Assembly: GCA_017412085.1 (NCBI GenBank) | Contig: JAFPYS010000002.1 | Coordinates: 1 to 64,000 of the forward strand | Length of the DNA: 64,000 bases | Direction: 5' to 3' | Source: Alphaproteobacteria bacterium | Lineage (GTDB): Bacteria; Pseudomonadota; Alphaproteobacteria; CAAHEQ01; UBA3637 | Part shown: positions 1-64,000 of the stretch, piece after piece | Layout of the letters: each line of letters opens with the position of its first letter | Numbering within the stretch: position 1 is the stretch's first letter | Position numbers and translations under genes: made by a program | The notes under the pieces: model-generated | Seen by the model: the letters and a program-made list of their open reading frames with translations, nothing else | What the model was told of the DNA's origin: nothing | Databases searched by the model: none

Positions 1-2404
1 AAGCAACGCTTTTCACCATATTTGGATTCAACTTGCTTCGATCCATATCCGGCAACTTCATAAAGAAGTCAAAGTTCTTGATCTCCCCGTCAATGTGCTT
101 TTCAATTGACTCCATGACAAGCGTGTTCTTTGCCTTCATTGGGCAAGCTTGAGTACACAAGGAGCATCCAGTACAATCTTCTGGCGCCACCTGAACTACA
201 AACTTGTTGCCAGCAAAATCTGGGGTCTTATAGTCAGCAGACTTAAAGCCCTCTGGCGCATTTGCCAACGCTTCAGGTTTTGCCACTTTTGCACGAATTG
301 CTGCGTGTGGACACACAGACACACACTTACCACACTGGATACATGTTTCTGGATCCCAACAAGGAATTTCGGTTGCTACACGGCGTTTTTCATAACGTGC
401 TGTATCGGAAGGCCATGTGCCATCCACAGTCCATTCAAAGGCGGACACAGGTAATTCTTCCCCACGGCCCTCAATAATGGCACCTGTTACTTTTTGCACC
501 AATTCTGGCGCTGTTGTCGGGACACCAGGTTGACGACGAATTTTGGAATTAACTTGGCCAATTTTCACCTCATACAAATGTTCCAAACTGGCATCCACAG
601 CCTTGATGTTCGCATCCACAATTTCCTGACCCTTTTTCATATAAGTCTTAGTGATTGCGGCTTTAATCTTTTCAATAGCTACATCCTTTGGCAACACACC
701 AGAAATGGCAAAGAAACAGGCCTGCATAATCGTGTTAATACGACGACCCATGCCCGTTTTTTGTGCAACATCTACTGCGTCAATGGCGTACATCTTAATC
801 TTTTTATCAACGATTTCTTGTTGTACTTCAACTGGCAAACTTTCCCACACTTGATCGGCGGGCGTTTGTGTGTTGAGTAAGAAGACAGAATTTGGCGCTG
901 CCACAGCCAACAAATCAATCTTGTGCAAGAATGGTTCGTGGTGACATGCCACAAAGTCTGCCGACGTAATCAAATACGGCGCTTTAATCGGACTCTTACC
1001 AAAACGCAAGTGAGATGTTGTCATCGCACCAGACTTTTTGGAATCATACACAAAGTATGCCTGTCCATACATACCATCAGCGTCCGCAATAATCTTGATA
1101 GAGTTTTTATTTGCACCCACAGTACCATCGGAACCAAGCCCAAAGAAGATACAACGGCTCAAATTCTGAGCTGGCAAATTCCAGCTGGCGTCATAGCTTA
1201 AAGAGCCATGTGTCACATCATCATTAATACCAACCGTGAAGTGATTTTTCTCAACATTTTCAAACACAGCTTTAGCCATTGCCGGTGTAAATTCTTTTGA
1301 AGAAATACCATAACGGCCACCTAACACCTTTGGCATAGCACGGCCATTAACAGCACCTTCTGCCAACGCAGACACAACGTCCAAGTACAATGGCTCACCA
1401 ACGGAACCAGCTTCTTTTGTTCTGTCCAAAACCGTCACATATTTCACGGATTCAGGCAAAGCTTCTACGAAGGCTTTTGATGGAAATGGACGATACAAAT
1501 GCACCGCTACCACACCATATTTACCGCCCTCTGCGTTCAAGGCTTTTACCGTTTCAGATAATGTTTCCACACCGGATCCCATCGCCACAACAACATGCTC
1601 AGCATCTGGAGCACCAACATAATCCACAATGTGATAAGCCCGTCCTGTCACTTCTTCAAACTTGCGCATACACTTTTCAACAATTTCTGGGCAAACTTGA
1701 TAGTACTTATTAGCGGCCTCTTTAATTTGAAAGAACACATCTGGGTTTTGTGCCGTACCACGCACTTTTGGATGATCCGGCGTCAAAGCATTTTTCCCTG
1801 TAAAATCTGTTGGGATATCCGCCATCAAAGTCTTTAAATCATCATCGCTCATCATGTTGATTTTGTTGATTTCGTGGGATGTGCGGAATCCATCAAAGAA
1901 ATGCAAGAATGGAATGCGTGACAAATAAGTGGACATTTGAGCCACCGCAGCCAAGTCATGTGCTTCCTGCACAGAATTAGAAGCCAACATGGCAAAACCT
2001 GTCTGACGGCAAGCCATCACGTCGGAATGATCGCCAAAGATGGACAACGCATGTCCCGCAACAGTACGTGCGGCCACATGCATCACAAACGGCAATAATT
2101 CACCCGCAATTTTATACATGTTTGGAATCATTAACAACAAACCCTGTGAAGCAGTATAGGTTGTTGTCATAGATCCCGCCTGCAAAGCCCCATGCACAGC
2201 ACCGATAGCGCCGGCTTCGGATTGCATTTCCAACACTTCTGGGACTTTTCCCCAGATGTTTTGTTGCTTTCCGGCAGCCCAAGCGTCTGCCCACTCACCC
2301 ATCGGGGATGATGGTGTAATCGGGTAAATAATGGATAATTCATTCAATTTATACGCCACTGTAGCTGCGGCTTCGTTTGCATCAAGCATTTTGGTCTTAG
2401 ACAT
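1..2404 (-). CDS. nifJ: Pyruvate:ferredoxin (flavodoxin) oxidoreductase, 3' end cut by window start
   Basis: Oxidatively decarboxylates pyruvate to acetyl-CoA and CO2 with ferredoxin or flavodoxin as electron acceptor, a cytoplasmic TPP and Fe-S enzyme of anaerobic metabolism. About 801 residues are present of roughly 1,170 usual for the single-chain enzyme. The N-terminus reads ANEAAATVAYKLNELSIIYP, the typical pyruvate-binding start with ITPSSPMGEWAD. Near the window edge are two 4Fe-4S motifs: CIQCGKCVSVCP (around 290-340) and CTGCSLCTQACP (around 140-175). The missing part is the C-terminal TPP-binding domain. A strong promoter lies just upstream (2433-2461) and the mRNA has an AAAGGA ribosome site. 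The gene stands alone, divergent from a small ORF. Family assignment is secure; the physiological direction is inferred. Confidence 0.96.
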   Translation of the reverse strand, partial: MSKTKMLDANEAAATVAYKLNELSIIYPITPSSPMGEWADAWAAGKQQNIWGKVPEVLEMQSEAGAIGAVHGALQAGSMTTTYTASQGLLLMIPNMYKIAGELLPFVMHVAARTVAGHALSIFGDHSDVMACRQTGFAMLASNSVQEAHDLAAVAQMSTYLSRIPFLHFFDGFRTSHEINKINMMSDDDLKTLMADIPTDFTGKNALTPDHPKVRGTAQNPDVFFQIKEAANKYYQVCPEIVEKCMRKFEEVTGRAYHIVDYVGAPDAEHVVVAMGSGVETLSETVKALNAEGGKYGVVAVHLYRPFPSKAFVEALPESVKYVTVLDRTKEAGSVGEPLYLDVVSALAEGAVNGRAMPKVLGGRYGISSKEFTPAMAKAVFENVEKNHFTVGINDDVTHGSLSYDASWNLPAQNLSRCIFFGLGSDGTVGANKNSIKIIADADGMYGQAYFVYDSKKSGAMTTSHLRFGKSPIKAPYLITSADFVACHHEPFLHKIDLLAVAAPNSVFLLNTQTPADQVWESLPVEVQQEIVDKKIKMYAIDAVDVAQKTGMGRRINTIMQACFFAISGVLPKDVAIEKIKAAITKTYMKKGQEIVDANIKAVDASLEHLYEVKIGQVNSKIRRQPGVPTTAPELVQKVTGAIIEGRGEELPVSAFEWTVDGTWPSDTARYEKRRVATEIPCWDPETCIQCGKCVSVCPHAAIRAKVAKPEALANAPEGFKSADYKTPDFAGNKFVVQVAPEDCTGCSLCTQACPMKAKNTLVMESIEKHIDGEIKNFDFFMKLPDMDRSKLNPNMVKSVA

Positions 2405-2432
2405 GTTTTTCCTTTCAAAAATTAATGCATTT

Positions 2433-2461
2433 TTTATACAACTTTTTTGCGTAAATTGCAA
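2433..2461 (-). promoter_or_regulatory. Sigma70-type promoter of nifJ
   Basis: On the minus strand a -35 TTGCAA (2456-2461) and a -10 TATAAA (2433-2438) are separated by 17 bases, about 30 bases upstream of the nifJ start. Confidence 0.65.
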
Positions 2462-2509
2462 GAGGGTTCTCGATCTTTTTGTGTCTAAAATTATTGACCC
2501 GATAAAAAA

Positions 2510-2538
2510 TTGACAAATTGCCGATTTTATGGTACAAT
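2510..2538 (+). promoter_or_regulatory. Near-consensus sigma70 promoter
   Basis: TTGACA (2510-2515) and TACAAT (2533-2538) with an exact 17-base spacer. It is one of the best promoters in the window and reads into the small ORF at 2623. Transcription would start near 2545, about 78 bases before the preferred start codon. Confidence 0.75.
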
Positions 2539-2610
2539 ATCTCTCGCGTTTAACGAAAAAACACTATGAAAGAATTTACCCAAGAACAATTTAGCGAACA
2601 AGCTTATCTA

Positions 2611-2616
2611 AAGGAG
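2611..2616 (+). promoter_or_regulatory. Ribosome binding site that fixes the start of the 58-residue ORF
   Basis: AAGGAG ends six bases before the ATG at 2623. The alternative in-frame ATG at 2566 has no such site, so the shorter protein is preferred. Confidence 0.6.
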
Positions 2617-2622
2617 AAAAAT

Positions 2623-2799
2623 ATGGAATTAACAGCTCGACAATTACGCACTCAAGAAGAAATACGCATCAGAAAAGCCGCCGAACAATACAGAAAAAAA
2701 TTGGAAAGAACTGTAGCTGGCAAACGCACAATGTACGCCATTGCACGCAATCCTGTGTTAAGAATAAACTTCTTGTCCACTTGTATTAACCAAAAATGA
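2623..2799 (+). CDS. Small basic protein of unknown function
   Basis: Encodes 58 residues from the ATG at 2623 (77 if started at 2566). The first half is a charged amphipathic helix (ELTARQLRTQEEIRIRKAAE); the protein is rich in Arg and Lys and has no signal peptide or membrane segment. A near-consensus promoter and a strong AAGGAG support real expression. It is convergent with the gene ending at 2848. I do not recognise the family. Size and charge would fit a small nucleic-acid- or ribosome-associated protein, but that is speculation. Confidence 0.55.
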   Translation: MELTARQLRTQEEIRIRKAAEQYRKKLERTVAGKRTMYAIARNPVLRINFLSTCINQK

Positions 2800-2847
2800 T
2801 TGATCTGGTTAAGACGCATCGTTATTCTGGCAAGATTAGTAATTTTC

Positions 2848-4002
2848 TTATCTTTCTTTCGAAGAATTAGCCGACAAAGACTCTTTTGGCTTTGCGGCGA
2901 TCTTTTTCCCCTTATCTATAAAGCAGATATGTGCCACCCGGGCTTGACCTTTAACCCCTTTAGAGGTTTCAATATTATGCCATCTCATCTCTAAAACGGG
3001 TTGACCGACTTGCTGTAAAATCGGTTGGAAATATCTTTCAAAACTCCGAATCATTCTTTTTAACCACTCATCCGTCGGTGCTGCACGCGCCAAATCCGTT
3101 AAAAAGGCAGACACAGCTCTCCGCTTTAAAATAAGCGCATACTCAGCCCGTTCCGCTGGTTTCTTCTCAAGCATGGCATCCAAGAGACCATGATCAATCA
3201 GTTTTTTTTCATCTTCCAGCCACCCCAACGCTGTTTGCATACGAACGGCCCTTCCTGGGAATAAACATGTCTCCAATTTTCCCTTAATTCTTTGGGAAGC
3301 AATCGGAGCTTGGCTATACATACAAACATCCGCCAAACAACGATAAATTTGGAACACATTCAGATCACGCAAGGCTTTTGCTGTATTATCCAATGCCATT
3401 TTCATGGGTGGTCTTGGGTTCCCTGCCACCATCCGGTTCATCCAACACCAAGCAGCCGCCTCATTGATAGGATCCACCCCTTGACACAACAATTCATCAA
3501 CTGCACTTACCGATTCTTTTTTGTTCAATCGAACCCCTTCAACATATAAACAATAATCCAAATTGCTTATAATTTTTAATGGCGTTTCCAATTCCAACAT
3601 CAAATTCTCATTTCGATCAAAATTCCATGTTTTTAAAAGGTTCGACAGTTTGGGGACAGAATCCAACCTGTCTTGGATTGTCTCCCGAACAGCCCCCTCC
3701 TCATAATCATCGCTATTCATTCTTCGACAGAATATTTCGTCTTGCCAACGATCTAATCTGTGGCGATAAAACTCATACTCAACAGTTGAAAAAAAGCCCA
3801 TAGCGGCATACAAATGCAAATCAGACTTATCTTCTCGCTTATAATGCCATTCTGCCAACGAATAAGGATTCTTGGTTTCAGGAAATAAACGCTTCATCAG
3901 TTCAACCTGCATTTTAGATACCTCTGGCAATGCGGGAGGATTCGCAAGCCCTTGGTAAACTTGTATATATTCTTTTTGAGGTTTCTTTTCTTCTGCCATC
4001 AT
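2848..4002 (-). CDS. Hypothetical 384-residue cytoplasmic protein
   Basis: Starts with ATGATG preceded by GGAG only four bases before the first ATG, so the second ATG (one residue shorter) may be used. No signal peptide or membrane span is visible. The sequence is mostly helical and charged, with an N-terminal KKPQKEYIQVYQGL stretch and a Lys-rich tail ending in SLSANSSKER. No catalytic motif is evident and I do not recognise the family. It is monocistronic, convergent with the small ORF on one side and separated from the pgk terminator on the other. The good reading frame and ribosome site make it a likely real gene, possibly lineage-restricted. Confidence 0.75.
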   Translation of the reverse strand: MMAEEKKPQKEYIQVYQGLANPPALPEVSKMQVELMKRLFPETKNPYSLAEWHYKREDKSDLHLYAAMGFFSTVEYEFYRHRLDRWQDEIFCRRMNSDDYEEGAVRETIQDRLDSVPKLSNLLKTWNFDRNENLMLELETPLKIISNLDYCLYVEGVRLNKKESVSAVDELLCQGVDPINEAAAWCWMNRMVAGNPRPPMKMALDNTAKALRDLNVFQIYRCLADVCMYSQAPIASQRIKGKLETCLFPGRAVRMQTALGWLEDEKKLIDHGLLDAMLEKKPAERAEYALILKRRAVSAFLTDLARAAPTDEWLKRMIRSFERYFQPILQQVGQPVLEMRWHNIETSKGVKGQARVAHICFIDKGKKIAAKPKESLSANSSKER

Positions 4003-4085
4003 AGGACTCCATCATCAAAAATCAGGCAATTTTGAGTGTACCAAATTTTATACATTATGTCAAGTTTTTTATTGCCATTGGATAC

Positions 4086-4114
4086 AAAAAACCCCACCAT
4101 CCGGCAGGGCTTTT
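4086..4114 (-). terminator. Rho-independent terminator of pgk
   Basis: On the minus strand CCCTGCC and GGTGGGG form a 7-bp stem (two G-T wobbles) around GGAT, followed by TTTTTT, ten bases past the pgk stop. Confidence 0.75.
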
Positions 4115-4123
4115 AATTGTGAA

Positions 4124-5308
4124 TTACTTTTCCAAGATGGCTACACCCGGCAAAGTTTTGCCTTCCATCCACTCCAAGAAGGCACCACCGGCTGCGGACA
4201 CGTAGGTCATATCATCCTTCACCCCAGCTTTCTTAAGGGCAGAAACGGTATCACCCCCACCGGCAACAGACGTTAAAGCACCGGCTTTTGTTTGTTCAGC
4301 CACCACTTTTGCAATTTCGTTTGTAGCTTTATCAAAGGGCTTGATTTCAAAAGCACCCACGGGACCATTCCAGATTAATGTTTTAGCGTTTTTAATAACT
4401 TCGGCAAATGCCGCCACAGACTTTTCGCCAATGTCCAACAATGGCTTTCCTGCAGGCAGAGCATTGACATCGGCTGTATGTGCTTCTTGCCCTTCCGCAA
4501 AGGCATCCGCCCACACTAAATCCACTGGGACCACAATTTTGCAATTACCAGCATTAGCCAAAATGTTCTTGGCTGTGTCAATCATATCAGGTTCCACCAA
4601 CGAACCTTCTCCCATTGGAATTCCTTGCGCAGCTAAGAATGTATGCGCCATCCCACCACCAATCAATAAATAATCAACTTTCTTTACCAAATTACCAAGC
4701 AAATCCAACTTCGTGGAAACTTTACTGCCACCAACCAGCGCAACAGCCGGGTGAACAGGATTTCCCAACGCTTTATCAAGCGCTTCCAATTCTTCTTGCA
4801 TTAAACGACCTGCACCATTTGGCAACAAATGCGCCATACCTTCCGTGGAAGCATGGGCACGATGCGCTGTTGAGAAAGCATCGTTAATATAAATGTCCAT
4901 ACCATGGGCCAAACTTTCGGCAAATTCACGATCGTTGGCTTCTTCCCCCGCGTAAAAACGCAAGTTTTCCAACAATACCACTTCGCCCGGTTGCATTGCA
5001 GCCACAGCCGCATCACGATCTGCGCCGACGCAATCATCAATGAATTTTACCGGAACACCGGCTGCTTTTTCCAAAGCTGGCGCCAAGAAGGCCATAGAAA
5101 ATTCTGGATTTTTTTGACCTTTGGGGCGACCAAAGTGACTGGCCACAACGGCTTTACCACCATGTTCAATCACATATTTTAAAGTCGGCACAAAACGATC
5201 AATACGAGTCGTGTCTGTAATTTGTCCATCCTTTGCGGGCACATTCAAGTCCGCACGAATAAATACAGTTTTACCATTAAAATCAAAATCATCCAAAGTT
5301 TTAAACAT
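4124..5308 (-). CDS. pgk: Phosphoglycerate kinase
   Basis: Transfers the phosphate of 1,3-bisphosphoglycerate to ADP in glycolysis (reversible). The 394 residues match the normal bacterial length. The N-terminal half carries FIRADLNVP and the substrate-binding HFGRPKG loop; the C-terminal nucleotide domain carries [21 protein letters not shown] and a final [12 protein letters not shown] loop. It is the last gene of a minus-strand run with the AsmA-like gene 33 bases upstream and a terminator just after the stop. In many alphaproteobacteria pgk sits beside gap, but here gap is a separate unit at 14.0-15.0 kb. Confidence 0.97.
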
Positions 5309-5340
5309 TTCCTATCCTTTCTTTTGTTAATAATATTTCC

Positions 5341-6120
5341 TTAGAACAAATTTTTTAAAGTGTCTGTAAAGCTTTTTACAGCATCTTGGCCAGTCTGAAG
5401 GTTCTTTTCCAAAGCTTCTTTGGTCGCTTTTACAACGGCCTTTGTAGACTCGGCATTAATGGTGTTTAACACACCCACAACAATTTCTCCTAAAGATTGT
5501 TCTTTTTGTTCGCCGATATTTTGCTGATGAATTTCTGGCAAAGAAACATCCATCATTTGCCCAGCAATGCCAGCACGCACGGACGAATCCTTAATCGTTA
5601 AATCACGAATAACGACGGATTTCGAAGATGTTGACTCGGCAGGCTGTAGTACTTGCACCTGTTTTTTGGGGGCTGGTTTCGCTGGCTCTGCCTCAGCACC
5701 CACAAATTTATTCACATTATCCAACAGGGCTGTTATGTTTGTTTGTCCTTGCGCATTCAATTCCGTAGACACGTTAACACCACTGATATCTACATTCTTT
5801 ACAACAATCTTATCAGACAACACGCTCTTGGGATCAAAATTAACGGTTATATTACCCAACTGGAATGCATTTTTATCCTTAAAACCGGCTGGATTACCAA
5901 TTGTCAAATTATTCAGGCCAACGCGACCACTTAATAATGAAATATCAACATCACCCATCGTTGTTTCTGTTTGTGTCACTTTACTGATAAAATCCGGCGC
6001 AAAATACTGAACAAGCTTACCGGCGCTCAGATATAAAATAACCGCCAACAATAAGACGATAAAAATAATCCACATAATAATTTTGAAAATTGTTTTAATA
6101 AATTTAAAAATCGCTTTCAT
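5341..6120 (-). CDS. AsmA-like membrane-anchored periplasmic protein
   Basis: 259 residues. One N-terminal membrane anchor (about residues 8-34, basic residues before it) is followed by a periplasmic region with the pattern LLSGRVGLNNLTIGNPAGF and an aligned set of beta strands (FQLGNITVNF, IVVKNVDISGVNV), typical of the small AsmA/DUF748-like repeats. A Pro/Lys-rich linker (around 145-155) leads to a second beta region and an amphipathic helical tail. AsmA-type proteins are linked to outer-membrane biogenesis and lipid transport; the exact role here is unknown. It lies between ldcA and pgk with short gaps, probably in the same transcript. Confidence 0.75.
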   Translation of the reverse strand: MKAIFKFIKTIFKIIMWIIFIVLLLAVILYLSAGKLVQYFAPDFISKVTQTETTMGDVDISLLSGRVGLNNLTIGNPAGFKDKNAFQLGNITVNFDPKSVLSDKIVVKNVDISGVNVSTELNAQGQTNITALLDNVNKFVGAEAEPAKPAPKKQVQVLQPAESTSSKSVVIRDLTIKDSSVRAGIAGQMMDVSLPEIHQQNIGEQKEQSLGEIVVGVLNTINAESTKAVVKATKEALEKNLQTGQDAVKSFTDTLKNLF

Positions 6121-6152
6121 TTTGTTCCTTTCGTTGATGAAATGTTGGTATA

Positions 6153-7055
6153 TTAGCGTTTTTTCTTAATCCCGTCAATATGAATTGTGCGTTTTTGCGT
6201 ATCCATGGTCGTTTTTGTTCCAAATGGCAAGCAAAAATGTTGGGCTGCGTGCCCGTAAGGAAGACCATACATAACCGGAATTTTAAAGCCTTTAAAGAAG
6301 TTTTGTAAAACTTTATACGCATTATCGTCTGTTTTATCATAAGTATTGCGGCATTGATAAAAATCGCCCAAAATCACACCACTCACTTTATCAAAAACAC
6401 CCGCATTTTTTAAATGCGTCAACATGCTATCTAATTTATAAGGTGGTTCTTCCACTTCCTCTAACAACAAAATTTTTCCTTTCAAAACAGGCATGTAAGG
6501 CGTACCAACCAAATTGACAAAACTGGTTAAATTACCCCCAATTAAGGTGCCAGACGCCTTGCCCTTTGTATAACAGGGCAGCCCTTTAAAATCGATGTCC
6601 CCACCATTTACCGCATTCAAAAAACTGCTTATAATCGCTTCTTGGGGCGTTTCGGCCACATACTTTGCAATCATCCCCGTAATACTTGGTTCACCTGTTT
6701 TTGCATAATAAACATTTTGAAAAACAGTTGCATCGCTGAAACCAACAAACAAACTTGTCGATTTTTTTAATACATCCCAATCAATTAGAGGCAATAAACG
6801 AGCCACGCCTCCCCCTCCACGCACAACCATAACCACATCCGGATTTGTTTTAAAAGCCTTCATTAAATCAGACAAACGTTCGCCATCCGTCGCATAAAAT
6901 TGTTTACCACTTAATTGAACCGTTTTCTTAAAAACATTTTTTCCCCAGCGCACTTTAAAATTATTTTTGGCAAAAAATGTTTCAACATGTTTTTTTTGTC
7001 GCTGCGTCAAATTTGCATAAAAACAAGGGGCAATTATTTCCATAGTTTTATTCAT
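6153..7055 (-). CDS. ldcA: LD-carboxypeptidase (peptidase S66 family)
   Basis: Cleaves the terminal D-Ala from murein tetrapeptides, giving the tripeptide for recycling. 300 residues from the ATG at 7055, chosen because GGAGG lies five bases upstream; a TTG twelve bases further would overlap that site. The S66 hallmarks are present: the RGGGGVARLLPLID nucleophile-elbow region, catalytic Ser in GFSDAT (about residue 107), Glu in LLLEEVEEPPY, and the late His in YGHAAQHF. No signal peptide, so it acts in the cytoplasm. It overlaps the upstream Mur ligase gene by 8 bases, so the pair is translationally coupled and fits one murein recycling pathway. Confidence 0.92.
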   Translation of the reverse strand: MNKTMEIIAPCFYANLTQRQKKHVETFFAKNNFKVRWGKNVFKKTVQLSGKQFYATDGERLSDLMKAFKTNPDVVMVVRGGGGVARLLPLIDWDVLKKSTSLFVGFSDATVFQNVYYAKTGEPSITGMIAKYVAETPQEAIISSFLNAVNGGDIDFKGLPCYTKGKASGTLIGGNLTSFVNLVGTPYMPVLKGKILLLEEVEEPPYKLDSMLTHLKNAGVFDKVSGVILGDFYQCRNTYDKTDDNAYKVLQNFFKGFKIPVMYGLPYGHAAQHFCLPFGTKTTMDTQKRTIHIDGIKKKR

Positions 7056-8427
7056 CTGATCCTCCAATAGCCTTTAAAATATCACGCGCAAGATCTGTTA
7101 AAGAACTATCCCGTGCACCCATTACCAACACGCTATCTCCCGGACATGCCCGTTTTTTAACATATTCAATGACATCCCTTCGGTCATCCAAAAGGGCCGC
7201 GCGTTTACCTTGTTGTTGAAGTGGTGTAACAATATCTGCGGACGAAATGTCTTTATTAACAGTACCGCCAGCATAAAATACAGGAAGCATAATCCATTCC
7301 ACCTGATTATCAAGCAATTGCCCCAACACTTCAATTAAATTGTCTTTCATCAAACGCAAAGGTCCAAATCCATGGGGCTGATAAATGGCAAAAATACGTT
7401 TTGTTAAAGGCTTTAACGCTGAAACAGCGGCTTGAATTTTAGCGGGATTATGTGCATAGTCATCAAAAACATAGATATTATTGCTGACCCCAATCTGTGT
7501 CATTCGACGTTGCGTTCCTAAGAAAGATTGCAGCGCCTTCATGCTTTCTTCAATTGCAATATCCATGTGCATACAAAGGCCAACAGCCGCTAATGCGTTT
7601 TCAACATTATGTCGTCCTAACATCGGCAAAAATACAGGGGTGTCATTAATTTTAAAGTGGATCCCCTCCAATGATTCTTGAATATCAGAAGCATATACGG
7701 TTGCAACAGTATTTCCTTTTGCAGAAAAAGTAATAATATTCGGCCTATCCAACTCTAAATTTTGAGATTCTGGGTCATCCAAATTCATGACAACCCCTTT
7801 ACGTGCCCGCGTTAAAAAATCTTTAAACAAAGGACGTGTTTCATCCAATGTTTTATGATCTAAAGTAATATTTGTTAAAACCGCTAAGTCTGGTATATAT
7901 CGTTCAATAGACCCATCAGACTCATCGGCTTCAATCACGCAGATTTCATCTCCATCCATCAACATGTTGGAAGGCGCTTGTCCATTATAGCTGTTCTGAG
8001 AAATTCCACCATTAATCATCAACGGATGCTTTTTCAAGGTATATAAAATATGCCCAATCATTGCTGTTACTGTTGTTTTGCCACTTGTACCAGCCACAGC
8101 AATACCAAAATGTTCTGACAAAATTTCCGCTAAAACCTGGGCACGCAATTTAATATCCAACCCCAACTCCTTAGCCCGTTTAACATCTGGAATGGTATCT
8201 TCTACCGCCGAAGAAACAACAAACGTATTTATATAAGCGGAAATACTAGAACCATCTTGTGGGAAAAGAACGATCCCCGCTTGTTCTAATCGAATTTTAG
8301 TGCTTTGATTCTTTCCTTGATCAAACGATCTGTCTGACCCTAAAACAGTATGTCCCTTCTTTTTAAGGTACAACGCAATAGAGCTCATCCCGACTCCACC
8401 AATGCCACAGAAAAAAAAGGTTGCCAT
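7048..8427 (-). CDS. mpl: Mur ligase, Mpl/MurC type
   Basis: 459 residues in the usual three-domain layout: N-terminal UDP-sugar domain with GIGGVGMSSIAL, central ATPase with AGTSGKTTVTAMIGHIL, the DESDGS acidic motif and NALAAVG, and C-terminal domain with DDYAHNPAKI. MurC adds L-Ala to UDP-MurNAc, whereas Mpl joins recycled tripeptide to it. The N-terminal motif looks MurC-like, but coupling to an LD-carboxypeptidase that makes exactly the Mpl substrate favours Mpl (UDP-MurNAc:tripeptide ligase). The choice of specificity is inference. It heads a four-gene run to pgk and starts behind a promoter with perfect TTGACA (8468-8496), divergent from a secreted-protein gene. Confidence 0.8.
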   Translation of the reverse strand: MATFFFCGIGGVGMSSIALYLKKKGHTVLGSDRSFDQGKNQSTKIRLEQAGIVLFPQDGSSISAYINTFVVSSAVEDTIPDVKRAKELGLDIKLRAQVLAEILSEHFGIAVAGTSGKTTVTAMIGHILYTLKKHPLMINGGISQNSYNGQAPSNMLMDGDEICVIEADESDGSIERYIPDLAVLTNITLDHKTLDETRPLFKDFLTRARKGVVMNLDDPESQNLELDRPNIITFSAKGNTVATVYASDIQESLEGIHFKINDTPVFLPMLGRHNVENALAAVGLCMHMDIAIEESMKALQSFLGTQRRMTQIGVSNNIYVFDDYAHNPAKIQAAVSALKPLTKRIFAIYQPHGFGPLRLMKDNLIEVLGQLLDNQVEWIMLPVFYAGGTVNKDISSADIVTPLQQQGKRAALLDDRRDVIEYVKKRACPGDSVLVMGARDSSLTDLARDILKAIGGSDE

Positions 8428-8441
8428 TTTTGAAATCTTCC

Positions 8442-8470
8442 TTTACAGTTATTTTTGTTTGGTATATAGT
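8442..8470 (+). promoter_or_regulatory. Promoter of the secreted-protein/slt unit
   Basis: TTTACA (8442-8447), 17 bases, TATAGT (8465-8470), each one base from consensus, about 45 bases upstream of the ATG at 8515. Its -10 overlaps the -10 of the opposite promoter. Confidence 0.65.
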
Positions 8471-8496
8471 TTAGACAATTTGAATGTAAATGTCAA
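8468..8496 (-). promoter_or_regulatory. Promoter of the mpl-ldcA-asmA-pgk unit
   Basis: On the minus strand TTGACA (8491-8496), 17 bases, TAAACT (8468-8473). It abuts the plus-strand promoter head to head, so the two would compete or be co-regulated. Confidence 0.6.
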
Positions 8497-8514
8497 AGAA
8501 AGGATGGGGGAAAT

Positions 8515-9186
8515 ATGAAAAAATTTTTAATAATCGCGACGTGTTTGGTATCAACTTACGTATTTGCACAGGAATTATTTCCAGAACTGGCGGGCGTTGG
8601 TGGGCAACAACGAAAGGCGGCGCCGGTTTCTGTTCAGGCTCCATCCGTTTCTGAAGAAACTCTTACTGTCACCGCTGAGGAAAATATACCCGATGTCGCA
8701 TCTGTCGTGGATGGAACACAATCAGAGAATGAAGAAATTACAACCGTCACGGAGATAGAACAACCCGCCGATTTATTCGCCGCCCCTGCTCCACAGGAAG
8801 CACCCTCCGAACCGCAAGAAGAGGAACAAGAAGAGGAAGATGATGGTCAACAACGCATTACCATTTACCTGGACAACGCAAAAGCAACCATCACGCCGAA
8901 TCGTAATTTTTCATATTGTTTTGGCTTGTTAAAATTCTTAAACACATTAAAGCGACCCGTATTGGCCCTTGATATTGTGCTGAAATACAACAACCTAACA
9001 ACCGGTTATAATATACGTGATCTTCAACCAAATGTTGAACAGATAGGATCTTTCAGTTTGGTCGGAGATGCTTGTGAGCGCATTTTAGACATGCCAACCG
9101 TGACAATCAAGACCTGTCGTGTTGAGGACATGGAAGAAGCCACCTGTAAGAAAAAAGTTGAATTTATACCATTACGCCGCGAATAG
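8515..9186 (+). CDS. Secreted protein of unknown function
   Basis: 223 residues with a clear signal peptide (KKFLIIATCLVSTYVFA, cleavage near residue 18). Residues 30-115 are a low-complexity Pro/Glu-rich spacer ending in a run of acidic residues. The C-terminal domain (about 118-223) is beta-rich, beginning QRITIYLDNAKATITPNRNF, and holds four cysteines (in FSYCFG, DACER, KTCRV and ATCKKK) that could form disulfides. GGGGGAAAT precedes the ATG. It is two bases upstream of the lytic transglycosylase region and probably co-transcribed with it. The family is not recognised; a periplasmic or envelope partner of the transglycosylase is possible. Confidence 0.75.
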   Translation: MKKFLIIATCLVSTYVFAQELFPELAGVGGQQRKAAPVSVQAPSVSEETLTVTAEENIPDVASVVDGTQSENEEITTVTEIEQPADLFAAPAPQEAPSEPQEEEQEEEDDGQQRITIYLDNAKATITPNRNFSYCFGLLKFLNTLKRPVLALDIVLKYNNLTTGYNIRDLQPNVEQIGSFSLVGDACERILDMPTVTIKTCRVEDMEEATCKKKVEFIPLRRE

Positions 9187-9189
9187 GAT
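9185..9189 (+). promoter_or_regulatory. Ribosome binding site supporting a GTG start for slt
   Basis: AGGAT overlaps the stop of the upstream gene. It touches a possible TTG start at 9189 but sits about six bases before GTG at 9195, the better spacing. Confidence 0.5.
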
Positions 9190-9194
9190 TGCGT

Positions 9195-10901
9195 GTGTTT
9201 ATTAAGCGGGGGATTTTTGTTTGCTTATTACTGATGTGTGTGGGAATTGCACAGGCAGCAACCAGCGATCGCGTTTTAAAGAAAACTGACATTCAAACAT
9301 ACAAAAATATCTTTTTGAATCAGAAAAAATCACAATTTAACACAGCGCGCCAATCCGAAAAAAAACTGACAAATAAATCATTATTGGGGTATGTGTTGTT
9401 TGATCGATACTTTTCAAAAAAATATCCCACCTCTCAAAAAGAAATTATTCAGTGGATGGACACTTATTCCGATTTACCTGTCGCCGTTGATATATACGCC
9501 TTGGGCCGTCAAAAAAATATCAAGAACTTAAAGCGCCCCAAGGGATTATTTGGTTCAAATACTAAAGCGTGTTCCGCTCCCTCAAGGCAAGAGCCAATAG
9601 ATCTGGTTTCTAATTTATCATTAGATTATTTGTCTGGCGAGGAAAAAACAAATACCAGCAAAAAAATGCGTGAATTTATTAGATTGTTAAGCAAAGGGCA
9701 TCTTGAACAAGCCGAGACAGCATTAAATGAAAAGGCCTTAACGCATCCTCTAAAACAACATGATTTAGATAAAGCACGCACAGCATTGGCATTCAGCTAT
9801 CTTTTATCTGGAAATAATGAAAAAGCCTTGGATTTATCAAAACAGGCTATGGGATATTATTTCACAAAAGTGCCTTTATCGTTATGGGTCGCGGGATTGG
9901 CTAACTGGCGACTGGGAAATTTAGAAGATGCCGCTGATTATTTTTCAGATTTAGCGGATATGGATGATGCCTCAACGGCGCTGCGTGTTCGTGCTGCATA
10001 TTGGGCCGCCCGCGCTTATTTGGGATCGGGAAAATATACCAAGGTTGTTCCTTATTTGGAAAAGGCCGCCACCGCCCCACGTAATTTTTATGGTATGTTG
10101 GCCGCCCGCGCTTTGGGTCAAGATTTAAATTATGTTTGGGATACACCTTCAACTGCCAGCGATGAAATAGCCGCCAATTTTTCGCATCCCGCATTGGAAC
10201 GTTTTTATGCTTTACGTCAAATTGGACAAGATGAATGGGCTTCCCAGGAATTATCAAAATTGTACTTAGAAGCAGATGATGAAGCCAAAGGATTATTAAT
10301 GATGATTTCTGAGAAAAACAAATTTGATGACGCGTTGATGAGTTTAACCGGCACATTACAAGGAGAAGAAGCACGCTATCCGATGCCCGCTTGGGAGCCA
10401 CAAGGGGGATGGCAATTAGACAAAGCTTTGGTGTACGCCTTTGTCCGCCAAGAATCATGTTTTAACAATCGTGCCGAAAGCTATGTGGGGGCTCTGGGAC
10501 TTATGCAGATTATGCCGGATACCGCAAAAGAAACAGCCCAATTTTTACAGTGTCGTTTTTCCAAACACTCTTTAAAAGATCCCGCCTATAATCTACGTCT
10601 CGGACAGGCCTATTTGATGCGTCTGATGAACGAATATCCGCAAGTTCAAAACAATTTGATGTTCTTGGCCGCCGCCTATAATGCTGGACCGGGCAATTTA
10701 AACAAATGGCAAAATCAAATGAGTTTCAACGACGATCCGTTGTTATTCCTGGAAGTTTTACCCTCCAAAGAAACACGCGGATTTATTGAACGCATCTTGG
10801 TCAATTATTGGATTTATCGTAACTTGATGGGGCAATCTTTGGAAACATTAGATGATGTTGTCCAAGGAAAGTGGCCACTTTACATAGATGCCGCAGGATA
10901 A
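9195..10901 (+). CDS. slt: Soluble lytic murein transglycosylase
   Basis: Cleaves the glycan strand of peptidoglycan, leaving 1,6-anhydro-MurNAc ends. About 568 residues: signal peptide (hydrophobic IFVCLLLMCVGIAQA), a long alpha-helical superhelical region with TPR-like repeats (roughly 140-380), then the C-terminal SLT catalytic domain with the catalytic Glu in FVRQESCF, GALGLMQIMP, and AAAYNAGPGN. The start is GTG at 9195, chosen on ribosome-site spacing; TTG at 9189 is an alternative. It follows the secreted-protein gene directly. With ldcA, the Mur ligase and anmK in this window it completes much of a murein turnover route. The 3' end overlaps the convergent gene by 22 bases. Confidence 0.93.
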   Translation: MFIKRGIFVCLLLMCVGIAQAATSDRVLKKTDIQTYKNIFLNQKKSQFNTARQSEKKLTNKSLLGYVLFDRYFSKKYPTSQKEIIQWMDTYSDLPVAVDIYALGRQKNIKNLKRPKGLFGSNTKACSAPSRQEPIDLVSNLSLDYLSGEEKTNTSKKMREFIRLLSKGHLEQAETALNEKALTHPLKQHDLDKARTALAFSYLLSGNNEKALDLSKQAMGYYFTKVPLSLWVAGLANWRLGNLEDAADYFSDLADMDDASTALRVRAAYWAARAYLGSGKYTKVVPYLEKAATAPRNFYGMLAARALGQDLNYVWDTPSTASDEIAANFSHPALERFYALRQIGQDEWASQELSKLYLEADDEAKGLLMMISEKNKFDDALMSLTGTLQGEEARYPMPAWEPQGGWQLDKALVYAFVRQESCFNNRAESYVGALGLMQIMPDTAKETAQFLQCRFSKHSLKDPAYNLRLGQAYLMRLMNEYPQVQNNLMFLAAAYNAGPGNLNKWQNQMSFNDDPLLFLEVLPSKETRGFIERILVNYWIYRNLMGQSLETLDDVVQGKWPLYIDAAG

Positions 10902-11479
10902 CGAATTTCTTTCCAGCGATGAGTCCCTCGGCGACAAAAACGTCGAATCTGGACAGTTTTATCCTTTTCAGGCAAATCTCGAATTGATTGAACACACTTG
11001 GCAATACCACGCGCAAACAATTCGTCTTGAATATCCGATACCTTTCCTTCTTTAACATCTTTATCGTGCATGTGCTTCATTTCAATCATCATTGCAACCA
11101 TGTGCGTTGGACGAAAAGTCGTATGTAATGAATGCAATACTTGATCTTGTTTATTCAATAACGATTCACGGTTAGTAAAAGGTCTTGGATAAACCGCCCT
11201 TAAAACATTCAACATTTGTTGACGCGCAAAAGGATTGTGGTTAGCCTCAATTTCATGAACCAAACTGCTTGCAAAAAACAGCTGTCCCAACGTATGAATC
11301 ATCATCGAAAAAATAGCGCGATGAGCCGGTGACAATTCTTCATAAAAATTATGAATTACTTGTTTATCTGCCTTAACAAGTGGCGCATACGTCCCCAATG
11401 ACAAATGAGGAATGGAACCAACCTTTTTATTTTTGTCATATATCGGTGTATCTGTGTAAAAAATTTCTATATCTAACAT
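10880..11479 (-). CDS. Hypothetical 199-residue protein
   Basis: Starts at an ATG with AGGAGAAAA in front. No signal peptide or membrane span is seen. The middle is helical with HRAIFSMMIHTLGQLFFASSL and a His/Met-rich stretch (MVAMMIEMKHMHDKD); the tail is Arg-rich (RRFCRRGTHRWKEI). I do not recognise a family. It is convergent with slt (22-base overlap) and precedes the coiled-coil gene on the other side by about 75 bases. The unusual His/Met content might reflect metal binding, but no defined motif supports that. Confidence 0.7.
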   Translation of the reverse strand: MLDIEIFYTDTPIYDKNKKVGSIPHLSLGTYAPLVKADKQVIHNFYEELSPAHRAIFSMMIHTLGQLFFASSLVHEIEANHNPFARQQMLNVLRAVYPRPFTNRESLLNKQDQVLHSLHTTFRPTHMVAMMIEMKHMHDKDVKEGKVSDIQDELFARGIAKCVQSIRDLPEKDKTVQIRRFCRRGTHRWKEIRYPAASM

Positions 11480-11553
11480 TTTTTCTCCTAAAAAAGTGAA
11501 AGATATTTTAGTCTAAAAAATGTTTTTTGTCAAGTGTTTTTCACTTGCTCAGT

Positions 11554-11787
11554 CTAGGCGGCGCGCGCTTTCATCGCCTGCTTTGCCAGCACAATTTGCA
11601 GTTTTAAGGCTTTCTTTTTATCCTTAACATCTTTCGTGGCTTGTTGTTTGGCTCTTTGTGCCTCTTCAAGCTCGTGCTGACGTTGGGCATAAAAATCGGC
11701 GCGTCTTTGCTCAAGGATGCGCCGTTTTTCAAGTTCTTTTAGCTGCCGCTCGGATTGTTGTTTTACTTGGTCGTTGTCTTGTTCCAT
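11554..11787 (-). CDS. Small coiled-coil protein
   Basis: 77 residues from the ATG at 11787, chosen because AAGGAG lies about five bases upstream (an in-frame start 15 bases earlier would contain that site). Almost the whole chain is a highly charged helix with heptad character (KQQSERQLKELEKRRILEQ; RQHELEEAQRAKQQATKDVK), ending in a Lys/Ala tail. No known family. It may be a structural or nucleic-acid-binding helix; function unknown. Confidence 0.6.
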   Translation of the reverse strand: MEQDNDQVKQQSERQLKELEKRRILEQRRADFYAQRQHELEEAQRAKQQATKDVKDKKKALKLQIVLAKQAMKARAA

Positions 11788-11921
11788 CTGGACTCCTTTC
11801 ATTCAACAGTTACATTATATCATAAAAGCGAAATTTTGTCAAAAAGAACATAAACATTCTTTTAAAACGCGCGCTAAAGAATGGAAGTATAAATTTGTCA
11901 TTATTGAGATCAGTATTGTAG

Positions 11922-11936
11922 GGGACAGACTGTCCC
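11922..11936. repeat. Perfect 15-base palindrome in an intergenic region
   Basis: GGGACAG-A-CTGTCCC, an exact inverted repeat with a single central base, flanked by extra GG. It sits between two minus-strand genes. It could be a protein-binding dyad or one copy of a dispersed palindromic repeat; only one copy was noticed in the window. Confidence 0.5.
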
Positions 11937-11967
11937 TGGCATTGTTCTATAATTAAATTGATACGAT

Positions 11968-12000
11968 AATGCCCCCGATGAAACGGAGGCATTATTTTTA
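11968..12000. terminator. Terminator-like hairpin after the FadL gene
   Basis: A 10-bp stem (AATGCCCCCG / CGGAGGCATT, one wobble on the transcript) around a six-base loop. The T-rich tail (ATTTTTATT) is on the plus strand, while the gene it follows (stop at 12019) is on the minus strand, so orientation is ambiguous. Confidence 0.55.
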
Positions 12001-12018
12001 TTATTCCCTACACCATTT

Positions 12019-13248
12019 TTAGAAGTGGTACTGGGCGCTCAAACCGAAACTATTGATTTGCGTTTTATAAGTACCATGAATGGTTGAGGTGCCTGTTTTA
12101 CTGGCCCGACTGTTTACCCGAGCCTTACCCCAGAACATATGGAAATAGCTGGCATCAAATTGCCAATTGCCCTTCATATAGCTGGCACCAATGCTGGCAA
12201 TCCAGCGGTTTGCATCTGGCACACGCGCTGTCCGGTGTTCAGGATCTTTCACGGCACCTTGGTCATAGGCTAAACCTGTACGGAAAGTCAAGTTCTTGCA
12301 ATAATGGTAGTCTACACCACCGGAAATTGTCCATGTATTACGCCAACTTTCATTAACCTGTGATGGGCTGGCTCCTAAAGGTGCTAATGCTGTCGAGTCA
12401 ATGGACAACAAATCAAAACGGCTCCATCTTGTCCAACGCGCCATAGCGGATAATCCGAATTTGCCAACTTCTTGATAGGCGGTAAGTTGAATGTGCTCCG
12501 GATCAACCAGCTTCGTACTGCTGATACCTTCTAAATTACCAGCAAGAGGATGTTGCAAATGGTGTTTTCCCTTGATGTTTTGAACGACGGGTGAACGATA
12601 AGCGATACCAAAGCGTGTCGTTTTTGTTGGCGAAATCATGATGCCGGCATTCCAACCGTGTCCCCAACCATCCGCATTCATATCGGACATTTTTCCGTCG
12701 CGCACATATGGATTTGTGCTGTTTGTTAAACGAGCTTCCATGCGTTCAAAGATGAAGCCGGCACCGATGCTTAACCATTCTAAGGGCTTCCATGCCAAAG
12801 ATGGGTTAATATCAATAGCTGTAATTTCGCTGGTCAAGGCGTGTGTGCGGCCAAACCAGGACTTATTATAGTATGTTCCCAACCCGAATGGGGCGTAAAC
12901 ACCAACGCCGATTCGCCAATTTTTATATGCATATTGACCAAATCCATGAGGAATGATTTTAAAGTTACGCAGCTTGCCTTTATCCCCTATGCGTGGCCCA
13001 TCATCCAAATGACCATTCATGTTGGAATGGATATCCATTGCCATCGCACCCAATTGCATACCAGATTGTTTCAGCGTCATACCTGCTGGGTTAAAAGCGA
13101 TTGCAGAATAATCGTCACCAACAATACCTGCGCCGCCGAAGGCACGACCCGCACTTGTTACAGAATATTCTTGCAGCTGATAACCACCAGCCCAAGAGGC
13201 CGTAGAGGCCAATAATAAAGACATAAACAATGTTGTTTTCAGTTTCAT
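12019..13248 (-). CDS. FadL/OmpP1-family outer-membrane protein
   Basis: 409 residues, outer-membrane beta-barrel of the long-chain fatty acid and hydrophobic compound transporter family. Signal peptide MKLKTTLFMSLLLASTASWA, then the conserved FadL hatch start GGYQLQEYSVTSAGRAFGG and DDYSAIAFNPAGMT (NPAGM motif). The rest alternates strands and loops and ends with ...LSAQYHF, a C-terminal aromatic suitable for BAM recognition. Single-gene unit with a promoter candidate at 13302-13330 and GAAAGGG ribosome site. The substrate cannot be read from the sequence. Confidence 0.92.
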   Translation of the reverse strand: MKLKTTLFMSLLLASTASWAGGYQLQEYSVTSAGRAFGGAGIVGDDYSAIAFNPAGMTLKQSGMQLGAMAMDIHSNMNGHLDDGPRIGDKGKLRNFKIIPHGFGQYAYKNWRIGVGVYAPFGLGTYYNKSWFGRTHALTSEITAIDINPSLAWKPLEWLSIGAGFIFERMEARLTNSTNPYVRDGKMSDMNADGWGHGWNAGIMISPTKTTRFGIAYRSPVVQNIKGKHHLQHPLAGNLEGISSTKLVDPEHIQLTAYQEVGKFGLSAMARWTRWSRFDLLSIDSTALAPLGASPSQVNESWRNTWTISGGVDYHYCKNLTFRTGLAYDQGAVKDPEHRTARVPDANRWIASIGASYMKGNWQFDASYFHMFWGKARVNSRASKTGTSTIHGTYKTQINSFGLSAQYHF

Positions 13249-13301
13249 TTTTTCCCTTTCAGTTATTAAAGTATTTATATTTATTTCACTTTAATGACGC
13301 T

Positions 13302-13330
13302 ATTATTACACTTTTGTGACAACAATGCAA
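13302..13330 (-). promoter_or_regulatory. Possible promoter of the FadL gene
   Basis: Minus-strand TTGCAT (13325-13330), 17 bases, AATAAT (13302-13307), about 54 bases upstream of the ATG. The elements are moderate matches. Confidence 0.45.
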
Positions 13331-13394
13331 CAAAAAAATTCACAAACATCAAAAAAGATGCTTCAAAACTTTAAAAGTGATTGTAAATAAAGAA

Positions 13395-13910
13395 TTATTT
13401 TTTCTTTTTTTGGGATTGTTCTTTTTGTTTAAATCCAAAAACAATCCATTGGACGGCACAAGCCAACACAAACGGCACATAGAACAAAAGCAACGCATAC
13501 AACAAGAAGACAAACGCCCCAAAATTATAATAACTCACGCTGATCTTTTGTGCTAAATATTTTTGTTCGCTGCCGCAACTGCCGGGATTCCTTAACTTTG
13601 AACAATCCGCATGCAAGACATCATTGACGTGCTTCCAAGATCCAAATGTGGCCCGCCAGCGTTCAAAATCTGTCTCTAAATCACAAAAATTACATTTATA
13701 TGGATAATGTTCAAAGACAAAGCGCTGTTGTTTTTCAGGAGCAGAAACCACCGCATGACGAAGCGTTGTGTTTTCGCTTACGTGTACTTTTGTTAAGAAG
13801 GCCCATGTTGGCACCAATGCAATCAAAATACCCAATACAACGCACAACCGACGTGCCCCGTCATTTTTTAAATACGATACTGTAAAAATGTTTTTGAATA
13901 ATTTTTTCAT
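13395..13910 (-). CDS. Small membrane protein with periplasmic Cys-containing loop
   Basis: 171 residues. One N-terminal membrane span (about 22-40), a periplasmic segment of about 90 residues with four cysteines (KCNFCDLE, ADCSK, GSCGSE), and a second long hydrophobic region (about 128-160) before a Lys-rich cytoplasmic tail. The CxxC in the loop could bind metal or form a disulfide. Preceded by GGAGGG about six bases before ATG. Not recognised; monocistronic between fadL and gap. Confidence 0.7.
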   Translation of the reverse strand: MKKLFKNIFTVSYLKNDGARRLCVVLGILIALVPTWAFLTKVHVSENTTLRHAVVSAPEKQQRFVFEHYPYKCNFCDLETDFERWRATFGSWKHVNDVLHADCSKLRNPGSCGSEQKYLAQKISVSYYNFGAFVFLLYALLLFYVPFVLACAVQWIVFGFKQKEQSQKKKK

Positions 13911-13966
13911 ATACCCTCCTTTTTTAATTTTTTTCAGTGTACAATATTTCCTTTTTTATGTCAACA

Positions 13967-13997
13967 AATAAAAACACCCCCGATTTGTCGGGAGTGT
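13967..13997 (-). terminator. Rho-independent terminator of gap
   Basis: Minus strand ACACTCCCGA / TCGGGGGTGT, a 10-bp stem with one wobble and CAAA loop, followed by TTTTT, about 24 bases beyond the gap stop. Confidence 0.85.
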
Positions 13998-14020
13998 CTT
14001 TACGTTTTAATCGGCTGTGA

Positions 14021-15028
14021 TTATAACAATTTGCCCATTGCAACGGCTGTGTCCAACATACGATTGGAGAATCCCCATTCGTTGTCATACCAGCTCATGA
14101 TGCGCAATTGTGTGCCACCCATTACCTTTGTGCCGTTGGCATCAAATGTGGAAGAGTGAGCATCATGTGTAAAGTCAATGCTGACCAACTTTTCTGTGTT
14201 GTAGCCCAAAACGCCTTTGAGTTCGCCTTCTGCGGCGGCCTTCATGGCGGCGTTCACTTCGTCAACGGTTACTTCTTTTTCCATAATGAAGTTAGCGTCG
14301 ACCAAAGAGACATCTGGGGTTGGTACGCGAATCGACACGCCATCCAATTTACCAGCCAATTCTGGCATCACCAAGCCGATGGCTTTAGCAGCACCGGTCT
14401 TTGTTGGAATCATACTCATTGCGGCAGCACGAGCGCGATACAAATCCTTGTGCAATTGATCCAAAATCTTTTGATCGTTTGTATAGCTGTGAATTGTTGT
14501 CATAAAGCCTTGCTTAATTCCAAAAGTCTTTTGCAACACATAAACCACAGGAGCCAAACAGTTTGTTGTGCAGGACGCATTGGAAACAACCAAATCTTCG
14601 GCTGTTAATGTGTTTTGGTTCACGCCGTACACGATTGTTTTGTCGGCACCTTCAGATGGAGCAGACACCAACACGCGTTTGGCACCAGCTTGCAAATGTA
14701 CTTGAGCTTTCTCTTTGGATGTAAAGATACCTGTGCATTCAAACACAATATCAACACCCATTTCGCCCCATGGCAATTGCGTTGGATCTTTTTGAGCAAT
14801 CACGCGAGTTTTTTTGTCGCCTGCCAACAAGTAATCACCTTCGGCGCGGATATCCATGTCCAATTTTCTGTGAACAGAATCATACTTTAATAAATAAGCA
14901 TTGGCAGCGGCATCGCCCAAATCGTTAATGGCGACGATATCCACATCATCACGGCCAGATTCCAACCAGGCACGATATACCAAACGGCCAATACGGCCAA
15001 ACCCATTAATAGCAACTTTTACAGTCAT
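14021..15028 (-). CDS. gap: Glyceraldehyde-3-phosphate dehydrogenase, type I
   Basis: 335 residues. NAD-binding start KVAINGFGRIGRLVYRA, catalytic Cys in SNASCTTNCLAP, and the C-terminal SWYDNEWGFSNRM region are all present. Converts glyceraldehyde-3-phosphate to 1,3-bisphosphoglycerate in the cytoplasm, feeding the pgk product at 4.1-5.3 kb. It is a single-gene unit with its own promoter (15078-15107), an AAAGGAAAA ribosome site and a strong terminator. Confidence 0.97.
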   Translation of the reverse strand: MTVKVAINGFGRIGRLVYRAWLESGRDDVDIVAINDLGDAAANAYLLKYDSVHRKLDMDIRAEGDYLLAGDKKTRVIAQKDPTQLPWGEMGVDIVFECTGIFTSKEKAQVHLQAGAKRVLVSAPSEGADKTIVYGVNQNTLTAEDLVVSNASCTTNCLAPVVYVLQKTFGIKQGFMTTIHSYTNDQKILDQLHKDLYRARAAAMSMIPTKTGAAKAIGLVMPELAGKLDGVSIRVPTPDVSLVDANFIMEKEVTVDEVNAAMKAAAEGELKGVLGYNTEKLVSIDFTHDAHSSTFDANGTKVMGGTQLRIMSWYDNEWGFSNRMLDTAVAMGKLL

Positions 15029-15077
15029 TTTAATTTTCCTTTCATGTTAAAATACGACTTTCTGAAATCGTGGTTTT

Positions 15078-15107
15078 GATATAAGCATATTTTGAATAAA
15101 AATGCAA
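15078..15107 (-). promoter_or_regulatory. Promoter of gap
   Basis: Minus-strand TTGCAT (15102-15107), 18 bases, TATATC (15078-15083), about 50 bases before the start codon. Confidence 0.5.
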
Positions 15108-15117
15108 GAAAAAAGAA

Positions 15118-15150
15118 ACAAAAACTCCACGATCTCAAGGTGAGAGAGTT
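15118..15150 (-). terminator. Terminator of the miaB-phoH-ybeY-tlyC run
   Basis: Minus-strand AACTC..GAGTT outer stem and TCTCA..TGAGA inner stem followed by a T-rich tail, a few bases past the tlyC stop. Confidence 0.55.
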
Positions 15151-15153
15151 TTT

Positions 15154-16023
15154 TTATTTCTTCTTTTTGGATTTCGGTTTCTTTTTTAAACCTTCAAAGT
15201 GTGTAATTTTTACTTTTTTAATACGCCGCGAATCAACATCCACAACCTGAAATTTCAAACCGCTGGCGTGTGTAATAATCTCGCCACGATAGGGCAAACG
15301 CCCCGCAATATGGAAAACAAATCCACCAACCGTATCAATTTCTGTTTCTTTGTCTTCATTTGTTAAGAACGAGCCCACCAAATTTTCCAATGCCGCCAAT
15401 TCTACACGTGCATCCGCCTCAATCACTCTGGGGGAAATTTGTTTCAGTTCTGGTGGCGAATCCAACATGTCATGTTCGTCTTCAATCTCGCCCACAATTT
15501 CTTCCAACAAATCTTCAAGGGTAATCAAACCCAACGTGCCACCAAACTCATCCACAACAACTGCCAGCTGCATCGCTTTGGCCTGCATTTCACGCAACAA
15601 ATCTAATCCACGCATTGACGGCGCCACAAACACAACATGGTGATTCATAATCTTCGCCACATCAATGGGTTTTCTTTCCAAAATAGCACTTAACAGATCC
15701 TTTGTATGCAGTACACCCACAATGTTATCTAAATTCTTTTCATACACGGGCATACGCGTATATTTATCTTTCAAAACAACTTTCTTCAATTCTTCTTGGG
15801 TCGCATTAACAGGAATAGCCACCATCTGAGCCCGCGGGATTGCAATGTCTGAAGCCCTTTTATCGCGCAATTTAAAGACATTTTTCAACATCAACATCTC
15901 ATCATCGTCCACCAAAACATCGTCCCCGCGTTCCTCACGCGCGTCCATGATTTCTTCAACCGTTTCGATGGCTTCTTCTTCCTCTGGATGTTTTTCAAAA
16001 ATATCTTTGATTTTATCGAACAT
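15154..16023 (-). CDS. tlyC: CBS-domain protein of the CorC/TlyC (hemolysin C-like) family
   Basis: 289 residues. Acidic N-terminus, then RDKRASDIAIPRAQMVAIP leading into two CBS domains (about 70-195), with VVDEFGGTLGLITLEDLLEE typical of the family, and a C-terminal transporter-associated domain (FHIAGRLPYRGE). The Lys-rich tail is unusual but common in this genome. No membrane DUF21 domain, so it is the soluble form. The family is tied to Mg/Co efflux and, in older literature, to haemolysis; its function here is unproven. The ATG follows the ybeY stop with no gap and its GGAG lies inside the end of ybeY. Confidence 0.9.
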   Translation of the reverse strand: MFDKIKDIFEKHPEEEEAIETVEEIMDAREERGDDVLVDDDEMLMLKNVFKLRDKRASDIAIPRAQMVAIPVNATQEELKKVVLKDKYTRMPVYEKNLDNIVGVLHTKDLLSAILERKPIDVAKIMNHHVVFVAPSMRGLDLLREMQAKAMQLAVVVDEFGGTLGLITLEDLLEEIVGEIEDEHDMLDSPPELKQISPRVIEADARVELAALENLVGSFLTNEDKETEIDTVGGFVFHIAGRLPYRGEIITHASGLKFQVVDVDSRRIKKVKITHFEGLKKKPKSKKKK

Positions 16024-16461
16024 TTAAACTCCTTTATATGGGTCTGCATACCCCAATTGACGCATTAACTTTGTTTCCATCTTTTCCATTTTTTGCGCTT
16101 GTTTTTCTGTTAAATGGTCATATTTTTGCAAATGTAAAGTCCCGTGTGTCAGCAAGTGGGCCAAATGCGCCGCAAAAGTTTTTCCTTGAGCAATTGCCTC
16201 GTCGCGTGTCACACCATAAGCCACAATAATATCACCGGCCAGAGGCCATTCATTTTCAAAAGAAAGCACATTCGTTGGCTTATCTTTTTTGCGATATCGT
16301 TTATTCAGCAATTGCACAAAATCATTATCCGCCAACACAACGGAAATTTGTACATCTGGCTTGCCCTTCCAAGCATTCTGAATTACCTTGCGACAAAATC
16401 TTTTTAACAAAAGTTTTTTAAGGTAAAAATGCTTATCTAAAACTTGAACGTCTATCTGCAT
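16024..16461 (-). CDS. ybeY: Endoribonuclease YbeY (rRNA maturation factor)
   Basis: 145 residues. A zinc-dependent RNase for 16S rRNA 3' maturation and ribosome quality control. The zinc signature appears as LTHGTLHLQKYDH (three His; the usual Gly before Tyr is Lys). The N-terminal strand region SVVLADNDFVQLLNKRYRKKDKPTNVLSFE is also typical. Start overlaps the phoH stop by one base (TAATG), and tlyC follows directly, so the three genes are translationally linked. Confidence 0.93.
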   Translation of the reverse strand: MQIDVQVLDKHFYLKKLLLKRFCRKVIQNAWKGKPDVQISVVLADNDFVQLLNKRYRKKDKPTNVLSFENEWPLAGDIIVAYGVTRDEAIAQGKTFAAHLAHLLTHGTLHLQKYDHLTEKQAQKMEKMETKLMRQLGYADPYKGV

Positions 16462-17132
16462 TATTTTGTCTCTTTATCTTTTGCATAAGCGTTCACAATT
16501 TTGGAAACCAGTCCATGACGCACAACATCCCGCTCATCAAATTCCACAAAGGCAATCTCGTCGACATCTTTCAAAATGCGCTCTGCATCTTTCAAACCAG
16601 ATTCCACGCCACGGGGCAAATCTGTTTGTGTCAAGTCGCCATTGATTACCATTTTTGACCCTTCGCCCAAACGCGTTAAGAACATCTTCATTTGCATTGG
16701 CGTCGTATTTTGTGCCTCATCCAAAATGACAACAGCATGAGACAGCGTCCGACCACGCATATACGCCAAAGGCGCAATTTCGATCTCACCATTCTCAATT
16801 TTTTTATCCACAACATCGCGTGGCATCATTTCATACAAGGCATCATACAATGGGCGCAAATAAGGATCGATCTTTTCTTTCAAATCACCCGGCAAAAAGC
16901 CCAAATTCTCCCCCGCTTCCACAGCCGGACGGGTTAAAATGATTTTATCAACTTTATTGGCCTCCATATCAGCCACAGCCTTTGCTACCGCCAAGAAGGT
17001 TTTACCTGTACCTGCGGGCCCCAAACCAAATGTCATATCATGTGTATTCATCGCTTCTACAAATGCGCTTTGATTTGCGGTTCTTGGGTTAATATGCCTT
17101 AACTTTGTTTTTAATGTTAATTCTTCTGTCAT
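16461..17132 (-). CDS. phoH: PhoH-like ATPase (YbeZ type), N-terminally short
   Basis: 223 residues from the ATG at 17132, chosen because AAGGA lies nine bases upstream; a TTG nine bases earlier touches that site. Walker A is GPAGTGKT, Walker [10 protein letters not shown], followed by [12 protein letters not shown], the PhoH hallmark. The alphaproteobacterial proteins are usually about 320-350 residues with an N-terminal KH-like part; here only the ATPase domain remains. Works with YbeY in RNA metabolism by family association. Placed between miaB and ybeY in the classic order. Confidence 0.92.
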
Positions 17133-17242
17133 GTTAATCAATCCTTTCGTTCTTTGCAGTATACTTAATTTTCGTTAACTTGTCAAAGGTTATCATGTTT
17201 AAACAAATGCAACCATTCACACAATGCCGTTATTTAACATTT

Positions 17243-18544
17243 TTATTTTTTTACTACCTCGGCTGTTAAAGATGTGGCACTGGCACCAGTAACCTTCACG
17301 CGAACAATTTCGCCCAACATTTTTGTCGGCGCCTTTACAATTGTTCCTTGCATGTAAGGACTGTACCCTAATAATTGTCCCCTCACCTTCCCCCGTTCGG
17401 TCAATAATACATCAAAAACTTTACCAATAGTCTTTTGATTAAATTCTTTTTGTTGCTTCAACAACAAGGCCTGTAATTTCATTAATCTCTTTGTCTTTAT
17501 TTCTTCTGGAATTTGATTTTTCATCAAACTCGCTGGCGTTCCCGGACGTGCACTAAATTTAAAGGAATAAGAGCTTGCATAGCCAACACGTTTCACCAAC
17601 TTTAATGTTTCTTCAAAATCTTTTTCTGTCTCGCCTGGAAAACCTACAATAAAGTCTGATGAAATGGCAATATCTGGCCGCGCTTTACGGAAAGCGGCCA
17701 CAATTTTTTCATACTGTTTTACCGTATATTGGCGGTTCATATCCTTCAAAACTTTGTCGCTGCCCGATTGGATCGGCAAATGAATGTACGGCATTAACTT
17801 TGCTGTGTCTTTGTGGGCATTAATTAAGTTTTGAGTCATTTCACTTGGATAAGATGTTGTATAACGGATCCGTTTTAATCCCAGAATTTTGGCAATTTCA
17901 CGAATCAAATCACCCAAATCTTTGCCCCTATCACCATGCCAACCATTCACATTTTGCCCCAGCAACATAATTTCTTTTGCACCCGCTTTCACCAGCGCTT
18001 TTGCTTCGGCAATAATATCTTTGGACGAGCGAGAATACTCACATCCACGCGTATATGGGACAACACAGTAAGAACAAAAATGATCGCACCCTTCTTGCAC
18101 CGCCAAAAATGCGGCTGCAGTACTTTGTTTTGGAAGCGGCAGGAAATCGAATTTAGATTCCACGGGGAAATCCGCCTTAATGATCCGTCCTTGTTTGCGA
18201 TTGTATTTTTCTATTAACTCTGGCAATTGGTGGTAATTTTGAGGGCCAATGGCGATGTCTATCAATTTTGATCTGCGCAAAATTTCAACCCCATCTGCCT
18301 GCACAACACAACCCGCCACAACAATCAAAGCCCCCTTTTTCTTCTCTTGGGCTAAACGACCTAACTCGGAAAATAATTTTTCCGACGCTTTTTCGCGAAT
18401 GTGACATGTATTAACCAAAATGACGTCCGCTTGCCCCGGCTTCGTTGTTTCTTTAAAACCATGCACAATCAACGCATCGCGCATGCGCACAGAATCATAC
18501 ACGTTCATCTGACATCCGAAAGTTTTAATAAAAAGCTTTGGCAC
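17243..18544 (-). CDS. miaB: tRNA-2-methylthio-N6-dimethylallyladenosine synthase
   Basis: 433 residues from a GTG start (AGGA eight bases upstream). Radical-SAM methylthiotransferase acting on i6A37 of tRNAs. The N-terminal UPF0004 domain has the cluster cysteines in TFGCQMN, VNTCHIRE and VAGCV; the radical-SAM motif is CDHFCSYC, followed by VPYTRGCEYSR; the TRAM domain (about 370-433) is C-terminal. The start overlaps the Sel1 gene by 20 bases. Heads the miaB-phoH-ybeY-tlyC order. Confidence 0.96.
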   Translation of the reverse strand: MPKLFIKTFGCQMNVYDSVRMRDALIVHGFKETTKPGQADVILVNTCHIREKASEKLFSELGRLAQEKKKGALIVVAGCVVQADGVEILRRSKLIDIAIGPQNYHQLPELIEKYNRKQGRIIKADFPVESKFDFLPLPKQSTAAAFLAVQEGCDHFCSYCVVPYTRGCEYSRSSKDIIAEAKALVKAGAKEIMLLGQNVNGWHGDRGKDLGDLIREIAKILGLKRIRYTTSYPSEMTQNLINAHKDTAKLMPYIHLPIQSGSDKVLKDMNRQYTVKQYEKIVAAFRKARPDIAISSDFIVGFPGETEKDFEETLKLVKRVGYASSYSFKFSARPGTPASLMKNQIPEEIKTKRLMKLQALLLKQQKEFNQKTIGKVFDVLLTERGKVRGQLLGYSPYMQGTIVKAPTKMLGEIVRVKVTGASATSLTAEVVKK

Positions 18545-19277
18545 TTTCTTGATCCTGTTGTTGTTTCATTTCAACTTTTTTCTGGAAGTCTTTTAACAAC
18601 TGACTCCGTTTGAAAGAATCTGCTTGTCCATTTGCTGGGTACAGAGTGTTTGAAAATTCTTGATATTCTTCTTTTGATAAAACTTGTCTGGCCATCTCTA
18701 AAATTTTACGTTTTTTCCATGCCCTTGCCTGGCCCAACAACTGTTGTTTCTTTTCTTTGTCTATTTTATAGTTTCTGTACAAATTTGCCGCATAAGTTGG
18801 AGCCTTTTTCACGGTCGTTGGATAATACCACTTGTTTGCCACATTATCGTTTGCCAACATCAACAGGACATAAGGATGCACCAACTCCCCTTTAAAATCA
18901 TCCGTTTCATTGCCCGACGAAACAGGCACAATCGTGTTCAAATAGGAATGCAATTCAGCACGACCATTTCTATCCTTGTCCAATTCCATATACAGTTGTG
19001 CCAACCTGGCTTGAGATTCCGCGTTGCCATTATCTGCCGATAATTGGTAATAATATAACGCTTTTTTTAAATCACGAGGAATCACCGTTGTTCCTTGATC
19101 ATAAAGTTTTGCCAATCGCGCCTGAGAGACATCATCATTCATTCCTTCGGCACAATTTTTATACAGAGTAATTGCGGATTCATCCCGCAAGCTTCCAAGT
19201 AATGCTTGGGAAAAAGGACAAAATCCATAAACCGGGAAACTTACAATCAACGCAATCAGAATAACTCCTAAACGCAT
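18525..19277 (-). CDS. Secreted Sel1-like repeat protein
   Basis: 250 residues. Signal peptide (LGVILIALIVSFPVYG), then Sel1/TPR-like repeats: ITLYKNCAEGMNDDVSQARL, AKLYDQGTTVIPRDLKKALY and YYQLSADNGNAESQARLAQLY. A Lys/Gln-rich helical tail follows. Sel1 proteins scaffold protein complexes, often in the envelope; no specific partner can be named. It overlaps miaB by 20 bases and follows the zinc-ribbon gene by 13 bases, so it is in the same run. Confidence 0.8.
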   Translation of the reverse strand: MRLGVILIALIVSFPVYGFCPFSQALLGSLRDESAITLYKNCAEGMNDDVSQARLAKLYDQGTTVIPRDLKKALYYYQLSADNGNAESQARLAQLYMELDKDRNGRAELHSYLNTIVPVSSGNETDDFKGELVHPYVLLMLANDNVANKWYYPTTVKKAPTYAANLYRNYKIDKEKKQQLLGQARAWKKRKILEMARQVLSKEEYQEFSNTLYPANGQADSFKRSQLLKDFQKKVEMKQQQDQESAKAFY

Positions 19278-19290
19278 ATCCCCCTCCTAT

Positions 19291-20094
19291 TTAAAAAGTA
19301 ACATCAACCCACTGAACTCCATCTGGTGCTGGTTGATAAGATCCAAAGAACAGCCGTTCCTCGCCTGCTGGCAAAACTAAATCCGTTAAAAAAATATCTT
19401 TTTCAAACAATACCGCCCCCTCTTGATCATATGCAATTGCTCGCACTTTTTCTGGCAACTTAATCGTTACGGAGCTCATATTCTTCAACACGCCCTCTAT
19501 CCTTATCGTTGGAATGGGATCCAATCTTTTTTCAAATCGGACAGATGAAATTTGCGGCAAAACCACTATTTCTGGATTTTCAACCACATATTCCTCACGA
19601 GGAACGGGGTGTTCTTTTAGTTCGGGGACAACTGTGTTTTCGCGCTGAATCTCCGGCTTTAATGCTTCTTTTACAAAATTGGAACGCCCCGTATTAGGAA
19701 TGGAAACAACCTTATCCAACAACACATCTCTGTATAAAAAACCAAAAACCAATAAAACCACGAGGATACAAAAACTAAGAACTGCCCCGAACATACCAAT
19801 TGGATGCTTAGGTTCTTTTTCTGTTGATTCAACGGGGACAAACGCTTGGGGCACCTCGTCTTGGAACACAGGCCCATCTGAAAACACCTTATCCTCTGCT
19901 GGATTTGGCTCGTTCTCCACCGCTTTTTCCTGCGGCTCTTCAGATACTACCGGCTGATCAACGGCCGGCTCTGTTTCTGTACTGAAAGTAAACACATGCA
20001 TGCAATTAGAACATTTCAATTTCTTTCCTTCGGACAAGCGTACTTCATCCGGGATTTGATACTTTACAGAACATTTTGGACATGTAATCAACAT
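19291..20094 (-). CDS. MJ0042-type zinc-ribbon membrane protein
   Basis: 267 residues. The N-terminus is the MJ0042/zinc_ribbon_5 motif: ITCPKCSVKYQIPD then LKCSNCMHVFTF, two CxxC pairs for zinc. A Glu/Pro/Val-rich linker precedes one membrane span (about 103-122); the C-terminal part (about 180-267) matches the DUF3426-like beta domain with PTIRIEGVLKNMSSVTIKLP. Cytoplasmic sensor-like head with periplasmic domain. In alphaproteobacteria such genes are commonly divergent from ftsEX, as here. Function is not established. Confidence 0.85.
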   Translation of the reverse strand: MLITCPKCSVKYQIPDEVRLSEGKKLKCSNCMHVFTFSTETEPAVDQPVVSEEPQEKAVENEPNPAEDKVFSDGPVFQDEVPQAFVPVESTEKEPKHPIGMFGAVLSFCILVVLLVFGFLYRDVLLDKVVSIPNTGRSNFVKEALKPEIQRENTVVPELKEHPVPREEYVVENPEIVVLPQISSVRFEKRLDPIPTIRIEGVLKNMSSVTIKLPEKVRAIAYDQEGAVLFEKDIFLTDLVLPAGEERLFFGSYQPAPDGVQWVDVTF

Positions 20095-20185
20095 TTTGCT
20101 TTCCCTTTTCTAAAAAATAGTGTAAATATAATATAACTCATTAAAAAAAAAGATACAACTTTTTTTATTATTTGAAGGAGGAAAA

Positions 20186-20929
20186 ATGCCGAATAACGAG
20201 AATTTATCACCATTTATCGCCGAATTTAATGGTGTGTCTTTGCGGTATAATAAGGGACCAGAAATCTTAAAAGACATCAATTTTTCTCTTTCTCCCGGTT
20301 CCTTTCACTTTATGACCGGAGAAAGTGGTGCCGGCAAAACCTCTCTTTTAAGTTTACTATACCTACATTTAGAACCTACAAAGGGACGCGTTCGTTTGTT
20401 AGGCCAAGCGATGGATACCATGTCGCGTTCAACAAGGGCTCAAATTAGACGGCAAATTGGCGTTGTTTTCCAAGATTACCACCTTTTAAATCATCTAAAC
20501 GCCTTTGATAATGTGGCCCTTCCATTAAGATTGGCGGGCGAGAAAGAGTCCGAAATCAAAAAACACGTCACGGAATTGTTGGCCTGGGTCGGTCTTGAAA
20601 AACAAATGAAATCATATCCGGAAGAATTATCTGGCGGCGAACAGCAACGCATTGCCATCGCACGTGCCGTTATTCACAAACCTACTTTGCTCTTGGCGGA
20701 CGAACCAACGGGCAACGTGGATGATGCTATGGCTAAACGATTGATGTATTTATTTTTAGAACTCAACAAGCTGGGGACAACGGTTGTTGTTGCCACCCAT
20801 AACGTTGGGTTGGTTAAAAATTTCCACTTTCCACAACTACATCTGGCCGACGGACATCTAAAAATTATTCCTGCATCCGATACATATACGGATATGGCTA
20901 ACAAACTCTTTAAACGGGAGGAAAAGTAA
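20186..20929 (+). CDS. ftsE: Cell-division ABC ATPase FtsE
   Basis: 247 residues. Walker A GESGAGKTSL, Q-loop VFQDYHLL, signature LSGGEQQR, Walker B LLLADEPTGN, H-loop VATHN. With FtsX it forms a membrane complex that activates septal murein hydrolases. GGAGG precedes the ATG and a TATAAT (20127-20132) suggests the promoter region. It heads a run ftsE-ftsX-ydcF-plsC-anmK with one- to four-base overlaps or 2-base gaps. Confidence 0.95.
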   Translation: MPNNENLSPFIAEFNGVSLRYNKGPEILKDINFSLSPGSFHFMTGESGAGKTSLLSLLYLHLEPTKGRVRLLGQAMDTMSRSTRAQIRRQIGVVFQDYHLLNHLNAFDNVALPLRLAGEKESEIKKHVTELLAWVGLEKQMKSYPEELSGGEQQRIAIARAVIHKPTLLLADEPTGNVDDAMAKRLMYLFLELNKLGTTVVVATHNVGLVKNFHFPQLHLADGHLKIIPASDTYTDMANKLFKREEK

Positions 20930-21819
20930 TGTCAAAAAAATCTGATTTCTTATTTAACAAACAATCTTCTCGCTTTTTCTTGCCGTGGATTTGTGCCTTA
21001 ATGGTGTTCATTGCAACGCTAGTCTTGGCGGGCGGAATTGCAACACACAACTCTTTAAACCTGTGGCAAAAAAGTGTTGCAGAATCTTTAACGCTTCAGA
21101 TTCCAACATATGACAACGGTGGAAACCCTCGCGGGGAATTAGTATATCGAGACATAGAAAACGCTCTTATGTTATTGCGCACAACACCCGGTGTGTTGGG
21201 GGCCATTGTCCTAAATGATGATCAAATGCAAGAGTTAATGACTCCCTGGCTTGGATCTGATGCTGCCGTTTCAGAGCTTCCTTTGCCAAAATTAATTGAT
21301 GTATCAGTAGATACCAATCATCCTCCTTTGCTAGAACAATTAAAAGCTGATTTAGCAAATTCTGTACCAGATGCCGTGTTGGACAGCCACCGCATATGGT
21401 TAGGAGACTTAGTTCGATTTGCAAATGCCTTATTAACGTTAATCGGTCTTATCTTGATTTTGTTGTTTGTCACAGTGGCAATCACGGTCGTGTATACAAC
21501 GAATGCCAGCCTTTCGATTCAGGAATATGTCCTCTCTCTTGTACACATGTTGGGAGCCCAAGATCTATACATCACAAACCGCTATGCTTGGCATAATTTC
21601 AAGGTTGCTTTGGGCGGTAGTTTTGTCGGTTTTGTGTTGGCTTTGCCCGTTATGTTTGGCATTTCCATGTTTTTAAAATCCGTTTCCGGGCAAATTCTAC
21701 AAAGCTCTTTGCATCCCATTCAGTGGACGTATTTATTGTTAATCCCCGTTGGAGTTGCCTTGTTAGCATTTATAACAACTTTTAAAACCGTGTGGAAATT
21801 TTTAAGAAGATTCTTATGA
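20929..21819 (+). CDS. ftsX: Cell-division membrane protein FtsX
   Basis: 296 residues. N-terminal membrane span (about 18-38), periplasmic domain (about 40-160), then three spans (about 166-190, 222-246, 262-283), the normal FtsX topology. Partner of FtsE, transmitting ATPase state to periplasmic hydrolase regulators. Its ATG overlaps the ftsE stop (TAATG) and its own stop overlaps the next ATG (ATGA). Confidence 0.9.
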   Translation: MSKKSDFLFNKQSSRFFLPWICALMVFIATLVLAGGIATHNSLNLWQKSVAESLTLQIPTYDNGGNPRGELVYRDIENALMLLRTTPGVLGAIVLNDDQMQELMTPWLGSDAAVSELPLPKLIDVSVDTNHPPLLEQLKADLANSVPDAVLDSHRIWLGDLVRFANALLTLIGLILILLFVTVAITVVYTTNASLSIQEYVLSLVHMLGAQDLYITNRYAWHNFKVALGGSFVGFVLALPVMFGISMFLKSVSGQILQSSLHPIQWTYLLLIPVGVALLAFITTFKTVWKFLRRFL

Positions 21820-22403
21820 TAAAACAGTTACTCACATTTATTTTTTATCCTTTGGCCATAGCGTTTCCTATATGGTTAATTGGATTCGGTGTTTTTGTTT
21901 TATACGTTTTTAGTTTTCATTTTTCTCAAAACACAAATGCAGATGCCATTGTTGCCTGGACAGGCGGTGGTTACCGCATCCAAACAGCCATTGCCCTTTT
22001 GGAAGAAGGGGCATCGGACAAACTGCTTATTTCCGGCGTCAATAGGAACGTGAAACCGGAATCGTTTTTGGGCGATATCCGTCCTGAAATTCGTGAAAAA
22101 ATTGATCTAGGCTACCAAGCCACAACAACCGAAGGCAACGCCTTAGAAACAGCTGATTGGGTCTATAAAAACAAGGTAAAATCCATTATTTTAGTTACCA
22201 GTTTTTACCATATACCTCGCAGCTTGTTAGAATTCAAATATGCACTCCCCAATATTACCGTGTATCCTAATCCGATCTGGCCGAAAGATTTTACAGAATC
22301 TACCGCTTGGATACATACAAGATCTGCCTTTCATTTGTTTGTGGAATATCATAAATTTTTATGTGTTAAATTATATTATTTTTTGAAAGGATTTTCTCAA
22401 TGA
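21816..22403 (+). CDS. YdcF-like DUF218 membrane protein
   Basis: 195 residues from ATG at 21816 overlapping the ftsX stop. One N-terminal membrane span (about 8-32) and a DUF218 domain: DAIVAWTGGGYRIQTAIALL, KLLISGVN, TTTEGNALETADWV and ILVTSFYHIPRSLLEF. DUF218 proteins (SanA, ElyC, YdcF) are linked to envelope integrity and lipid-carrier metabolism; catalytic role unclear. Its placement after ftsEX and before plsC is a known alphaproteobacterial arrangement. Confidence 0.85.
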   Translation: MIKQLLTFIFYPLAIAFPIWLIGFGVFVLYVFSFHFSQNTNADAIVAWTGGGYRIQTAIALLEEGASDKLLISGVNRNVKPESFLGDIRPEIREKIDLGYQATTTEGNALETADWVYKNKVKSIILVTSFYHIPRSLLEFKYALPNITVYPNPIWPKDFTESTAWIHTRSAFHLFVEYHKFLCVKLYYFLKGFSQ

Positions 22404-23131
22404 TTTGGCTACGTTCCATTTTGTTTACAATCGTATATTACATCTATTCTCTTATCGTTTTCATACTCATGATTCCAACTTTTATTATGCCAAGAAAATG
22501 GGCTATGATTATGCCTATTGTCTGGACTGGTGGCGCTATAATATTATTAAAATGGATTTGCAACATTCACGTTAAAATTGAAGGTCGAGAAAATCTTCCC
22601 TCAAAAAGCGGCTATATCGTTGCTAGTAAACATCAATCCGCTTTAGAAACAAGCGTTTTCCATAACCTTGTTCCTGATACATTTTATGTTTTTAAGAAGG
22701 AATTGCTTTGGGTACCATTTGCAGGTTTATATGCTTTAAAAACGGGCTGTCTTCCAATTGATCGCAAGGGCGGTGGTATGGCTTTAAGAAAAATGTTCCT
22801 TGGAGCAATCAAACGTTTTCAGCAAGGACAAAATATGGTCATCTTCCCTGAAGGCACACGGACGAAACCTGGGCAAGAAACAACCAAACCTTATAGTCCA
22901 GGGATTGCCTTAATTTATGAAAATTGCAAAGTGCCCGTTGTTCCTGTTGCCCTAAATACGGGATATTGTTGGCCCAAAAACAGCTTTAAACGCATTCCTG
23001 GAACCGTTACTGTTCGCGTACTACCCCCCATCCAACCGGGACTGCCCAAACGAGAGTTTTTAAGAATTTTACAAGAAACAATCGAATCTGAGCAAAAAAA
23101 ATTGCCTCTTCCATATGACTATAAGGAATAA
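22400..23131 (+). CDS. plsC: 1-acyl-sn-glycerol-3-phosphate acyltransferase
   Basis: 243 residues. Adds the second acyl chain to lysophosphatidic acid at the membrane. Two N-terminal hydrophobic segments (about 4-28 and 34-53) precede the catalytic motif SKHQSALET (an HX4E variant of HX4D, seen in alphaproteobacterial PlsC) and motif III FPEGTRTKPG, then PVVPVALNTG. The ATG overlaps the previous stop by four bases. Confidence 0.93.
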   Translation: MIWLRSILFTIVYYIYSLIVFILMIPTFIMPRKWAMIMPIVWTGGAIILLKWICNIHVKIEGRENLPSKSGYIVASKHQSALETSVFHNLVPDTFYVFKKELLWVPFAGLYALKTGCLPIDRKGGGMALRKMFLGAIKRFQQGQNMVIFPEGTRTKPGQETTKPYSPGIALIYENCKVPVVPVALNTGYCWPKNSFKRIPGTVTVRVLPPIQPGLPKREFLRILQETIESEQKKLPLPYDYKE

Positions 23132-23133
23132 TT

Positions 23134-24225
23134 ATGCAACTTAAGAACCATGTTGTTTTGGGAATTTATTCTGATCCTTCTGCGCTGGCTATAGAGTTAG
23201 CAGTTATTGAAACAGACGGTCTTGATATATCCAAGGTATATCAAACACGTATTTGCCCATATCCTCATGAATTACGGGATCAATTGTTAATATACACCGC
23301 GCAAAAACAGGAAAATCCAGAGCTTTTTAATACCCTTAATCATGATGTTAGCCAGTTTTTTATTCAATCGGCAAAAGAGTTATTGGACGAATTAACACCA
23401 CAACAAATTCATATAGACCTTATTGCCTTATCTGGTCACACAGCCCAACATAACCCTGAGCAACAAATCCATTTCAATTTCGGCGACGCGCAAATGATTG
23501 CCAACGCGCTACAAAAACCAGTGGCTCATCATTTTGTGAAGGAAGATATGAATGCCGGCGGGGTTGGCTCTCCCTTGCTTACAACATTTTGGGCAACACT
23601 GTGTCAAAAGATGCAAAAACCAGTTGCCATCGCTGGCTTGGGCGGCACTTCTCACTTAGTTTATATTGGCCCTGTTGGAGAATTAATGGGATTTGACGTG
23701 GGTATTGGCCTGTCTTTATTGGACAGATGGATTTTAAAACATACAGGACAAGAATTGGATTTTAATGGTGCTTTAGGGGCAAAGGGCAAACCTGATGATC
23801 GGGTCTTAAAAGCACTTATGTCAACCCCATATCTTCTCAAAAAGCCCCCAAAGTCCGTTCAAAAAAAGGACTTTGAAAACACACTGGAACAGGTTGAAGC
23901 TCTTTCTCCAGAAGATGGCGCAGCAACCTTAACTTGCTTCGTTGCGCAATCCATTATTCAAGCTCAACAATTTTTGCCAATTCCACCGGCACAATGGATT
24001 TTTATCGGCGGGGGAACATATAATCCCACACTCATGCTTCAATTGGCCCAAAACTTACCCAACATAACAACGGCCAAAGAAATTTTGCCCTACACAGAAT
24101 GTTTGAATGCAATGGGGTTTGCCTTCATCGCCGCACGCCACTTGATGGGATTACCCATCTCATTTCCCGAAACAACAGGCGTCACACAACCCTTATCTGG
24201 CGCGGAAATTACTAACCCCGAATAA
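23134..24225 (+). CDS. anmK: Divergent anhydro-N-acetylmuramic acid kinase
   Basis: 363 residues, normal length. AnmK phosphorylates and opens 1,6-anhydro-MurNAc to MurNAc-6-P in murein recycling. Similarity is clear in the middle and C-terminus: GGVGSPLLTTFWATL, GLGGTSHLVYIGP, GFDVGIGLSLLD (retaining the Asp of the usual DTGPGN region), IGGGTYNPTLM, ECLNAMGFAFIAAR. However, the strongly conserved N-terminal SGTSLDG loop is replaced by YSDPSALAIE, and GPGN by GIGL, so nucleotide or sugar binding may be altered. Two bases after plsC, last of the ftsE run. Confidence 0.8.
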   Translation: MQLKNHVVLGIYSDPSALAIELAVIETDGLDISKVYQTRICPYPHELRDQLLIYTAQKQENPELFNTLNHDVSQFFIQSAKELLDELTPQQIHIDLIALSGHTAQHNPEQQIHFNFGDAQMIANALQKPVAHHFVKEDMNAGGVGSPLLTTFWATLCQKMQKPVAIAGLGGTSHLVYIGPVGELMGFDVGIGLSLLDRWILKHTGQELDFNGALGAKGKPDDRVLKALMSTPYLLKKPPKSVQKKDFENTLEQVEALSPEDGAATLTCFVAQSIIQAQQFLPIPPAQWIFIGGGTYNPTLMLQLAQNLPNITTAKEILPYTECLNAMGFAFIAARHLMGLPISFPETTGVTQPLSGAEITNPE

Positions 24226-24229
24226 ATCC

Positions 24230-24258
24230 TTGCAATTCACTTAAAAAAAATTTATATT
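24230..24258 (+). promoter_or_regulatory. Promoter of the Bax-inhibitor-1 gene
   Basis: TTGCAA (24230-24235), 17 bases, TATATT (24253-24258), just after the anmK stop and about 22 bases before the next ATG, whose AAAGGAG falls in between. Confidence 0.55.
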
Positions 24259-24280
24259 TTAGCAAGAAAAGGAGAGAAAA

Positions 24281-24991
24281 ATGAGCGATCAAATTTTGAA
24301 GGCTACCAGAAGCAGCTTAGGAATCCAAACTTATTTTGGCCGTATCTATAATTACATGGGCGGTGGTTTGTTGATGTCCGCGCTTATGGCTTGGTTATCT
24401 GTCCGCGAACCTTTGTTCAATCTTTTCTACAAAGTCAATGATGGACAACTTTCCATGTCCGTTTTGGGTTGGATCGCAATTTTTGCCCCCCTTTTGGTAA
24501 TTTTTTTCATCGGGAATGCGACGTCAAAACTTAACATTCAACAAGCAAAATTATGGTTCTGGTTGTTTTCGGCCCTTATGGGCATAAGCTTGGGCAGCTT
24601 GTTGTTCATCTATTCCGGAGCCGCCATGTTCCAAGCCTTTTTAGTAACGGCAGGCATGTTTTTTGCCCTCTCCCTTTTTGGGGTAAAAACATCCAGGGAT
24701 CTGTCTGGTTTAGGACGCTTTTTAATAATGGGCTTAATTGGTGTTATCTTGGCCAGCCTTGTTAATATTTTTGTTGGATCCGGACAATTCAATTTCATAT
24801 TAAACATATTATCTGTCGTTATTTTTGTGGGATTAACAGCCTATGATACGAACAAGCTAAAAGCGGCTTACAACCCCGCAGATTCAGATGAAATTGTGCA
24901 AGCTAAATCCATCCAGGGCGCGCTTGCCCTTTATCTTGACTTTATTAATTTGTTCCGCTTAATGCTCTATTTTTTAAATAATCGGAGGTAA
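24281..24991 (+). CDS. Bax inhibitor-1/YccA family membrane protein
   Basis: 236 residues with seven predicted membrane spans. Family features: N-terminal RSSLGIQTYFGRIYNYMGGGLL, LFGVKTSRDLSGLGRFLIMGL, and FVGLTAYDTNKLKAAY, then YLDFINLFRLMLYFLNNRR at the C-terminus. Bacterial members act as pH-gated Ca leak channels or interact with FtsH (YccA). Own promoter, AAGGAG site; the thioredoxin-fold gene follows after 1 base. Confidence 0.93.
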   Translation: MSDQILKATRSSLGIQTYFGRIYNYMGGGLLMSALMAWLSVREPLFNLFYKVNDGQLSMSVLGWIAIFAPLLVIFFIGNATSKLNIQQAKLWFWLFSALMGISLGSLLFIYSGAAMFQAFLVTAGMFFALSLFGVKTSRDLSGLGRFLIMGLIGVILASLVNIFVGSGQFNFILNILSVVIFVGLTAYDTNKLKAAYNPADSDEIVQAKSIQGALALYLDFINLFRLMLYFLNNRR

Positions 24992-24992
24992 C

Positions 24993-25631
24993 ATGCGTTT
25001 TTTAATTTATCTTTTAACTTTTTGTATCGGTATGCAACTGCAGGCCAGAGAATTTAAGGATTTGCGCTCCTTTGGGGATATATCCGTTTCAACGTTATAT
25101 TTGTTTACATCTCCCAGCTGCCCGCACTGTCGCGTCTTTCACAAATCTATTTTCCCCGAATTAATAAGAAAATATGTCAAAACAAAAAAGGCCCAAATTG
25201 TTATTGTAGACATGCCTTATGATCCCATCACCATGAATGCGGTCATGATTATGCGTTGTTTACCCGAGGAAAAAGCAACAAAAATGATGGGATGGTTGTA
25301 TGAAAATCAAAGCAAATGGCTTTCAAACAAAGATCCAGACTTCGTGTTAAAACAATACGCACAAGTTTTGGGAATGTATGCAACCGATTTTCAGGCTTGC
25401 CTTCAAGATAACAACTTGAAAGAAGCGATTGAACAACAACGTGACAATATGAGCTCATTATATAACGTCCATGGTTGGCCAACAGTTGCTTTACGTCAGG
25501 GTCATACCGTTCAATTATATGCGGGAACAGATAAACGTATGATCTTATCAAACTTGGATAAAGAAATTAAACAATTCCAAGACGACCTTAAGAAACGGAC
25601 TTCCCAGAGCAAGAAACAACACGATGACTAA
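24993..25631 (+). CDS. Secreted thioredoxin-fold (DsbA-like) protein
   Basis: 212 residues. Signal peptide (FLIYLLTFCIGMQLQA), then LYLFTSPSCPHCRVFH with the redox CPHC at residues 43-46 and a cis-Pro loop GWPTVAL late in the chain. A helical insertion lies between, as in DsbA. Likely a periplasmic disulfide oxidase or isomerase; the CPHC motif is the one of DsbA. The tail is Lys/Gln-rich and its last 44 bases overlap the convergent yejF gene. The ATG follows GGAGG by about four bases. Confidence 0.85.
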   Translation: MRFLIYLLTFCIGMQLQAREFKDLRSFGDISVSTLYLFTSPSCPHCRVFHKSIFPELIRKYVKTKKAQIVIVDMPYDPITMNAVMIMRCLPEEKATKMMGWLYENQSKWLSNKDPDFVLKQYAQVLGMYATDFQACLQDNNLKEAIEQQRDNMSSLYNVHGWPTVALRQGHTVQLYAGTDKRMILSNLDKEIKQFQDDLKKRTSQSKKQHDD

Positions 25632-26970
25632 TCGCATCAATTGATCTTTTATCGTGCGATATAAATAGGTAGCTGACGCCTTCTTTTTTTTGCAGCTCTT
25701 TCAACAAATCCAAAATTTGAGCTTGTGTATGAACATCCAACTGTGTCGTAATTTCATCCAAAATAAGCACACTTGGCTTCAAAATTAAAGCCCGTGCCAA
25801 CGCAACCCTCACACGTTGTCCTCCAGATAATTCATGTGGGTATCTGTCCAATATATCTACATTCAGGTGAACATCCCGTAAAACGGCAGCAAGCAACTCC
25901 GCCAATCCTGTTAAATGGTGGATTCGCGCTCCCTCCAAAATAATATCTTTAATCATCCATCTGGGATTTAAAGAAGAAAATGGATCTTGAAAAACCATCT
26001 GAATATTAGACCGGGCCTTTTTCAACGATTTTCCCTTCAGTTTAAAAAAGTCTTGCCCCTCCAACATTACTGTGCCCTTTGCATCAATCAAACGAACCAA
26101 CGCCATGCCAATTGAGCTTTTCCCACAACCGCTAGGCCCCATTAAACCAACTGTTTCTCCTTGATGCAATTTTAATCCAAAATCGTGCACTACATGATTT
26201 TTCCCGTAAGAAATATTTAAATTACCCACATCCAAAACAACGTTATCTTGAACGGTATCTATCGGCCCGTCAAAATCAATTTGTAACCGTGTTTCAGAGG
26301 AAGAAACCACCCCATTTTCCATGTAGTAAATTCTATCAGCCATCCGATCCACAACGCGCAAATCATGCGTAATAAATAAAATTGCCAAATTCAGTTCTTT
26401 TTGCAAACGCATAAGCAATGATAAAATCTGATCTTGTGTAACACTGTCCAGGGCGGTTGTTGGTTCATCTGCAATTAATAATTTGGGATTGCCCGCCAAC
26501 GCCATTGCAATGACAACACGCTGACGTTCCCCACCTGATAATTCATGAGGATAGCTGTTAAAAATACGCTTTGGATTTTTAAAATCAACCTCTGTTAATA
26601 AATTTAACACTTGTTGTTTTGTCGCCTTATCTGTGTGCAGAATTAAACTTTCCATAATTTGCTTGCCGACCTTGTGTAGTGGATTTAATGCACTCATTGG
26701 CTCTTGGAAAATCATAGCAATTTTGCCTCCGCGAATTTTTACCATTTCCTTTTCATCAAGTGCTAATAAGTTTTTCCCATCAAACAAAATCTCGCCAGAT
26801 ATTTGCATTTGTTTTTGTAGCCGCAAAATAGAACGCGTTAACGTTGTCTTTCCACAACCACTGGGACCTATTAATGCAACACATTCTCCTTCTGCAACTG
26901 ATAAACTTGCCTTCTTCACCAACTGAGCATTTTTTAAAGAAACCGTTAAATTGCGAATATCTAAGAGCAT
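25588..26970 (-). CDS. yejF: Peptide ABC transporter, double ATPase subunit (YejF type)
   Basis: 460 residues from the ATG at 26970, one base beyond the yejE stop, with AGGA eight bases upstream. Two complete ABC domains in one chain: Walker A GPSGCGKTTL and GPSGCGKSSI; signatures LSGGERQR and LSGGQRVR; Walker B LLIADEPTTALD and VLILDEITTQLD. This tandem arrangement is that of YejF, the ATPase of the Yej microcin C/oligopeptide importer. Energises the YejB-YejE pore encoded just upstream. Confidence 0.93.
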   Translation of the reverse strand: MLLDIRNLTVSLKNAQLVKKASLSVAEGECVALIGPSGCGKTTLTRSILRLQKQMQISGEILFDGKNLLALDEKEMVKIRGGKIAMIFQEPMSALNPLHKVGKQIMESLILHTDKATKQQVLNLLTEVDFKNPKRIFNSYPHELSGGERQRVVIAMALAGNPKLLIADEPTTALDSVTQDQILSLLMRLQKELNLAILFITHDLRVVDRMADRIYYMENGVVSSSETRLQIDFDGPIDTVQDNVVLDVGNLNISYGKNHVVHDFGLKLHQGETVGLMGPSGCGKSSIGMALVRLIDAKGTVMLEGQDFFKLKGKSLKKARSNIQMVFQDPFSSLNPRWMIKDIILEGARIHHLTGLAELLAAVLRDVHLNVDILDRYPHELSGGQRVRVALARALILKPSVLILDEITTQLDVHTQAQILDLLKELQKKEGVSYLFISHDKRSIDAISHRVVSCSGKSVS

Positions 26971-26971
26971 C

Positions 26972-27991
26972 TTATTTTTCCTGTTCATGTGGATCCAGTG
27001 CGCTGCGAACACCGTCTCCTATTAACAATAAGGCCGCCAACAATGTTGTCATCAAAACTAACACGCTTAAACCAATCCATGGCGCATTCAAATTTTCTTT
27101 TGCTTCACGTATTAATTCGCCCAAACTTGGCGTCCCCGGTGGCAAGCCCAAACCCAAAAAATCCAAGGCTGACAAAGCCACAATCGCTCCCGATAAAATA
27201 AACGGCAGATACGTCACCGTTGCAATCAGCGCATTGGGCAAAATGTGTCTGACAATAAGGTTTAAATCACCAGCCCCCAATGTTCGCGCTACGCGTATAT
27301 AATCCAAATTACGCACACGCAAAAATTCAGCACGGACCACCCCTGTCAAATTTGGCCAACTAAATAACATTAAAATAATCAGTAACGTCCAAAACGTTGG
27401 CTTCACAAAGCTTGCCAAAATAATGAGAATAAATAATTGCGGCAAACTGCCCCAAATTTCTATAAAACGCCCAACAGATAAATCTGTTTTGCCACCAAAA
27501 TATCCCTGAATAGCCCCCACAAAGAAGCCAATAACAGAAGATAAAAATGTCAACAACAACCCAAAAAGCAATGACAATCTTAAGCTATATAATAACCGTG
27601 CCAATAAATCACGCCCCTGGTCATCCGTTCCCAACCAATGACTTTTATTGGGCGCAATAGGAAACGCTTCTTGAGAAAAATAATCCACCGTATTTGCCCC
27701 ATATCGAATGGGTGCCCATACGGCCCATCCATGCTGTGCAATTTGTTCTTGCGTAAAAGAATCTTGATAATCTGCATACGTTGGCAGATTTCCACCCAAT
27801 TCTGCATCCGTGATATTTTGGACAAACGGAAAATACCATTTATTTTCATAACGCAGCAATAACGGCTTGTCGTTAGCCAATACCGGCGATAAAAGCGATA
27901 AAACAAACAATACACAAAATAATATCAGGGCTCCCAAAGCCAATTTATTTTTGAAAAAGATACGTTTACGTTTTTGGAAAAGACTTGTCAT
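26972..27991 (-). CDS. yejE: Peptide ABC transporter permease (YejE type)
   Basis: 339 residues. One N-terminal span, then a periplasmic loop rich in aromatic residues (WYFPFVQNITDAELGG), HWLGTDDQGRDLLARLLYSLR and the five-span permease core with the EAA-type loop RVARTLGAGDLNLIVRHILPNAL. This pattern (GTDxxGRD) marks DppC/YejE permeases. It starts four bases inside the yejB end. Confidence 0.93.
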   Translation of the reverse strand: MTSLFQKRKRIFFKNKLALGALILFCVLFVLSLLSPVLANDKPLLLRYENKWYFPFVQNITDAELGGNLPTYADYQDSFTQEQIAQHGWAVWAPIRYGANTVDYFSQEAFPIAPNKSHWLGTDDQGRDLLARLLYSLRLSLLFGLLLTFLSSVIGFFVGAIQGYFGGKTDLSVGRFIEIWGSLPQLFILIILASFVKPTFWTLLIILMLFSWPNLTGVVRAEFLRVRNLDYIRVARTLGAGDLNLIVRHILPNALIATVTYLPFILSGAIVALSALDFLGLGLPPGTPSLGELIREAKENLNAPWIGLSVLVLMTTLLAALLLIGDGVRSALDPHEQEK

Positions 27992-29031
27992 CTGCGCCGC
28001 CCTCCAAAATGAATCCGAGGATCAACCAATGTGTAAATAAAGTCGCTTAAAACATTCAGTATCAACCCTAACAACCCAAATAAATATAACGTTCCAAATA
28101 CAATAGGATAATCGCGATTTTGTAAAGCTTCGTATCCCAACAATCCCAATCCATCCAATGAGAAAATAACTTCCACCAGCATGGAGCCCGTAAATAACAT
28201 CCCGATCAACATTGCCGGAAAACCGGCCAGAACAAGCAACATCGCATTTCTAAATACGTGTCCCCAAAGCACTCTGTTTTCGCTGCAACCTTTCGCCTTG
28301 GCCGTCATCACATAGGCTTTACCCAACTCGTCCAAAAAAGAATTCCGCGTTAAAAAACATAACCCCGCAATACCTCCAATACTGATGGATAAAACGGGCA
28401 ACGTAATATGCCACAAATAATCTGTTATTTTTCCCCACCAAGATAAATCAGCCCAATTATCCGAAACCAAGCCACGCAAAGGAAACCAGTTAAGATAATG
28501 TCCTCCCGCAAAAAAGATTACTAATGAAATCGCTAATAAAAAGGATGGGAGCGCATATCCCACAATTAAAAAAAACGTTGTTCCTCTGTCAAATTTTGAT
28601 CCAGCTTTTACCGCCTTGCGAACCCCCAAGGGAATGGCCAGCAAATAAATTAACAACGTTGAAAAAATCCCCAAAGATAAAGAGACAGGCATTTTTTCTT
28701 TGATCAGTTGAAGAACTGTTTTGTCTTGATAAAAACTTTTTCCGAAATCAAACAACACATAATCCTTGATCATTTTGCCGAACCGCACCAATGCCGGCTT
28801 ATCAAAACCAAATTGCGCATTCAGTTCTTCTCGCATTTGCGCAACAAATATACGTTGACGTGCATCTTCCCCTGTTCCTGCTTCGGTTGCGGCTTGAGTA
28901 CCCTGGATTTTCATCATCATGTGTTCAACAGGACCACCAGGTGTCATTTGAATCAAAATGAAATTGATTGCAATAATTCCAAATAATGTGATCGGGATTA
29001 AAAGAAGACGCTTTAACCAATAATTTTTCAT
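27988..29031 (-). CDS. yejB: Peptide ABC transporter permease (YejB type)
   Basis: 347 residues. N-terminal span (LLLIPITLFGIIAINFILIQ), TPGGPVEHMM, a periplasmic loop longer than in DppB, and the permease core with AYVMTAKAKGCSENRVLWGHVFRNAM and EVIFSLDGLGLLGYEAL. First permease of a yejB-yejE-yejF run. The substrate-binding protein YejA, usually encoded upstream, is not in the window; instead a J-domain gene overlaps its start. Confidence 0.93.
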   Translation of the reverse strand: MKNYWLKRLLLIPITLFGIIAINFILIQMTPGGPVEHMMMKIQGTQAATEAGTGEDARQRIFVAQMREELNAQFGFDKPALVRFGKMIKDYVLFDFGKSFYQDKTVLQLIKEKMPVSLSLGIFSTLLIYLLAIPLGVRKAVKAGSKFDRGTTFFLIVGYALPSFLLAISLVIFFAGGHYLNWFPLRGLVSDNWADLSWWGKITDYLWHITLPVLSISIGGIAGLCFLTRNSFLDELGKAYVMTAKAKGCSENRVLWGHVFRNAMLLVLAGFPAMLIGMLFTGSMLVEVIFSLDGLGLLGYEALQNRDYPIVFGTLYLFGLLGLILNVLSDFIYTLVDPRIHFGGRRR

Positions 29032-29576
29032 TCTTCTCCCTTTTCTAAATAAGCAATAACAGCCGTATAACTTTCCGTTAAACGTTGAAATAAACTTGCA
29101 TCCTTTTGTGCAACATCTGGATGGTATCTTTTTGCTAATTTTTTATATTGGCTTTTTGCTTTCTCTAATGTGAAAGGAACTTCCAACTCCATAAAGGTAA
29201 TAGCATCTTGCAATTTTCTGGAATAACGCGATTCGCTTTGTGGCGGATTATAATGCCCGCTCATCCCCAGCTGGCTTTCATCAAAGAAATGAAACTTATC
29301 GCTTACACGACCATGAACAACTTTTGCAGATCCTCCCATACCCAATTTCCACGTGGGTCTTTGCCATGTCACATCATTTTGCAACTGTGCTTCAATTTGT
29401 TCCGGAGATAAGCCCGCCAAAAAATCCCATTTTTTATTGTATTCTTGAACATGCTTTAAACAAAACCAATAATGCGACCGCAATGAACGATCTTTTGGCG
29501 CACGATATTCCGCCGGCTCTGAACACCCCGGAAACTCACATGTATGCAAAACTTTCTTTTTCTCTTGCCTTTTCAT
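29028..29576 (-). CDS. J-domain protein with N-terminal Cys/His cluster
   Basis: 182 residues from the ATG at 29576; an in-frame start 105 bases earlier gives an unlikely hydrophobic leader and runs into the neighbouring promoter region. The N-terminus has HTCEFPGCSE and YWFCLKHV (possible zinc site C13/C18/C39/H42). The C-terminal J domain contains the HPD motif (YHPDVAQKD, about 152-154), so it could stimulate DnaK. This short form with a C-terminal J domain is common in alphaproteobacteria. It overlaps yejB by four bases. Confidence 0.85.
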   Translation of the reverse strand: MKRQEKKKVLHTCEFPGCSEPAEYRAPKDRSLRSHYWFCLKHVQEYNKKWDFLAGLSPEQIEAQLQNDVTWQRPTWKLGMGGSAKVVHGRVSDKFHFFDESQLGMSGHYNPPQSESRYSRKLQDAITFMELEVPFTLEKAKSQYKKLAKRYHPDVAQKDASLFQRLTESYTAVIAYLEKGEE

Positions 29577-29681
29577 ATCGAAAGTTGTATAATTAAAAAT
29601 AATACACCTATAGGTTGCGAAATTCTTTTTCTCTACCCATAAGTATAATGTATTTTTTATAAAAAAGAAAGGAGAAAACAA

Positions 29682-29960
29682 ATGCTAGTCTGTAAAAATG
29701 TTGTTGTTAATGGTCGTAGAACCAGTATGCGCTTAGATCGGGAAACCTGGGTTTCCTTAGCCGATATTTGTGAAAGAGAAGGATTAACAATTCACGAATT
29801 GTGTTCCAAAATAGACGCTGTAAAGGGACAATCTGGCTTATCTTCCGCCACACGATTGTTTGTTCTCACCTACTTCAGATCCGTTTTAAATAAATACGAA
29901 AAAATAAACGAATCCTTGAACATGGACTTTAATCCCAATCTTGTCTTACAACACATTTAA
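29682..29960 (+). CDS. Ribbon-helix-helix domain protein (RHH_4 type)
   Basis: 92 residues. The chain RTSMRLDRETWVSLADIC then EREGLTIHELCSKIDAV matches the alphaproteobacterial ribbon-helix-helix family, with SATRLFVLTYFRSVL completing the fold. Likely a small DNA-binding regulator. GAAAGGAG precedes the ATG and TATAAT lies at 29644-29649. It stands just upstream of, and in the same direction as, the coupling-protein operon, so it could regulate it; no operator is evident. Confidence 0.85.
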   Translation: MLVCKNVVVNGRRTSMRLDRETWVSLADICEREGLTIHELCSKIDAVKGQSGLSSATRLFVLTYFRSVLNKYEKINESLNMDFNPNLVLQHI

Positions 29961-30048
29961 AGAAAAAAACGATTTCGCCGCTTTTTTTACTGGTAAATCA
30001 TTTTTGTTTTTTGTATAATAAGAAACAAGAGGAACAAAAAGGACGTCC

Positions 30049-31173
30049 ATGCAAAAAAAAGAAGGCTACAGAAATATCATAATAGGAATCGTTGTCGGCG
30101 CAATTTTCTTTGGGTGGTGGCTGCGTGGTTTTTTGTACAGCAATTGGCGCTTTCGCTTGTTTTCTCAGCGTTCATGGTCCTATATCGCCAACGAATTTGA
30201 ATCCGGATGGATGCTCAACGCAAAGAGCGATTGGATTTTCTTAATTACTCTTTTGTTATCCATCCCATTGTTTTTATATCTTTGGTATCTATGCACGAAA
30301 GTTCGTTGGCGGACACTGATTAAGAAAACATGGAAGTGGTTGGTGGCCTTGTGTGCCGCGATATTTGCTGGACAAGCCATTGTGAAACACAACAAAAAAA
30401 AGAAAAAAGTTGTTTTGGCGCCACCCCCTCCACCTTCTATTACAATCAAAAACACATCAAGTGCACGCCCAAAGCCGTTAGGTCATTCAACGCCCGTAAT
30501 GCCCGTGCAACAGGCAACCACTTTTTCTTCTGGCCCTATTTTTTCCAACACCACAAAAGCTGCTTCGCCTATGGATTTTTCGTCTGCACAACCTTCAGCA
30601 CAGCCATTGTCCTCAATGCCAGAAGATATTTCTAACATCCCATTGGAAGACATTCAATTGCCGCAACGTGAGCCCGTTGTGGAAGACATTCCTGGTTTAT
30701 TTAAAGAAGCCGGATACCAATTGATCGAGAAAGTAAAAACAACGCTTCAAACGATTGACTTTTTGGCTGTCGGCGCACAAAAAGTATTTGCGGTTTTAAT
30801 TGACCGAGAATCCGGCGATTGGTTGGCCGAAGAAGAGCCCTTTAATGGAGAGGCCCCATTGTGGTTTTCAGAAATTGATCACCGTGTTTCACCAATTTAC
30901 GAACTCAAGCAAAGCGTGTCCGAATTACAGGCAAAACTAGCAAAAGAGTTTCCCGATAAAAAGATGCAGGCCTTTATGATTGAAGAAAAAGGCAATATCA
31001 TTAATGCAGAAGAAATGTTGCGGATATGGAAAGAATTGGACGTTGTTGTTTCGCGTACAGATGTGGGTGGCACGGATGATTTGCCTGTAACAGCCTCCGT
31101 TGTTGAGCCCACAATGCCGGCTTCCGCTTCAGAAATGCAAGAATTATCAAAATTATTTAAGGGGGATAATTAA
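30049..31173 (+). CDS. Membrane protein upstream of the coupling ATPase
   Basis: 374 residues. Three hydrophobic segments (about 9-28, 61-82, 95-111) are followed by Lys-rich residues, a Pro run (APPPPPSI), a long Pro/Ser-rich linker (about 125-215) and a compact C-terminal domain (about 220-345) with VGAQKVFAVLIDRESGDWLA and LWFSEIDHRVSPIYELKQSV. It overlaps the coupling-protein start by one base, so the two are made together. In type IVB systems a multi-span partner (DotM/TrbA) pairs with the coupling protein DotL/TrbC; a similar partner role is possible here, but I see no sequence proof. TATAAT at 30014-30019 precedes it. Confidence 0.75.
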   Translation: MQKKEGYRNIIIGIVVGAIFFGWWLRGFLYSNWRFRLFSQRSWSYIANEFESGWMLNAKSDWIFLITLLLSIPLFLYLWYLCTKVRWRTLIKKTWKWLVALCAAIFAGQAIVKHNKKKKKVVLAPPPPPSITIKNTSSARPKPLGHSTPVMPVQQATTFSSGPIFSNTTKAASPMDFSSAQPSAQPLSSMPEDISNIPLEDIQLPQREPVVEDIPGLFKEAGYQLIEKVKTTLQTIDFLAVGAQKVFAVLIDRESGDWLAEEEPFNGEAPLWFSEIDHRVSPIYELKQSVSELQAKLAKEFPDKKMQAFMIEEKGNIINAEEMLRIWKELDVVVSRTDVGGTDDLPVTASVVEPTMPASASEMQELSKLFKGDN

Positions 31174-33398
31174 TGGCTGATCGGATGTATGCAGAGCAAA
31201 GAAAATTTGCATGGTGGGGAATCAAAACCGTTTTGATTGCCTTGGTGATCAGCTATGTACTTGCGTTATTGGTTTTACCAATTTATGCATGGTTGTCCCA
31301 GGGGCTAGACCGAGACACTTTTGCCCACGCCCTTGATTTTTGGAAAAAATCCACATTCAACCCGGTCAATCTGTGCGCATCCTACCGCAAATGGTGGAGG
31401 ATTTTTCGTGACGTCAGGACACCTCTTTCGTTTGGCTTAGTCCTTCCATTCCTTCCTCTTTTTTCTTTTGTCGGCATTACCGTTTACGGTTTGTTGAAAA
31501 ACCCGTATAAGAATATGCCCAATATCTTTGGTGAAGGTCGCATGGCCTCCATGGATGACATCAAAACGATGAAAAGTATTGTTAGTATCGACAGTGGTAT
31601 CTGCACCGTCTTAGGAAGATTTAAGGGGCATTTACTTAAACTATCAGAAACGTTGTCCGTATTGGCTTGCGCACCGCCTGGAGCTGGTAAAACAGTGGGC
31701 GTCGTTGTGCCAACCATTTTTGAATCAGATGAGGTCAGTTTGATTATTAATGACCCAAAACCAGAGCTTTGTTTTTCCACCTCAGGCTATCGCGCCACTC
31801 TTGGTCCGGTCTTTATTATCAACTGGGGGAAAGGCGACGAACCGGATAAAGGCCTTTTCTATCCCAGTTGGAACCCCTTATCACCACAATGTCTTCCACC
31901 ATTGGGTCCAGCACGCGATATGTACATTGACTCAATGAATAAGATTTTGGTGCCCGAAGCCACCGGAGGACAGGATCCGCACTGGTCTAATTCCGGCCGC
32001 AATGCAATGGCCGGATTACTTCACTTTATTGCCTCAAAATGTGAACGCGCAAGAGCCAACGATTACTTTGTCAGTAAGCTGCAAGAAGGATCTTTTGATG
32101 CGGAAGACGCCGCTGTATTGGAAACCTATTATATGGACATGCAAGATACTGGCGCACGATTAGCGTTAGATAATCTGAAAAAAGGCAGTTTGAGTTTAGC
32201 TAACTATGCCCCCGTCGGAACGTGGGACGGCTTACCACAAAACTGGTTTGGATGCGAACCATGTATTGCCATGATTTTGGATTGGTGGACAGATATGAGC
32301 ATGAAGGTTGCCGCAGATTTGAAACGTCGTTCAGACGAAGGCGATCAAATGGCCATGATGGCCGACCCAATGAAAGACGTTTTGGAAGCCGCTGTTGCAG
32401 AATGCCGGCGCTTTGGCTATGCGCGACGTGCTGTGACAGAACTCAGTCAATTATCAAACACGCCAGACAAGGAACGTGGATCTATTATATCAACCGCCTT
32501 TGCGGGCATCAGTATTTTCAAAAACGCCGCCGTTATTGCTCGTACAAAACAAAGTGATTTCACTTTCCGCGATTTACGAGGCATGGTAGATCCTGCAACC
32601 GGCAAAATGAAACCCGTCACGGTTTATTTGTCCGTGGATTTGGTGGACGCCGCAGCACTAAGTGTTATCACGGGTATTTTTGTGGAATTAATGAGCCAAT
32701 TTTTAATTGCCAATCCACCCAACCACGTCGGAACAGACGGTTTAAAGTCCGGTCCTTACCCAATTTTGTTTGTGTTGGACGAGTTTCCTCAAATGCCGAA
32801 ATTATCCGCAGTAAAGGATGGGCCCGCTGTTGGCCGTGGGATGAAAGTGGCCTATCTATTGATCGGCCAGGACTTGGGACAGATTTCAGGTAAATATGGC
32901 AAAGACGATTTGGAGACCATCATTTCCACCACCGCCGTTAAAATTGTTTTATCTCAGAACAACGAACAAACGGCAAAGCGATTTGTGGAAATGGTTGGAA
33001 ATACAACAATTGAAGTCAAAAGCACATCGCGTCAAGAAGGCTTGAATGCCCCACAAGGCAGCATGTTCACTCAAAACGTTTCACGTCAGATGCAACAATC
33101 CAGCGTTATTCAGGTGGCCGACATCATGAGTTTGAACCCATTGCAACAGTATGTGTTGGTTCAAAGTCACATGAGCCGTCCAATCTTGGCCGACTCTCCA
33201 CGTTGGTTTATGGATAATGGCATGCGCAAAAAAGCATCTATTAAACCAGCTGGCAACGTGCCACAATGGATTGCCAACGAACGCATGGCCGCCTGGCAAC
33301 AAGCACAGGCCCAACAAGCCGCCCAAGTGGAAGCCCTACAACAAGAAGAGCAATCAACAACTCAGCTTCCAACGCCTCCCGCCCCTCCAGCCCCTTAA
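31173..33398 (+). CDS. Type IV secretion coupling protein (VirD4/TraG family)
   Basis: 741 residues. Two N-terminal membrane spans (about 17-38 and 86-107), Walker A APPGAGKT (about 168-175) followed by VVVPTIFES, Walker B FVLDEFPQMPKL, and the TraG/TraM-recognition region LIGQDLGQISGKYG with a C-terminal Gln/Pro-rich tail. These proteins are hexameric inner-membrane ATPases that recruit DNA-protein or effector substrates to a type IV secretion channel. No relaxase or VirB ring genes are adjacent, so a protein-secretion or chromosomal conjugation remnant cannot be told apart. Operon with the preceding membrane protein (one-base overlap) and the HNH-like gene 19 bases downstream. Confidence 0.93.
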   Translation: MADRMYAEQRKFAWWGIKTVLIALVISYVLALLVLPIYAWLSQGLDRDTFAHALDFWKKSTFNPVNLCASYRKWWRIFRDVRTPLSFGLVLPFLPLFSFVGITVYGLLKNPYKNMPNIFGEGRMASMDDIKTMKSIVSIDSGICTVLGRFKGHLLKLSETLSVLACAPPGAGKTVGVVVPTIFESDEVSLIINDPKPELCFSTSGYRATLGPVFIINWGKGDEPDKGLFYPSWNPLSPQCLPPLGPARDMYIDSMNKILVPEATGGQDPHWSNSGRNAMAGLLHFIASKCERARANDYFVSKLQEGSFDAEDAAVLETYYMDMQDTGARLALDNLKKGSLSLANYAPVGTWDGLPQNWFGCEPCIAMILDWWTDMSMKVAADLKRRSDEGDQMAMMADPMKDVLEAAVAECRRFGYARRAVTELSQLSNTPDKERGSIISTAFAGISIFKNAAVIARTKQSDFTFRDLRGMVDPATGKMKPVTVYLSVDLVDAAALSVITGIFVELMSQFLIANPPNHVGTDGLKSGPYPILFVLDEFPQMPKLSAVKDGPAVGRGMKVAYLLIGQDLGQISGKYGKDDLETIISTTAVKIVLSQNNEQTAKRFVEMVGNTTIEVKSTSRQEGLNAPQGSMFTQNVSRQMQQSSVIQVADIMSLNPLQQYVLVQSHMSRPILADSPRWFMDNGMRKKASIKPAGNVPQWIANERMAAWQQAQAQQAAQVEALQQEEQSTTQLPTPPAPPAP

Positions 33399-33417
33399 AG
33401 AAAAAGGATGAAACGCC

Positions 33418-34041
33418 ATGTCACAAGAAAACAAAGATACGGAATTAAATGGCGCAGACATCTTTTCCGATTGGGATAATTTGACCGGGATCCAAACAGG
33501 CGCCTCATCTGCTGGTGAAATATCTCTTGATAATCTTATGACAGACGGCGGCGAAGATCATTGGCTGCACCTGTTTCAAAAAACAAACTTGTCTGGCATG
33601 GATTTGGTTGCCTTAAGATTACTGCCTGATTACACCAACAATTTTAAAGCAGAACAAGCACAATTAAAAGCACAAACCCACCTGTTTTTAATAAATCTCG
33701 CTCACACACATAAAAATGATTTGCGTATAGCGGGATTATCAGAAGAACAAATTGATCAATTATCTATGGGTATTTTACCAATCAACTGGACAATTCACCT
33801 TAAATATCCCCTTGCTTATGGTGGCACAATTACAATCAACAATTTGGTTTTGATGCCCCAACAACCTTTCCATGAGGACTTACATCATTTTTTAAACCAA
33901 CAAACGATCACAGATGCGGGCGTTATCACACCCAACATCTTATATGTTCCCGCACCCAAATCACCTGTTTATATTCCTTTTAATTCCAATGAAATGGCAA
34001 CACAGGTCATCCATTTCGAAACAACGGGAGGCAATAAATGA
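33418..34041 (+). CDS. HNH-like putative nuclease, candidate type IV effector
   Basis: 207 residues, no signal peptide. Residues 1-115 are polar and helical, without a recognised domain. Residues about 119-162 resemble the beta-beta-alpha metal core of HNH/colicin nucleases: WTIHLKYPLAYGG, NNLVLMP, then HEDLHHFL. By comparison with colicin E9 the three metal-binding His (here H127, H152, H156; H-x3-H spacing) are kept, but the neighbouring general-base His is Leu128. It lies 19 bases after the coupling protein and overlaps the SUKH-type gene by four bases, which fits a secreted toxin followed by its immunity gene. Nuclease activity and secretion are inferences. Confidence 0.55.
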   Translation: MSQENKDTELNGADIFSDWDNLTGIQTGASSAGEISLDNLMTDGGEDHWLHLFQKTNLSGMDLVALRLLPDYTNNFKAEQAQLKAQTHLFLINLAHTHKNDLRIAGLSEEQIDQLSMGILPINWTIHLKYPLAYGGTITINNLVLMPQQPFHEDLHHFLNQQTITDAGVITPNILYVPAPKSPVYIPFNSNEMATQVIHFETTGGNK

Positions 34042-34469
34042 TCGTTCTTAATACATTAATTAATCAGCTGAAAATAAAGGATGCATTGTTGTTTCACGGC
34101 GCCACATTGACACAAGCACAAAGCACTTCCATCACATTGGTCAAGCAAGGATATGGACGTATCCCCCGTGGATACTTGAATTTTCTAAATGTCACGGATG
34201 GCTTAACATGGCATGGACTGGAATTATTTGGTTGTGTTCCCCACGAACGCGCAGGCACCGTATTTAATCAACCCAGTATATTAGATTATCAAACAAAGTA
34301 TGCCCAGGGCCATTTTTTTGCTCACCGCCTGATCCTTGGACGTACGATGGAAACTTTGATTTCTTATAATACAGATAACCAATGTTACGAATTAATTGAC
34401 CGCAACGCTTTATCCTCTTTTCTTAAATTCCCCAGATTTGAAGATATCTTGTATCAAATTATCTTTTGA
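34038..34469 (+). CDS. SMI1/KNR4 (SUKH, YrhA-like) protein, candidate immunity protein
   Basis: 143 residues. Signature elements of the SUKH superfamily: GYGRIPRGYLNFLNVTDGL near residue 37, ELFGC, then RTMETLISYNTDNQCYELID and a C-terminal RFEDILYQII. The superfamily is well known for immunity proteins neutralising nuclease and other toxins in contact-dependent and secretion systems. The ATG overlaps the HNH-like gene by four bases (ATGA), enforcing co-translation as expected for immunity. Cytoplasmic, no signal peptide. Confidence 0.75.
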   Translation: MIVLNTLINQLKIKDALLFHGATLTQAQSTSITLVKQGYGRIPRGYLNFLNVTDGLTWHGLELFGCVPHERAGTVFNQPSILDYQTKYAQGHFFAHRLILGRTMETLISYNTDNQCYELIDRNALSSFLKFPRFEDILYQIIF

Positions 34470-34645
34470 ACAACACCTAAATGTTAATATTGTATTAAAT
34501 TTTATAACAATTACTTAAAATCTTCAAATTTTAACCAAATTTTTCTTGATTATTCAAAATTAGAAAGCTTAAAACTACCCTGTAAAAGGTGCTGAGTAAC
34601 TTTGGCACGAAGTTTAATTTTGTTAACAAAAGAAAGGAATATAAA

Positions 34646-35065
34646 ATGATGAAGAATGAATCCGGCCGTTCAATGGTCGAAATGTTGGGTGTGTTAGCCA
34701 TTATTGGTGTGTTATCCGTTGGTGGTATTGCTGGTTACACAATGGCGATGCGCAAATACAAAGCAAACGAAATTATGAATGCAGCCTCCATGATGGCCAT
34801 CTATTGCCAAACAAATGATTGTACTGCCAATGCTGGTGTAACTTATCGTACGGCATATCTGAATGGTGATACCGATGCAAAACTTCCTGGCAACGCAAGC
34901 GCAATTACAGGTAAAGATACATCCGGCGTGATTACCGTTGCAATTACAGCTGACAGCGCCGATGTGGCTAAAGCCATTAACGACATGGCTGGTTCCGCAT
35001 CAGGAATTAGCGTAAACTCAGCATACACGACTAACTCAACTGCCATTACCTTGAAAGTAAACTAA
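34646..35065 (+). CDS. Type IV pilin-like protein
   Basis: 139 residues from ATGATG at 34646, chosen because AAAGG lies about eight bases upstream. A short leader (MMKNESG) ends in Gly before RSMVEMLGVLAIIGVL, giving Glu at +5 and a long hydrophobic N-terminal helix, so a prepilin peptidase substrate. The +1 residue would be Arg, unlike the usual Phe/Met. Two cysteines (IYCQTNDC) lie close together, with a small C-terminal beta domain rich in Ala/Thr/Ser. A strong terminator follows directly, so the gene forms its own unit before two glycosyltransferase genes. Confidence 0.85.
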   Translation: MMKNESGRSMVEMLGVLAIIGVLSVGGIAGYTMAMRKYKANEIMNAASMMAIYCQTNDCTANAGVTYRTAYLNGDTDAKLPGNASAITGKDTSGVITVAITADSADVAKAINDMAGSASGISVNSAYTTNSTAITLKVN

Positions 35066-35082
35066 TAAGCTGTGGATGTTAT

Positions 35083-35114
35083 AACTCCCCGATCCTTGGA
35101 TTGGGGAGTTTTTT
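35083..35114 (+). terminator. Strong rho-independent terminator of the pilin gene
   Basis: AACTCCCC and GGGGAGTT, extended by ATCC/GGAT, form a long stem with TT loop, followed by TTTTTT, 18 bases past the pilin stop. Confidence 0.92.
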
Positions 35115-35180
35115 CTTGATTTTTATTCGATTTTATACTAAACTTTGGCTCAAGATTTAAGATCAAAAAAAGGCTTTGCT

Positions 35181-37265
35181 ATGTCCCCTAAAGTTTCCGT
35201 CATCGTTCCTGTGTATAATGTACAAGAGTATTTGGGCCAATGCCTGGATACAATTTTGCTACAAACACTCGAAGATATCGAGGTCATTTGTATAGACGAT
35301 GGCTCCACAGATGATAGTCCAAACATTTTGAATACTTATGCCTTTTTGGATAGCCGCATCAAGATTATTCACCAAGAAAACATCGGCCTTGGTACTACAC
35401 GTAACCGCGGCATTAAAGAAGCTACTGGCGAATATATAATCTTCCTAGATTCAGATGATTTTTTTGAACCAGATATGCTAGAAAAAATGGTAGCACAGGC
35501 AGAAAAAGACAAGTCTGATGTCGTTGTTGCTGGCTGGCATCGGTATGACAACAATCTTAAACAAGACATCCAAACGATTGTGGAGGATGAAAAGTTCCTA
35601 AAAAAATCTCCCGCAAAACCCCAAGATTTTGGAAAAGACCTATTTGATCTTAGGTTAGAAGCTTCCTGGAACAAATTATTTCGTTCGCAATTTCTTAAGG
35701 AAAATAACCTTTTGTTTGACGAGGTTCGTTGTGTAGAAGATCTTGGCCTTTTATGCCTTTCATTAGCTCTTGCAAGCAAAATAAGCGTTATGAAAGAAGC
35801 TTTCATACATTACCGCATCAACAGACCCAACTCTTTGGTGCTTAACAAAAAGAATTATTTCAAAGATTTTTTGGTTGTTATCATTCATCTGTATGAACGG
35901 ATGAAAGAATTGCATTTGGACAATCTTTTCCCATTATATACGAACACAGTGCGCCAAGTGATGTCTTGGATGTTAAAGGGAAATACAGAGACTGAAAGAG
36001 TAAATTTAAATCTCATAAAACAAATGCTTCCACCGGAACTTTTTGATATGCTTTTCTTTTGTGCCGGAACAAAGGTGTCTATCATCATTCCCGTCTATAA
36101 TGCGGCTGAGTTTTTACCAGAATGCTTGGACAGTTGTTTGAACCAAACTCTAAAAGAAATTGAAATTATTTGTGTGGACGATGAATCAACAGACAGCAGT
36201 TTGGAAATCTTAAATGAATATGCCCAAAAAGATCCTCGCATCATCGTTCTACAACAAAAGAATCAACGTCAAGCCATCGCGCGCAACAAAGCAATGGAAG
36301 TTGCCACAGGGGCATTTATTCAGTTTTTAGATGCCGATGATTATATGGAACCAGATGCTTGCGCCTGTTTATATTTATACAGTGCCATCTTCGGCTTAGA
36401 TATGTGCCAATGTACTGCTATCGAATTTTTAAACTACAACAAACAGGAATTTATAGATCCATACCACAACCTAACTTGGTTGCCTGAAAACTTTCAACCC
36501 GTCTTTGATCATTCTACAATCCGAAATGTCTTACCTTCGGTGGCTGTGACAGCATGGCTAACCTTTTACAGGCGTCATTTTTTAATACAAAACAATATCC
36601 GATGGATCAACAAAAAAATTGCTTATGAAGATACCCTATTTTTTGTGGAAAGCATTTTAAAGGCAAAACGTGTCGGCGCGATTAAAGCCCCATTTTACCA
36701 TCGGCGAATTCATTCGGAATCTACCACACAACAAATATCCAAGAACCTGAACGAATATATAGAGATTTTAAAATACACACTTCAAATTGTTACAAAATAT
36801 GCCGACAAAGATCTATCCTCTTTTTATGGCATCGTATTTTTACAAAAAGCATGGCAAAACTTTGCCAGATTAGAACCTAATGATAAAGCTATTATGGCGC
36901 CATTTTTATATGATTTTTATAGTACTCTTCAAAAAAAATATCACATCGTGTTACCACCAAATATTCACAATTGGTGTTTACGTTATTTAACAACTTTAAA
37001 AAAGAATAAAAAAGAAAAGTTAAGTTTTAAGACAACCGCCCTCAAAAACAAATGCATTAAAAACACCTACCGTCTTACCTTAATTGAGTATCAACGAAAA
37101 CCTAATTTGAAAATATCCGTTTTGGGATTACCTGTTTTATATTCAAAAACAATACAAACACCCCCCTCAGGATCCGACAAGAAAAAAAATCAACTTCGGC
37201 AAACTGTGTATATAAAATTTTTAGGGTTAACTCTTTTCAAAATCCGCGAGGTTATCCATGTCTGA
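35181..37265 (+). CDS. Two-domain family 2 glycosyltransferase
   Basis: 694 residues from the ATG at 35181 (AAAGG seven bases upstream; a TTG 36 bases earlier is less likely). Two tandem GT-A domains: first SVIVPVYNVQEYLGQCLDT with IFLDSDDFFEPDML, second (from about residue 297) SIIIPVYNAAEFLPECLDSC with QFLDADDYMEPDAC. Each has the acidic metal-binding motif, so both may be active. A basic C-terminal region follows. Likely modifies polysaccharide or, given the adjacent pilin, glycoprotein; the acceptor is unknown. It overlaps the next glycosyltransferase by eight bases. Confidence 0.9.
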   Translation: MSPKVSVIVPVYNVQEYLGQCLDTILLQTLEDIEVICIDDGSTDDSPNILNTYAFLDSRIKIIHQENIGLGTTRNRGIKEATGEYIIFLDSDDFFEPDMLEKMVAQAEKDKSDVVVAGWHRYDNNLKQDIQTIVEDEKFLKKSPAKPQDFGKDLFDLRLEASWNKLFRSQFLKENNLLFDEVRCVEDLGLLCLSLALASKISVMKEAFIHYRINRPNSLVLNKKNYFKDFLVVIIHLYERMKELHLDNLFPLYTNTVRQVMSWMLKGNTETERVNLNLIKQMLPPELFDMLFFCAGTKVSIIIPVYNAAEFLPECLDSCLNQTLKEIEIICVDDESTDSSLEILNEYAQKDPRIIVLQQKNQRQAIARNKAMEVATGAFIQFLDADDYMEPDACACLYLYSAIFGLDMCQCTAIEFLNYNKQEFIDPYHNLTWLPENFQPVFDHSTIRNVLPSVAVTAWLTFYRRHFLIQNNIRWINKKIAYEDTLFFVESILKAKRVGAIKAPFYHRRIHSESTTQQISKNLNEYIEILKYTLQIVTKYADKDLSSFYGIVFLQKAWQNFARLEPNDKAIMAPFLYDFYSTLQKKYHIVLPPNIHNWCLRYLTTLKKNKKEKLSFKTTALKNKCIKNTYRLTLIEYQRKPNLKISVLGLPVLYSKTIQTPPSGSDKKKNQLRQTVYIKFLGLTLFKIREVIHV

Positions 37266-38145
37266 ACATATTCCTGTTTTTTGCGCCACAGATGAGAACT
37301 ACGCTCCTTTTGCTTCCATTATGATGAAGTCTATTTTAATGCATACAAACTCATTCATTGATTTTTATGTCATGGATGATGGCATACAGACAAAAACAAA
37401 GAAATTAATTGCTAAAGATTTAAAAAAGTACCCAAATAAAAATCTGCATTTCATAGATATGTCTAAATATAATTTAGATCAATTTCCAGAACTACGCGCC
37501 TGGTCGGTCAGCATGTATTCTCGATATTTCATCACTGAAATTGTACCAAATTTAAAAAAGGTGATTTATTTAGATGTAGATATTATTGTTAAAAAAGATA
37601 TTGCTGAACTGTATAATATTGATATGGAAAATTATCCCATTGCCGCTATGTCAGAATCATATTTTTTCACACCCAATATGCCTAAAAGATTAAGAAAAAT
37701 ATGGAAAGATTTTACCGGCGAATACTTTAATTCCGGTGTTTTTGTAATGGATATTCCAAAACTACGTAAAATGGATTTTGTAAACAAAACAATCGCACTG
37801 ACCCAAAAATTACAGAACCAATTGGAATTTCCGGATCAAGATGTTGTGAATATTTTATTCCAGAACAATATCAAGCGTCTGGATTGTTCGTTCAACTATT
37901 TTGCAAATATGATTCCCTTAAGGCAACCAAAAAATCCAAATCAGCCGATTGAACCAAAAATCATTCATTATACAAATTTAAAACCGTGGAAAAACCATAC
38001 ATTATTTCAACAAGATTTTGACGACATTTTAAAAACAAGTGTCTTTTACAAACAAATTATCAAAAAATATCGCTCCAAAAAGATATCCAAATTTTATCTC
38101 TTTGGCTTTATTCCCCTCTTCTCGCACATAACACCTCAAAAGTAA
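37258..38145 (+). CDS. Family 8 glycosyltransferase
   Basis: 295 residues. GT8 features: IPVFCATDENYAPFASIMMKS, the metal-binding DVD in IYLDVDIIV (residues 106-108), YFNSGVFVMD, and KIIHYTNLKPW near the C-terminus. Family members transfer galactose or glucose to LPS or other surface glycans. Starts inside the end of the GT2 gene, so the two work on one pathway. No terminator is evident before the opposite tRNA. Confidence 0.92.
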   Translation: MSEHIPVFCATDENYAPFASIMMKSILMHTNSFIDFYVMDDGIQTKTKKLIAKDLKKYPNKNLHFIDMSKYNLDQFPELRAWSVSMYSRYFITEIVPNLKKVIYLDVDIIVKKDIAELYNIDMENYPIAAMSESYFFTPNMPKRLRKIWKDFTGEYFNSGVFVMDIPKLRKMDFVNKTIALTQKLQNQLEFPDQDVVNILFQNNIKRLDCSFNYFANMIPLRQPKNPNQPIEPKIIHYTNLKPWKNHTLFQQDFDDILKTSVFYKQIIKKYRSKKISKFYLFGFIPLFSHITPQK

Positions 38146-38193
38146 TTATTGATGTAAATACAAAATCGGGATTGGAAAATAGGCTTTTTAAAT

Positions 38194-38268
38194 TGGAGCG
38201 GGCGAAGGGATTTGAACCCTCGACATCAACCTTGGCAAGGTTGCGCTCTACCCCTGAGCTACACCCGC
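38194..38268 (-). tRNA. tRNA-Gly(GCC)
   Basis: On the minus strand the cloverleaf folds with acceptor GCGGGTG/CGCCCGC (one wobble), anticodon loop TTGCCAA on a CAACC/GGTTG stem (CAACCTT context), T arm GAGGGTTCAAATCCCTTC and encoded CCA. Confidence 0.96.
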
Positions 38269-38325
38269 ATTCTTAACAAAGTGAGGTCATTATACACACT
38301 TTTTTTCCAAAATGCAAGAACTTTT

Positions 38326-41300
38326 TTAATATTCCCACTTCACGCCTACCATGCCGCGATAATCCGGTACAACATCGGATTGGTGATCTGGGTTCAAACG
38401 CACACCCATTTCACTTTGTAAACTAATTTCATCCGTCACATTGCCCTGGTAATACATCGATACATCCAATTCTCTGGCCTTGGGCTTCATGTTGGCTTTA
38501 TATGTATCATAATAATAAATGTCCTCCGTCGGGTGACGGCCTACTGGTAAAGAAACATTTAACGATCCTTTACGCACACGCAAAGGCGAAGACACTTGCA
38601 AACCAAATAAATGATCGTCCGTTGGTTGATAGCTTGCCGTCACAGCAAAGCTGTCACTTGTCATGCGTGACAAATTCATTAACCCACCATTTGAACTTGT
38701 TTTCGTTTGCCCGTAATAATACATCGCTTCCAAACGAACTTTATCCATTGGTGTAAACACAACCCCCGCTCCAACAAAGTGTGTGTTTGCCCCTTTAATA
38801 TTAAACGCCCCTTCCGATACCATACCCAAAGAAGATCCCGTTTCCTTCATCACACCGGTTGCCACTTTAAAGGCCATCTTGTCAATGGGCTTGAATACGA
38901 TCGAACTTGTGAACGCTTGCATCTTGTTATCTGGCGCATCAAAATGACGATCGTCGTCATCAAAGAATCCATTCTTACCCATTGTCCAACCTACCTCAAC
39001 GGACCATTTAGAGTTCAAATCATAACCCGTCTCAACACCATAAGCGTCTCGCATCTGGATAAATGGATTAGACAGGCGCCGTTTCCAATACGCCTCCCGT
39101 CCCATTGTTGTATCTTGAGAATAGAACAAACTGTACCGCATTTTATCTTGCTTTAAATTAATCTGCATCAACCCCATCGGCATAGAAGATGAAGACGTCA
39201 CACGACTTGTCTGATCACGATACATCATCGAAAAATTCTCTGTTGCTTGAACTTTAACTGGATCGCGACCACGCATAAACATCTTAAAATCATCCCAAGA
39301 TTTCATCTTCCGACGATTCTTTAATTGGAATAAACCAGCTGTAGACAATGTAAATGGACGATTATAAGCATCAAATGCAACGAAATTTGTGGGCAAAGCT
39401 GATGCCAATGATTGAGAAAGTGCCATAGTCGCTGGCGACGTTAAATGCGTTGCAGACGCCGTAATCGTTTCTCCTCGAATAGGTTCTCCAGAAGAAGACT
39501 TATAAACCCAAAGCCCCTCTTTACCACCAATAGGTTGCGTTGCCGCCGCTAAATTGATCAAACCACGTCCATAAATAGAGTTATAATCCCCCCACTTATC
39601 ACTGCCAACCGCATATGTATCTCCATAACTTGTTATGTCCGCATCTGTTGGGGTGATATAAGTAGATGTTTGAAACAAAATCTCTACAACTTGTTGTGGT
39701 GTTAAATGTGGATAAGCCCCCATCAACACAGCAACAGCACCCGCAACGGTTGCTGCAGCAGAGCTTGTTCCATAACTACGCTGATATCCATAAGAATTTT
39801 GATTATTGGTTAAAACGGGATCAACGGTTGAATACAACCCATATACAGACGATCCACTTTGTCCACCAGGAGCAACGACACAATAACTGCCAGCTATACC
39901 ACAAGGCTGCGATGTTGGAGAAAGTCTTACTCTTTCTCCAGAACTTGATATTGGATCAACAGAAGCCACCGCAATGTACAGGTGATACAAAGGATTCGTT
40001 GCATCCACCGTAGGCAATACCCGGCTAGTGCTATTCCATACAGTTGAAGAATTCATGCCCTTCATCAAAGGAACAACCGCCTGAATTGTTGGATGTTTAA
40101 TATCCCAAGACCCCCATATCTGACCAGATCCCGTTGGAACAACAGCAATTTTTCCAACTTTATCTTTTGATAATAACTTGTACATATTTTCTGCGTCACT
40201 GCCCAACACATCAGAAATCTCTTTTGCTGTGTATGTTCCACTTGCCACATCAAAAGCGCCCAATGCTGTTTGTTTCCAAGCATCCGCTCCAGTATTGCTT
40301 ATATTCAAACCTTCCGCCAATAACAGAACATCTGCATTACTGACCATCGTTTGCATGGCATTATAACTTAAACCACGCACAACATCTCGATTAACTGGTA
40401 AAATTGATGTATTATATGCCACGCCATAAGTCGCCGTATTAGGATCATCCAATTTCATCGCACCAACAATGCCCGCCAAAAATGTTCCTAAACTTCCTCC
40501 AATTGAATCCTCGCCTGTTGCATCTTTGTAATGTGGACTCGGATTATTTTCATCATATTCATAGGCAACATCATCTGCATAATTATAATACGCATATTTT
40601 GAAAAAATATCCCCATTTATCGAACCGCCCGCCTCGCTGACATCATTTCCCGAAGAATCCTTTAAACCAGACCATCTCGCATACTTACTCAGCGTGTCAT
40701 TGGTTGGTTCGTCCTCTGTAAATCCCACAACCTGTCCCGTTGTCGTATTTAACAAAACATATTTTTGCGTCGTTCCTTCATAGACAACGGCCAAACCATA
40801 ATTATTGCCTCCGATTTCTTTTACGACGCCGGAATAACAATTCTCTTCATTATCCCCGGTACAAGGGCCATAATCGTAATTATATCCATATGGCTGACCT
40901 GTGCTATCTACAGCAAAATTGTTTTGAACGGCTCCCACCTTAGCAACACGTTTGCCCGTAATGCTGTTATTTCCATCCTTATACGTCATTTCACTGACTT
41001 TTGCTGCGCCATCTTTATCCTTCTCAGCCGAATTATAAAACCCTCTATGCACATTTGACCAATCCCACACATTTGTCGTTTGTGTGGAAGACGTTGTGTC
41101 GTTGGTTGTAGTTTCTGTCACCGATCCGCCTTTTCCAATGGCCATTCCCGTTGAATAAACGGCTACCGTTATTTTATTTTTGGAAACAGCCGGTGTATTT
41201 ACAGTCCCATTTGAAGGTCGCCCATACGGGCTTGTGCGTTCCACAATGTATCCAGAATAACCGCGGGCATACGCTGTCGCCGCATTAATCATCGGTTGAT

Positions 41301-42180
41301 ATTTACCATCTTTATATTTGGAATCGTCTTCAATCTCTGTGACCGCACGATCTAATTGCTTCTCGGTTAAAGAAACTGGAGGCGGCGAAACAACCCAACA
41401 TTCGGCATTCGTTTCATCGCGATAATATGGCTTTTTCTTCATTTCAGTACTGGAAACACAGGTATTACCAATCCAACATGTATCACAACTGACACACCTA
41501 TCTCCCTTCCAACGTTGTGTCGCGGGACATGTTGGTGAACCGCTGCTGCCACCACTGGCCAAAATAGCAACCAAAGCCCCGGCCATGCCGGCCCCCAAAA
41601 CAGTATAACCAATCGTTCCCCAGTCGATCTTCAAAGGACGACATTGCAAATTCTCGCGCACTTCTTGTGGTACGCGACGCATACAAGGTTGTGCCTGTTG
41701 AGAGCCCGCACGCAACAATGTTTGAATGGCCGGACAATCATAATTATAAACCGCTTCACATAAAGCTGAATTCCCCGTTTTGGGATTGACCACATCAACA
41801 TTCAGACCTTCTTTTTTCCACGCAACAAGCTGATCTAAATCTTCCGCATGAGCTGCCGCATAGATGCGTGTTTCGGTCACATACGGAATGCGTTTTAAAC
41901 ACGACGGACGCACATTAACGCCCGCATCAATCAATGTCGCCACAGCAACCCGATCTTGCGACCACACCGCTTGACAATAAGGTGTATTGCCACTTTCATC
42001 CGTCAATTCCAAAGAATATCCCAAGGAAGCCAAACGCTTAAGTTCGGCCGTATTCCCCATTCTTGCCGCGGTGTAAATTCTTTCACGAACAGACGAGTCC
42101 AAGGCTTGCGCACGCGCGCTCACGCCCGCGAACAAAGCAACCCCCACAAGTACCCATTTTAATTTATTTAATCTTTTCAA
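38326..42180 (-). CDS. Ankyrin-subtilase-fold autotransporter, catalytic triad lost (pseudoprotease)
   Basis: 1,284 residues from a TTG start (AGGGG seven bases upstream). Order: signal peptide; ankyrin-like repeats (about 30-165, e.g. DESGNTPYCQAV and PKTGNSALCEAV); a hydrophobic segment (about 190-209) and GGSSGS; a Cys-rich patch (CVSCDTCWIGNTC); a subtilase S8 fold (about 330-880); a beta-barrel of about 280 residues ending in VGVKWEY. Compared with its neighbour at 42272-45484, the S8 Asp is Ser343, His is Leu564 (LGTFLAGI for HGTHVAGI), the oxyanion Asn is Ser685; only the nucleophile Ser806 (GTSSAA) remains. So it should not cleave; a binding or regulatory role is inferred. Confidence 0.88.
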   Translation of the reverse strand: MKRLNKLKWVLVGVALFAGVSARAQALDSSVRERIYTAARMGNTAELKRLASLGYSLELTDESGNTPYCQAVWSQDRVAVATLIDAGVNVRPSCLKRIPYVTETRIYAAAHAEDLDQLVAWKKEGLNVDVVNPKTGNSALCEAVYNYDCPAIQTLLRAGSQQAQPCMRRVPQEVRENLQCRPLKIDWGTIGYTVLGAGMAGALVAILASGGSSGSPTCPATQRWKGDRCVSCDTCWIGNTCVSSTEMKKKPYYRDETNAECWVVSPPPVSLTEKQLDRAVTEIEDDSKYKDGKYQPMINAATAYARGYSGYIVERTSPYGRPSNGTVNTPAVSKNKITVAVYSTGMAIGKGGSVTETTTNDTTSSTQTTNVWDWSNVHRGFYNSAEKDKDGAAKVSEMTYKDGNNSITGKRVAKVGAVQNNFAVDSTGQPYGYNYDYGPCTGDNEENCYSGVVKEIGGNNYGLAVVYEGTTQKYVLLNTTTGQVVGFTEDEPTNDTLSKYARWSGLKDSSGNDVSEAGGSINGDIFSKYAYYNYADDVAYEYDENNPSPHYKDATGEDSIGGSLGTFLAGIVGAMKLDDPNTATYGVAYNTSILPVNRDVVRGLSYNAMQTMVSNADVLLLAEGLNISNTGADAWKQTALGAFDVASGTYTAKEISDVLGSDAENMYKLLSKDKVGKIAVVPTGSGQIWGSWDIKHPTIQAVVPLMKGMNSSTVWNSTSRVLPTVDATNPLYHLYIAVASVDPISSSGERVRLSPTSQPCGIAGSYCVVAPGGQSGSSVYGLYSTVDPVLTNNQNSYGYQRSYGTSSAAATVAGAVAVLMGAYPHLTPQQVVEILFQTSTYITPTDADITSYGDTYAVGSDKWGDYNSIYGRGLINLAAATQPIGGKEGLWVYKSSSGEPIRGETITASATHLTSPATMALSQSLASALPTNFVAFDAYNRPFTLSTAGLFQLKNRRKMKSWDDFKMFMRGRDPVKVQATENFSMMYRDQTSRVTSSSSMPMGLMQINLKQDKMRYSLFYSQDTTMGREAYWKRRLSNPFIQMRDAYGVETGYDLNSKWSVEVGWTMGKNGFFDDDDRHFDAPDNKMQAFTSSIVFKPIDKMAFKVATGVMKETGSSLGMVSEGAFNIKGANTHFVGAGVVFTPMDKVRLEAMYYYGQTKTSSNGGLMNLSRMTSDSFAVTASYQPTDDHLFGLQVSSPLRVRKGSLNVSLPVGRHPTEDIYYYDTYKANMKPKARELDVSMYYQGNVTDEISLQSEMGVRLNPDHQSDVVPDYRGMVGVKWEY

Positions 42181-42202
42181 ACGGTTACCCCTTTTATTAG
42201 AC

Positions 42203-42232
42203 TCTATACCTGTTATGTTAGCACACTCTCAA
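42203..42232 (-). promoter_or_regulatory. Possible separate promoter of the pseudoprotease autotransporter
   Basis: Minus-strand TTGAGA (42227-42232), 18 bases, TATAGA (42203-42208) in the 91-base gap between the tandem genes, allowing independent expression of the downstream copy. Confidence 0.45.
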
Positions 42233-42271
42233 CTTGAAAACAAGCGAAAAATAACGGATTTTTTATTTTTT

Positions 42272-45200
42272 TTATAGTCCAAAATGGAGCCCCACTAATG
42301 CACGCCAATCTGGCGCCGCACCCGCCACGTGATCTGGATTCAGACGAACCCCAAATTCGCTTTGGAAATGCACATCTTCTTGCAATGCATCCGTGTAATA
42401 AAAACCAACATCATACTCGCGTGCAGTTGGCTTCAAACTTGCATGAACCTCATCACGATAAACAACATCCTGATAAGCATCACGTGCCACAGGCAAATTA
42501 ACTGTCGCCACACCTTTGCGAACACGCAACGGGGAAACAAATTGCATACCTATTGTACGCTTGTCGTTAACATTCCATGCCGCCGTCACAGCAAAGCTGT
42601 CACTCTTTAGATTGGACATCTTCACCAAAGAATTACCATTATTCACATGTGTAACGCCCGAATAATACATTCCTTCAATGGTCACTGCATCCGTTAAATT
42701 CAATGTCACACCAGCCCCCACATAAGTTGTTCGGCTGTTACTAGATTTAAAGGCTCCTTTTCCCCACATCCCAAGGGTTGATCCTTGTTCATTAGACACG
42801 CCAGCAACCATTTTTAATCCAACTTTTTTCAAACCATTGTATTGCAAAGTACTTTGGAAAACAGATGCTTTGTTGTGATCCATATCATGCAAATCATCCT
42901 CGTCAACAAAACCATTTTGACCGACCTGTCCCGAAACTGTTGCTTGCCAATTTTTCCCAAAATCATAGCTGATTGCACTTCCCCATGCCTCCTTCATTTT
43001 GGCATAAGGTGCCAACATCAACCGCTCAAAATAAGTGCCTCCTGTTGTCTCTGTATTTTCTGTATAAAATGTCTTAAAACGCCATGCTGTTGTGGGACGA
43101 ACTTCCAAACTCATTGAACCATGGACCATTTGTGAATATACATCCGAACGACGCTCGGAATAGGCCATTGTGAATTTATCCGTATCTGCAACAACTTTTT
43201 CGTTTCCCCGCATAAAGGATTTAAAGCGACCTTCCTGTTTATTTTCCCGTTTTGCAACACGCACAAAAGAATCCGTCGGCACTTGAAAGGCTCGGTCAAA
43301 TTTATCCAACACAATCATTTCGGTCGGCAGAGCCTTCGAAACACCCGCAAAAACAGCAGGAATAGTGCTTGAAGAACTTGCGGCAGCAACATTCTCGCCA
43401 CTTGCCTTCTCTGATAAGACAATTTTTTGTAATCCCACCGGGTTCGTAGCTGCCTCTAAATTCAGCAAACCATGACCATACACTTCATCAACTCCCGGCT
43501 CACCCAAGTCCGTCGCCGTTTCCAACAAAATCTGCACAACCTGCTGATTTGTCAAATGGGGGAAGGCTCCTTTAATAACCGCTAAAGCACCAGAAACAAT
43601 TGGAGTAGCCATAGACGTACCGGCGCCAGCACCATAACCATACACGGGACCATCCGCTTCCACACTCTTTAACACAGTTGAGTAAATTTGCTTACTTTCA
43701 TCTCCCCCTGGTGCAGCGATACAGTAATCCTTTGTAAGTCCACATTGTGCCGAATATGAAGCCAACCCATCCAACTTATTGTTTAACGCCACAACAGTTA
43801 CCAATAAATTCTTTAAATTGTACGTATTACCATCATCGTGACGCTTTTTCCCGTTAAACATATCAGATAACGGTGCAATTGTGTACCATGACGGATCATA
43901 CGGTTTTTCATCCGAAGAATGATCGTAATTCCCCGCCGCAAAAACTAAAATTTTATTTTGCTTGGCGGCAGTACGATAGACATCCAACAAACGTTTATAA
44001 TTTGCTGTACTTATGACCGTATCAAATGCGCTAACAGCTGCAGCCTTATCTTCAAATCTCACATTGGCTGACGAAGCCAAACTTAAATTTGTAATGTCCG
44101 CCAACTCCACGGCCTTGCTGATTCCTTCGTGTGATTGCATGTCAAAGTCAATTTTTACAGGAACAATATCCACATTGTAGGCAACGCCCATCATTCCTTC
44201 GTCGTTCTTGGTTGCCCCAATAATACCCGCAACATGTGTTCCATGATTTGTAAGATCATTTTGTGCCGTAACAGAACCCAGAAGACTCGTCCCAGCCACA
44301 CAATTACCCTCTGTATCAGATTCCGTACAAGTCACCTTTGCCAAAACTCTCTGTCCATCAACAGTTGCGCCCGTATCTAACCACCACACTTTCTCCCCAG
44401 CTTCCTCGGTATAGAAACGATCGTATCGATGGACTTGACCTGACGTATCCACAACCACCCATGTTGGAGCAATGTGCGGCTTCGGATTTGTGGCTTCATA
44501 ACTGTAATTAGCGTATTTTTGCGAATAAATTGCCCAGCGCCATTCTGGAAGTTCCTTGCTGTCAATAGCATCATTAACTGTGCTCGATGGCGTCCAGTTT
44601 TCATATAAATACGCCACGCCCTCTGTTTCGTTATACTGCCAACATTTTGCGGCATTATTCGCTGAACAAACACCATAAACAAAATTATAACCCGTTCCAA
44701 TGTTTGCCTTCAAATCAGGATGCATTACCCAAACACCTTCATCCACAACGGCAACCTTTACTTTGTCGGTTGAAATGGCCTTTTCTCCCGCCCCGATTAA
44801 GGTCCCATCCGATTTGCGGTTAACCTTGTATCCCGTATAACCCCTAGCATACGCAGAAGAAGCCTTAACCTGCCCCAAAAAATCAATGCTATTGTTAAAT
44901 GAGTCAGCTTTATATTCTGATGTCTCAAAGCTTTTTGCTTCTAATTTTAATGGTGCCGTCCATACATAGTCATTGTCATCCCCACCAGAAGATGAACCAC
45001 TACTTCCGCCATGCCCCAATGCTAAAGCAGCACCAACAGCGACACCTCCCAACAAAATCTCACCCACACCTAATGTCGGAAAATCAAATCCCTTAACCCC
45101 AGATTCTCCCCATCCACCAACCGGTGCAGCCTCTGTAAAATGCCCATTATAAAATGTGTGTGGTGCAGGTTGGTTGGCATAAAATTCTGCCACCGTTCTT

Positions 45201-45484
45201 TGCGGCAACTGACGAACACAAGATACGTATGGAGATGCCCCTTGGGTCAACAATAACTCGTATCCCTCATAATCGCCCTGAACAATGGTCCCACAAAGTG
45301 GCGTCATTCCGTTGGGCCCCGGAGAATTCATGTCAATTCCCATAGATCTTAGCTGTTTTAACGCCTTTAAATCCCTAGCATTAACAATTTCCATGATACG
45401 TGTATAATACTGACCCGTCATTGCCATCGCTGACTGGCTTGCCATCAAAAGACCCAACAAAATCAATCCACCGTATCTGACCAT
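42272..45484 (-). CDS. Ankyrin-subtilase autotransporter, intact catalytic triad
   Basis: 1,070 residues. Order: signal peptide (ILLGLLMASQSAMA), one or two ankyrin-like repeats (about 28-90, PNGMTPLCGTIVQGDYEGYE), hydrophobic segment (about 139-157) and a Gly/Ser run, S8 domain, and an outer-membrane beta-barrel of about 280 residues ending VGLHFGL. The triad reads D248 (VAVVDEG), H414 (NHGTHVAG), S624 (GTSMATP), with oxyanion N519 (FAAGN). About 165 residues separate Asp and His, far more than in classical subtilisins. Likely displays a serine protease at the cell surface. Its ribosome site (AGGGGG) overlaps the thpR stop, so it is co-transcribed with thpR. Confidence 0.9.
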   Translation of the reverse strand: MVRYGGLILLGLLMASQSAMAMTGQYYTRIMEIVNARDLKALKQLRSMGIDMNSPGPNGMTPLCGTIVQGDYEGYELLLTQGASPYVSCVRQLPQRTVAEFYANQPAPHTFYNGHFTEAAPVGGWGESGVKGFDFPTLGVGEILLGGVAVGAALALGHGGSSGSSSGGDDNDYVWTAPLKLEAKSFETSEYKADSFNNSIDFLGQVKASSAYARGYTGYKVNRKSDGTLIGAGEKAISTDKVKVAVVDEGVWVMHPDLKANIGTGYNFVYGVCSANNAAKCWQYNETEGVAYLYENWTPSSTVNDAIDSKELPEWRWAIYSQKYANYSYEATNPKPHIAPTWVVVDTSGQVHRYDRFYTEEAGEKVWWLDTGATVDGQRVLAKVTCTESDTEGNCVAGTSLLGSVTAQNDLTNHGTHVAGIIGATKNDEGMMGVAYNVDIVPVKIDFDMQSHEGISKAVELADITNLSLASSANVRFEDKAAAVSAFDTVISTANYKRLLDVYRTAAKQNKILVFAAGNYDHSSDEKPYDPSWYTIAPLSDMFNGKKRHDDGNTYNLKNLLVTVVALNNKLDGLASYSAQCGLTKDYCIAAPGGDESKQIYSTVLKSVEADGPVYGYGAGAGTSMATPIVSGALAVIKGAFPHLTNQQVVQILLETATDLGEPGVDEVYGHGLLNLEAATNPVGLQKIVLSEKASGENVAAASSSSTIPAVFAGVSKALPTEMIVLDKFDRAFQVPTDSFVRVAKRENKQEGRFKSFMRGNEKVVADTDKFTMAYSERRSDVYSQMVHGSMSLEVRPTTAWRFKTFYTENTETTGGTYFERLMLAPYAKMKEAWGSAISYDFGKNWQATVSGQVGQNGFVDEDDLHDMDHNKASVFQSTLQYNGLKKVGLKMVAGVSNEQGSTLGMWGKGAFKSSNSRTTYVGAGVTLNLTDAVTIEGMYYSGVTHVNNGNSLVKMSNLKSDSFAVTAAWNVNDKRTIGMQFVSPLRVRKGVATVNLPVARDAYQDVVYRDEVHASLKPTAREYDVGFYYTDALQEDVHFQSEFGVRLNPDHVAGAAPDWRALVGLHFGL

Positions 45485-45491
45485 TTGCCCC

Positions 45492-46043
45492 CTAAACTAA
45501 ATTTAATGGATACTGCTCTTCTAACTTGTAATACCGACCTTCACCAGCCTCTTTTGCGTGGCTAGAGAACAAATCAAACGTCTCAACCAAAAACAAATCT
45601 GAATGAAACAAATTATTTTTACTGATATAAGCCATCACGTCGGACAAACTCACACCCTGCAATCTGGCCAAAGTGACATGCGGATGGAATTTAAACTTAT
45701 CCTGATCGCTCAATCCCAGTTTACGCACAACGCCCACCACTTTTTCCTGTAATTCCTTCAACGCCTTATCTTCGTCAACGCCCACCCACAAATGGTGAGG
45801 CATATCACCCGTTGCAAAATACCCAATTTCCTTTAAAGACAAATGGAAAGCAGGGAAGCGAATAAAACGCAATTCCTGCGCCAACTCATCCGCCAATGGT
45901 TCTTCTATATTTCCCACAAAGGAAAGAGTTAAATGCAATTTGTCCGCACTTTTCCACAAAGCGCCGGGCAAATTCTTATCTAATGACATCAACTGTTCCT
46001 TTACCTTTTCAGGCAGGCTTAAACCAACGAACAGACGTATCAT
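45492..46043 (-). CDS. thpR: RNA 2',3'-cyclic phosphodiesterase (2H family)
   Basis: 183 residues from the ATG at 46043 (GGAG seven bases upstream; an in-frame start 18 bases earlier contains that site). Two HxTx motifs typical of LigT/ThpR: HLTLSFVG and HVTLARL. Opens 2',3'-cyclic phosphate ends of RNA to 2'-phosphate. Start IRLFVGLSLPE is characteristic. Divergent from def. Only seven bases separate its stop from the autotransporter ATG, an odd pairing of an RNA enzyme and a surface protease. Confidence 0.93.
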   Translation of the reverse strand: MIRLFVGLSLPEKVKEQLMSLDKNLPGALWKSADKLHLTLSFVGNIEEPLADELAQELRFIRFPAFHLSLKEIGYFATGDMPHHLWVGVDEDKALKELQEKVVGVVRKLGLSDQDKFKFHPHVTLARLQGVSLSDVMAYISKNNLFHSDLFLVETFDLFSSHAKEAGEGRYYKLEEQYPLNLV

Positions 46044-46054
46044 AAATTTTCTCC

Positions 46055-46083
46055 TTTTCAAAACTTCAAAAATAGTGTATAAT
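46055..46083 (+). promoter_or_regulatory. Promoter of def-fmt-truA
   Basis: TTTTCA (46055-46060), 17 bases, TATAAT (46078-46083), about 28 bases before the def ATG. Confidence 0.65.
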
Positions 46084-46110
46084 ATATTTTTATAAAAGGA
46101 AACAAAAAAA

Positions 46111-46632
46111 ATGTCAAAAATGAAAATTTATGAGATTCCGGAACCCGTTCTGCGTCAAAAGGCTGAAAAAGTGGACGCAGTGGATGATGCTATCCGTAAA
46201 ACATTGGCTGACATGTTGGAAACCATGTACGCAGGGAATGGCGTTGGTTTGGCCGCCAATCAGGTTGGCCTGTTAAAGCGCCTGGTCGTTATCGACTGTG
46301 CGGGTGAAGGCGAAGACCCCGCCCCCATTAAAATGGTGAATCCAGAAATTATTGCTCATTCTGACAATAAAATTTTGCATAACGAAGGATGTTTATCCTT
46401 GCCGCGCGAATATGCGGATGTAGAGCGCTGGGAAACTGTAAAAGTCCGTTATACTGATGAAAATGGACACGAACGGACGCGCGACACAGATGGGCTTTTA
46501 GCTATCGCCATGCAACACGAAATCGACCATCTTGACGGAATTTTATTTATAGACTATCTTTCAAAATTAAAACGTGATAAACTGTTAACACATTTGGAAA
46601 AACGCCGCAAGCGTGAAAGCGAGGAAGAATGA
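46111..46632 (+). CDS. def: Peptide deformylase
   Basis: 173 residues. Removes the formyl group from nascent N-terminal Met. All three active-site motifs are present: GVGLAANQVG, EGCLSLP (metal Cys) and QHEIDHLDG (metal His pair and catalytic Glu). AAAGGA lies ten bases before the ATG at 46111; an ATG three codons later is possible. The stop overlaps fmt by four bases. Confidence 0.97.
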   Translation: MSKMKIYEIPEPVLRQKAEKVDAVDDAIRKTLADMLETMYAGNGVGLAANQVGLLKRLVVIDCAGEGEDPAPIKMVNPEIIAHSDNKILHNEGCLSLPREYADVERWETVKVRYTDENGHERTRDTDGLLAIAMQHEIDHLDGILFIDYLSKLKRDKLLTHLEKRRKRESEEE

Positions 46633-47774
46633 ATTTGCCACCACACACACGCATTATTATAATGGGAACGCCTGGATTTGTGTTACCTACATTAAAGCGG
46701 TTACTTGAAGAAAAAGCAGAAAATGGCGAGCCACAATTTGATTTAGTAGCCGTTTATACGCGCGCACCAAAGCCCTATGGGCGCGGCTTAGGGCTTCAAT
46801 ACTCTGTCGTTCATAAGGCGGCTTTAGAATTACAAAAAAACTATCGTTTGCCTTTTGAAATTGTTACCCCCGAAACATTTAAAGATCCAGAGGCCATTAA
46901 AAAATTCCAAAGTTTCAAACCTGATTTAGTTATCGTTGGCGCTTATGGTTTAATTTTACCAAAAGCCATTTTGGACACTCCCCGCCTGGGATGTTTAAAC
47001 TTACACGCCTCTTTGCTGCCAAAACTTCGTGGAGCATCGCCAATTCAACGTGCTATTTTGGATGGTGAAAAAGAAACGGGCGTTACCATTATGCGGATGG
47101 CCGAAGGTTGCGACACCGGAGATATCTTAGGAAGCGCCGTTTTTAATGACATGACCCATATCACAGCGGATCAATTGTGCTCAATTCTGTCCAATATATC
47201 TGCTGATTTATTGATGCATGTATTGCGCACAAATCCAGAACCTAAAAAACAAGACCATAGCAAATCTTCTTATGCCAAAAAAATTAGCAAACAAGAAGCC
47301 CTTATCGACTGGAATAAAGACGCCCAAACAATCGACCGACAAGTACGCGCCTTTTCTTCTATTCCAGGAGCATTTACCTTTATTAAAGACAAAAATGGAC
47401 GCTATTTCCGTCTCAAAGTTTTTAAAGTTCTTTTTGATTCTAAAAATACAGAAAATAAAGAGCCTGGAACCATTTTATCTTGTGATGAAAAAATTACTGT
47501 TGCTTGTAAAGATGGTGTTTTGCAACTTCTTGAATTACAAATGGAAGGCAAAAAACGCATGACGGGTGCTGAATTTAGCCGGGGTAACATCCTGGTTCCA
47601 GGCGACCAATTGTTAGATGCTTCACTTGTTTTAAATGGCCTGAATAAAAAAAAAATAACTAAACAAGACGATCCTTTGTTAAAACTTTTGTCTTTGTTCA
47701 TTCCTAAGCAGCGGCGTCCACAAAGGGCCGCCGCCGATTCACAGCCCAGTCCCATGAGAACCAGAGATAGATAA
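46629..47774 (+). CDS. fmt: Methionyl-tRNA formyltransferase
   Basis: 381 residues, somewhat longer than the usual 310-320. Formylates initiator Met-tRNA using 10-formyl-tetrahydrofolate. Signature LNLHASLLPKLRGASPIQ with catalytic His and Asn, then EGCDTGDIL; the C-terminal OB-fold tRNA domain follows. The extra length is a basic, Pro/Arg-rich tail (last about 45 residues, after LDASLVLNGL) not typical of the family. Overlaps def by four and truA by one base (TAATG). Confidence 0.96.
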   Translation: MNLPPHTRIIIMGTPGFVLPTLKRLLEEKAENGEPQFDLVAVYTRAPKPYGRGLGLQYSVVHKAALELQKNYRLPFEIVTPETFKDPEAIKKFQSFKPDLVIVGAYGLILPKAILDTPRLGCLNLHASLLPKLRGASPIQRAILDGEKETGVTIMRMAEGCDTGDILGSAVFNDMTHITADQLCSILSNISADLLMHVLRTNPEPKKQDHSKSSYAKKISKQEALIDWNKDAQTIDRQVRAFSSIPGAFTFIKDKNGRYFRLKVFKVLFDSKNTENKEPGTILSCDEKITVACKDGVLQLLELQMEGKKRMTGAEFSRGNILVPGDQLLDASLVLNGLNKKKITKQDDPLLKLLSLFIPKQRRPQRAAADSQPSPMRTRDR

Positions 47775-48508
47775 TGCGTTATAAATTTATCATTGAATAT
47801 GACGGCACACCTTTTATCGGCTGGCAAAAACAGGCCGGTCAACTTTCCGTTCAGGGCGTGATAGAAGACGCCCTTAAAACATCTCTTCGCCACCCCGTCA
47901 CCGTTTGGGGATCGGGTCGCACAGACACAGGTGTTCATGCCATCGCTCAGGTGGCCCACATTGAAACAAAAGAAAAATTGGACACTTATCGTTTATTTGA
48001 ATCTTTAAATGCGCTTGTGCGCCCTTATCCCATTAGCATAAAAAGTATCGAAGAGGTTGATGATGATTTTCATGCACGCTTTTCAGCAAAAATGCGTCAC
48101 TATATTTATAAAATTCAAAACACGCCTTATCCACCTTCCATTAACAAGGGACATGTTTGGTGGGTGCGCCCCAAATTAAACATTCAAAAAATGCAACAAG
48201 CCGCCGATGTGATGTTGGGTAAGCATGATTTTTCCACCTTTCGCGCCAGCGAATGCCAAGCAAAAAGCCCCGTAAAAACGCTCTCTCATTTTGAGATTAT
48301 TCAAAGCGGTGACCTCATTGAGTGTCATGTCAGCGCGAAATCTTTTTTACACCACCAAGTTCGCAACATGGTTGGCACGTTAGAATTGGTCGGTGAAGGG
48401 AAATGGTCGGTGGAAAAATTTAAAAAAGCATTTGATGCTTGTGACCGCACAAAAGGGGGACCAACCGCTCCACCTGAAGGTTTATATTTTGAATCTGTGG
48501 AATATTAA
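47774..48508 (+). CDS. truA: tRNA pseudouridine(38-40) synthase
   Basis: 244 residues. Modifies uridines 38-40 in the anticodon arm. Start RYKFIIEYDGTPFIGWQKQ and catalytic Asp in GSGRTDTGVHA are diagnostic; SFLHHQVRNMVGTL and the C-terminal APPEGLYF are family motifs. Last gene of def-fmt-truA; ends convergent with rluD (four-base overlap), with no hairpin between. Confidence 0.97.
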   Translation: MRYKFIIEYDGTPFIGWQKQAGQLSVQGVIEDALKTSLRHPVTVWGSGRTDTGVHAIAQVAHIETKEKLDTYRLFESLNALVRPYPISIKSIEEVDDDFHARFSAKMRHYIYKIQNTPYPPSINKGHVWWVRPKLNIQKMQQAADVMLGKHDFSTFRASECQAKSPVKTLSHFEIIQSGDLIECHVSAKSFLHHQVRNMVGTLELVGEGKWSVEKFKKAFDACDRTKGGPTAPPEGLYFESVEY

Positions 48509-49485
48509 AGTTTTTCCAACTTTTCTTTTAGCTCTTGCATATCAGACGGCATCGGCACTTCAAAAACCAACTGTTTCCCCGTTGTCGGATGAACAAATCC
48601 CAACACGCCAGCATGCAATGCCTGCCTTGGAAAATCACGCACAAAATCCGGTGCATTTTTAGGTGGATGGCCATAGGTATAATCGCCCACAAGCGGATGG
48701 TGAATAGAACTCATGTGTACACGAATTTGATGCGTTCTCCCCGTTTCCAAAACGCACTTTACATGGCTCACTATACCACCACCAAACACGGCCAAGCGTT
48801 TATAATGCGTTACGGCCGATTTTCCTCCAGTCTTCACTAAAGCCATTTTTTGACGATTCGTACTTGATCTTCCAATATTGCCTTCAATACGCCCTTCTTC
48901 CTGTTCAACCTTACCCCAAACAAAGGCTTGATATTCACGTTGAATAGAATGCACCTCAAATTGTTTTGCCAATGATAAGTGAGCCTTATCATTTTTGGCC
49001 ACAACCAACAAACCGGATGTGTCTTTATCAATGCGATGCACAATACCTGGACGTTGCACGCCCCCCACGCCAGATAAACTGTCGTGACAATGAAATAACA
49101 AACCATTTACCAATGTGTGTTCCCAATTTCCGGCGCCTGGATGCACAACCAAACCTGCCGGCTTATTTACCACCAAAACATCATCATCTTCATAAACAAT
49201 ATCCAGTGGCATATCTTCTGGCTTCACATCGGCGGGCTCTGGCGCCGGCAAATCAATCTCAAACACCTGCCCCTTTTCGACCTTCATATCCGGATGATTG
49301 GCAAAAAAGCCCGTGCTTTTCACTTTTACTTTGTTGTCTTCAATCAATCGAATAAACGCATTACGAGACACATCGGGAAACGTGTCCGCCAAAAACTTAT
49401 CTAACCGCTTTCTGGAATTCCCATCAGAAACAGGCGGAGTTACCAATAAATTCGGATATTCTTCTAAATCGACCTCATCTATCAT
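48505..49485 (-). CDS. rluD: 23S rRNA pseudouridine synthase, RluD type
   Basis: 326 residues from the ATG at 49485. S4 domain (RKRLDKFLADTFPDVSRNAF), then RluA-family catalytic domain with HRIDKDTSGLLV (catalytic Asp) and ETGRTHQIRVHM. The longer frame reaching 49539 is rejected because a promoter (49493-49521) lies inside it. That promoter puts the transcription start within a few bases of the ATG and no ribosome site is present, so the mRNA is probably leaderless. Which uridines are targeted (RluD versus RluC sites) is inferred from the S4 plus LHAGVLGF pattern. Confidence 0.93.
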   Translation of the reverse strand: MIDEVDLEEYPNLLVTPPVSDGNSRKRLDKFLADTFPDVSRNAFIRLIEDNKVKVKSTGFFANHPDMKVEKGQVFEIDLPAPEPADVKPEDMPLDIVYEDDDVLVVNKPAGLVVHPGAGNWEHTLVNGLLFHCHDSLSGVGGVQRPGIVHRIDKDTSGLLVVAKNDKAHLSLAKQFEVHSIQREYQAFVWGKVEQEEGRIEGNIGRSSTNRQKMALVKTGGKSAVTHYKRLAVFGGGIVSHVKCVLETGRTHQIRVHMSSIHHPLVGDYTYGHPPKNAPDFVRDFPRQALHAGVLGFVHPTTGKQLVFEVPMPSDMQELKEKLEKL

Positions 49486-49492
49486 GGCAATC

Positions 49493-49521
49493 AGTATATC
49501 AAAAACCTGATCTTTTCGCAA
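49493..49521 (-). promoter_or_regulatory. Promoter of rluD, giving a probably leaderless mRNA
   Basis: Minus-strand TTGCGA (49516-49521), 17 bases, TATACT (49493-49498); only seven bases separate the -10 from the ATG. Confidence 0.65.
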
Positions 49522-49529
49522 ACTTTTTA

Positions 49530-49558
49530 TTGACACCAACTTCAGAACACGTTAATAT
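49530..49558 (+). promoter_or_regulatory. Promoter of the FliF-FliG fusion gene
   Basis: TTGACA (49530-49535), 17 bases, TAATAT (49553-49558), about 40 bases before the TTG start. It is back to back with the rluD promoter, nine bases between the two -35 boxes. Confidence 0.7.
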
Positions 49559-49598
49559 CTTAGTACGAAGGGAATTTAAAAAAAAGAAAGGGAAGGTT

Positions 49599-51320
49599 TT
49601 GGCTCAAAAAAACAATGGGATAAAAGTTCTGTTTTTCCTCGTACTGGTTGTTTGTATTGTATGCGCAGCCACATTGTTTTTAGTGCCTACTTGCCAATCA
49701 ACCCTTTCGCCTGTTTTATCTTCTGAAAATGAAAATTTTTTAACCCTACAACAAAAGTATGCCCGGCAACAAGAAAGAATAATTTTAAATTTACTGGAAC
49801 CAGTCGTGGGACGCGGTCATGTACGCGCTTCTGTTCGATTGGATTTAAATCTAAAAAATGCACGGCATAATTTACACACATATACGCCTCAACCAGAAAA
49901 AGGCGTTATTTCTCAACAAGTTTCCGAAAAGGAAATTCAAAATCTTATTCAAAAACAAAATGTCAGCATCATCATAGATGGCAACACAAGAAAAGGGGAT
50001 AATGGAATTTACCAAGCACGCACAGGCCAAGAGATGGCTAATTATAAGCGCCTTGTCCAAAGTGGTATTGGATTTGACTCTCAGCGTGGAGATACGTTGG
50101 AAATTATAAACATGCCCTTTGTTAAAAGGTTGCATTCAAAATCCAACTCTATCTTTTTATTTATCATTGCTTTGCTTTTAATTGGCGCTGGTCTCTCTTT
50201 CATTTCCATGAGTTTTGCACACTGTGCTCATTCCTGGCGTAAAGAAGCCAAAGCAATGCAATTTTCAACAGATATTTTGGATAAAATAACTGATAATCCA
50301 ACTAGAGCTATTTCTGTAATAAAAAATTGGATTTACATGCCCGTATCCTCTAAAGGCTCAGATTGGACCCCTATTCAAAAAGTTGGCATCATATTGTTGG
50401 CATTAGATGAAAGTGTCGTGCGTCAAATTCTGATAGCATTGGATGACAATGAGGTGCGCCGGGTTGCAAAGACTATGACCACGCTTGGCGTTATTCCTCC
50501 ACAAGAATCCGCCCGCGTTTTGACAGAACTATATGACGCAATGACGAACGGATCTGCTGTGGTTGGAAATCCCACACGAGTTCAGCAAATTTTGGCCGAA
50601 AGCCCTAAAGAAGAAACGTTGAAATTCAAAGAAACATTACAACCCACAAATTCGTCATTATGGGATGAATTTGCTGCTCTAAATTCCGAAACATTGGCCC
50701 CACGTTTAAGTAATTTACGCCCAGAAATCGTGGCTTACATCTTGTATCGTTTGCCCGCCGAAAAAGCAAGTGATTTATTACAAAATCTTCCCGACAACAG
50801 GGTCACACAAATTTTAATCCACCTGAGTCATATCGGATATATCAGTAACACAACAAGCGCCAAAATGGAGCAAGAGGCTCTTGTAATTGCACGAAACATA
50901 TTAAACACTGTTCACACCCCCACGGGTACAGAAAAAACATCGGATATTTTGTCTTGCATGGCCAAGACGCCCAAAGCTCAATCCGTTTTAAAAGATCTAA
51001 ATCAAAGCGAACCATTTTTAGCCCGAAAACTCGCAGCAAAGCTCATTCGATTTGATGACCTATCTCACTGGCCAGATGAAGTTATTCAAACCATTTTGCG
51101 CCACACACCAAGAGCGACTGCAATTTTGGCTCTGGTAAATGCACCAGATTCAGTTATGCAAACCATCCAACATAGTATCCCAGATTCTCTTTGGCCTCAG
51201 CTACAAGAAGAAATCAAACAAAAGGGGAAGTCTGTACGCCCAGAGCAAATTGAACAAGCGCGCGAGCAAATGATAGAAACAACTCGAACACTTTTAAATC
51301 AAGGAAAAATTCAACTTTAG
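49599..51320 (+). CDS. Fusion of FliF RBM3 region to FliG
   Basis: 573 residues from TTG at 49599 (AGGGA five bases upstream; the frame-open TTG at 49530 is the -35 box). Membrane span about 9-30; RBM3-like periplasmic domain about 45-175 (LLEPVVGRGHVRASVRLDLN, GDTLEIINMPF, as in FliF); second span about 184-206; cytoplasmic FliG-like part about 255-573 (VGIILLALDESVVRQI; RPEIVAYILYRLPAEKASDL; final EQAREQMIETTRTLLNQGKI). FliF RBM1 and RBM2 are absent. In FliG the EHPQ motif and the charged torque helix (here WPDEVIQTILRHTPRATAI) are not conserved. No flagellar gene adjoins except the FlhG-like one. A membrane ring or scaffold rather than a motor is inferred. Confidence 0.85.
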   Translation: MAQKNNGIKVLFFLVLVVCIVCAATLFLVPTCQSTLSPVLSSENENFLTLQQKYARQQERIILNLLEPVVGRGHVRASVRLDLNLKNARHNLHTYTPQPEKGVISQQVSEKEIQNLIQKQNVSIIIDGNTRKGDNGIYQARTGQEMANYKRLVQSGIGFDSQRGDTLEIINMPFVKRLHSKSNSIFLFIIALLLIGAGLSFISMSFAHCAHSWRKEAKAMQFSTDILDKITDNPTRAISVIKNWIYMPVSSKGSDWTPIQKVGIILLALDESVVRQILIALDDNEVRRVAKTMTTLGVIPPQESARVLTELYDAMTNGSAVVGNPTRVQQILAESPKEETLKFKETLQPTNSSLWDEFAALNSETLAPRLSNLRPEIVAYILYRLPAEKASDLLQNLPDNRVTQILIHLSHIGYISNTTSAKMEQEALVIARNILNTVHTPTGTEKTSDILSCMAKTPKAQSVLKDLNQSEPFLARKLAAKLIRFDDLSHWPDEVIQTILRHTPRATAILALVNAPDSVMQTIQHSIPDSLWPQLQEEIKQKGKSVRPEQIEQAREQMIETTRTLLNQGKIQL

Positions 51321-51330
51321 AGGTTTTTCC

Positions 51331-51939
51331 ATGCCATTTATTTTACAACAAGCTTCCTCGCAAAAGAAAACGATTTTTTATACTTTAACATCTGCCGCTC
51401 CTCATACAGGGGTTAGTTTTGTCGTTTGTAAAACAGCACAAAATTATGCCAAACAAGGAAAAAAAGTTTTGATTTTTGATGCTTTGCTGGGGCTTAAAAA
51501 TTACCCCTTACATAACCCAAATCAAAATAAAATTTCTGCAGTGTTAGATGGGCTTACTCCACTCACCGAGCTGATCATGCCACAGCAAAAAAACATTGAT
51601 GTTATCACAGGAATGTCAAATTGTAATATCAGTGCTATCCCCCATGCCAATCAACAACGAATTAAAAACGATCTACAACAATTAGCATCAAATTATGACG
51701 TCGTTTTAATTGATTTACCAAGCTCCATAACCTCTTCTATTTTTTCTGATTATGAAAACATTCAATGGGTCTCAACCGCCGATCAAACGATCTTACTTAA
51801 AACACTAAAAAAAATCGCACCTTTTTCCAATCCCAGCTTAATCTTAAATCAAGTAAAAAATCATGAAGAACGCAATGCCTCTCATCTTTTTATTAAAAAT
51901 TTAGTACCACAATGTCAGATTATCGACTTTTTTGAATAA
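51331..51939 (+). CDS. FlhG/MinD-like protein with degenerate P-loop
   Basis: 202 residues, shorter than FlhG/FleN (about 270-300). The fold is recognisable: SAAPHTGVSFVVCKTAQNYA at the Walker A position, KKVLIFDALLGLKNYPLH (FlhG: DADLGLAN), and YDVVLIDLPSSITSS at Walker B. The deviant Walker A lacks both Lys and the Gly-Lys-Thr/Ser (PHTGVSF), so ATP binding is doubtful. FlhG-type ATPases set flagellar number and place; here it follows the FliF-FliG fusion by ten bases (AGAGG before ATG), which supports a shared complex. Confidence 0.75.
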   Translation: MPFILQQASSQKKTIFYTLTSAAPHTGVSFVVCKTAQNYAKQGKKVLIFDALLGLKNYPLHNPNQNKISAVLDGLTPLTELIMPQQKNIDVITGMSNCNISAIPHANQQRIKNDLQQLASNYDVVLIDLPSSITSSIFSDYENIQWVSTADQTILLKTLKKIAPFSNPSLILNQVKNHEERNASHLFIKNLVPQCQIIDFFE

Positions 51940-51954
51940 AACCGCTTAAAAAAC

Positions 51955-51983
51955 TTGACTTTTCCACAAAAAAAACTTATGTT
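51955..51983 (+). promoter_or_regulatory. Possible promoter of secA
   Basis: TTGACT (51955-51960), 17 bases, TATGTT (51978-51983), about 35 bases before the secA ATG. Confidence 0.5.
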
Positions 51984-52018
51984 TATCATAGTATGGTTTT
52001 ATCACACAAGGAATGACT

Positions 52019-54646
52019 ATGAAATTTAAGAAATTGTTTGGCTCAGCCAACGAACGCTATCTCAAAAAGTTTGCAAAATATATCAAAGAAATCAATGCGC
52101 TTGAAGAACAATATCAAAAGCTTTCCGATGAAGAATTGAAAGCAAAAACCCCCGCTTTTAAGGAACGCCTTCAAAATGGGGAAACTTTGTGGGATATTTT
52201 GCCCGAAGCCTTTGCAACGGTGCGGGAAGGCGCAAAACGTGCCTTGGGATTACGGCCTTTCGATGTTCAATTACTGGGCGGTATCGTTTTATTTGACAAT
52301 AAAATTGCCGAGATGAAAACTGGCGAGGGTAAAACCTTGGTCGCCACATTGCCTGTTTATCTAAACGCTTTGACTGGCAAGGGCGTCCATGTTGTTACGG
52401 TCAACGATTATTTGGCCGCTCGTGACAGCGAATGGATGGGCAAAGTCTATCGCTTTTTAGGCCTCACTGTTGGCTGTATCATTGCCAATATGAGCAAAGA
52501 ACAACGCAAAGCCGCCTATGAATGTGACATCACTTATGCCACCAATAACGAGCTTGGATTTGACTATTTGCGTGATAATATGTGTGTCAATAAAAACGAA
52601 ATGGTTCAACGCCCTTTCAATTATGCTATTGTGGATGAAGTGGACTCGATCTTAATCGACGAAGCCAGAACGCCTCTTATTATTTCTGGGCAAGCAGAAG
52701 ATTCTTCTGAACGCTATATTGCCGTGGACAAGATTATGTCGGGTGTTCAACCAGAACACTATGAAAAAGACGAAAAACACAGAAATGTCACACTAACAGA
52801 TGCAGGTATTCAATTTGTAGAAGATGCCCTGCATAACGCAGGCTTGATGGTCGGTGGACTGTATGAAACAGACAATATCGCTTTCGTACACCACGTGGAA
52901 CAAGCCTTGCGCGCGCACACACTTTTCCAAAAAGATGTGGATTACATTGTCAAAGATGGCAAAGTTATGATTATCGATGAATTTACAGGGCGCATTATGG
53001 ATGGCCGCAGATACTCCAACGGTCTTCATCAGGCGTTAGAAGCCAAGGAGGGTGTAGAGATTCAACCCGAAAACCAAACTCTGGCTTCCATCACATACCA
53101 GAACTATTTCCGCATGTATCCTCATTTGGCTGGTATGACAGGTACCGCCATGACAGAGGCCGCCGAATTTGATGATATTTATAAACTACAAGTGGTTGAT
53201 ATTCCGACAAACAAACCTGTCGCCCGCAAAGACGAACAAGATGCCATTTATCGCACAGCAGAAGAAAAATACGATGCCATTATCAAGGAAATTCAAAAAG
53301 TTCATGATCGTGGGCAACCCATTTTGGTTGGCACAACAAGTATCGAAAAATCTGAAATTTTGGCAAATCTATTAAAACAAAAAACAAATATTCCATTTAA
53401 TGTGTTGAATGCGCGCCACCATGAACAAGAGGCTCATATTATTGCACAAGCTGGCGTTCCTGGCGCAGTGACTATCGCCACAAACATGGCCGGTCGCGGA
53501 ACAGATATTCAATTGGGCGGCAATTTTGAGATGCGTTTTAACGAACAAAAAGAGGCTCACCCAGACATGGATGAAACTTTGTTGGCTGAAAAAATTAAAG
53601 CTGAGATTGCCGAGGGCAAACAAAAGGCCTTGGCTGCTGGTGGCTTATATGTTTTAGGTTCCGAACGCCATGAAAGTCGCCGTATCGATAACCAATTACG
53701 CGGCCGATCCGGTCGTCAAGGTGATCCCGGTCAATCCAAATTTTACGTCAGTTTGGAAGACGATCTGATGCGTATTTTTGGTTCCGAACGAATCGGACGT
53801 ATTTTGAAGACCATGGGTTTAAAACAAAATGAAGCTATTGAACATCCTTGGATCAGTAAGGCTATTGCCAAGGCGCAACAAAAAGTCGAAGAATATCACT
53901 TTGATGTGCGTAAAAACCTTCTGAAATTTGACGATGTTACAAATGATCAACGCAAAATTATCTATGAACAACGCAAAGAAATTATGGAAATGGATGACGT
54001 TTATCCTGTGATGCAAGATATGCGCCAAGACACCATTACATCCCTTGTTTATTCTATTGCACCGGAGCGCACTGCACCAGAAGATTGGAATGCCGAAGAA
54101 TTGCGTCAAGAAACAATTAAGTTACTTGGCATAGATGCCCCATTTGCAAGCTGGAAAAATGAAGCCGGCATTGAACCGCAAGTTATGATTGATCGGTTAA
54201 TGAAGTTGGCCGATGAAGCTTGGCAAGAAAAAACAAAGATTCTGCCCCCAGACTTTAAAAAAGATTTTGAAAAAACTTTGTTGATTCAAACAATTGATAC
54301 GCTGTGGAAAGAACATTTACAAAGTTTGGACTTCATGAAGACCTCTATTGGCTTGCGAGCCTATGGACAACAAAATCCTTTGAACGCCTTCAAGCAAGAA
54401 GCTTTTCATTTGTTCCAAAATTTGTTGGGACGCGTGCGTGAACGTTTAACGGAAACCATGGGACGTTTGGAATTGAAATTGGCACCAGAGCCACCATCCT
54501 CACAAACAGAGGAAACTCCTGAAACGCCCGCCGAACAAGATCCGATCCCTCCTGTTGACACAAAAAAAGAAATCGGACGCAATGATCCCTGCCCTTGTGG
54601 TTCCGGCAAAAAATACAAACACTGCTGCGGCAAATTAGATGCCTAA
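52019..54646 (+). CDS. secA: Preprotein translocase ATPase SecA
   Basis: 875 residues from the ATG at 52019 (AAGGA six bases upstream; another ATG two codons earlier is too close). Motor of the Sec pathway. Walker [15 protein letters not shown], Walker B in [24 protein letters not shown]-type region ([11 protein letters not shown]), helical scaffold [18 protein letters not shown], and C-terminal zinc-binding tail [13 protein letters not shown] for SecB and lipid binding. Full length. Overlaps the convergent sodB stop by 12 bases. Confidence 0.98.
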
Positions 54647-55228
54647 ACGTTCATTGACAAGACGCCAGTTAATTGCCTTGTTGACCACCTCTGTGGCGTA
54701 ATCCAGACGTTTATTTTGATAATCTAAGTAATAGGCATGTTCCCACACATCCAATGTCCAAAGAGGCACAAATCCCTTTTGTCCACAGGGCGTTTCTGCG
54801 TTTAGCGTGCTTTGAATTTTAAGATGTTCTCCGTCTAACACAAGCCACACCCAACCAGAACCAAATCGAGCCATTGCTGTCTTTATTAATTCAGCTTTTA
54901 AATTATCAACGCTGTTATAATCTTTTCGAATATAAAACATCAAATCATCAGAAATTTTATGATCCTCTGAGCTAACACTTAACCCATCAAAGAAAAATTC
55001 ATGATTCCAAACTTGTGCCACCTGGTTAAACAAAGCGTTTTCACCTTTTTCCCGAGCCAGTGAAACAAGCTCTTCTAAGTTTTTATGTTTCCATTTTGGT
55101 GGCAACAACTCATTAGCTTTTACAACATATCCAGCATAGTGTTTGTCGTGATGAAAAAATAATGTTTGCGAACTGATAATTGGAGCTAACGCCTCCAAAT
55201 CATATTTTAACGGTTTAATTTCCAACAT
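54635..55228 (-). CDS. sodB: Superoxide dismutase (Fe/Mn type)
   Basis: 197 residues. Metal ligands in [12 protein letters not shown] (His), QVWNHEFFF (His) and [12 protein letters not shown] (Asp and His); [10 protein letters not shown] is typical. Removes superoxide in the cytoplasm. Iron versus manganese preference cannot be fixed; residue pattern [11 protein letters not shown] with Gln leans to Fe. GGAGG precedes the ATG. Unusual companion to NifJ: an oxygen-sensitive enzyme and an oxidative stress defence in one genome. Confidence 0.95.
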
Positions 55229-55278
55229 GATGTACCTCCTTGTGTTATGATAGGATGCACTTTTTACAAAAGCAAGGC

Positions 55279-55307
55279 TTGATTTCCTGGTAAAAATTTG
55301 CTATAAT
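55279..55307 (+). promoter_or_regulatory. Promoter of tRNA-Leu
   Basis: TTGATT (55279-55284), 17 bases, TATAAT (55302-55307), 12 bases before the mature tRNA 5' end. Confidence 0.75.
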
Positions 55308-55319
55308 GCTCCCGTTATT

Positions 55320-55404
<85 letters not shown>

Positions 55405-55422
55405 TTTCCTTGATAATTTCTC

Positions 55423-55451
55423 TTGACTTATTTATAAAACTCAAATATATT
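55423..55451 (+). promoter_or_regulatory. Promoter of pagP
   Basis: TTGACT (55423-55428), 17 bases, TATATT (55446-55451), about 44 bases before the ATG at 55495. Confidence 0.6.
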
Positions 55452-55494
55452 CAGCATATTATTTTATGGTATATTGAAAGAAAAACTATCATTT

Positions 55495-56052
55495 ATGGGA
55501 AAATTACATATTATTAAGTATTGCTTTGTTGCCGTTCTGTGTGCTTGTTTTGCATACACGTTTCATGCGCGCGCAGAAGAAACCGAGGAAGAAACTTCCT
55601 TAACACAGGGTGTCATAAACCATGTTAGCAACATTTGGAATGATGGTAGATACGAATTTTTATTTCCAGTTTACACATATCACAGCCCCTTAACCTACAG
55701 TGCCGAAAAACGAAAAGAGTACAATGTTAATCCTTGGGGATTTGGTATTGGTAAATATCTTGAACCCACACCCAACAGGAGATACGCCCTCTCATTCATG
55801 ACGTTCCAAGATTCTTTTAACAAACCAGAACCGTCATTCTTTTACTCTTGGCAACACCTTTGGCGCGCAGGAAAGGATTTTCGTCCCACACTAGGATTTG
55901 TGGCCGGTATTACTTTCAGAGATAATTATCATTGGATTCCCGTCCCGGGTGCCGCACCTACTTTTGGACTAGAATATAAATCCTTTTCCATTGATACTTT
56001 GTATGTCCCAGGATTTGATGTCTTTTTAACTTGGCTTACTTGGCGGTTTTAA
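55495..56052 (+). CDS. pagP: Lipid A palmitoyltransferase PagP
   Basis: 185 residues from ATG at 55495 (an in-frame TTG at 55474 would only lengthen the leader). Signal peptide (IIKYCFVAVLCACFAYTFHARA), then the PagP eight-strand barrel: WNDGRYEFLFPVYTYHSPLTY, NPWGFGIGKY, MTFQDSFNKPEPSFFYSW, AGITFRDNYHWIPVPGAAP, and a final LYVPGFDVFLTWLTWRF. Catalytic residues by comparison with E. coli (His33, Asp76, Ser77) are His63, Asp106, Ser107. It moves a palmitate from phospholipid to lipid A at the outer membrane, protecting against antimicrobial peptides. Own promoter; a phosphorelay operon follows, perhaps its regulator (inference). Confidence 0.93.
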   Translation: MGKLHIIKYCFVAVLCACFAYTFHARAEETEEETSLTQGVINHVSNIWNDGRYEFLFPVYTYHSPLTYSAEKRKEYNVNPWGFGIGKYLEPTPNRRYALSFMTFQDSFNKPEPSFFYSWQHLWRAGKDFRPTLGFVAGITFRDNYHWIPVPGAAPTFGLEYKSFSIDTLYVPGFDVFLTWLTWRF

Positions 56053-56079
56053 TTTCGTGTTCTAAGTCTAAAATAAAGC

Positions 56080-56109
56080 TGGACTTCTTCTTTTAATTTT
56101 TGATATAAT
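56080..56109 (+). promoter_or_regulatory. Promoter of the Hpt-regulator-kinase operon
   Basis: TGGACT (56080-56085), 18 bases, TATAAT (56104-56109), about 20 bases before the ATG at 56129. Confidence 0.5.
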
Positions 56110-56128
56110 AAAGAAAAAGGAGGGGACA

Positions 56129-56620
56129 ATGTCTATTTTTGAATTACCCAACAACTTGAAGAAAAAGTCCATTAAGCCCGCTGGGCGCGCTCAAAGTCCA
56201 AAAATGAAATCAGCGCCGACCACACCAACCAATCCCAACGATTTGGAAAAACTGGCCATGGAAGCCATGGCCGATTTGGCTAACAAATTTCCAGCGTGGG
56301 CAAGCGGCGACGTTCAAAAAATGAAGGAATCTCTTGGCAATGCCGGCGGTGTATTTGGCGCCGAACGGACACAACTTATCCGTACAAAAGTTTATCCTAA
56401 AGCGCATGATTTAAAAGGACAAGGTGCCACCTTTGGCTACCCTTTAATTACAGACATCGGCTCACACATGTGTGAATTGATAACCAGCAAGACGACCTTT
56501 TCAGCCAATGACCTGACTATTTTGAAAGGGGATGTCCAAATGATGGAAACTGTTTTGTGGAAAAAATTAAAGGGTGATGGCGGCTCAAAAGGCGCACAAA
56601 TATTGGAGAAATTAAGATAG
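56129..56620 (+). CDS. Histidine phosphotransfer (Hpt) domain protein
   Basis: 163 residues. Residues 1-40 are a basic, Pro-rich leader without signal features. The Hpt helix bundle follows, with the phosphorylatable His in KAHDLKGQGATFGYPLI (His93; HxLKG pattern) and SHMCELI. It would relay phosphate between a kinase and a response regulator. The GTG of the OmpR-type gene overlaps its stop, putting Hpt, regulator and kinase in one operon, which suggests a phosphorelay rather than a simple pair. Confidence 0.82.
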   Translation: MSIFELPNNLKKKSIKPAGRAQSPKMKSAPTTPTNPNDLEKLAMEAMADLANKFPAWASGDVQKMKESLGNAGGVFGAERTQLIRTKVYPKAHDLKGQGATFGYPLITDIGSHMCELITSKTTFSANDLTILKGDVQMMETVLWKKLKGDGGSKGAQILEKLR

Positions 56621-57285
56621 TGAACGAACATCTTGTTTTGATTGTCGATGATGATACAAGATTGCGTCAATTGTTAAAAACGTATTTGACACGCAATCAT
56701 TTTGTTGTGTCAGAAGCAGCCAATGCTTTTGATGCACAGGATTTACTTAAATACCTTAAGCCAGATGCCATTATTATGGATGTTATGATGCCCCAAAAAA
56801 ATGGAGATATCTTGACGCAAGAATTAAGGCAACAAGGCATCACCACGCCTATTTTAATTTTAACAGCACGCGGCGATACAAACAGCCGTATTACAGGACT
56901 AGAAGCTGGAGCAGATGATTATTTACCAAAGCCCTTTGAACCAAAGGAACTGCTGTTACGACTTAATAATTTGCTGAAACGCCAAAATCCGTCTACTCAA
57001 ACTTTATCTTTTGGACCTTATACCTATGTTCCACAAACCGGCATTTTGAAGAAACAAAATGAGCAAATAATTTTAACAAATGCAGAACAAGCCTTGCTGA
57101 CCGCCTTTACAAATCATATGAACGAAGATATTTCTCGCGAACAACTGGCTTCTTGGTTAGGTCTTGAAAACACACGCACCATCGATGTACAAGTAACACG
57201 ATTGCGTAAAAAATTAGAAACAGATACAACACTACATATTATTCAAACAATCAGAGGAAAGGGCTATAGGTTAGTAAGCGCATGA
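56620..57285 (+). CDS. OmpR-family response regulator
   Basis: 221 residues from GTG at 56620, overlapping the previous stop. Receiver domain with Asp10-Asp11, phospho-acceptor Asp54 in IIMDVMMPQKNG and Lys in LPKPFEPKEL; winged-helix C-terminal domain with RTIDVQVTRLRKKLE and TIRGKGYRL. Transcription factor for the kinase that follows (four-base overlap). Confidence 0.95.
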   Translation: MNEHLVLIVDDDTRLRQLLKTYLTRNHFVVSEAANAFDAQDLLKYLKPDAIIMDVMMPQKNGDILTQELRQQGITTPILILTARGDTNSRITGLEAGADDYLPKPFEPKELLLRLNNLLKRQNPSTQTLSFGPYTYVPQTGILKKQNEQIILTNAEQALLTAFTNHMNEDISREQLASWLGLENTRTIDVQVTRLRKKLETDTTLHIIQTIRGKGYRLVSA

Positions 57286-58628
57286 TTAAAAAATGGATTA
57301 AAAGTTTTCGAAAAACAGTTTTACCCAACGGACTTTTGGGACGCTTTTTTCTAATTATTTTATTACCTCTTATTATTGTTCAACTGTCTTTGGGTATCTT
57401 TTTTTATAATCGGCACTGGGATACCGTCAGTCACCGTCTTGCTCGTGATATCTATGGTGAAGTAGAGCTTGTTGCCGATATTGTGAACACATCCACATTA
57501 CCTCGTGATGAGTTGGTTTATTTATTGAATCAGGTAGAACGTAGCCTCTTTTTGGATTTAACATGGAAACCCGGAGCAAAAATTAATACCAAACACAAAC
57601 GTCGCATCATGGATATGAGTCAAGATTTGGCTGGCGAATTGACGCATCTTAAATTTCCATACCAAATTACCACAACAACCGATGGACAGCAACGTATTCA
57701 TATCCAATTAGATCGCGGTGTTTTAGAAGTCGTCGTTGCCCGCAAACGTTTCTTCAGCTCAACGGTTTGGGTATTTTTCCTGTGGATGGTATTTTCATCC
57801 ATCTTACTTTTTGGCGTTGCATTGATCTTTATGAAAAACCAGTTGCGCGCCATCATCCGACTTGCGCATGCAGCGGAAGCTTTTGGTATTGGTAAAAATG
57901 TGGATCATTTTAAACCGGAAGGTGCCACAGAAGTGCGTCACGCCGGCGCCGCCTTTTTAATGATGAAAAACAGATTACAACGCTACCTTACCGAAAGAAC
58001 AGCCATGTTAGCAGGCGTTTCCCATGATCTACGCACCCCTTTAACACGATTAAAATTGCAACTTTCCATGTTACCACAAGATGAAACGACACATGCAATG
58101 GAACAAGATGTCAATGATATGGAAAATATGTTGAATGGTTACTTAACGTTTGCCCGGGGTGATGGACGTGAAGAATCAAAAGAAATAAATCTAAAACCAT
58201 TTGTGACTAATTTGGTGGAAAAGTTCAGAAAAACAAACCACCAAATTGAATTGTCCGCACAGCCTGACGTTCAAATAATCGCACGCCCTTCGGATTTGTC
58301 GCGCGCATTAGGTAACTTAATTTCTAACGCGGGACGTTATGCCTCCAAAACATGGGTTAAAATTCAAAAGAAACAAGATTTAGTGCAAATTATCGTGGAC
58401 GACAATGGTCCCGGCATTCCCAAAAACAGACGCAAAGAGGTCTTTAAGCCCTTCGTGCGTTTAGAGGAATCCCGCAATCCAACAACAGGAGGTGTCGGGC
58501 TTGGTCTTACCATTGCACGGGATATTTTGTTATCCCATGGCGGCGATATTTCTTTGGAAACAAGCCCGCAAAAAGGATTGCGTGTTATCGTGACATTACC
58601 ACTTTATAAACCAACAAAAAATACTTGA
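57282..58628 (+). CDS. EnvZ-like sensor histidine kinase
   Basis: 448 residues. Two membrane spans (about 21-42 and 161-184) flank a periplasmic sensor of about 115 residues; HAMP (about 185-240); H-box SHDLRTPLTRLKLQL with His248; catalytic domain with N-box NLISNAGRYA, G1 DDNGPGIP and G2 GGVGLGLTIA. Layout and motifs match the EnvZ/OmpR class in alphaproteobacteria. The signal is unknown. Position after pagP makes envelope stress a reasonable guess. Confidence 0.95.
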   Translation: MIKKWIKSFRKTVLPNGLLGRFFLIILLPLIIVQLSLGIFFYNRHWDTVSHRLARDIYGEVELVADIVNTSTLPRDELVYLLNQVERSLFLDLTWKPGAKINTKHKRRIMDMSQDLAGELTHLKFPYQITTTTDGQQRIHIQLDRGVLEVVVARKRFFSSTVWVFFLWMVFSSILLFGVALIFMKNQLRAIIRLAHAAEAFGIGKNVDHFKPEGATEVRHAGAAFLMMKNRLQRYLTERTAMLAGVSHDLRTPLTRLKLQLSMLPQDETTHAMEQDVNDMENMLNGYLTFARGDGREESKEINLKPFVTNLVEKFRKTNHQIELSAQPDVQIIARPSDLSRALGNLISNAGRYASKTWVKIQKKQDLVQIIVDDNGPGIPKNRRKEVFKPFVRLEESRNPTTGGVGLGLTIARDILLSHGGDISLETSPQKGLRVIVTLPLYKPTKNT

Positions 58629-58673
58629 ATAAAAAGTCAAAACAGCTTATGCTGACGAAAAAAGGAGGACTTC

Positions 58674-59921
58674 ATGCGTATTTTTTTATCTGTTTTGATC
58701 TTGGGATTATCCCTTCAAGTTTCTGCCCAAACACTAACTGAAGCATTAAATCAAGCGGCACGAACAACAAGAGCCGCAGGAAATATTGACAACGCAACAA
58801 CACGACTTTCCGGTCGCCCAGATACCTTAGCTGATTCAACTAGCATTCGACAAGCGGCCGGTACATTAAGCAGTGCCGCCAGTGATTTATCCTCCATCAA
58901 TGCAAATACGAATGCTATATTGGGTGCAACGGGATCTGTATCTGGCGCCACCGGAACATTGCGCGAAGCTGCCGGTACCCTCAGAACAACCGCTAACACA
59001 CAATCTGCCGCTGATGCAACTGCCAGATCTGCAGAAAGATTACAAGAGGCTGTCGCAGAAGGAAACCTGAGCGGTACGGCAAGTGCTGTAAACAGTTTAA
59101 GTAGCAATGCAAATCGCACCATCCAAAATGTGAACAGACTCACCAATAATTCCCTTGGTAATGACGCATTGGGTGGCGTCACCGACAATTTACGTGGCAT
59201 CAGTACCAGATTGTATGGCTTGTCTCAAATTCAAAGCAGTGGGCAGCGCATTTCATCCGCGACAAGCCGCATTCAGCAAGGCATTCGTTCTGGTAATTTA
59301 TTTCAAATTGCCTCTGGTTTAAGTAATGTTTCAAGCAACATTTCTTCGGCACAACGGGGTTTACAAAAAAGCGCTTATGGTAATCAGCGACCGCAGCAAC
59401 AACGCACCACACAAAGAGCGCAACGTTCTACCACACAGTCAAGAACAGCAAACAGACGTACTGCCTCATCCGGATCAGGCAGTTCTAGCTCCAGCGGCGC
59501 CGTCCATGTTTCTAGTGGCAACAGCGGATCCTCTGGTGGCAGCTCTGGTGGTTCCAGCTCTGGCGCTTCTAGCTCTGGTGGTACCACTCACTCTGGCGGA
59601 GGCAGTTCGGGTGGTTCCAGCACAGGCGGCTCTGGCTCTTTAGCTGGCGGAAGTGGTTCTGGTAGTGCAGGAGCTTCTGGTAATAGTGGCGCCGGCGCAG
59701 GGAATAATGCCTCTTCTGGTGCTCAACAACAGACTGAGCAAAAGCAACAGCCAAAACAAAACACTACCAGGAAATCAACCACATTGAAACCTTATGCGCC
59801 TGGACGCGTTAATACAGGATCTGACGTTTTGGACGATGTGTTGCACGAAGTAGATGCGGCATTACCCAAAAACATTGCAGATACAAAAGCTGTCTTAACA
59901 GATCAAAAACATTATAAATAG
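58674..59921 (+). CDS. Secreted low-complexity Ser/Gly-rich protein
   Basis: 415 residues. Signal peptide (IFLSVLILGLSLQVSA). Residues 20-235 are a helix-forming region rich in Ala, Ser, Thr and Asn with repeating AAGTL, SSAAS and TARSA elements, reminiscent of coiled or collagen-like surface proteins. Residues 240-262 are Gln/Arg-rich, 263-350 almost only Ser and Gly, and the last 50 are charged with YAPGRVNTG. GGAGG precedes the ATG. No family recognised. A flexible envelope or matrix protein is likely; the next small secreted gene follows after nine bases. Confidence 0.75.
   Translation: MRIFLSVLILGLSLQVSAQTLTEALNQAARTTRAAGNIDNATTRLSGRPDTLADSTSIRQAAGTLSSAASDLSSINANTNAILGATGSVSGATGTLREAAGTLRTTANTQSAADATARSAERLQEAVAEGNLSGTASAVNSLSSNANRTIQNVNRLTNNSLGNDALGGVTDNLRGISTRLYGLSQIQSSGQRISSATSRIQQGIRSGNLFQIASGLSNVSSNISSAQRGLQKSAYGNQRPQQQRTTQRAQRSTTQSRTANRRTASSGSGSSSSSGAVHVSSGNSGSSGGSSGGSSSGASSSGGTTHSGGGSSGGSSTGGSGSLAGGSGSGSAGASGNSGAGAGNNASSGAQQQTEQKQQPKQNTTRKSTTLKPYAPGRVNTGSDVLDDVLHEVDAALPKNIADTKAVLTDQKHYK
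59460..59723 (+). repeat. Ser/Gly low-complexity coding repeat
   Basis: About 88 codons of Ser and Gly with few other residues, using degenerate codons of the TCTGGTGGC type, inside the 415-residue secreted protein. Likely to vary in length between strains. Confidence 0.6.
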
Positions 59922-59930
59922 GAGTTTCAA

Positions 59931-60122
59931 ATGAATAAGAGATATCTTTTATTGTGTTTGGCTATACTTGCATTAGTCAGTGCCGTTGTCGCAAAAGAAT
60001 ATGTACCCACAAAGGATGAAGACGGATTTATGGCCAACACAGAGTTAACTAAAGAAAAGAAGGAAGAAATAAAATCCTACATTACCGATTACAAGGAAAA
60101 ACCAACAAAATCTGTACGATAA
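59931..60122 (+). CDS. Small secreted or membrane-anchored protein
   Basis: 63 residues. Hydrophobic N-terminus (YLLLCLAILALVSAVVA) as signal peptide, then a charged 40-residue mature part (KEYVPTKDEDGFMANTELTKEKKEEI). AGGAG lies about seven bases before the ATG. Follows the Ser/Gly-rich gene by nine bases and ends at a bidirectional terminator. No family recognised. Confidence 0.65.
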   Translation: MNKRYLLLCLAILALVSAVVAKEYVPTKDEDGFMANTELTKEKKEEIKSYITDYKEKPTKSVR

Positions 60123-60137
60123 TTACTTAAAGCATTA

Positions 60138-60172
60138 AAAAAACCCCGCCCAATCGGACGGGGTTTCTTTTA
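60138..60172. terminator. Bidirectional terminator between convergent genes
   Basis: AAACCCCGcCC / GGaCGGGGTTT stem around AATCG with A-runs before and T-runs after, serving both the small secreted gene and the VirB2-like gene. Confidence 0.88.
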
Positions 60173-60181
60173 GGAATTGGA

Positions 60182-60547
60182 TTAGTTCCAAGAACCTTCA
60201 TTTTGACCCAAGGTATCACTAATACCATAGCTTGGACCACTACCCGATTCTTCGTTGATGGCGTATTGAACCACCTGGCTGGCAACGGCCAATAAAGCCA
60301 AACCGACTGCCAAAATGGCCACTTTCTTCCATTCAAATTTACCAAAGATTGCTGCAACGGCAAAACCAACCAATGCAAAGCCACCTAAGATAAACACGAT
60401 CACGCGGACGTTTTGGAAAACAGTACCTAATTTAGTCGCAGCTGTACCAAACAAATCTGTTGCATTACCAGCAGCAAAAGCGGCGCCAGCGAAACACAGA
60501 CCGGCCATAATTGCCAATTGTCCCATCACTTTCAAAGTTTTATTCAT
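60182..60547 (-). CDS. TrbC/VirB2-like pilin
   Basis: 121 residues. Signal peptide ending AGAAFA, then two membrane spans (about 48-68 and 74-93) separated by a short basic loop FGKFEWKK, and a polar Gly/Ser-rich tail. The two-helix hairpin is that of VirB2/TrbC pilins of type IV secretion systems. AAGGAG precedes the ATG. It is the second type IV secretion part in the window after the coupling protein at 31 kb, 27 kb away and in the opposite direction. No VirB3-VirB4 neighbours. Confidence 0.75.
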   Translation of the reverse strand: MNKTLKVMGQLAIMAGLCFAGAAFAAGNATDLFGTAATKLGTVFQNVRVIVFILGGFALVGFAVAAIFGKFEWKKVAILAVGLALLAVASQVVQYAINEESGSGPSYGISDTLGQNEGSWN

Positions 60548-60739
60548 CTTTTTCTCCTTTTTTTATTGTTAAACCAAGATTGAAACCACCCAATCTTGAG
60601 ACCATCATACATCTTTTTTTCCAAAATTCAAACTTTTTTTTAGTTTTTTCAAAAAAATATATGTTTTTTACGCTTTTGTTAATCAAAAATTAATACTTGC
60701 AGTTTTATGATGACCTAGACGGATTGAAAGGGGTCTAAG

Positions 60740-61588
60740 ATGCGTCATGGGGCAAGAACATCACTTTTATTCATATTGAGCGGGGCAATTTGTGCCCCAT
60801 ATACGGTATTGGCACAGGCACCAAACGATGTTTTGTTGTTTGATAATCAGACAGATTTCTTGTTGCCATCTTATTTTGATACGCCCGCGCCCACGACGCA
60901 ACCAGCCACCCCACCAAAGGCCCAACCCCTTGTGCCTCAAAATGTCCCGGCTGATATTGATATCTTAAACGAAATTTTTGGAGACCAAGTTGTTTCTTCG
61001 CAGTCTTTATCAGAACCAGCGCCACAACCCCAAAAACAGGCACAAAACAGCACACAAACATTCTATCCAACCCCAAAATCAATCAAACAGGAGACGCAAC
61101 AACCGTTATTGACGCCTTTGGCTCCATTACCAAAATTGCCAGAGGCCCCTATTCCTAATACAAAGAAGCCTAAACCGACCTCTACCTATGCAACAAAATT
61201 ATTGGCAAAGGAAACGGGCAAAAGCAAATCAAACATCCAGCTTCCAAAGGATATTCGTTTACAATTCGCCCCTTATTCCACACAGCTAACGGATTCCGCC
61301 ATCAAATGGATTTCCGCTTATGCCCTACACGTTCAAAAAGATCCAACTTTGGTAGTCAATTTGCGTGTTAGCTATCGAAATTGGGATCAACAACAAGCGC
61401 GTTTAGGCCTTATTATGCAAATTATGATGGAGAAAGGTTTACCCGCGCGGCAAATTCAAATTTTCCAATCTGACAGAGATCCCGACACAATCGTAATCGG
61501 TGCAGATTCCAACCCAAATCAAACACATGCTAATACATCTGAAGATTCAAAAAAAGTCATTAAGGATCAAAAAACGCTTTCATGGTAA
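60740..61588 (+). CDS. Secreted protein with OmpA-like C-terminal domain
   Basis: 282 residues. Signal peptide (to about residue 25), then about 140 residues of Pro/Gln-rich linker, then a C-terminal OmpA-like fold (about 165-255): IQLPKDIRLQFAPYSTQLTD, AIKWISAYALHVQKDPTLVV and RNWDQQQARLGLIMQIMMEKGL. Such domains bind peptidoglycan, which would anchor the pilus secretin encoded downstream. AAAGGGG precedes the ATG. Followed after 56 bases by the TcpQ-domain gene. Confidence 0.72.
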   Translation: MRHGARTSLLFILSGAICAPYTVLAQAPNDVLLFDNQTDFLLPSYFDTPAPTTQPATPPKAQPLVPQNVPADIDILNEIFGDQVVSSQSLSEPAPQPQKQAQNSTQTFYPTPKSIKQETQQPLLTPLAPLPKLPEAPIPNTKKPKPTSTYATKLLAKETGKSKSNIQLPKDIRLQFAPYSTQLTDSAIKWISAYALHVQKDPTLVVNLRVSYRNWDQQQARLGLIMQIMMEKGLPARQIQIFQSDRDPDTIVIGADSNPNQTHANTSEDSKKVIKDQKTLSW

Positions 61589-61644
61589 AAATTAAGTTGT
61601 ATCTTTTAAAAAATTATGTTAAGTTGAGTAAAAAGGAGAAAAAT

Positions 61645-62436
61645 ATGGGGAAAAAATTCAATTCTTTTATTCTAAAATCCGTTGCTTTAACGGCTTTATT
61701 CACATCTGCGGTTGCTTCTGCAGAGGATATCTATATTGATTGCACAGGTCAAGGTGCTTCGCAAGAACGATGCGCTGCACTTTATGCAGAACAAGCTTTC
61801 TTGCCAACCAATGCTGCTGGCAACAATGAACGGATTGCTCAACCAAACAATATTGATATTAACAATCCTTACGCGCCCATTAATGCAACACCGGGTATGG
61901 AAGGTCAACAACAAATCATCATGCGCGATACGGCGGCCCCCATTGCCATTTCTCAGCCCATGAACGAATTGGAAGAAGTTGGATCTGAATACAGCGTTTA
62001 TAAAACCCCAACAGGCAGCTTGATTGTGGAACGCGATGTAACACAAGAACAAGACGACGATGGCAACACCATCCAGATGGCGCGCACAAAAGAGACAACC
62101 ATCAGCCCGGCTTATGTGGAAATGCCTTCTATCTCTGCGGCCAAGCTGAAAACTCAGGTGGCCTATGGCGATGCCACTCATGACTGGGAAGCATTAAGTG
62201 GAGAAAGCCTTCGTTCTTTATTGGTTGAATGGGGACAAAAATCCGGCTGGACCGTTGTTTGGAAAATGGACAGAGACTACATTTTGGAAGCTGGCGTGGT
62301 GTTCCGTGGAACATTTACCGAAGTTGCAAGCGCAATCATTCGGACATTCGCGCGGGCAAATCCGGCACCAATTGGTACTTTCTATAAAGGAAACCGTGTG
62401 TTAGTAATCAATACTCAGGAGGATGACAATGCTTAA
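61645..62436 (+). CDS. TcpQ/PilL-like type IVb pilus protein
   Basis: 263 residues from ATG at 61645, chosen for AAGGAG in front (an ATG 63 bases earlier lacks it and would hide the signal peptide). Signal peptide (ALTALFTSAVASA). C-terminal TcpQ domain (about 180-258): TLRSLL-like ESLRSLLVEWGQKSGWTVVW and VFRGTFTEVASAIIRTFARA, ending YKGNRVLVI. In R64-type thin pili the PilL protein carries this domain and assists secretin assembly. The last eight bases overlap the PilN ATG. Confidence 0.82.
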   Translation: MGKKFNSFILKSVALTALFTSAVASAEDIYIDCTGQGASQERCAALYAEQAFLPTNAAGNNERIAQPNNIDINNPYAPINATPGMEGQQQIIMRDTAAPIAISQPMNELEEVGSEYSVYKTPTGSLIVERDVTQEQDDDGNTIQMARTKETTISPAYVEMPSISAAKLKTQVAYGDATHDWEALSGESLRSLLVEWGQKSGWTVVWKMDRDYILEAGVVFRGTFTEVASAIIRTFARANPAPIGTFYKGNRVLVINTQEDDNA

Positions 62437-64000
62437 AAAATCCGCTTTTTCTTTGGTTGCATTAATGGCAAGCTGCTTTTTATTGACGGCGTGCAATAAA
62501 TATGTTGCCGATACAGATAAAAAAATCGAAACAACATTGGAACGCATTGAAGAGTACAATCTCCAAGCACAGGTTCCTTCTTTACCAGAGCCGACAGATA
62601 CCGTTCGCGTTCACAACGATATTTGGTTGGGTAATGAAAGTATGAAAATTATGGAAGGCGATGCTCTGCCTGCGTGGTTAGAAAAAGAAGATAGCATCAC
62701 GATTGCTATTAGTAAAGATGAAACATTGCCCGAAGTCATTCAAGAAATTTCGGATTTAACAAATATTCCTGTTCGTTTGGATGATTTAAAAACAACTGAC
62801 ACAGTTCCAGAAGACGCTATTCCTGTGCGTTATTCCGGCAAATTGAGTGGCTTGTTGAACTATTTGGCGGGCCGTTATGGTGTTTATTGGCGTTATAAAG
62901 ACCGCACTATTAATTTCTTTGCCAATGAAACACGTATCTTTACAATCTATGCCTTGCCAACAGAGACCAGTTTGCAGGCACAATTGACAGGTGCAACCAT
63001 GGGAGAAACTGCCGGCGGGGGCAATGCTTCATCCAGCTTATCGACATCCGCTAACTTGGCCTTATGGGATAATATTGAAGAGGGTGTCAAACAAGTTGCC
63101 GGGGATAATGCAAAATTATCTTTCAGCCGCGTTGCCGGCACGGTCAGCGTTACAGCAAGTCCTTATATTATTCAAAAAGTCGCTAAATACATTGCCAACT
63201 GGAATGAAAAGTTGTCACGCCAAGTTGCCATTACTGTCCGTATTTTACAAGTTACCTTAACAAACACAGACAACTACGGGCTGGATTTGGTGGCCGCATT
63301 CCAAAACAGCAAGTTTATCATGAGTTCTGTCTCTCCATTCTCCATGATGGGCGATGCCGGAACGGCTGGATCATTGTCAATGACACTTTTGAAACCTAAA
63401 AAGTTTGCAAACAGTAACGCTATGATTCAAGCCTTATCAACTCAAGGAAAAGTTCGCCAATTAAATAGTGCTAGTATTACCGCCATGAATAACAAAGTGG
63501 CTCCAATACAAATCACGACAAGCGAAAACTATGTCAAGAAATCAACCGTGACAACCAACGGAACTGGCGACAATCAAAGTCGAGATACCGATTTGGATGT
63601 GGATACGTTAACTTACGGCTTTACAATGGATATTTTGCCACGTATTTTGGATCACGGACGTTTGATCATCATGTTCTCATTGACCATGACTGATTTGTTA
63701 GATCTGCAACAATTTAACTCTCAGACGGGTCTTGTTGACGAAAGCAGCGACAACGGCAATGAAAACGATAATTCTCAAGGTGGTGAAAGCACGATGGTTC
63801 AGTTGCCCAAAATGGCCATGCGTGGCTTTATGCAAGAAATCGCTATGACCTCTGGGTCAACATTGGTCCTATCAGGATTTGAACGCATAAAGGATTCTAC
63901 GGCAACCTCGGGTATTGGAAAAGCAAAAATGGGATTGTTGGGCGGAAATGCCTATAATCACAATGAACGAGAAGTGCTTGTTTTATTAATGACACCGGAA
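62429..64000 (+). CDS. pilN: PilN-type type IVb pilus secretin, 3' end cut by window
   Basis: 524 residues present. Lipoprotein signal with lipobox LTAC (Cys22). N-terminal domains (about 80-180, ETLPEVIQEISDLTNIPVRL; RYGVYWRYKDRTINFFA) and a secretin region with LSRQVAITVRILQVTLTN, TYGFTMDILPRILDHGRLIIMFS and QEIAMTSGSTLVLSGFER. Forms the outer-membrane ring through which the pilus leaves. AGGAGG lies five bases before the ATG. More pilus genes (pilO, pilP, pilQ) are expected beyond the window. Confidence 0.9.
   Translation, partial: MLKKSAFSLVALMASCFLLTACNKYVADTDKKIETTLERIEEYNLQAQVPSLPEPTDTVRVHNDIWLGNESMKIMEGDALPAWLEKEDSITIAISKDETLPEVIQEISDLTNIPVRLDDLKTTDTVPEDAIPVRYSGKLSGLLNYLAGRYGVYWRYKDRTINFFANETRIFTIYALPTETSLQAQLTGATMGETAGGGNASSSLSTSANLALWDNIEEGVKQVAGDNAKLSFSRVAGTVSVTASPYIIQKVAKYIANWNEKLSRQVAITVRILQVTLTNTDNYGLDLVAAFQNSKFIMSSVSPFSMMGDAGTAGSLSMTLLKPKKFANSNAMIQALSTQGKVRQLNSASITAMNNKVAPIQITTSENYVKKSTVTTNGTGDNQSRDTDLDVDTLTYGFTMDILPRILDHGRLIIMFSLTMTDLLDLQQFNSQTGLVDESSDNGNENDNSQGGESTMVQLPKMAMRGFMQEIAMTSGSTLVLSGFERIKDSTATSGIGKAKMGLLGGNAYNHNEREVLVLLMTPE

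Follow-up and report, generated by a model that had tools for sequence, protein, structure and literature searches.

A natural FliF(RBM3)-FliG fusion gene in a gut alphaproteobacterial order predicted to lack a flagellum

A single gene of a small gut bacterium is confirmed, by the agreement of sequence profiles with a structure model, as encoding a natural fusion in which the RBM3 domain of the flagellar ring protein FliF lies between two membrane helices and is followed by the N, M and C domains of FliG. The gene lies in the stretch of 64,000 nucleotides analysed here (the window), which belongs to a draft genome of 967 kb that is 86% complete. It is almost certainly a derived rotor remnant kept by selection. 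A repurposed rotor ring, as opposed to decay, had been put forward in a sequence-only reading of the window; codon statistics and newly fixed residues make this well supported as an account of the gene's evolution, and the function is a prediction. The overall reading proposed here, that of a one-protein, non-rotating rotor ring reused as a static scaffold or landmark, is given an even chance. In the literature covered, which mostly excludes subscription papers and preprints, no natural FliF-FliG fusion and no flagellar motor without an export gate has been described.

Architecture of the fusion gene

Positions 49530-51320 of the forward strand form a single open frame of 596 aa. The features of the locus are listed below, with residues numbered on the 596-aa reading.

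48505-49539, reverse strand: rluD (pseudouridine synthase), conserved left neighbour; start coordinate provisional
49530-49558, forward strand: promoter-like site TTGACA-17-TAATAT, 10 of 12 consensus matches and the top-scoring site of the region; overlaps the earliest TTG at which the frame could start
49590-49596, forward strand: RBS-like GGGAAGG ahead of the likely start TTG 49599, from direct reading
49599-51320, forward strand: FliF(RBM3)-FliG fusion gene, 573 aa from TTG 49599 or 596 aa from TTG 49530
49611-49682, forward strand: first membrane helix, residues 28-51, from the AlphaFold model
49725-50117, forward strand: RBM3 domain, residues 66-196, with a long beta hairpin (98-149) and the motif RGDT
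50142-50225, forward strand: second membrane helix, residues 205-232, from the AlphaFold model
50235-50333, forward strand: cytoplasmic helices, residues 236-268, from the alignment with the C-terminal tail of the separate mini-FliF and from the model
50367-50618, forward strand: FliG_N-like domain (Pfam)
50688-50861, forward strand: FliG_M-like domain (Pfam), with RPEI in place of the FliM-binding E(H/Y)PQ
50994-51317, forward strand: FliG_C-like domain (Pfam), with W514, P551 and W555 specific to the fusion clade
51331-51939, forward strand: FlhG/MinD-like protein P0002, 202 aa, 10 bases downstream of the fusion; Walker A lost
52013-54646, forward strand: secA, conserved right neighbour

Translation probably starts at TTG 49599 and not at TTG 49530, since the latter lies inside the promoter-like site and the former is preceded by GGGAAGG. 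The promoter is rated as plausible, because the number of such sites in the region (8 observed against 6.8 expected by chance) does not exceed chance.

Pfam profiles match the fusion protein with 66 bits for YscJ_FliF_C, 66 for FliG_N, 39 for FliG_M and 69 for FliG_C, each above its curated cut-off. In phmmer searches of PDB sequences, residues 279-596 match full-length FliG (3hjl, 1.7e-21) and residues 140-198 match Salmonella FliF (6scn, 8.7e-5). The NCBIfam FliG equivalog TIGR00207 scores 78 bits, below its cut-off of 227. An AlphaFold model built on an alignment of 28 related sequences (mean pLDDT 83) contains the two membrane helices, the RBM3 domain with its collar hairpin between them, and FliG-like helices; its pTM is only 0.38, so the mutual placement of the domains is unreliable. 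Foldseek searches with this model return FliG structures (2e-11) and then FliF RBM3/collar rings (2e-8). Structure models of this kind are built from alignments containing known families and are biased towards those folds, a bias of which the sequence profiles are independent. The three FliG domains are all present and in order according to Pfam, phmmer and Foldseek, and profiles and model agree on a FliF RBM3 between two membrane helices. The natural fusion claimed in the sequence-only reading is therefore upheld by these methods, as it is by the same architecture in relatives, and the match of its N-terminal part to FliF RBM3 in profile searches leaves it unrefuted.

Between the second membrane helix and FliG_N, the window's fusion carries a stretch (DILDKITDNPTRAISVIKNWIY) that aligns with the C-terminal tail of the separate mini-FliF (AHELINTHTDDAVTVLRGWLY). 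Such tail-like helices are shared with the FliF MS ring, as are the two membrane helices around a periplasmic RBM3, the beta hairpin and the RGD(T/S) motif. However, the fusion has no RBM1/RBM2, is continuous with FliG and belongs to a genome with no export gate. In FliF, the inner ring that encloses the export gate is made of RBM1 and RBM2; as had been claimed, these domains are missing here, and the corresponding profile PF01514 finds no match in the fusion protein or in the window's genome. In contrast to ordinary FliG, the FliG part here is tethered to the membrane by being continuous with FliF, EHPQ and most of the conserved charged residues are gone, and the window's genome offers no FliM, FliN or stator to bind. 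Laboratory FliF-FliG fusions from Salmonella and Vibrio are likewise single chains of FliF and then FliG, and form membrane rings (PMC6079021, PMC11481574), but they keep RBM1/2 and come from flagellated species, whereas the window's fusion is natural, lacks RBM1/2 and is found across flagellum-less genera.

Rotor genes in an order without a flagellum

The sampled order consists of one family with 13 genera (g1, the window's genus, and others numbered likewise) and 43 genomes, of which 27 reach a completeness of 90% or more with no more than 5% contamination. As the window's genome is a draft, claims of absence draw their weight from all 43 genomes. Profile searches found the export gate protein FlhA in none of the 43; the same search was positive in 15 of 24 genomes from other families of the class and in all four expected control genomes. 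FliF RBM1/2 and MotA_N were each absent from all 34 family genomes tested, the window's genome being among the MotA_N absences. Since MotA_N does not pick up the MotA-like proteins of relatives either, MotB_plug is the better stator test; this profile matches within the order only in eight genomes of g5, g8 and g9 and in none of the fusion clade. Searches of the window's genome gave no match to MotB_plug, to FliM/FliN or to rod and hook proteins (Flg_bb_rod), the last of these giving one weak match in the 34 family genomes. FliG_C was found in 35 of the 43 genomes, with a single match in the window's genome, and the FliF RBM3 profile in 29, several g2 fusions scoring below detection; FliM/FliN profiles match in g5, g7, g8, g9 and g13, and weakly in g12. 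Judged by its gene content, the order is without a flagellum and yet retains rotor parts.

An ordinary flagellum elsewhere in the window's genome is ruled out, given one FliG_C and no FlhA, RBM1/2, MotA_N, MotB_plug, FliM/FliN or rod/hook match; nor is the fusion a copy beside an intact flagellar set, as the genome holds no second FliG_C and no full FliF. The sole rod/hook-like match of the family (G015:C29:1017-1088, E 4.5e-5, a 137-aa frame) comes from a genus without FliG and is either a relic or chance. Missing flagellar machinery has been reported for the reduced gut genomes of the order Rs-D84 (PMC12306168), which is not equated here with the window's order. Genomes of the window's order reach 1.8 Mb.

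The flagellated relative G054 carries two operons, fliF-fliG-278 aa-fliN-motA-458 aa-flhA-flhF-flhG and fliL-fliM-DUF6468-motE-OmpA-motB-TPR, in which the 278-aa and 458-aa genes stand, by position alone, in the places of fliH and of a regulator. The genera g5, g8 and g9 have operons of this type minus exactly these two genes and flhA, and their FliF is shortened to 283-317 aa with RBM3 only. They retain FliG, FliN, a PomA/MotA-like protein (NCBIfam PomA 6e-57, below the equivalog cut-off), FlhF, FlhG, FliL, FliM and DUF6468, together with MotE-like, OmpA-like, MotB_plug and TPR proteins. As predicted from these genes, the eight relatives in g5, g8 and g9 have a nearly complete motor with stators and are without export gate, RBM1/2 or axial proteins. 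Their motor loci include L057:7908-12762 and L070:2931-8680, with homologues in L058-L066, and the ion-binding motif of the MotB-like protein of G030 (LTFTDLMTLLLTFFVML) is intact.

In g7, the MotA-like, OmpA-like and MotB-like genes are lost as well. FliF and FliG are fused in g13, where FliN, FlhF (in two frames), FlhG and a divergent FliM are still present. The fusion remains with FlhF and FlhG in g2 and g11, with an FlhG-like protein and no flhF at the locus in g1, and alone at the rluD locus in g3. From g5 through g1 the neighbours are the same, with rluD on the left and secA on the right, although in g3, g9 and g13 only rluD is visible within the stretch compared. Because the fusion sits at the ancestral place of fliF-fliG-...-flhF-flhG between rluD and secA, the locus is best understood as a shrunken, vertically inherited fli operon, and the earlier statement that the gene lies far from any flagellar cluster was mistaken. 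Two further remnants lie outside this locus. In g2, a DUF6468-like protein is encoded shortly downstream of secA (L037:15526-15981), with no FliL/FliM operon detected otherwise, and in g12 (G021; L069:2662-4750) FliM-like, DUF6468-like and MotE-like proteins are kept in an 84% complete genome in which no FliG was found.

The TM-RBM3-TM-FliG architecture occurs in g1, g2, g3, g11 and g13. In a tree of rluD and secA (midpoint root, some rows with one gene only), these genera are separated from the separate-gene genera g5, g7, g8 and g9 with 100/100 support; to judge from this topology, the fusion is shown to have arisen once, in a stator-less sister clade of the separate-gene clade. It is absent or undetected in some genomes of the order. 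In a pattern scan of public contigs, the only fusions in one frame came from seven MAG contigs of gut type (L071-L076 and L079; rumen, sheep rectum, roe-deer caecum, yak rumen and unnamed sources), the scan requiring an RGDT-like pattern that divergent fusions could escape. Every other complete match was a full-length FliF (about 550-600 aa), and where FliG was covered too, it had a frame of its own. An origin of the fusion in faulty assembly or a frameshift in an ordinary flagellated genome would have only the incomplete draft (86%) in its favour and has a negligible probability, since the fusion recurs in independent genomes and in the MAG contigs, the order has no export gate and the window's genome no rod or hook proteins. 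Moreover, the same architecture in g1 and four more genera, with pN well below pS, argues against both chance and an assembly join.

A shorter fusion without FliG_N, of about 415 aa where the frame is complete, occurs in six g1 genomes (G001, G003, G005, G006, G008 and G009), with loci at L035:9294-10541, L038:9626-10888, L039:5626-6876 and L043:4412-5509. It lies elsewhere on the chromosome than the long form: within the stretches compared, some of them on short contigs, rluD and secA are not its neighbours. In L035 these are ribosomal protein S4 and birA, and in most genomes a divergent FlhG-like protein adjoins.

Selection and residue turnover in the FliG part

Within g1, where synonymous sites are saturated, the long form of the fusion has a pN/pS of 0.36-0.51 and the short form one of 0.33-0.40; the sole unsaturated pair (in g13) gives a dN/dS of 0.06. 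The gene might be an inert relic, a decaying flagellar left-over with no present function. Such a relic would fit the fast evolution of the fusion (45-58% identity within g1 against about 90% for secA), its loss in several genera and the early stop close to the end of the G026 copy. However, the dN/dS of 0.06 and a pN/pS well under 1 largely refute it, frames of about 570-650 codons have stayed open in five genera, and a fusion of single origin has been retained across many splits. Residues newly fixed after the fusion also speak against a relic: at twelve positions, the fusion clade has fixed or nearly fixed residues (W514 and P551 among them, as well as the invariant W555, K469 and P495) that the remaining FliG proteins of the comparison seldom or never carry. 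This suggests that the function changed and was not lost. Inert decay is accordingly judged improbable, and a rotor remnant under selection is the preferred reading.

What has been lost from the FliG part was followed over 52 positions conserved among 14 flagellated relatives. The stator-bearing genera retain 43-49 of these columns, g7 34, g13 32, g11 29, g2 20-22, g1 18-24 and g3 14-17. The motif E(H/Y)PQ is intact in g7, g13 and g2 and gone in g1, g3 and g11, all three without FliM/FliN. In these comparisons, the loss of FliG residues tracks the loss of partners. The claim that the torque residues and EHPQ are not conserved in the window's fusion holds, since 4 of the 14 conserved charged positions are kept and RPEI replaces the motif. 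From the close relatives g5, g8 and g9, which have MotA-like/MotB-like stators beside FliG, one could suspect that TolQR/ExbBD or another stator not recognised as such still drives a rotary motor in the window's genus. Those relatives, however, keep 10-13 of the 14 charged positions, and MotB_plug is missing from every fusion-clade genome; such a motor is considered highly improbable, a little more so than the relic. With no stator genes and the charged FliG residues gone, rotation is not expected, and in the window's genus the ring very probably does not rotate.

A possible scaffold or landmark and its partner

In the mechanism proposed here, the ancestor of the order would have kept the motor and shed the export gate, the RBM1/2 domains of FliF and the axial components; one lineage would then have fused FliF to FliG and dropped the stator, and the window's genus would additionally have dropped FliM, FliN and FlhF. 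The RBM3 part would oligomerise in the periplasm and the FliG part would form a cytoplasmic ring or crown, together giving a wide ring in the inner membrane. This ring, with P0002, may act as a static scaffold or landmark, probably organising the cell pole, the envelope or the division site. Isolated RBM3 forms rings of native symmetry (PMC8786727), and in non-motile hosts, fusions of FliF to FliG enter the membrane and assemble there into rings (PMC6079021). An inner-membrane ring is thus to be expected, and the fusion protein probably forms one.

An RBM3 ring freed of RBM1/2 could instead be a channel or pore, a wide periplasmic gasket like that of the sporulation protein SpoIIIAG. The two would share an RBM3-type ring domain without RBM1/2, and SpoIIIAG itself is built as an RBM3 with a single hydrophobic anchor. 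The fusion model has SpoIIIAG among its Foldseek matches (5wc3, 6e-3, far below the FliF matches), and the mini-FliF of G014 matches the spore_III_AG model (2e-4). However, SpoIIIAG has no FliG part and belongs to another operon and organism group, and the similarity is weak. No SpoIIQ-like outer partner was seen beside the fusion gene, the retained FliG domains would have no place in a channel, and overproduced FliFFliG rings are reported to be apparently impermeable (PMC6079021). A channel is therefore considered unlikely, and the static ring is preferred.

The FlhG-like partner named in the sequence-only reading is P0002, identified as such by position, alignment and fold (4rz2, 4e-10, from a model whose alignment included true FlhG proteins). 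It shares the fold and operon place of the FlhG/FleN MinD-like ATPases, but is shorter, has no FlhF beside it in g1 and has lost both Walker A lysines, with SAAPHTGVS at the position of SGKGGVGKT; without these lysines it is probably not an ATPase. The Walker A of the other g1 copies is degenerate too. FlhG of g2, g5, g7, g8, g9, g11 and g13 has a near-canonical motif, SGKGGVGKT or close variants (SGKGGVGRT in g11, SGGGGNGKT in g13). With a pN/pS of 0.46-0.61, P0002 is itself under constraint; g3 apparently has no partner at the fusion locus, so the partner is not essential everywhere. We infer a contact between the fusion and P0002.

In polar flagellates, the FlhF/FlhG pair positions the MS ring (PMC12826062). 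The closest functional precedent for rotor proteins and FlhG acting outside motility is C. jejuni, in which the MS ring, the C ring and FlhG restrain polar division, although a fliG mutant has no minicell phenotype (PMC3228812). That bacterium, however, does build flagella, and its FlhG is a member of an active ATPase family. Since FlhF and FlhG are the companions kept longest and C. jejuni offers this polar-division precedent, a scaffold or landmark formed by the fusion and the FlhG-like protein is the best guess, at a little under an even chance, and a polar or division role is conjecture. MipZ, the usual division-site protein of alphaproteobacteria, occurs in every one of the order's 43 genomes (42 strong matches, one weak), so any division role of the fusion would be additional to the main division-site system. 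The argument for a division-site role from the absence of other systems is weakened accordingly.

In the usual view, the MS ring is there as the housing of the export gate and the support of the axle. A ring kept for long without either implies that the rotor has a second, separable function. It is put at about one chance in two that the whole gut order turned the flagellar motor into an internal machine, which would be an ion-driven rotor with stators in some genera and a stator-less one-protein ring in others. If true, such a machine would represent an unseen kind of organelle, rotary or scaffolding, with intermediates that show the dismantling and re-use of a motor. The genera form a natural series from the full motor with stators through a rotor without stator, the fusion with FlhF/FlhG and the fusion with a partner lacking the ATP motif to the fusion alone, which makes testable which motor parts serve without a flagellum. 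The flagellum-less motors with stators in relatives are a larger discovery than the window's fusion, and raise the question of what a motor without axial structure turns.

Two observations concern other genes. A prepilin-like family with the N-terminus GRSMVEMLGVLAIIGVLSVGG (window 34589-35065, L057:12772-14838 and L069:6148-6789) suggests a type II/IV pilus-like system as possible surface machinery of this non-flagellated order. On the reverse strand of the window, 42272-45484 encodes a 1070-aa protein with an ankyrin-like N-terminus, a subtilase domain and a C-terminal part that, by eye, resembles an autotransporter barrel.

Follow-up and report, generated by a model that had tools for sequence, protein, structure and literature searches.

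The FliF-FliG fusion locus

The window, by which we mean the whole stretch of 64,000 nucleotides that was analyzed, contains a compact locus in which a gene for a FliF-FliG fusion is followed directly by a short gene for a protein related to FlhG. The features on which the following argument depends are these.

48505..49539, minus strand: RluD-type pseudouridine synthase, conserved divergent neighbor
49530..51320, plus strand: FliF-FliG fusion, at most 596 aa long depending on an uncertain TTG start (Pfam and PDB sequence matches, hydropathy, AlphaFold)
51331..51939, plus strand: FlhG-like pseudo-ATPase, 202 aa (ORF, fold, locus slot, presence in 11/11 genomes of the genus)
51331..51342, plus strand: N-terminal MPF[ILV] peptide, in all ten complete genus members
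51394..51417, plus strand: degenerate P-loop AAPHTGVS, residues 22-29, aligned with GKGGVGKT of canonical orthologs
51478..51480, plus strand: switch-I Asp D50, retained in 11/11 genus members
51712..51714, plus strand: Walker-B Asp D128, shared by the window protein with three relatives and lost in the other seven genomes
52013..54646, plus strand: secA, conserved downstream neighbor and locus marker

The flanks of this rluD - fliFG - FlhG-like gene - secA arrangement are common to the window and the sister genera, where the locus reads rluD - FliF/FliG - FlhF - canonical FlhG - secA. The FlhG-like ORF opens with an ATG 10 nt downstream of the stop codon of the fusion, with an AGAGG-like site between the two, so the direct adjacency claimed in the initial annotation stands. 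In Pfam, the fusion matches FliF_C, FliG_N, FliG_M, and FliG_C, and its layout is a first TM helix, one FliF ring-building domain, a second TM helix, and the N, M, and C domains of FliG, the N-terminal domains of FliF being absent. Its AlphaFold model has a pLDDT of 71 and a pTM of 0.30, and at that pTM we left the domain arrangement uninterpreted. Alignment of the fusion led to four close relatives, all of them MAGs (UBA3650, RGIG1600 from goat abomasum, a rumen co-assembly, and RGIG10246 from yak rumen). Many prepilin-like proteins with a RSMVEMLGVLAIIGVLSVGG leader are encoded near the loci across the family (L060:2514-5167, L066:1-2961, L093:10772-12838).

Identification of the neighbor as FlhG

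Sequence profiles of the window protein are ambiguous, weakly matching AAA_31, MinD, and tyrosine autokinases, and its identity as FlhG was settled instead by fold ranking, by single flhG matches in sister genera, and by the shared rluD and secA flanks. The AlphaFold model, built from the ten complete same-genus sequences in an alignment that held no canonical FlhG, has a pLDDT of 86, and its top PDB match is FleN-AMPPNP (5j1j, Z 19.3, 2.4 Å over 191 residues), followed by FlhG (4rz3, Z 18.9), with MinD (16-17) and ParA ranking lower. A first scan of the genome contigs with the single window protein as query gave no matches. In 17 sister-genus genomes there is one match each to the window protein (E 3e-5 to 8e-16), which at the loci that were read is nearly always an flhG adjoining fliF/fliG/flhF or secA; the exception is G019, with a weak match in an unrelated genomic place. 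Since the same slot in the sister genera holds a canonical FlhG, the window protein is an FlhG ortholog turned pseudo-ATPase. Fold and synteny thus both bear out the FlhG-like assignment of the initial annotation, and the other features that it named are present as well, the DALLGLKN segment at residues 50-57 and, in the switch region, the switch-I Asp.

Tyrosine autokinases (Wzc/CapB) come out marginally ahead when the window protein is scored against NCBIfam and PDB sequences, and they resemble it in their PGxGKS-type loop. They are ruled out by the locus, the fold ranking, and the missing tyrosine tail: the C-terminus reads QIIDFFE with no tyrosine cluster, and the loop has no Lys of the GxGK[ST] type expected of Wzc/CpsD. 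The protein was also considered as the MipZ of this genome and rejected, a separate MipZ being encoded at G000:C21 (E 3.5e-84).

The chain of the window protein stops at the equivalent of FleN residue 215, about 60 residues short, and therefore has no room for the C-terminal amphipathic membrane-targeting helix, which is absent. An N-terminal FlhF activator motif of the DQAxxLR type is also absent from the window protein, which begins MPFILQQASS, although this is weakly discriminating because canonical members of the family were likewise seen to be without it. The MPF[ILV] segment has low AlphaFold confidence yet is conserved, and its codons differ at third positions, so it is conserved as protein and is perhaps a docking element.

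Loss of the ATP site

When the window protein is aligned with 18 FlhG-type orthologs, including 16 from the same family, its P-loop is seen to have retained the Gly and the Ser/Thr and to have lost both lysines of GKGGVGKT. The deviant Walker A motif KGGxGK[TS] is absent from the protein, and the Walker A motif that the initial annotation had called destroyed is indeed gone; it had read PHTGVSF in place of GKGGVGKT, which picked out the right loop in a register that was off by two residues. A canonical P-loop occurs in none of the 11 genomes of the genus, so close relatives do not contradict the loss, and its recurrence in all 11 rules out a sequencing or assembly error. In sister genera, by comparison, the loop is GKGGVGKT or a variant in which one or both of its basic residues remain. 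Partly altered examples there include GKGGVGRT in G020 (L062:6055-6783) and GGGGNGKT in G026 (L068:7926-8714), in which the flhF frame is also split into 242 + 78 codons.

Within the genus, the degree of loss varies. The loop Gly and Ser/Thr and the Walker-B Asp are all retained in G000, G010, G004, and G002; in G007, the Walker-B Asp is replaced by Tyr; and G001, G003, G005, G006, G008, and G009 have no recognizable loop and no Walker-B Asp, with the G003 gene truncated by a contig end so that only the end of its loop is visible. The window protein is almost certainly no longer able to use ATP. In its subclade, however, a P[HK]xG[VIC][ST]-like loop persists together with the Walker-B and switch-I Asp, and weak nucleotide binding may persist there.

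Conservation within the genus

The gene is nonetheless maintained. It is present in 11/11 genomes directly behind the FliF-FliG-derived ORF (in G003, each of the two sits at a contig end, on separate contigs), which settles in the affirmative the co-occurrence on which the pairing proposed in the initial annotation depended, and the genus forms one clade in the FlhG tree with a support of 0.95. All ten complete copies are uninterrupted ORFs of 200-210 aa at amino acid identities down to 21-25%, and pairwise dN/dS is 0.11-0.24 for the FlhG-like gene and 0.11-0.25 for the fusion, values that are rough because dS is near saturation. Intact frames and dN/dS together rule out a pseudogene.

The fusion itself is more variable. 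FliG_N and the FliF tail are gone from it in six genomes of the genus, which means that the putative complex has not stopped changing. One subclade (L055, L058, L059, L060, L061) has lost the cytoplasmic tail of FliF and FliG_N and has retained both TM helices and FliG_C. Across the wider family, FliF-FliG and FlhG are separable, because sister genomes G015 and G024 have an FlhG with a Lys-bearing P-loop and no FliF/FliG that we could find, and genus g3 has the fusion without FlhG. In G015 (L100:3071-3934) and G024 (L009), of genus g6, the FlhG loop reads PKSGIGKS at the rluD-secA locus, where FlhF was not found. The g3 fusions (L067:5836-7617, L070:5684-7036, L063:6453-8321) have no FlhF/FlhG alongside, and in two g3 genomes (G012, G022), the fusion adjoins a long dnaE-like gene.

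An apparent motor module in sister genera

This lineage of gut and rumen Alphaproteobacteria has lost the flagellum. FlhA was found in 0/21 and FliP in 0/27 of the family genomes tested, and rod and hook domains were absent from 20/21, with one weak 24-residue match in G015; the same searches do detect flagellate class members and control species. The window's genus was also searched for FliM/FliN, the FlhF N-terminal domain, and MotB_plug, none of which was found. A survey of small-genome gut Alphaproteobacteria of the order Rs-D84, which may or may not include the window's family, reported flagellar machinery missing and nothing further (PMC12306168).

In three sister genera, g5, g8, and g9, what remains is more extensive. 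The flagellate class member G034 (L105) has an operon fliF-fliG-fliH-fliN-motA-regulator-flhA-flhF-flhG, an order shared up to flhF by G042 (L102). In g5, g8, and g9, the operon reads fliF-fliG-fliN-motA-flhF-flhG, without fliH, the regulator, and flhA, and FliF has shrunk from about 560 to about 290-320 residues with the loss of its N-terminal domains. A second operon holds fliL, fliM, a DUF6468 gene, a MotE-like gene, and two short MotB-like genes, the second of which encodes the channel Asp, and it also encodes a secreted protein 620-670 residues long. Rotor, stator, FliL, FlhF, and FlhG loci without FlhA, FliP, or rod and hook genes are seen at L092 and L087 (G018), L098 and L090 (G017), L093 (G014), L088 (G023), and L089 (G025). 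A secreted protein of 470-670 aa ends the fliL-fliM-motB operon at L087:10579-12447, L088:4751-6772, L089:10375-12378, L090:6018-8027, and L096:4743-6158; it is also retained in G021, where most other parts are lost, and a gene of similar size stands at the operon end in the flagellates L101 and L104.

The torque-generating residues of FliG were compared in the C-terminal region of 27 family sequences (E. coli numbering). K264, D288 (as Glu), D289, and R297 are conserved in 8/8 g5/g8/g9 genomes and are fully intact only in these three genera, whereas genera without detected MotB (g1, g2, g3, g7, g11, g13) show partial or complete erosion of these residues. A MotB search of five of the eight g5/g8/g9 genomes was positive in all five. 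The state of the torque residues tracks the detection of MotB. Continuing rotor-stator contact without a filament is the best explanation, and by their gene content, g5, g8, and g9 apparently keep a flagellar motor although the flagellum is gone. The open-licence literature that we searched held no precedent for a flagellar rotor and stator retained without a filament.

A proposed pseudo-ATPase partner and its alternatives

FlhG has been described as cycling between an ATP-bound dimer and a monomer, with a C-terminal helix on the membrane and coupling to FlhF and the C-ring (PMC12826062). In the reading that we favor and hold to be probably correct, the window's FlhG has become a constitutive partner of the FliF-FliG fusion in a non-flagellate lineage. 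The MinD-type fold is retained, but the P-loop has lost its grip on ATP, which would have ended the ATP-driven cycling between monomer and dimer and on and off the membrane. The protein would probably dock on the cytoplasmic FliG surface of the membrane-anchored fusion, with MPF[ILV] as a candidate element, and would act as a static cap, spacer, or localization adaptor of the fusion complex. We infer the physical binding of the pair, its ring formation, its localization, and its exact role. ATP is unlikely to be needed for the function retained in the genus, since members with no ATP site at all still keep the gene. Because relatives that lack the whole ATP site remain under purifying selection, the suggestion in the initial annotation of an adaptor rather than an ATP switch is supported as the best reading. 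The ring and positioning module that it also suggested would be conjecture, and placement of the division site has its own, separate MipZ in this genome.

The opposing view, that both genes are dying and functionless relics of a lost flagellum, draws on the reduced genomes of about 1 Mb, on the visible erosion of the active site and of the FliG domains, and on the loss of one or both genes in several sister genera, but it has to accommodate intact frames in ten of ten complete copies that have diverged so far, dN/dS well below 1 in both genes, adjacency kept throughout, and an N-terminal MPF invariant at the protein level, and we think it unlikely. We are slightly more doubtful still that the loop of the window's subclade has been rewired for a different mode of binding to a nucleotide or phosphate ligand, which would make the protein a ligand sensor. 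G000, G010, G004, and G002 retain Gly27, both acidic residues, and residue 29, which is Ser except in G002, where it is Thr, and the profile similarity is to autokinases with a PGxGKS loop; yet both P-loop lysines are missing (G002 has a Lys at another loop position), and species of the same genus without loop or Walker B still retain the gene.

It is about equally improbable that the pair marks a pole or division site, as FlhG does with MS- and C-ring proteins in Campylobacter jejuni. The wider family retains nearly the same set of proteins, but FliM, FliN, and FlhF are missing from the window's genus, and in C. jejuni itself, minicells were affected hardly or not at all in the fliG mutant. 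All family genomes tested encode MipZ, which removes the need for a Min-type substitute and likewise weakens the idea that the pair replaces a missing Min/MipZ system.

To return to the constitutive partner that we favor, the findings suggest that the pair is retained for a non-swimming job. The genus has no flagellum, FlhF, or FliM/FliN, so the pair is what reduction has left of a larger motor module that was retained, and not a new two-protein machine. The sister genera point to a route in which the flagellum would have been lost while rotor, stator, and FlhF/FlhG were retained, and in which the window's genus would have dropped the stator, FliM/N, FlhF, and the ATP site, with FliF fused to FliG and FlhG freed from its dependence on ATP. 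In a wider scenario, for which we see the case as evenly balanced, the window's pair would be the stripped-down final form of a motor that survived the loss of its flagellum: in g5, g8, and g9, an energized membrane ring would turn or transmit force without a propeller, and the window's genus would have lost the drive and kept an ATP-independent complex of FliFG and pseudo-FlhG.

Comparison with known systems

The window protein shares with FlhG/FleN/YlxH proteins the fold, the site beside fliF/fliG, the DxxLGL motif of switch I, and the Walker-B Asp, and differs from them in its missing Walker-A lysines, its shorter C-terminus, and a genome that has neither an FlhF or FliM/N partner nor a flagellum. 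In FliF-FliG fusion proteins such as the Vibrio FliFG construct (PMC11481574), the C-terminus of FliF is likewise joined to FliG, but the window's fusion is natural, has one FliF ring-building domain between its two TM helices, and occurs in bacteria without an export gate or rod. Control of division by FlhG and the MS- and C-rings in C. jejuni (PMC3228812) is similar in that an export-independent job is carried by nearly the same gene set; there, however, FlhG is an ATPase and the flagellum is complete, while the window's genus has MipZ and FlhF, FliM, and FliN are gone. Buchnera basal bodies (PMC8109811) are another case of flagellar parts in a reduced genome with a non-swimming job, although Buchnera kept the export machinery and basal body, exactly what the window's lineage lost while keeping rotor parts. 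Compared with Wzc/CapB, the window protein has no tyrosine tail, and its locus and fold ranking favor FlhG.

Implications

FlhG is understood as an ATP switch, and a genus-wide ortholog without an ATP site would reveal its ATP-independent functions. Of the larger module that g5, g8, and g9 still have (FliF, FliG, FliM, FliN, FliL, MotA, two MotB-like proteins, FlhF, and FlhG), the window's pair is all that is left. Pseudo-ATPase FlhG and FliF-FliG close a series of reductions, one stage of which is an apparent motor without a flagellum, a context that adds interest over the pair alone. A family without export apparatus, rod, or hook but with rotor, stator, and FlhF/FlhG is a natural test of whether a motor is useful without a filament, a question relevant to the evolutionary assembly of the flagellum and to the non-motility functions of MS- and C-ring proteins.
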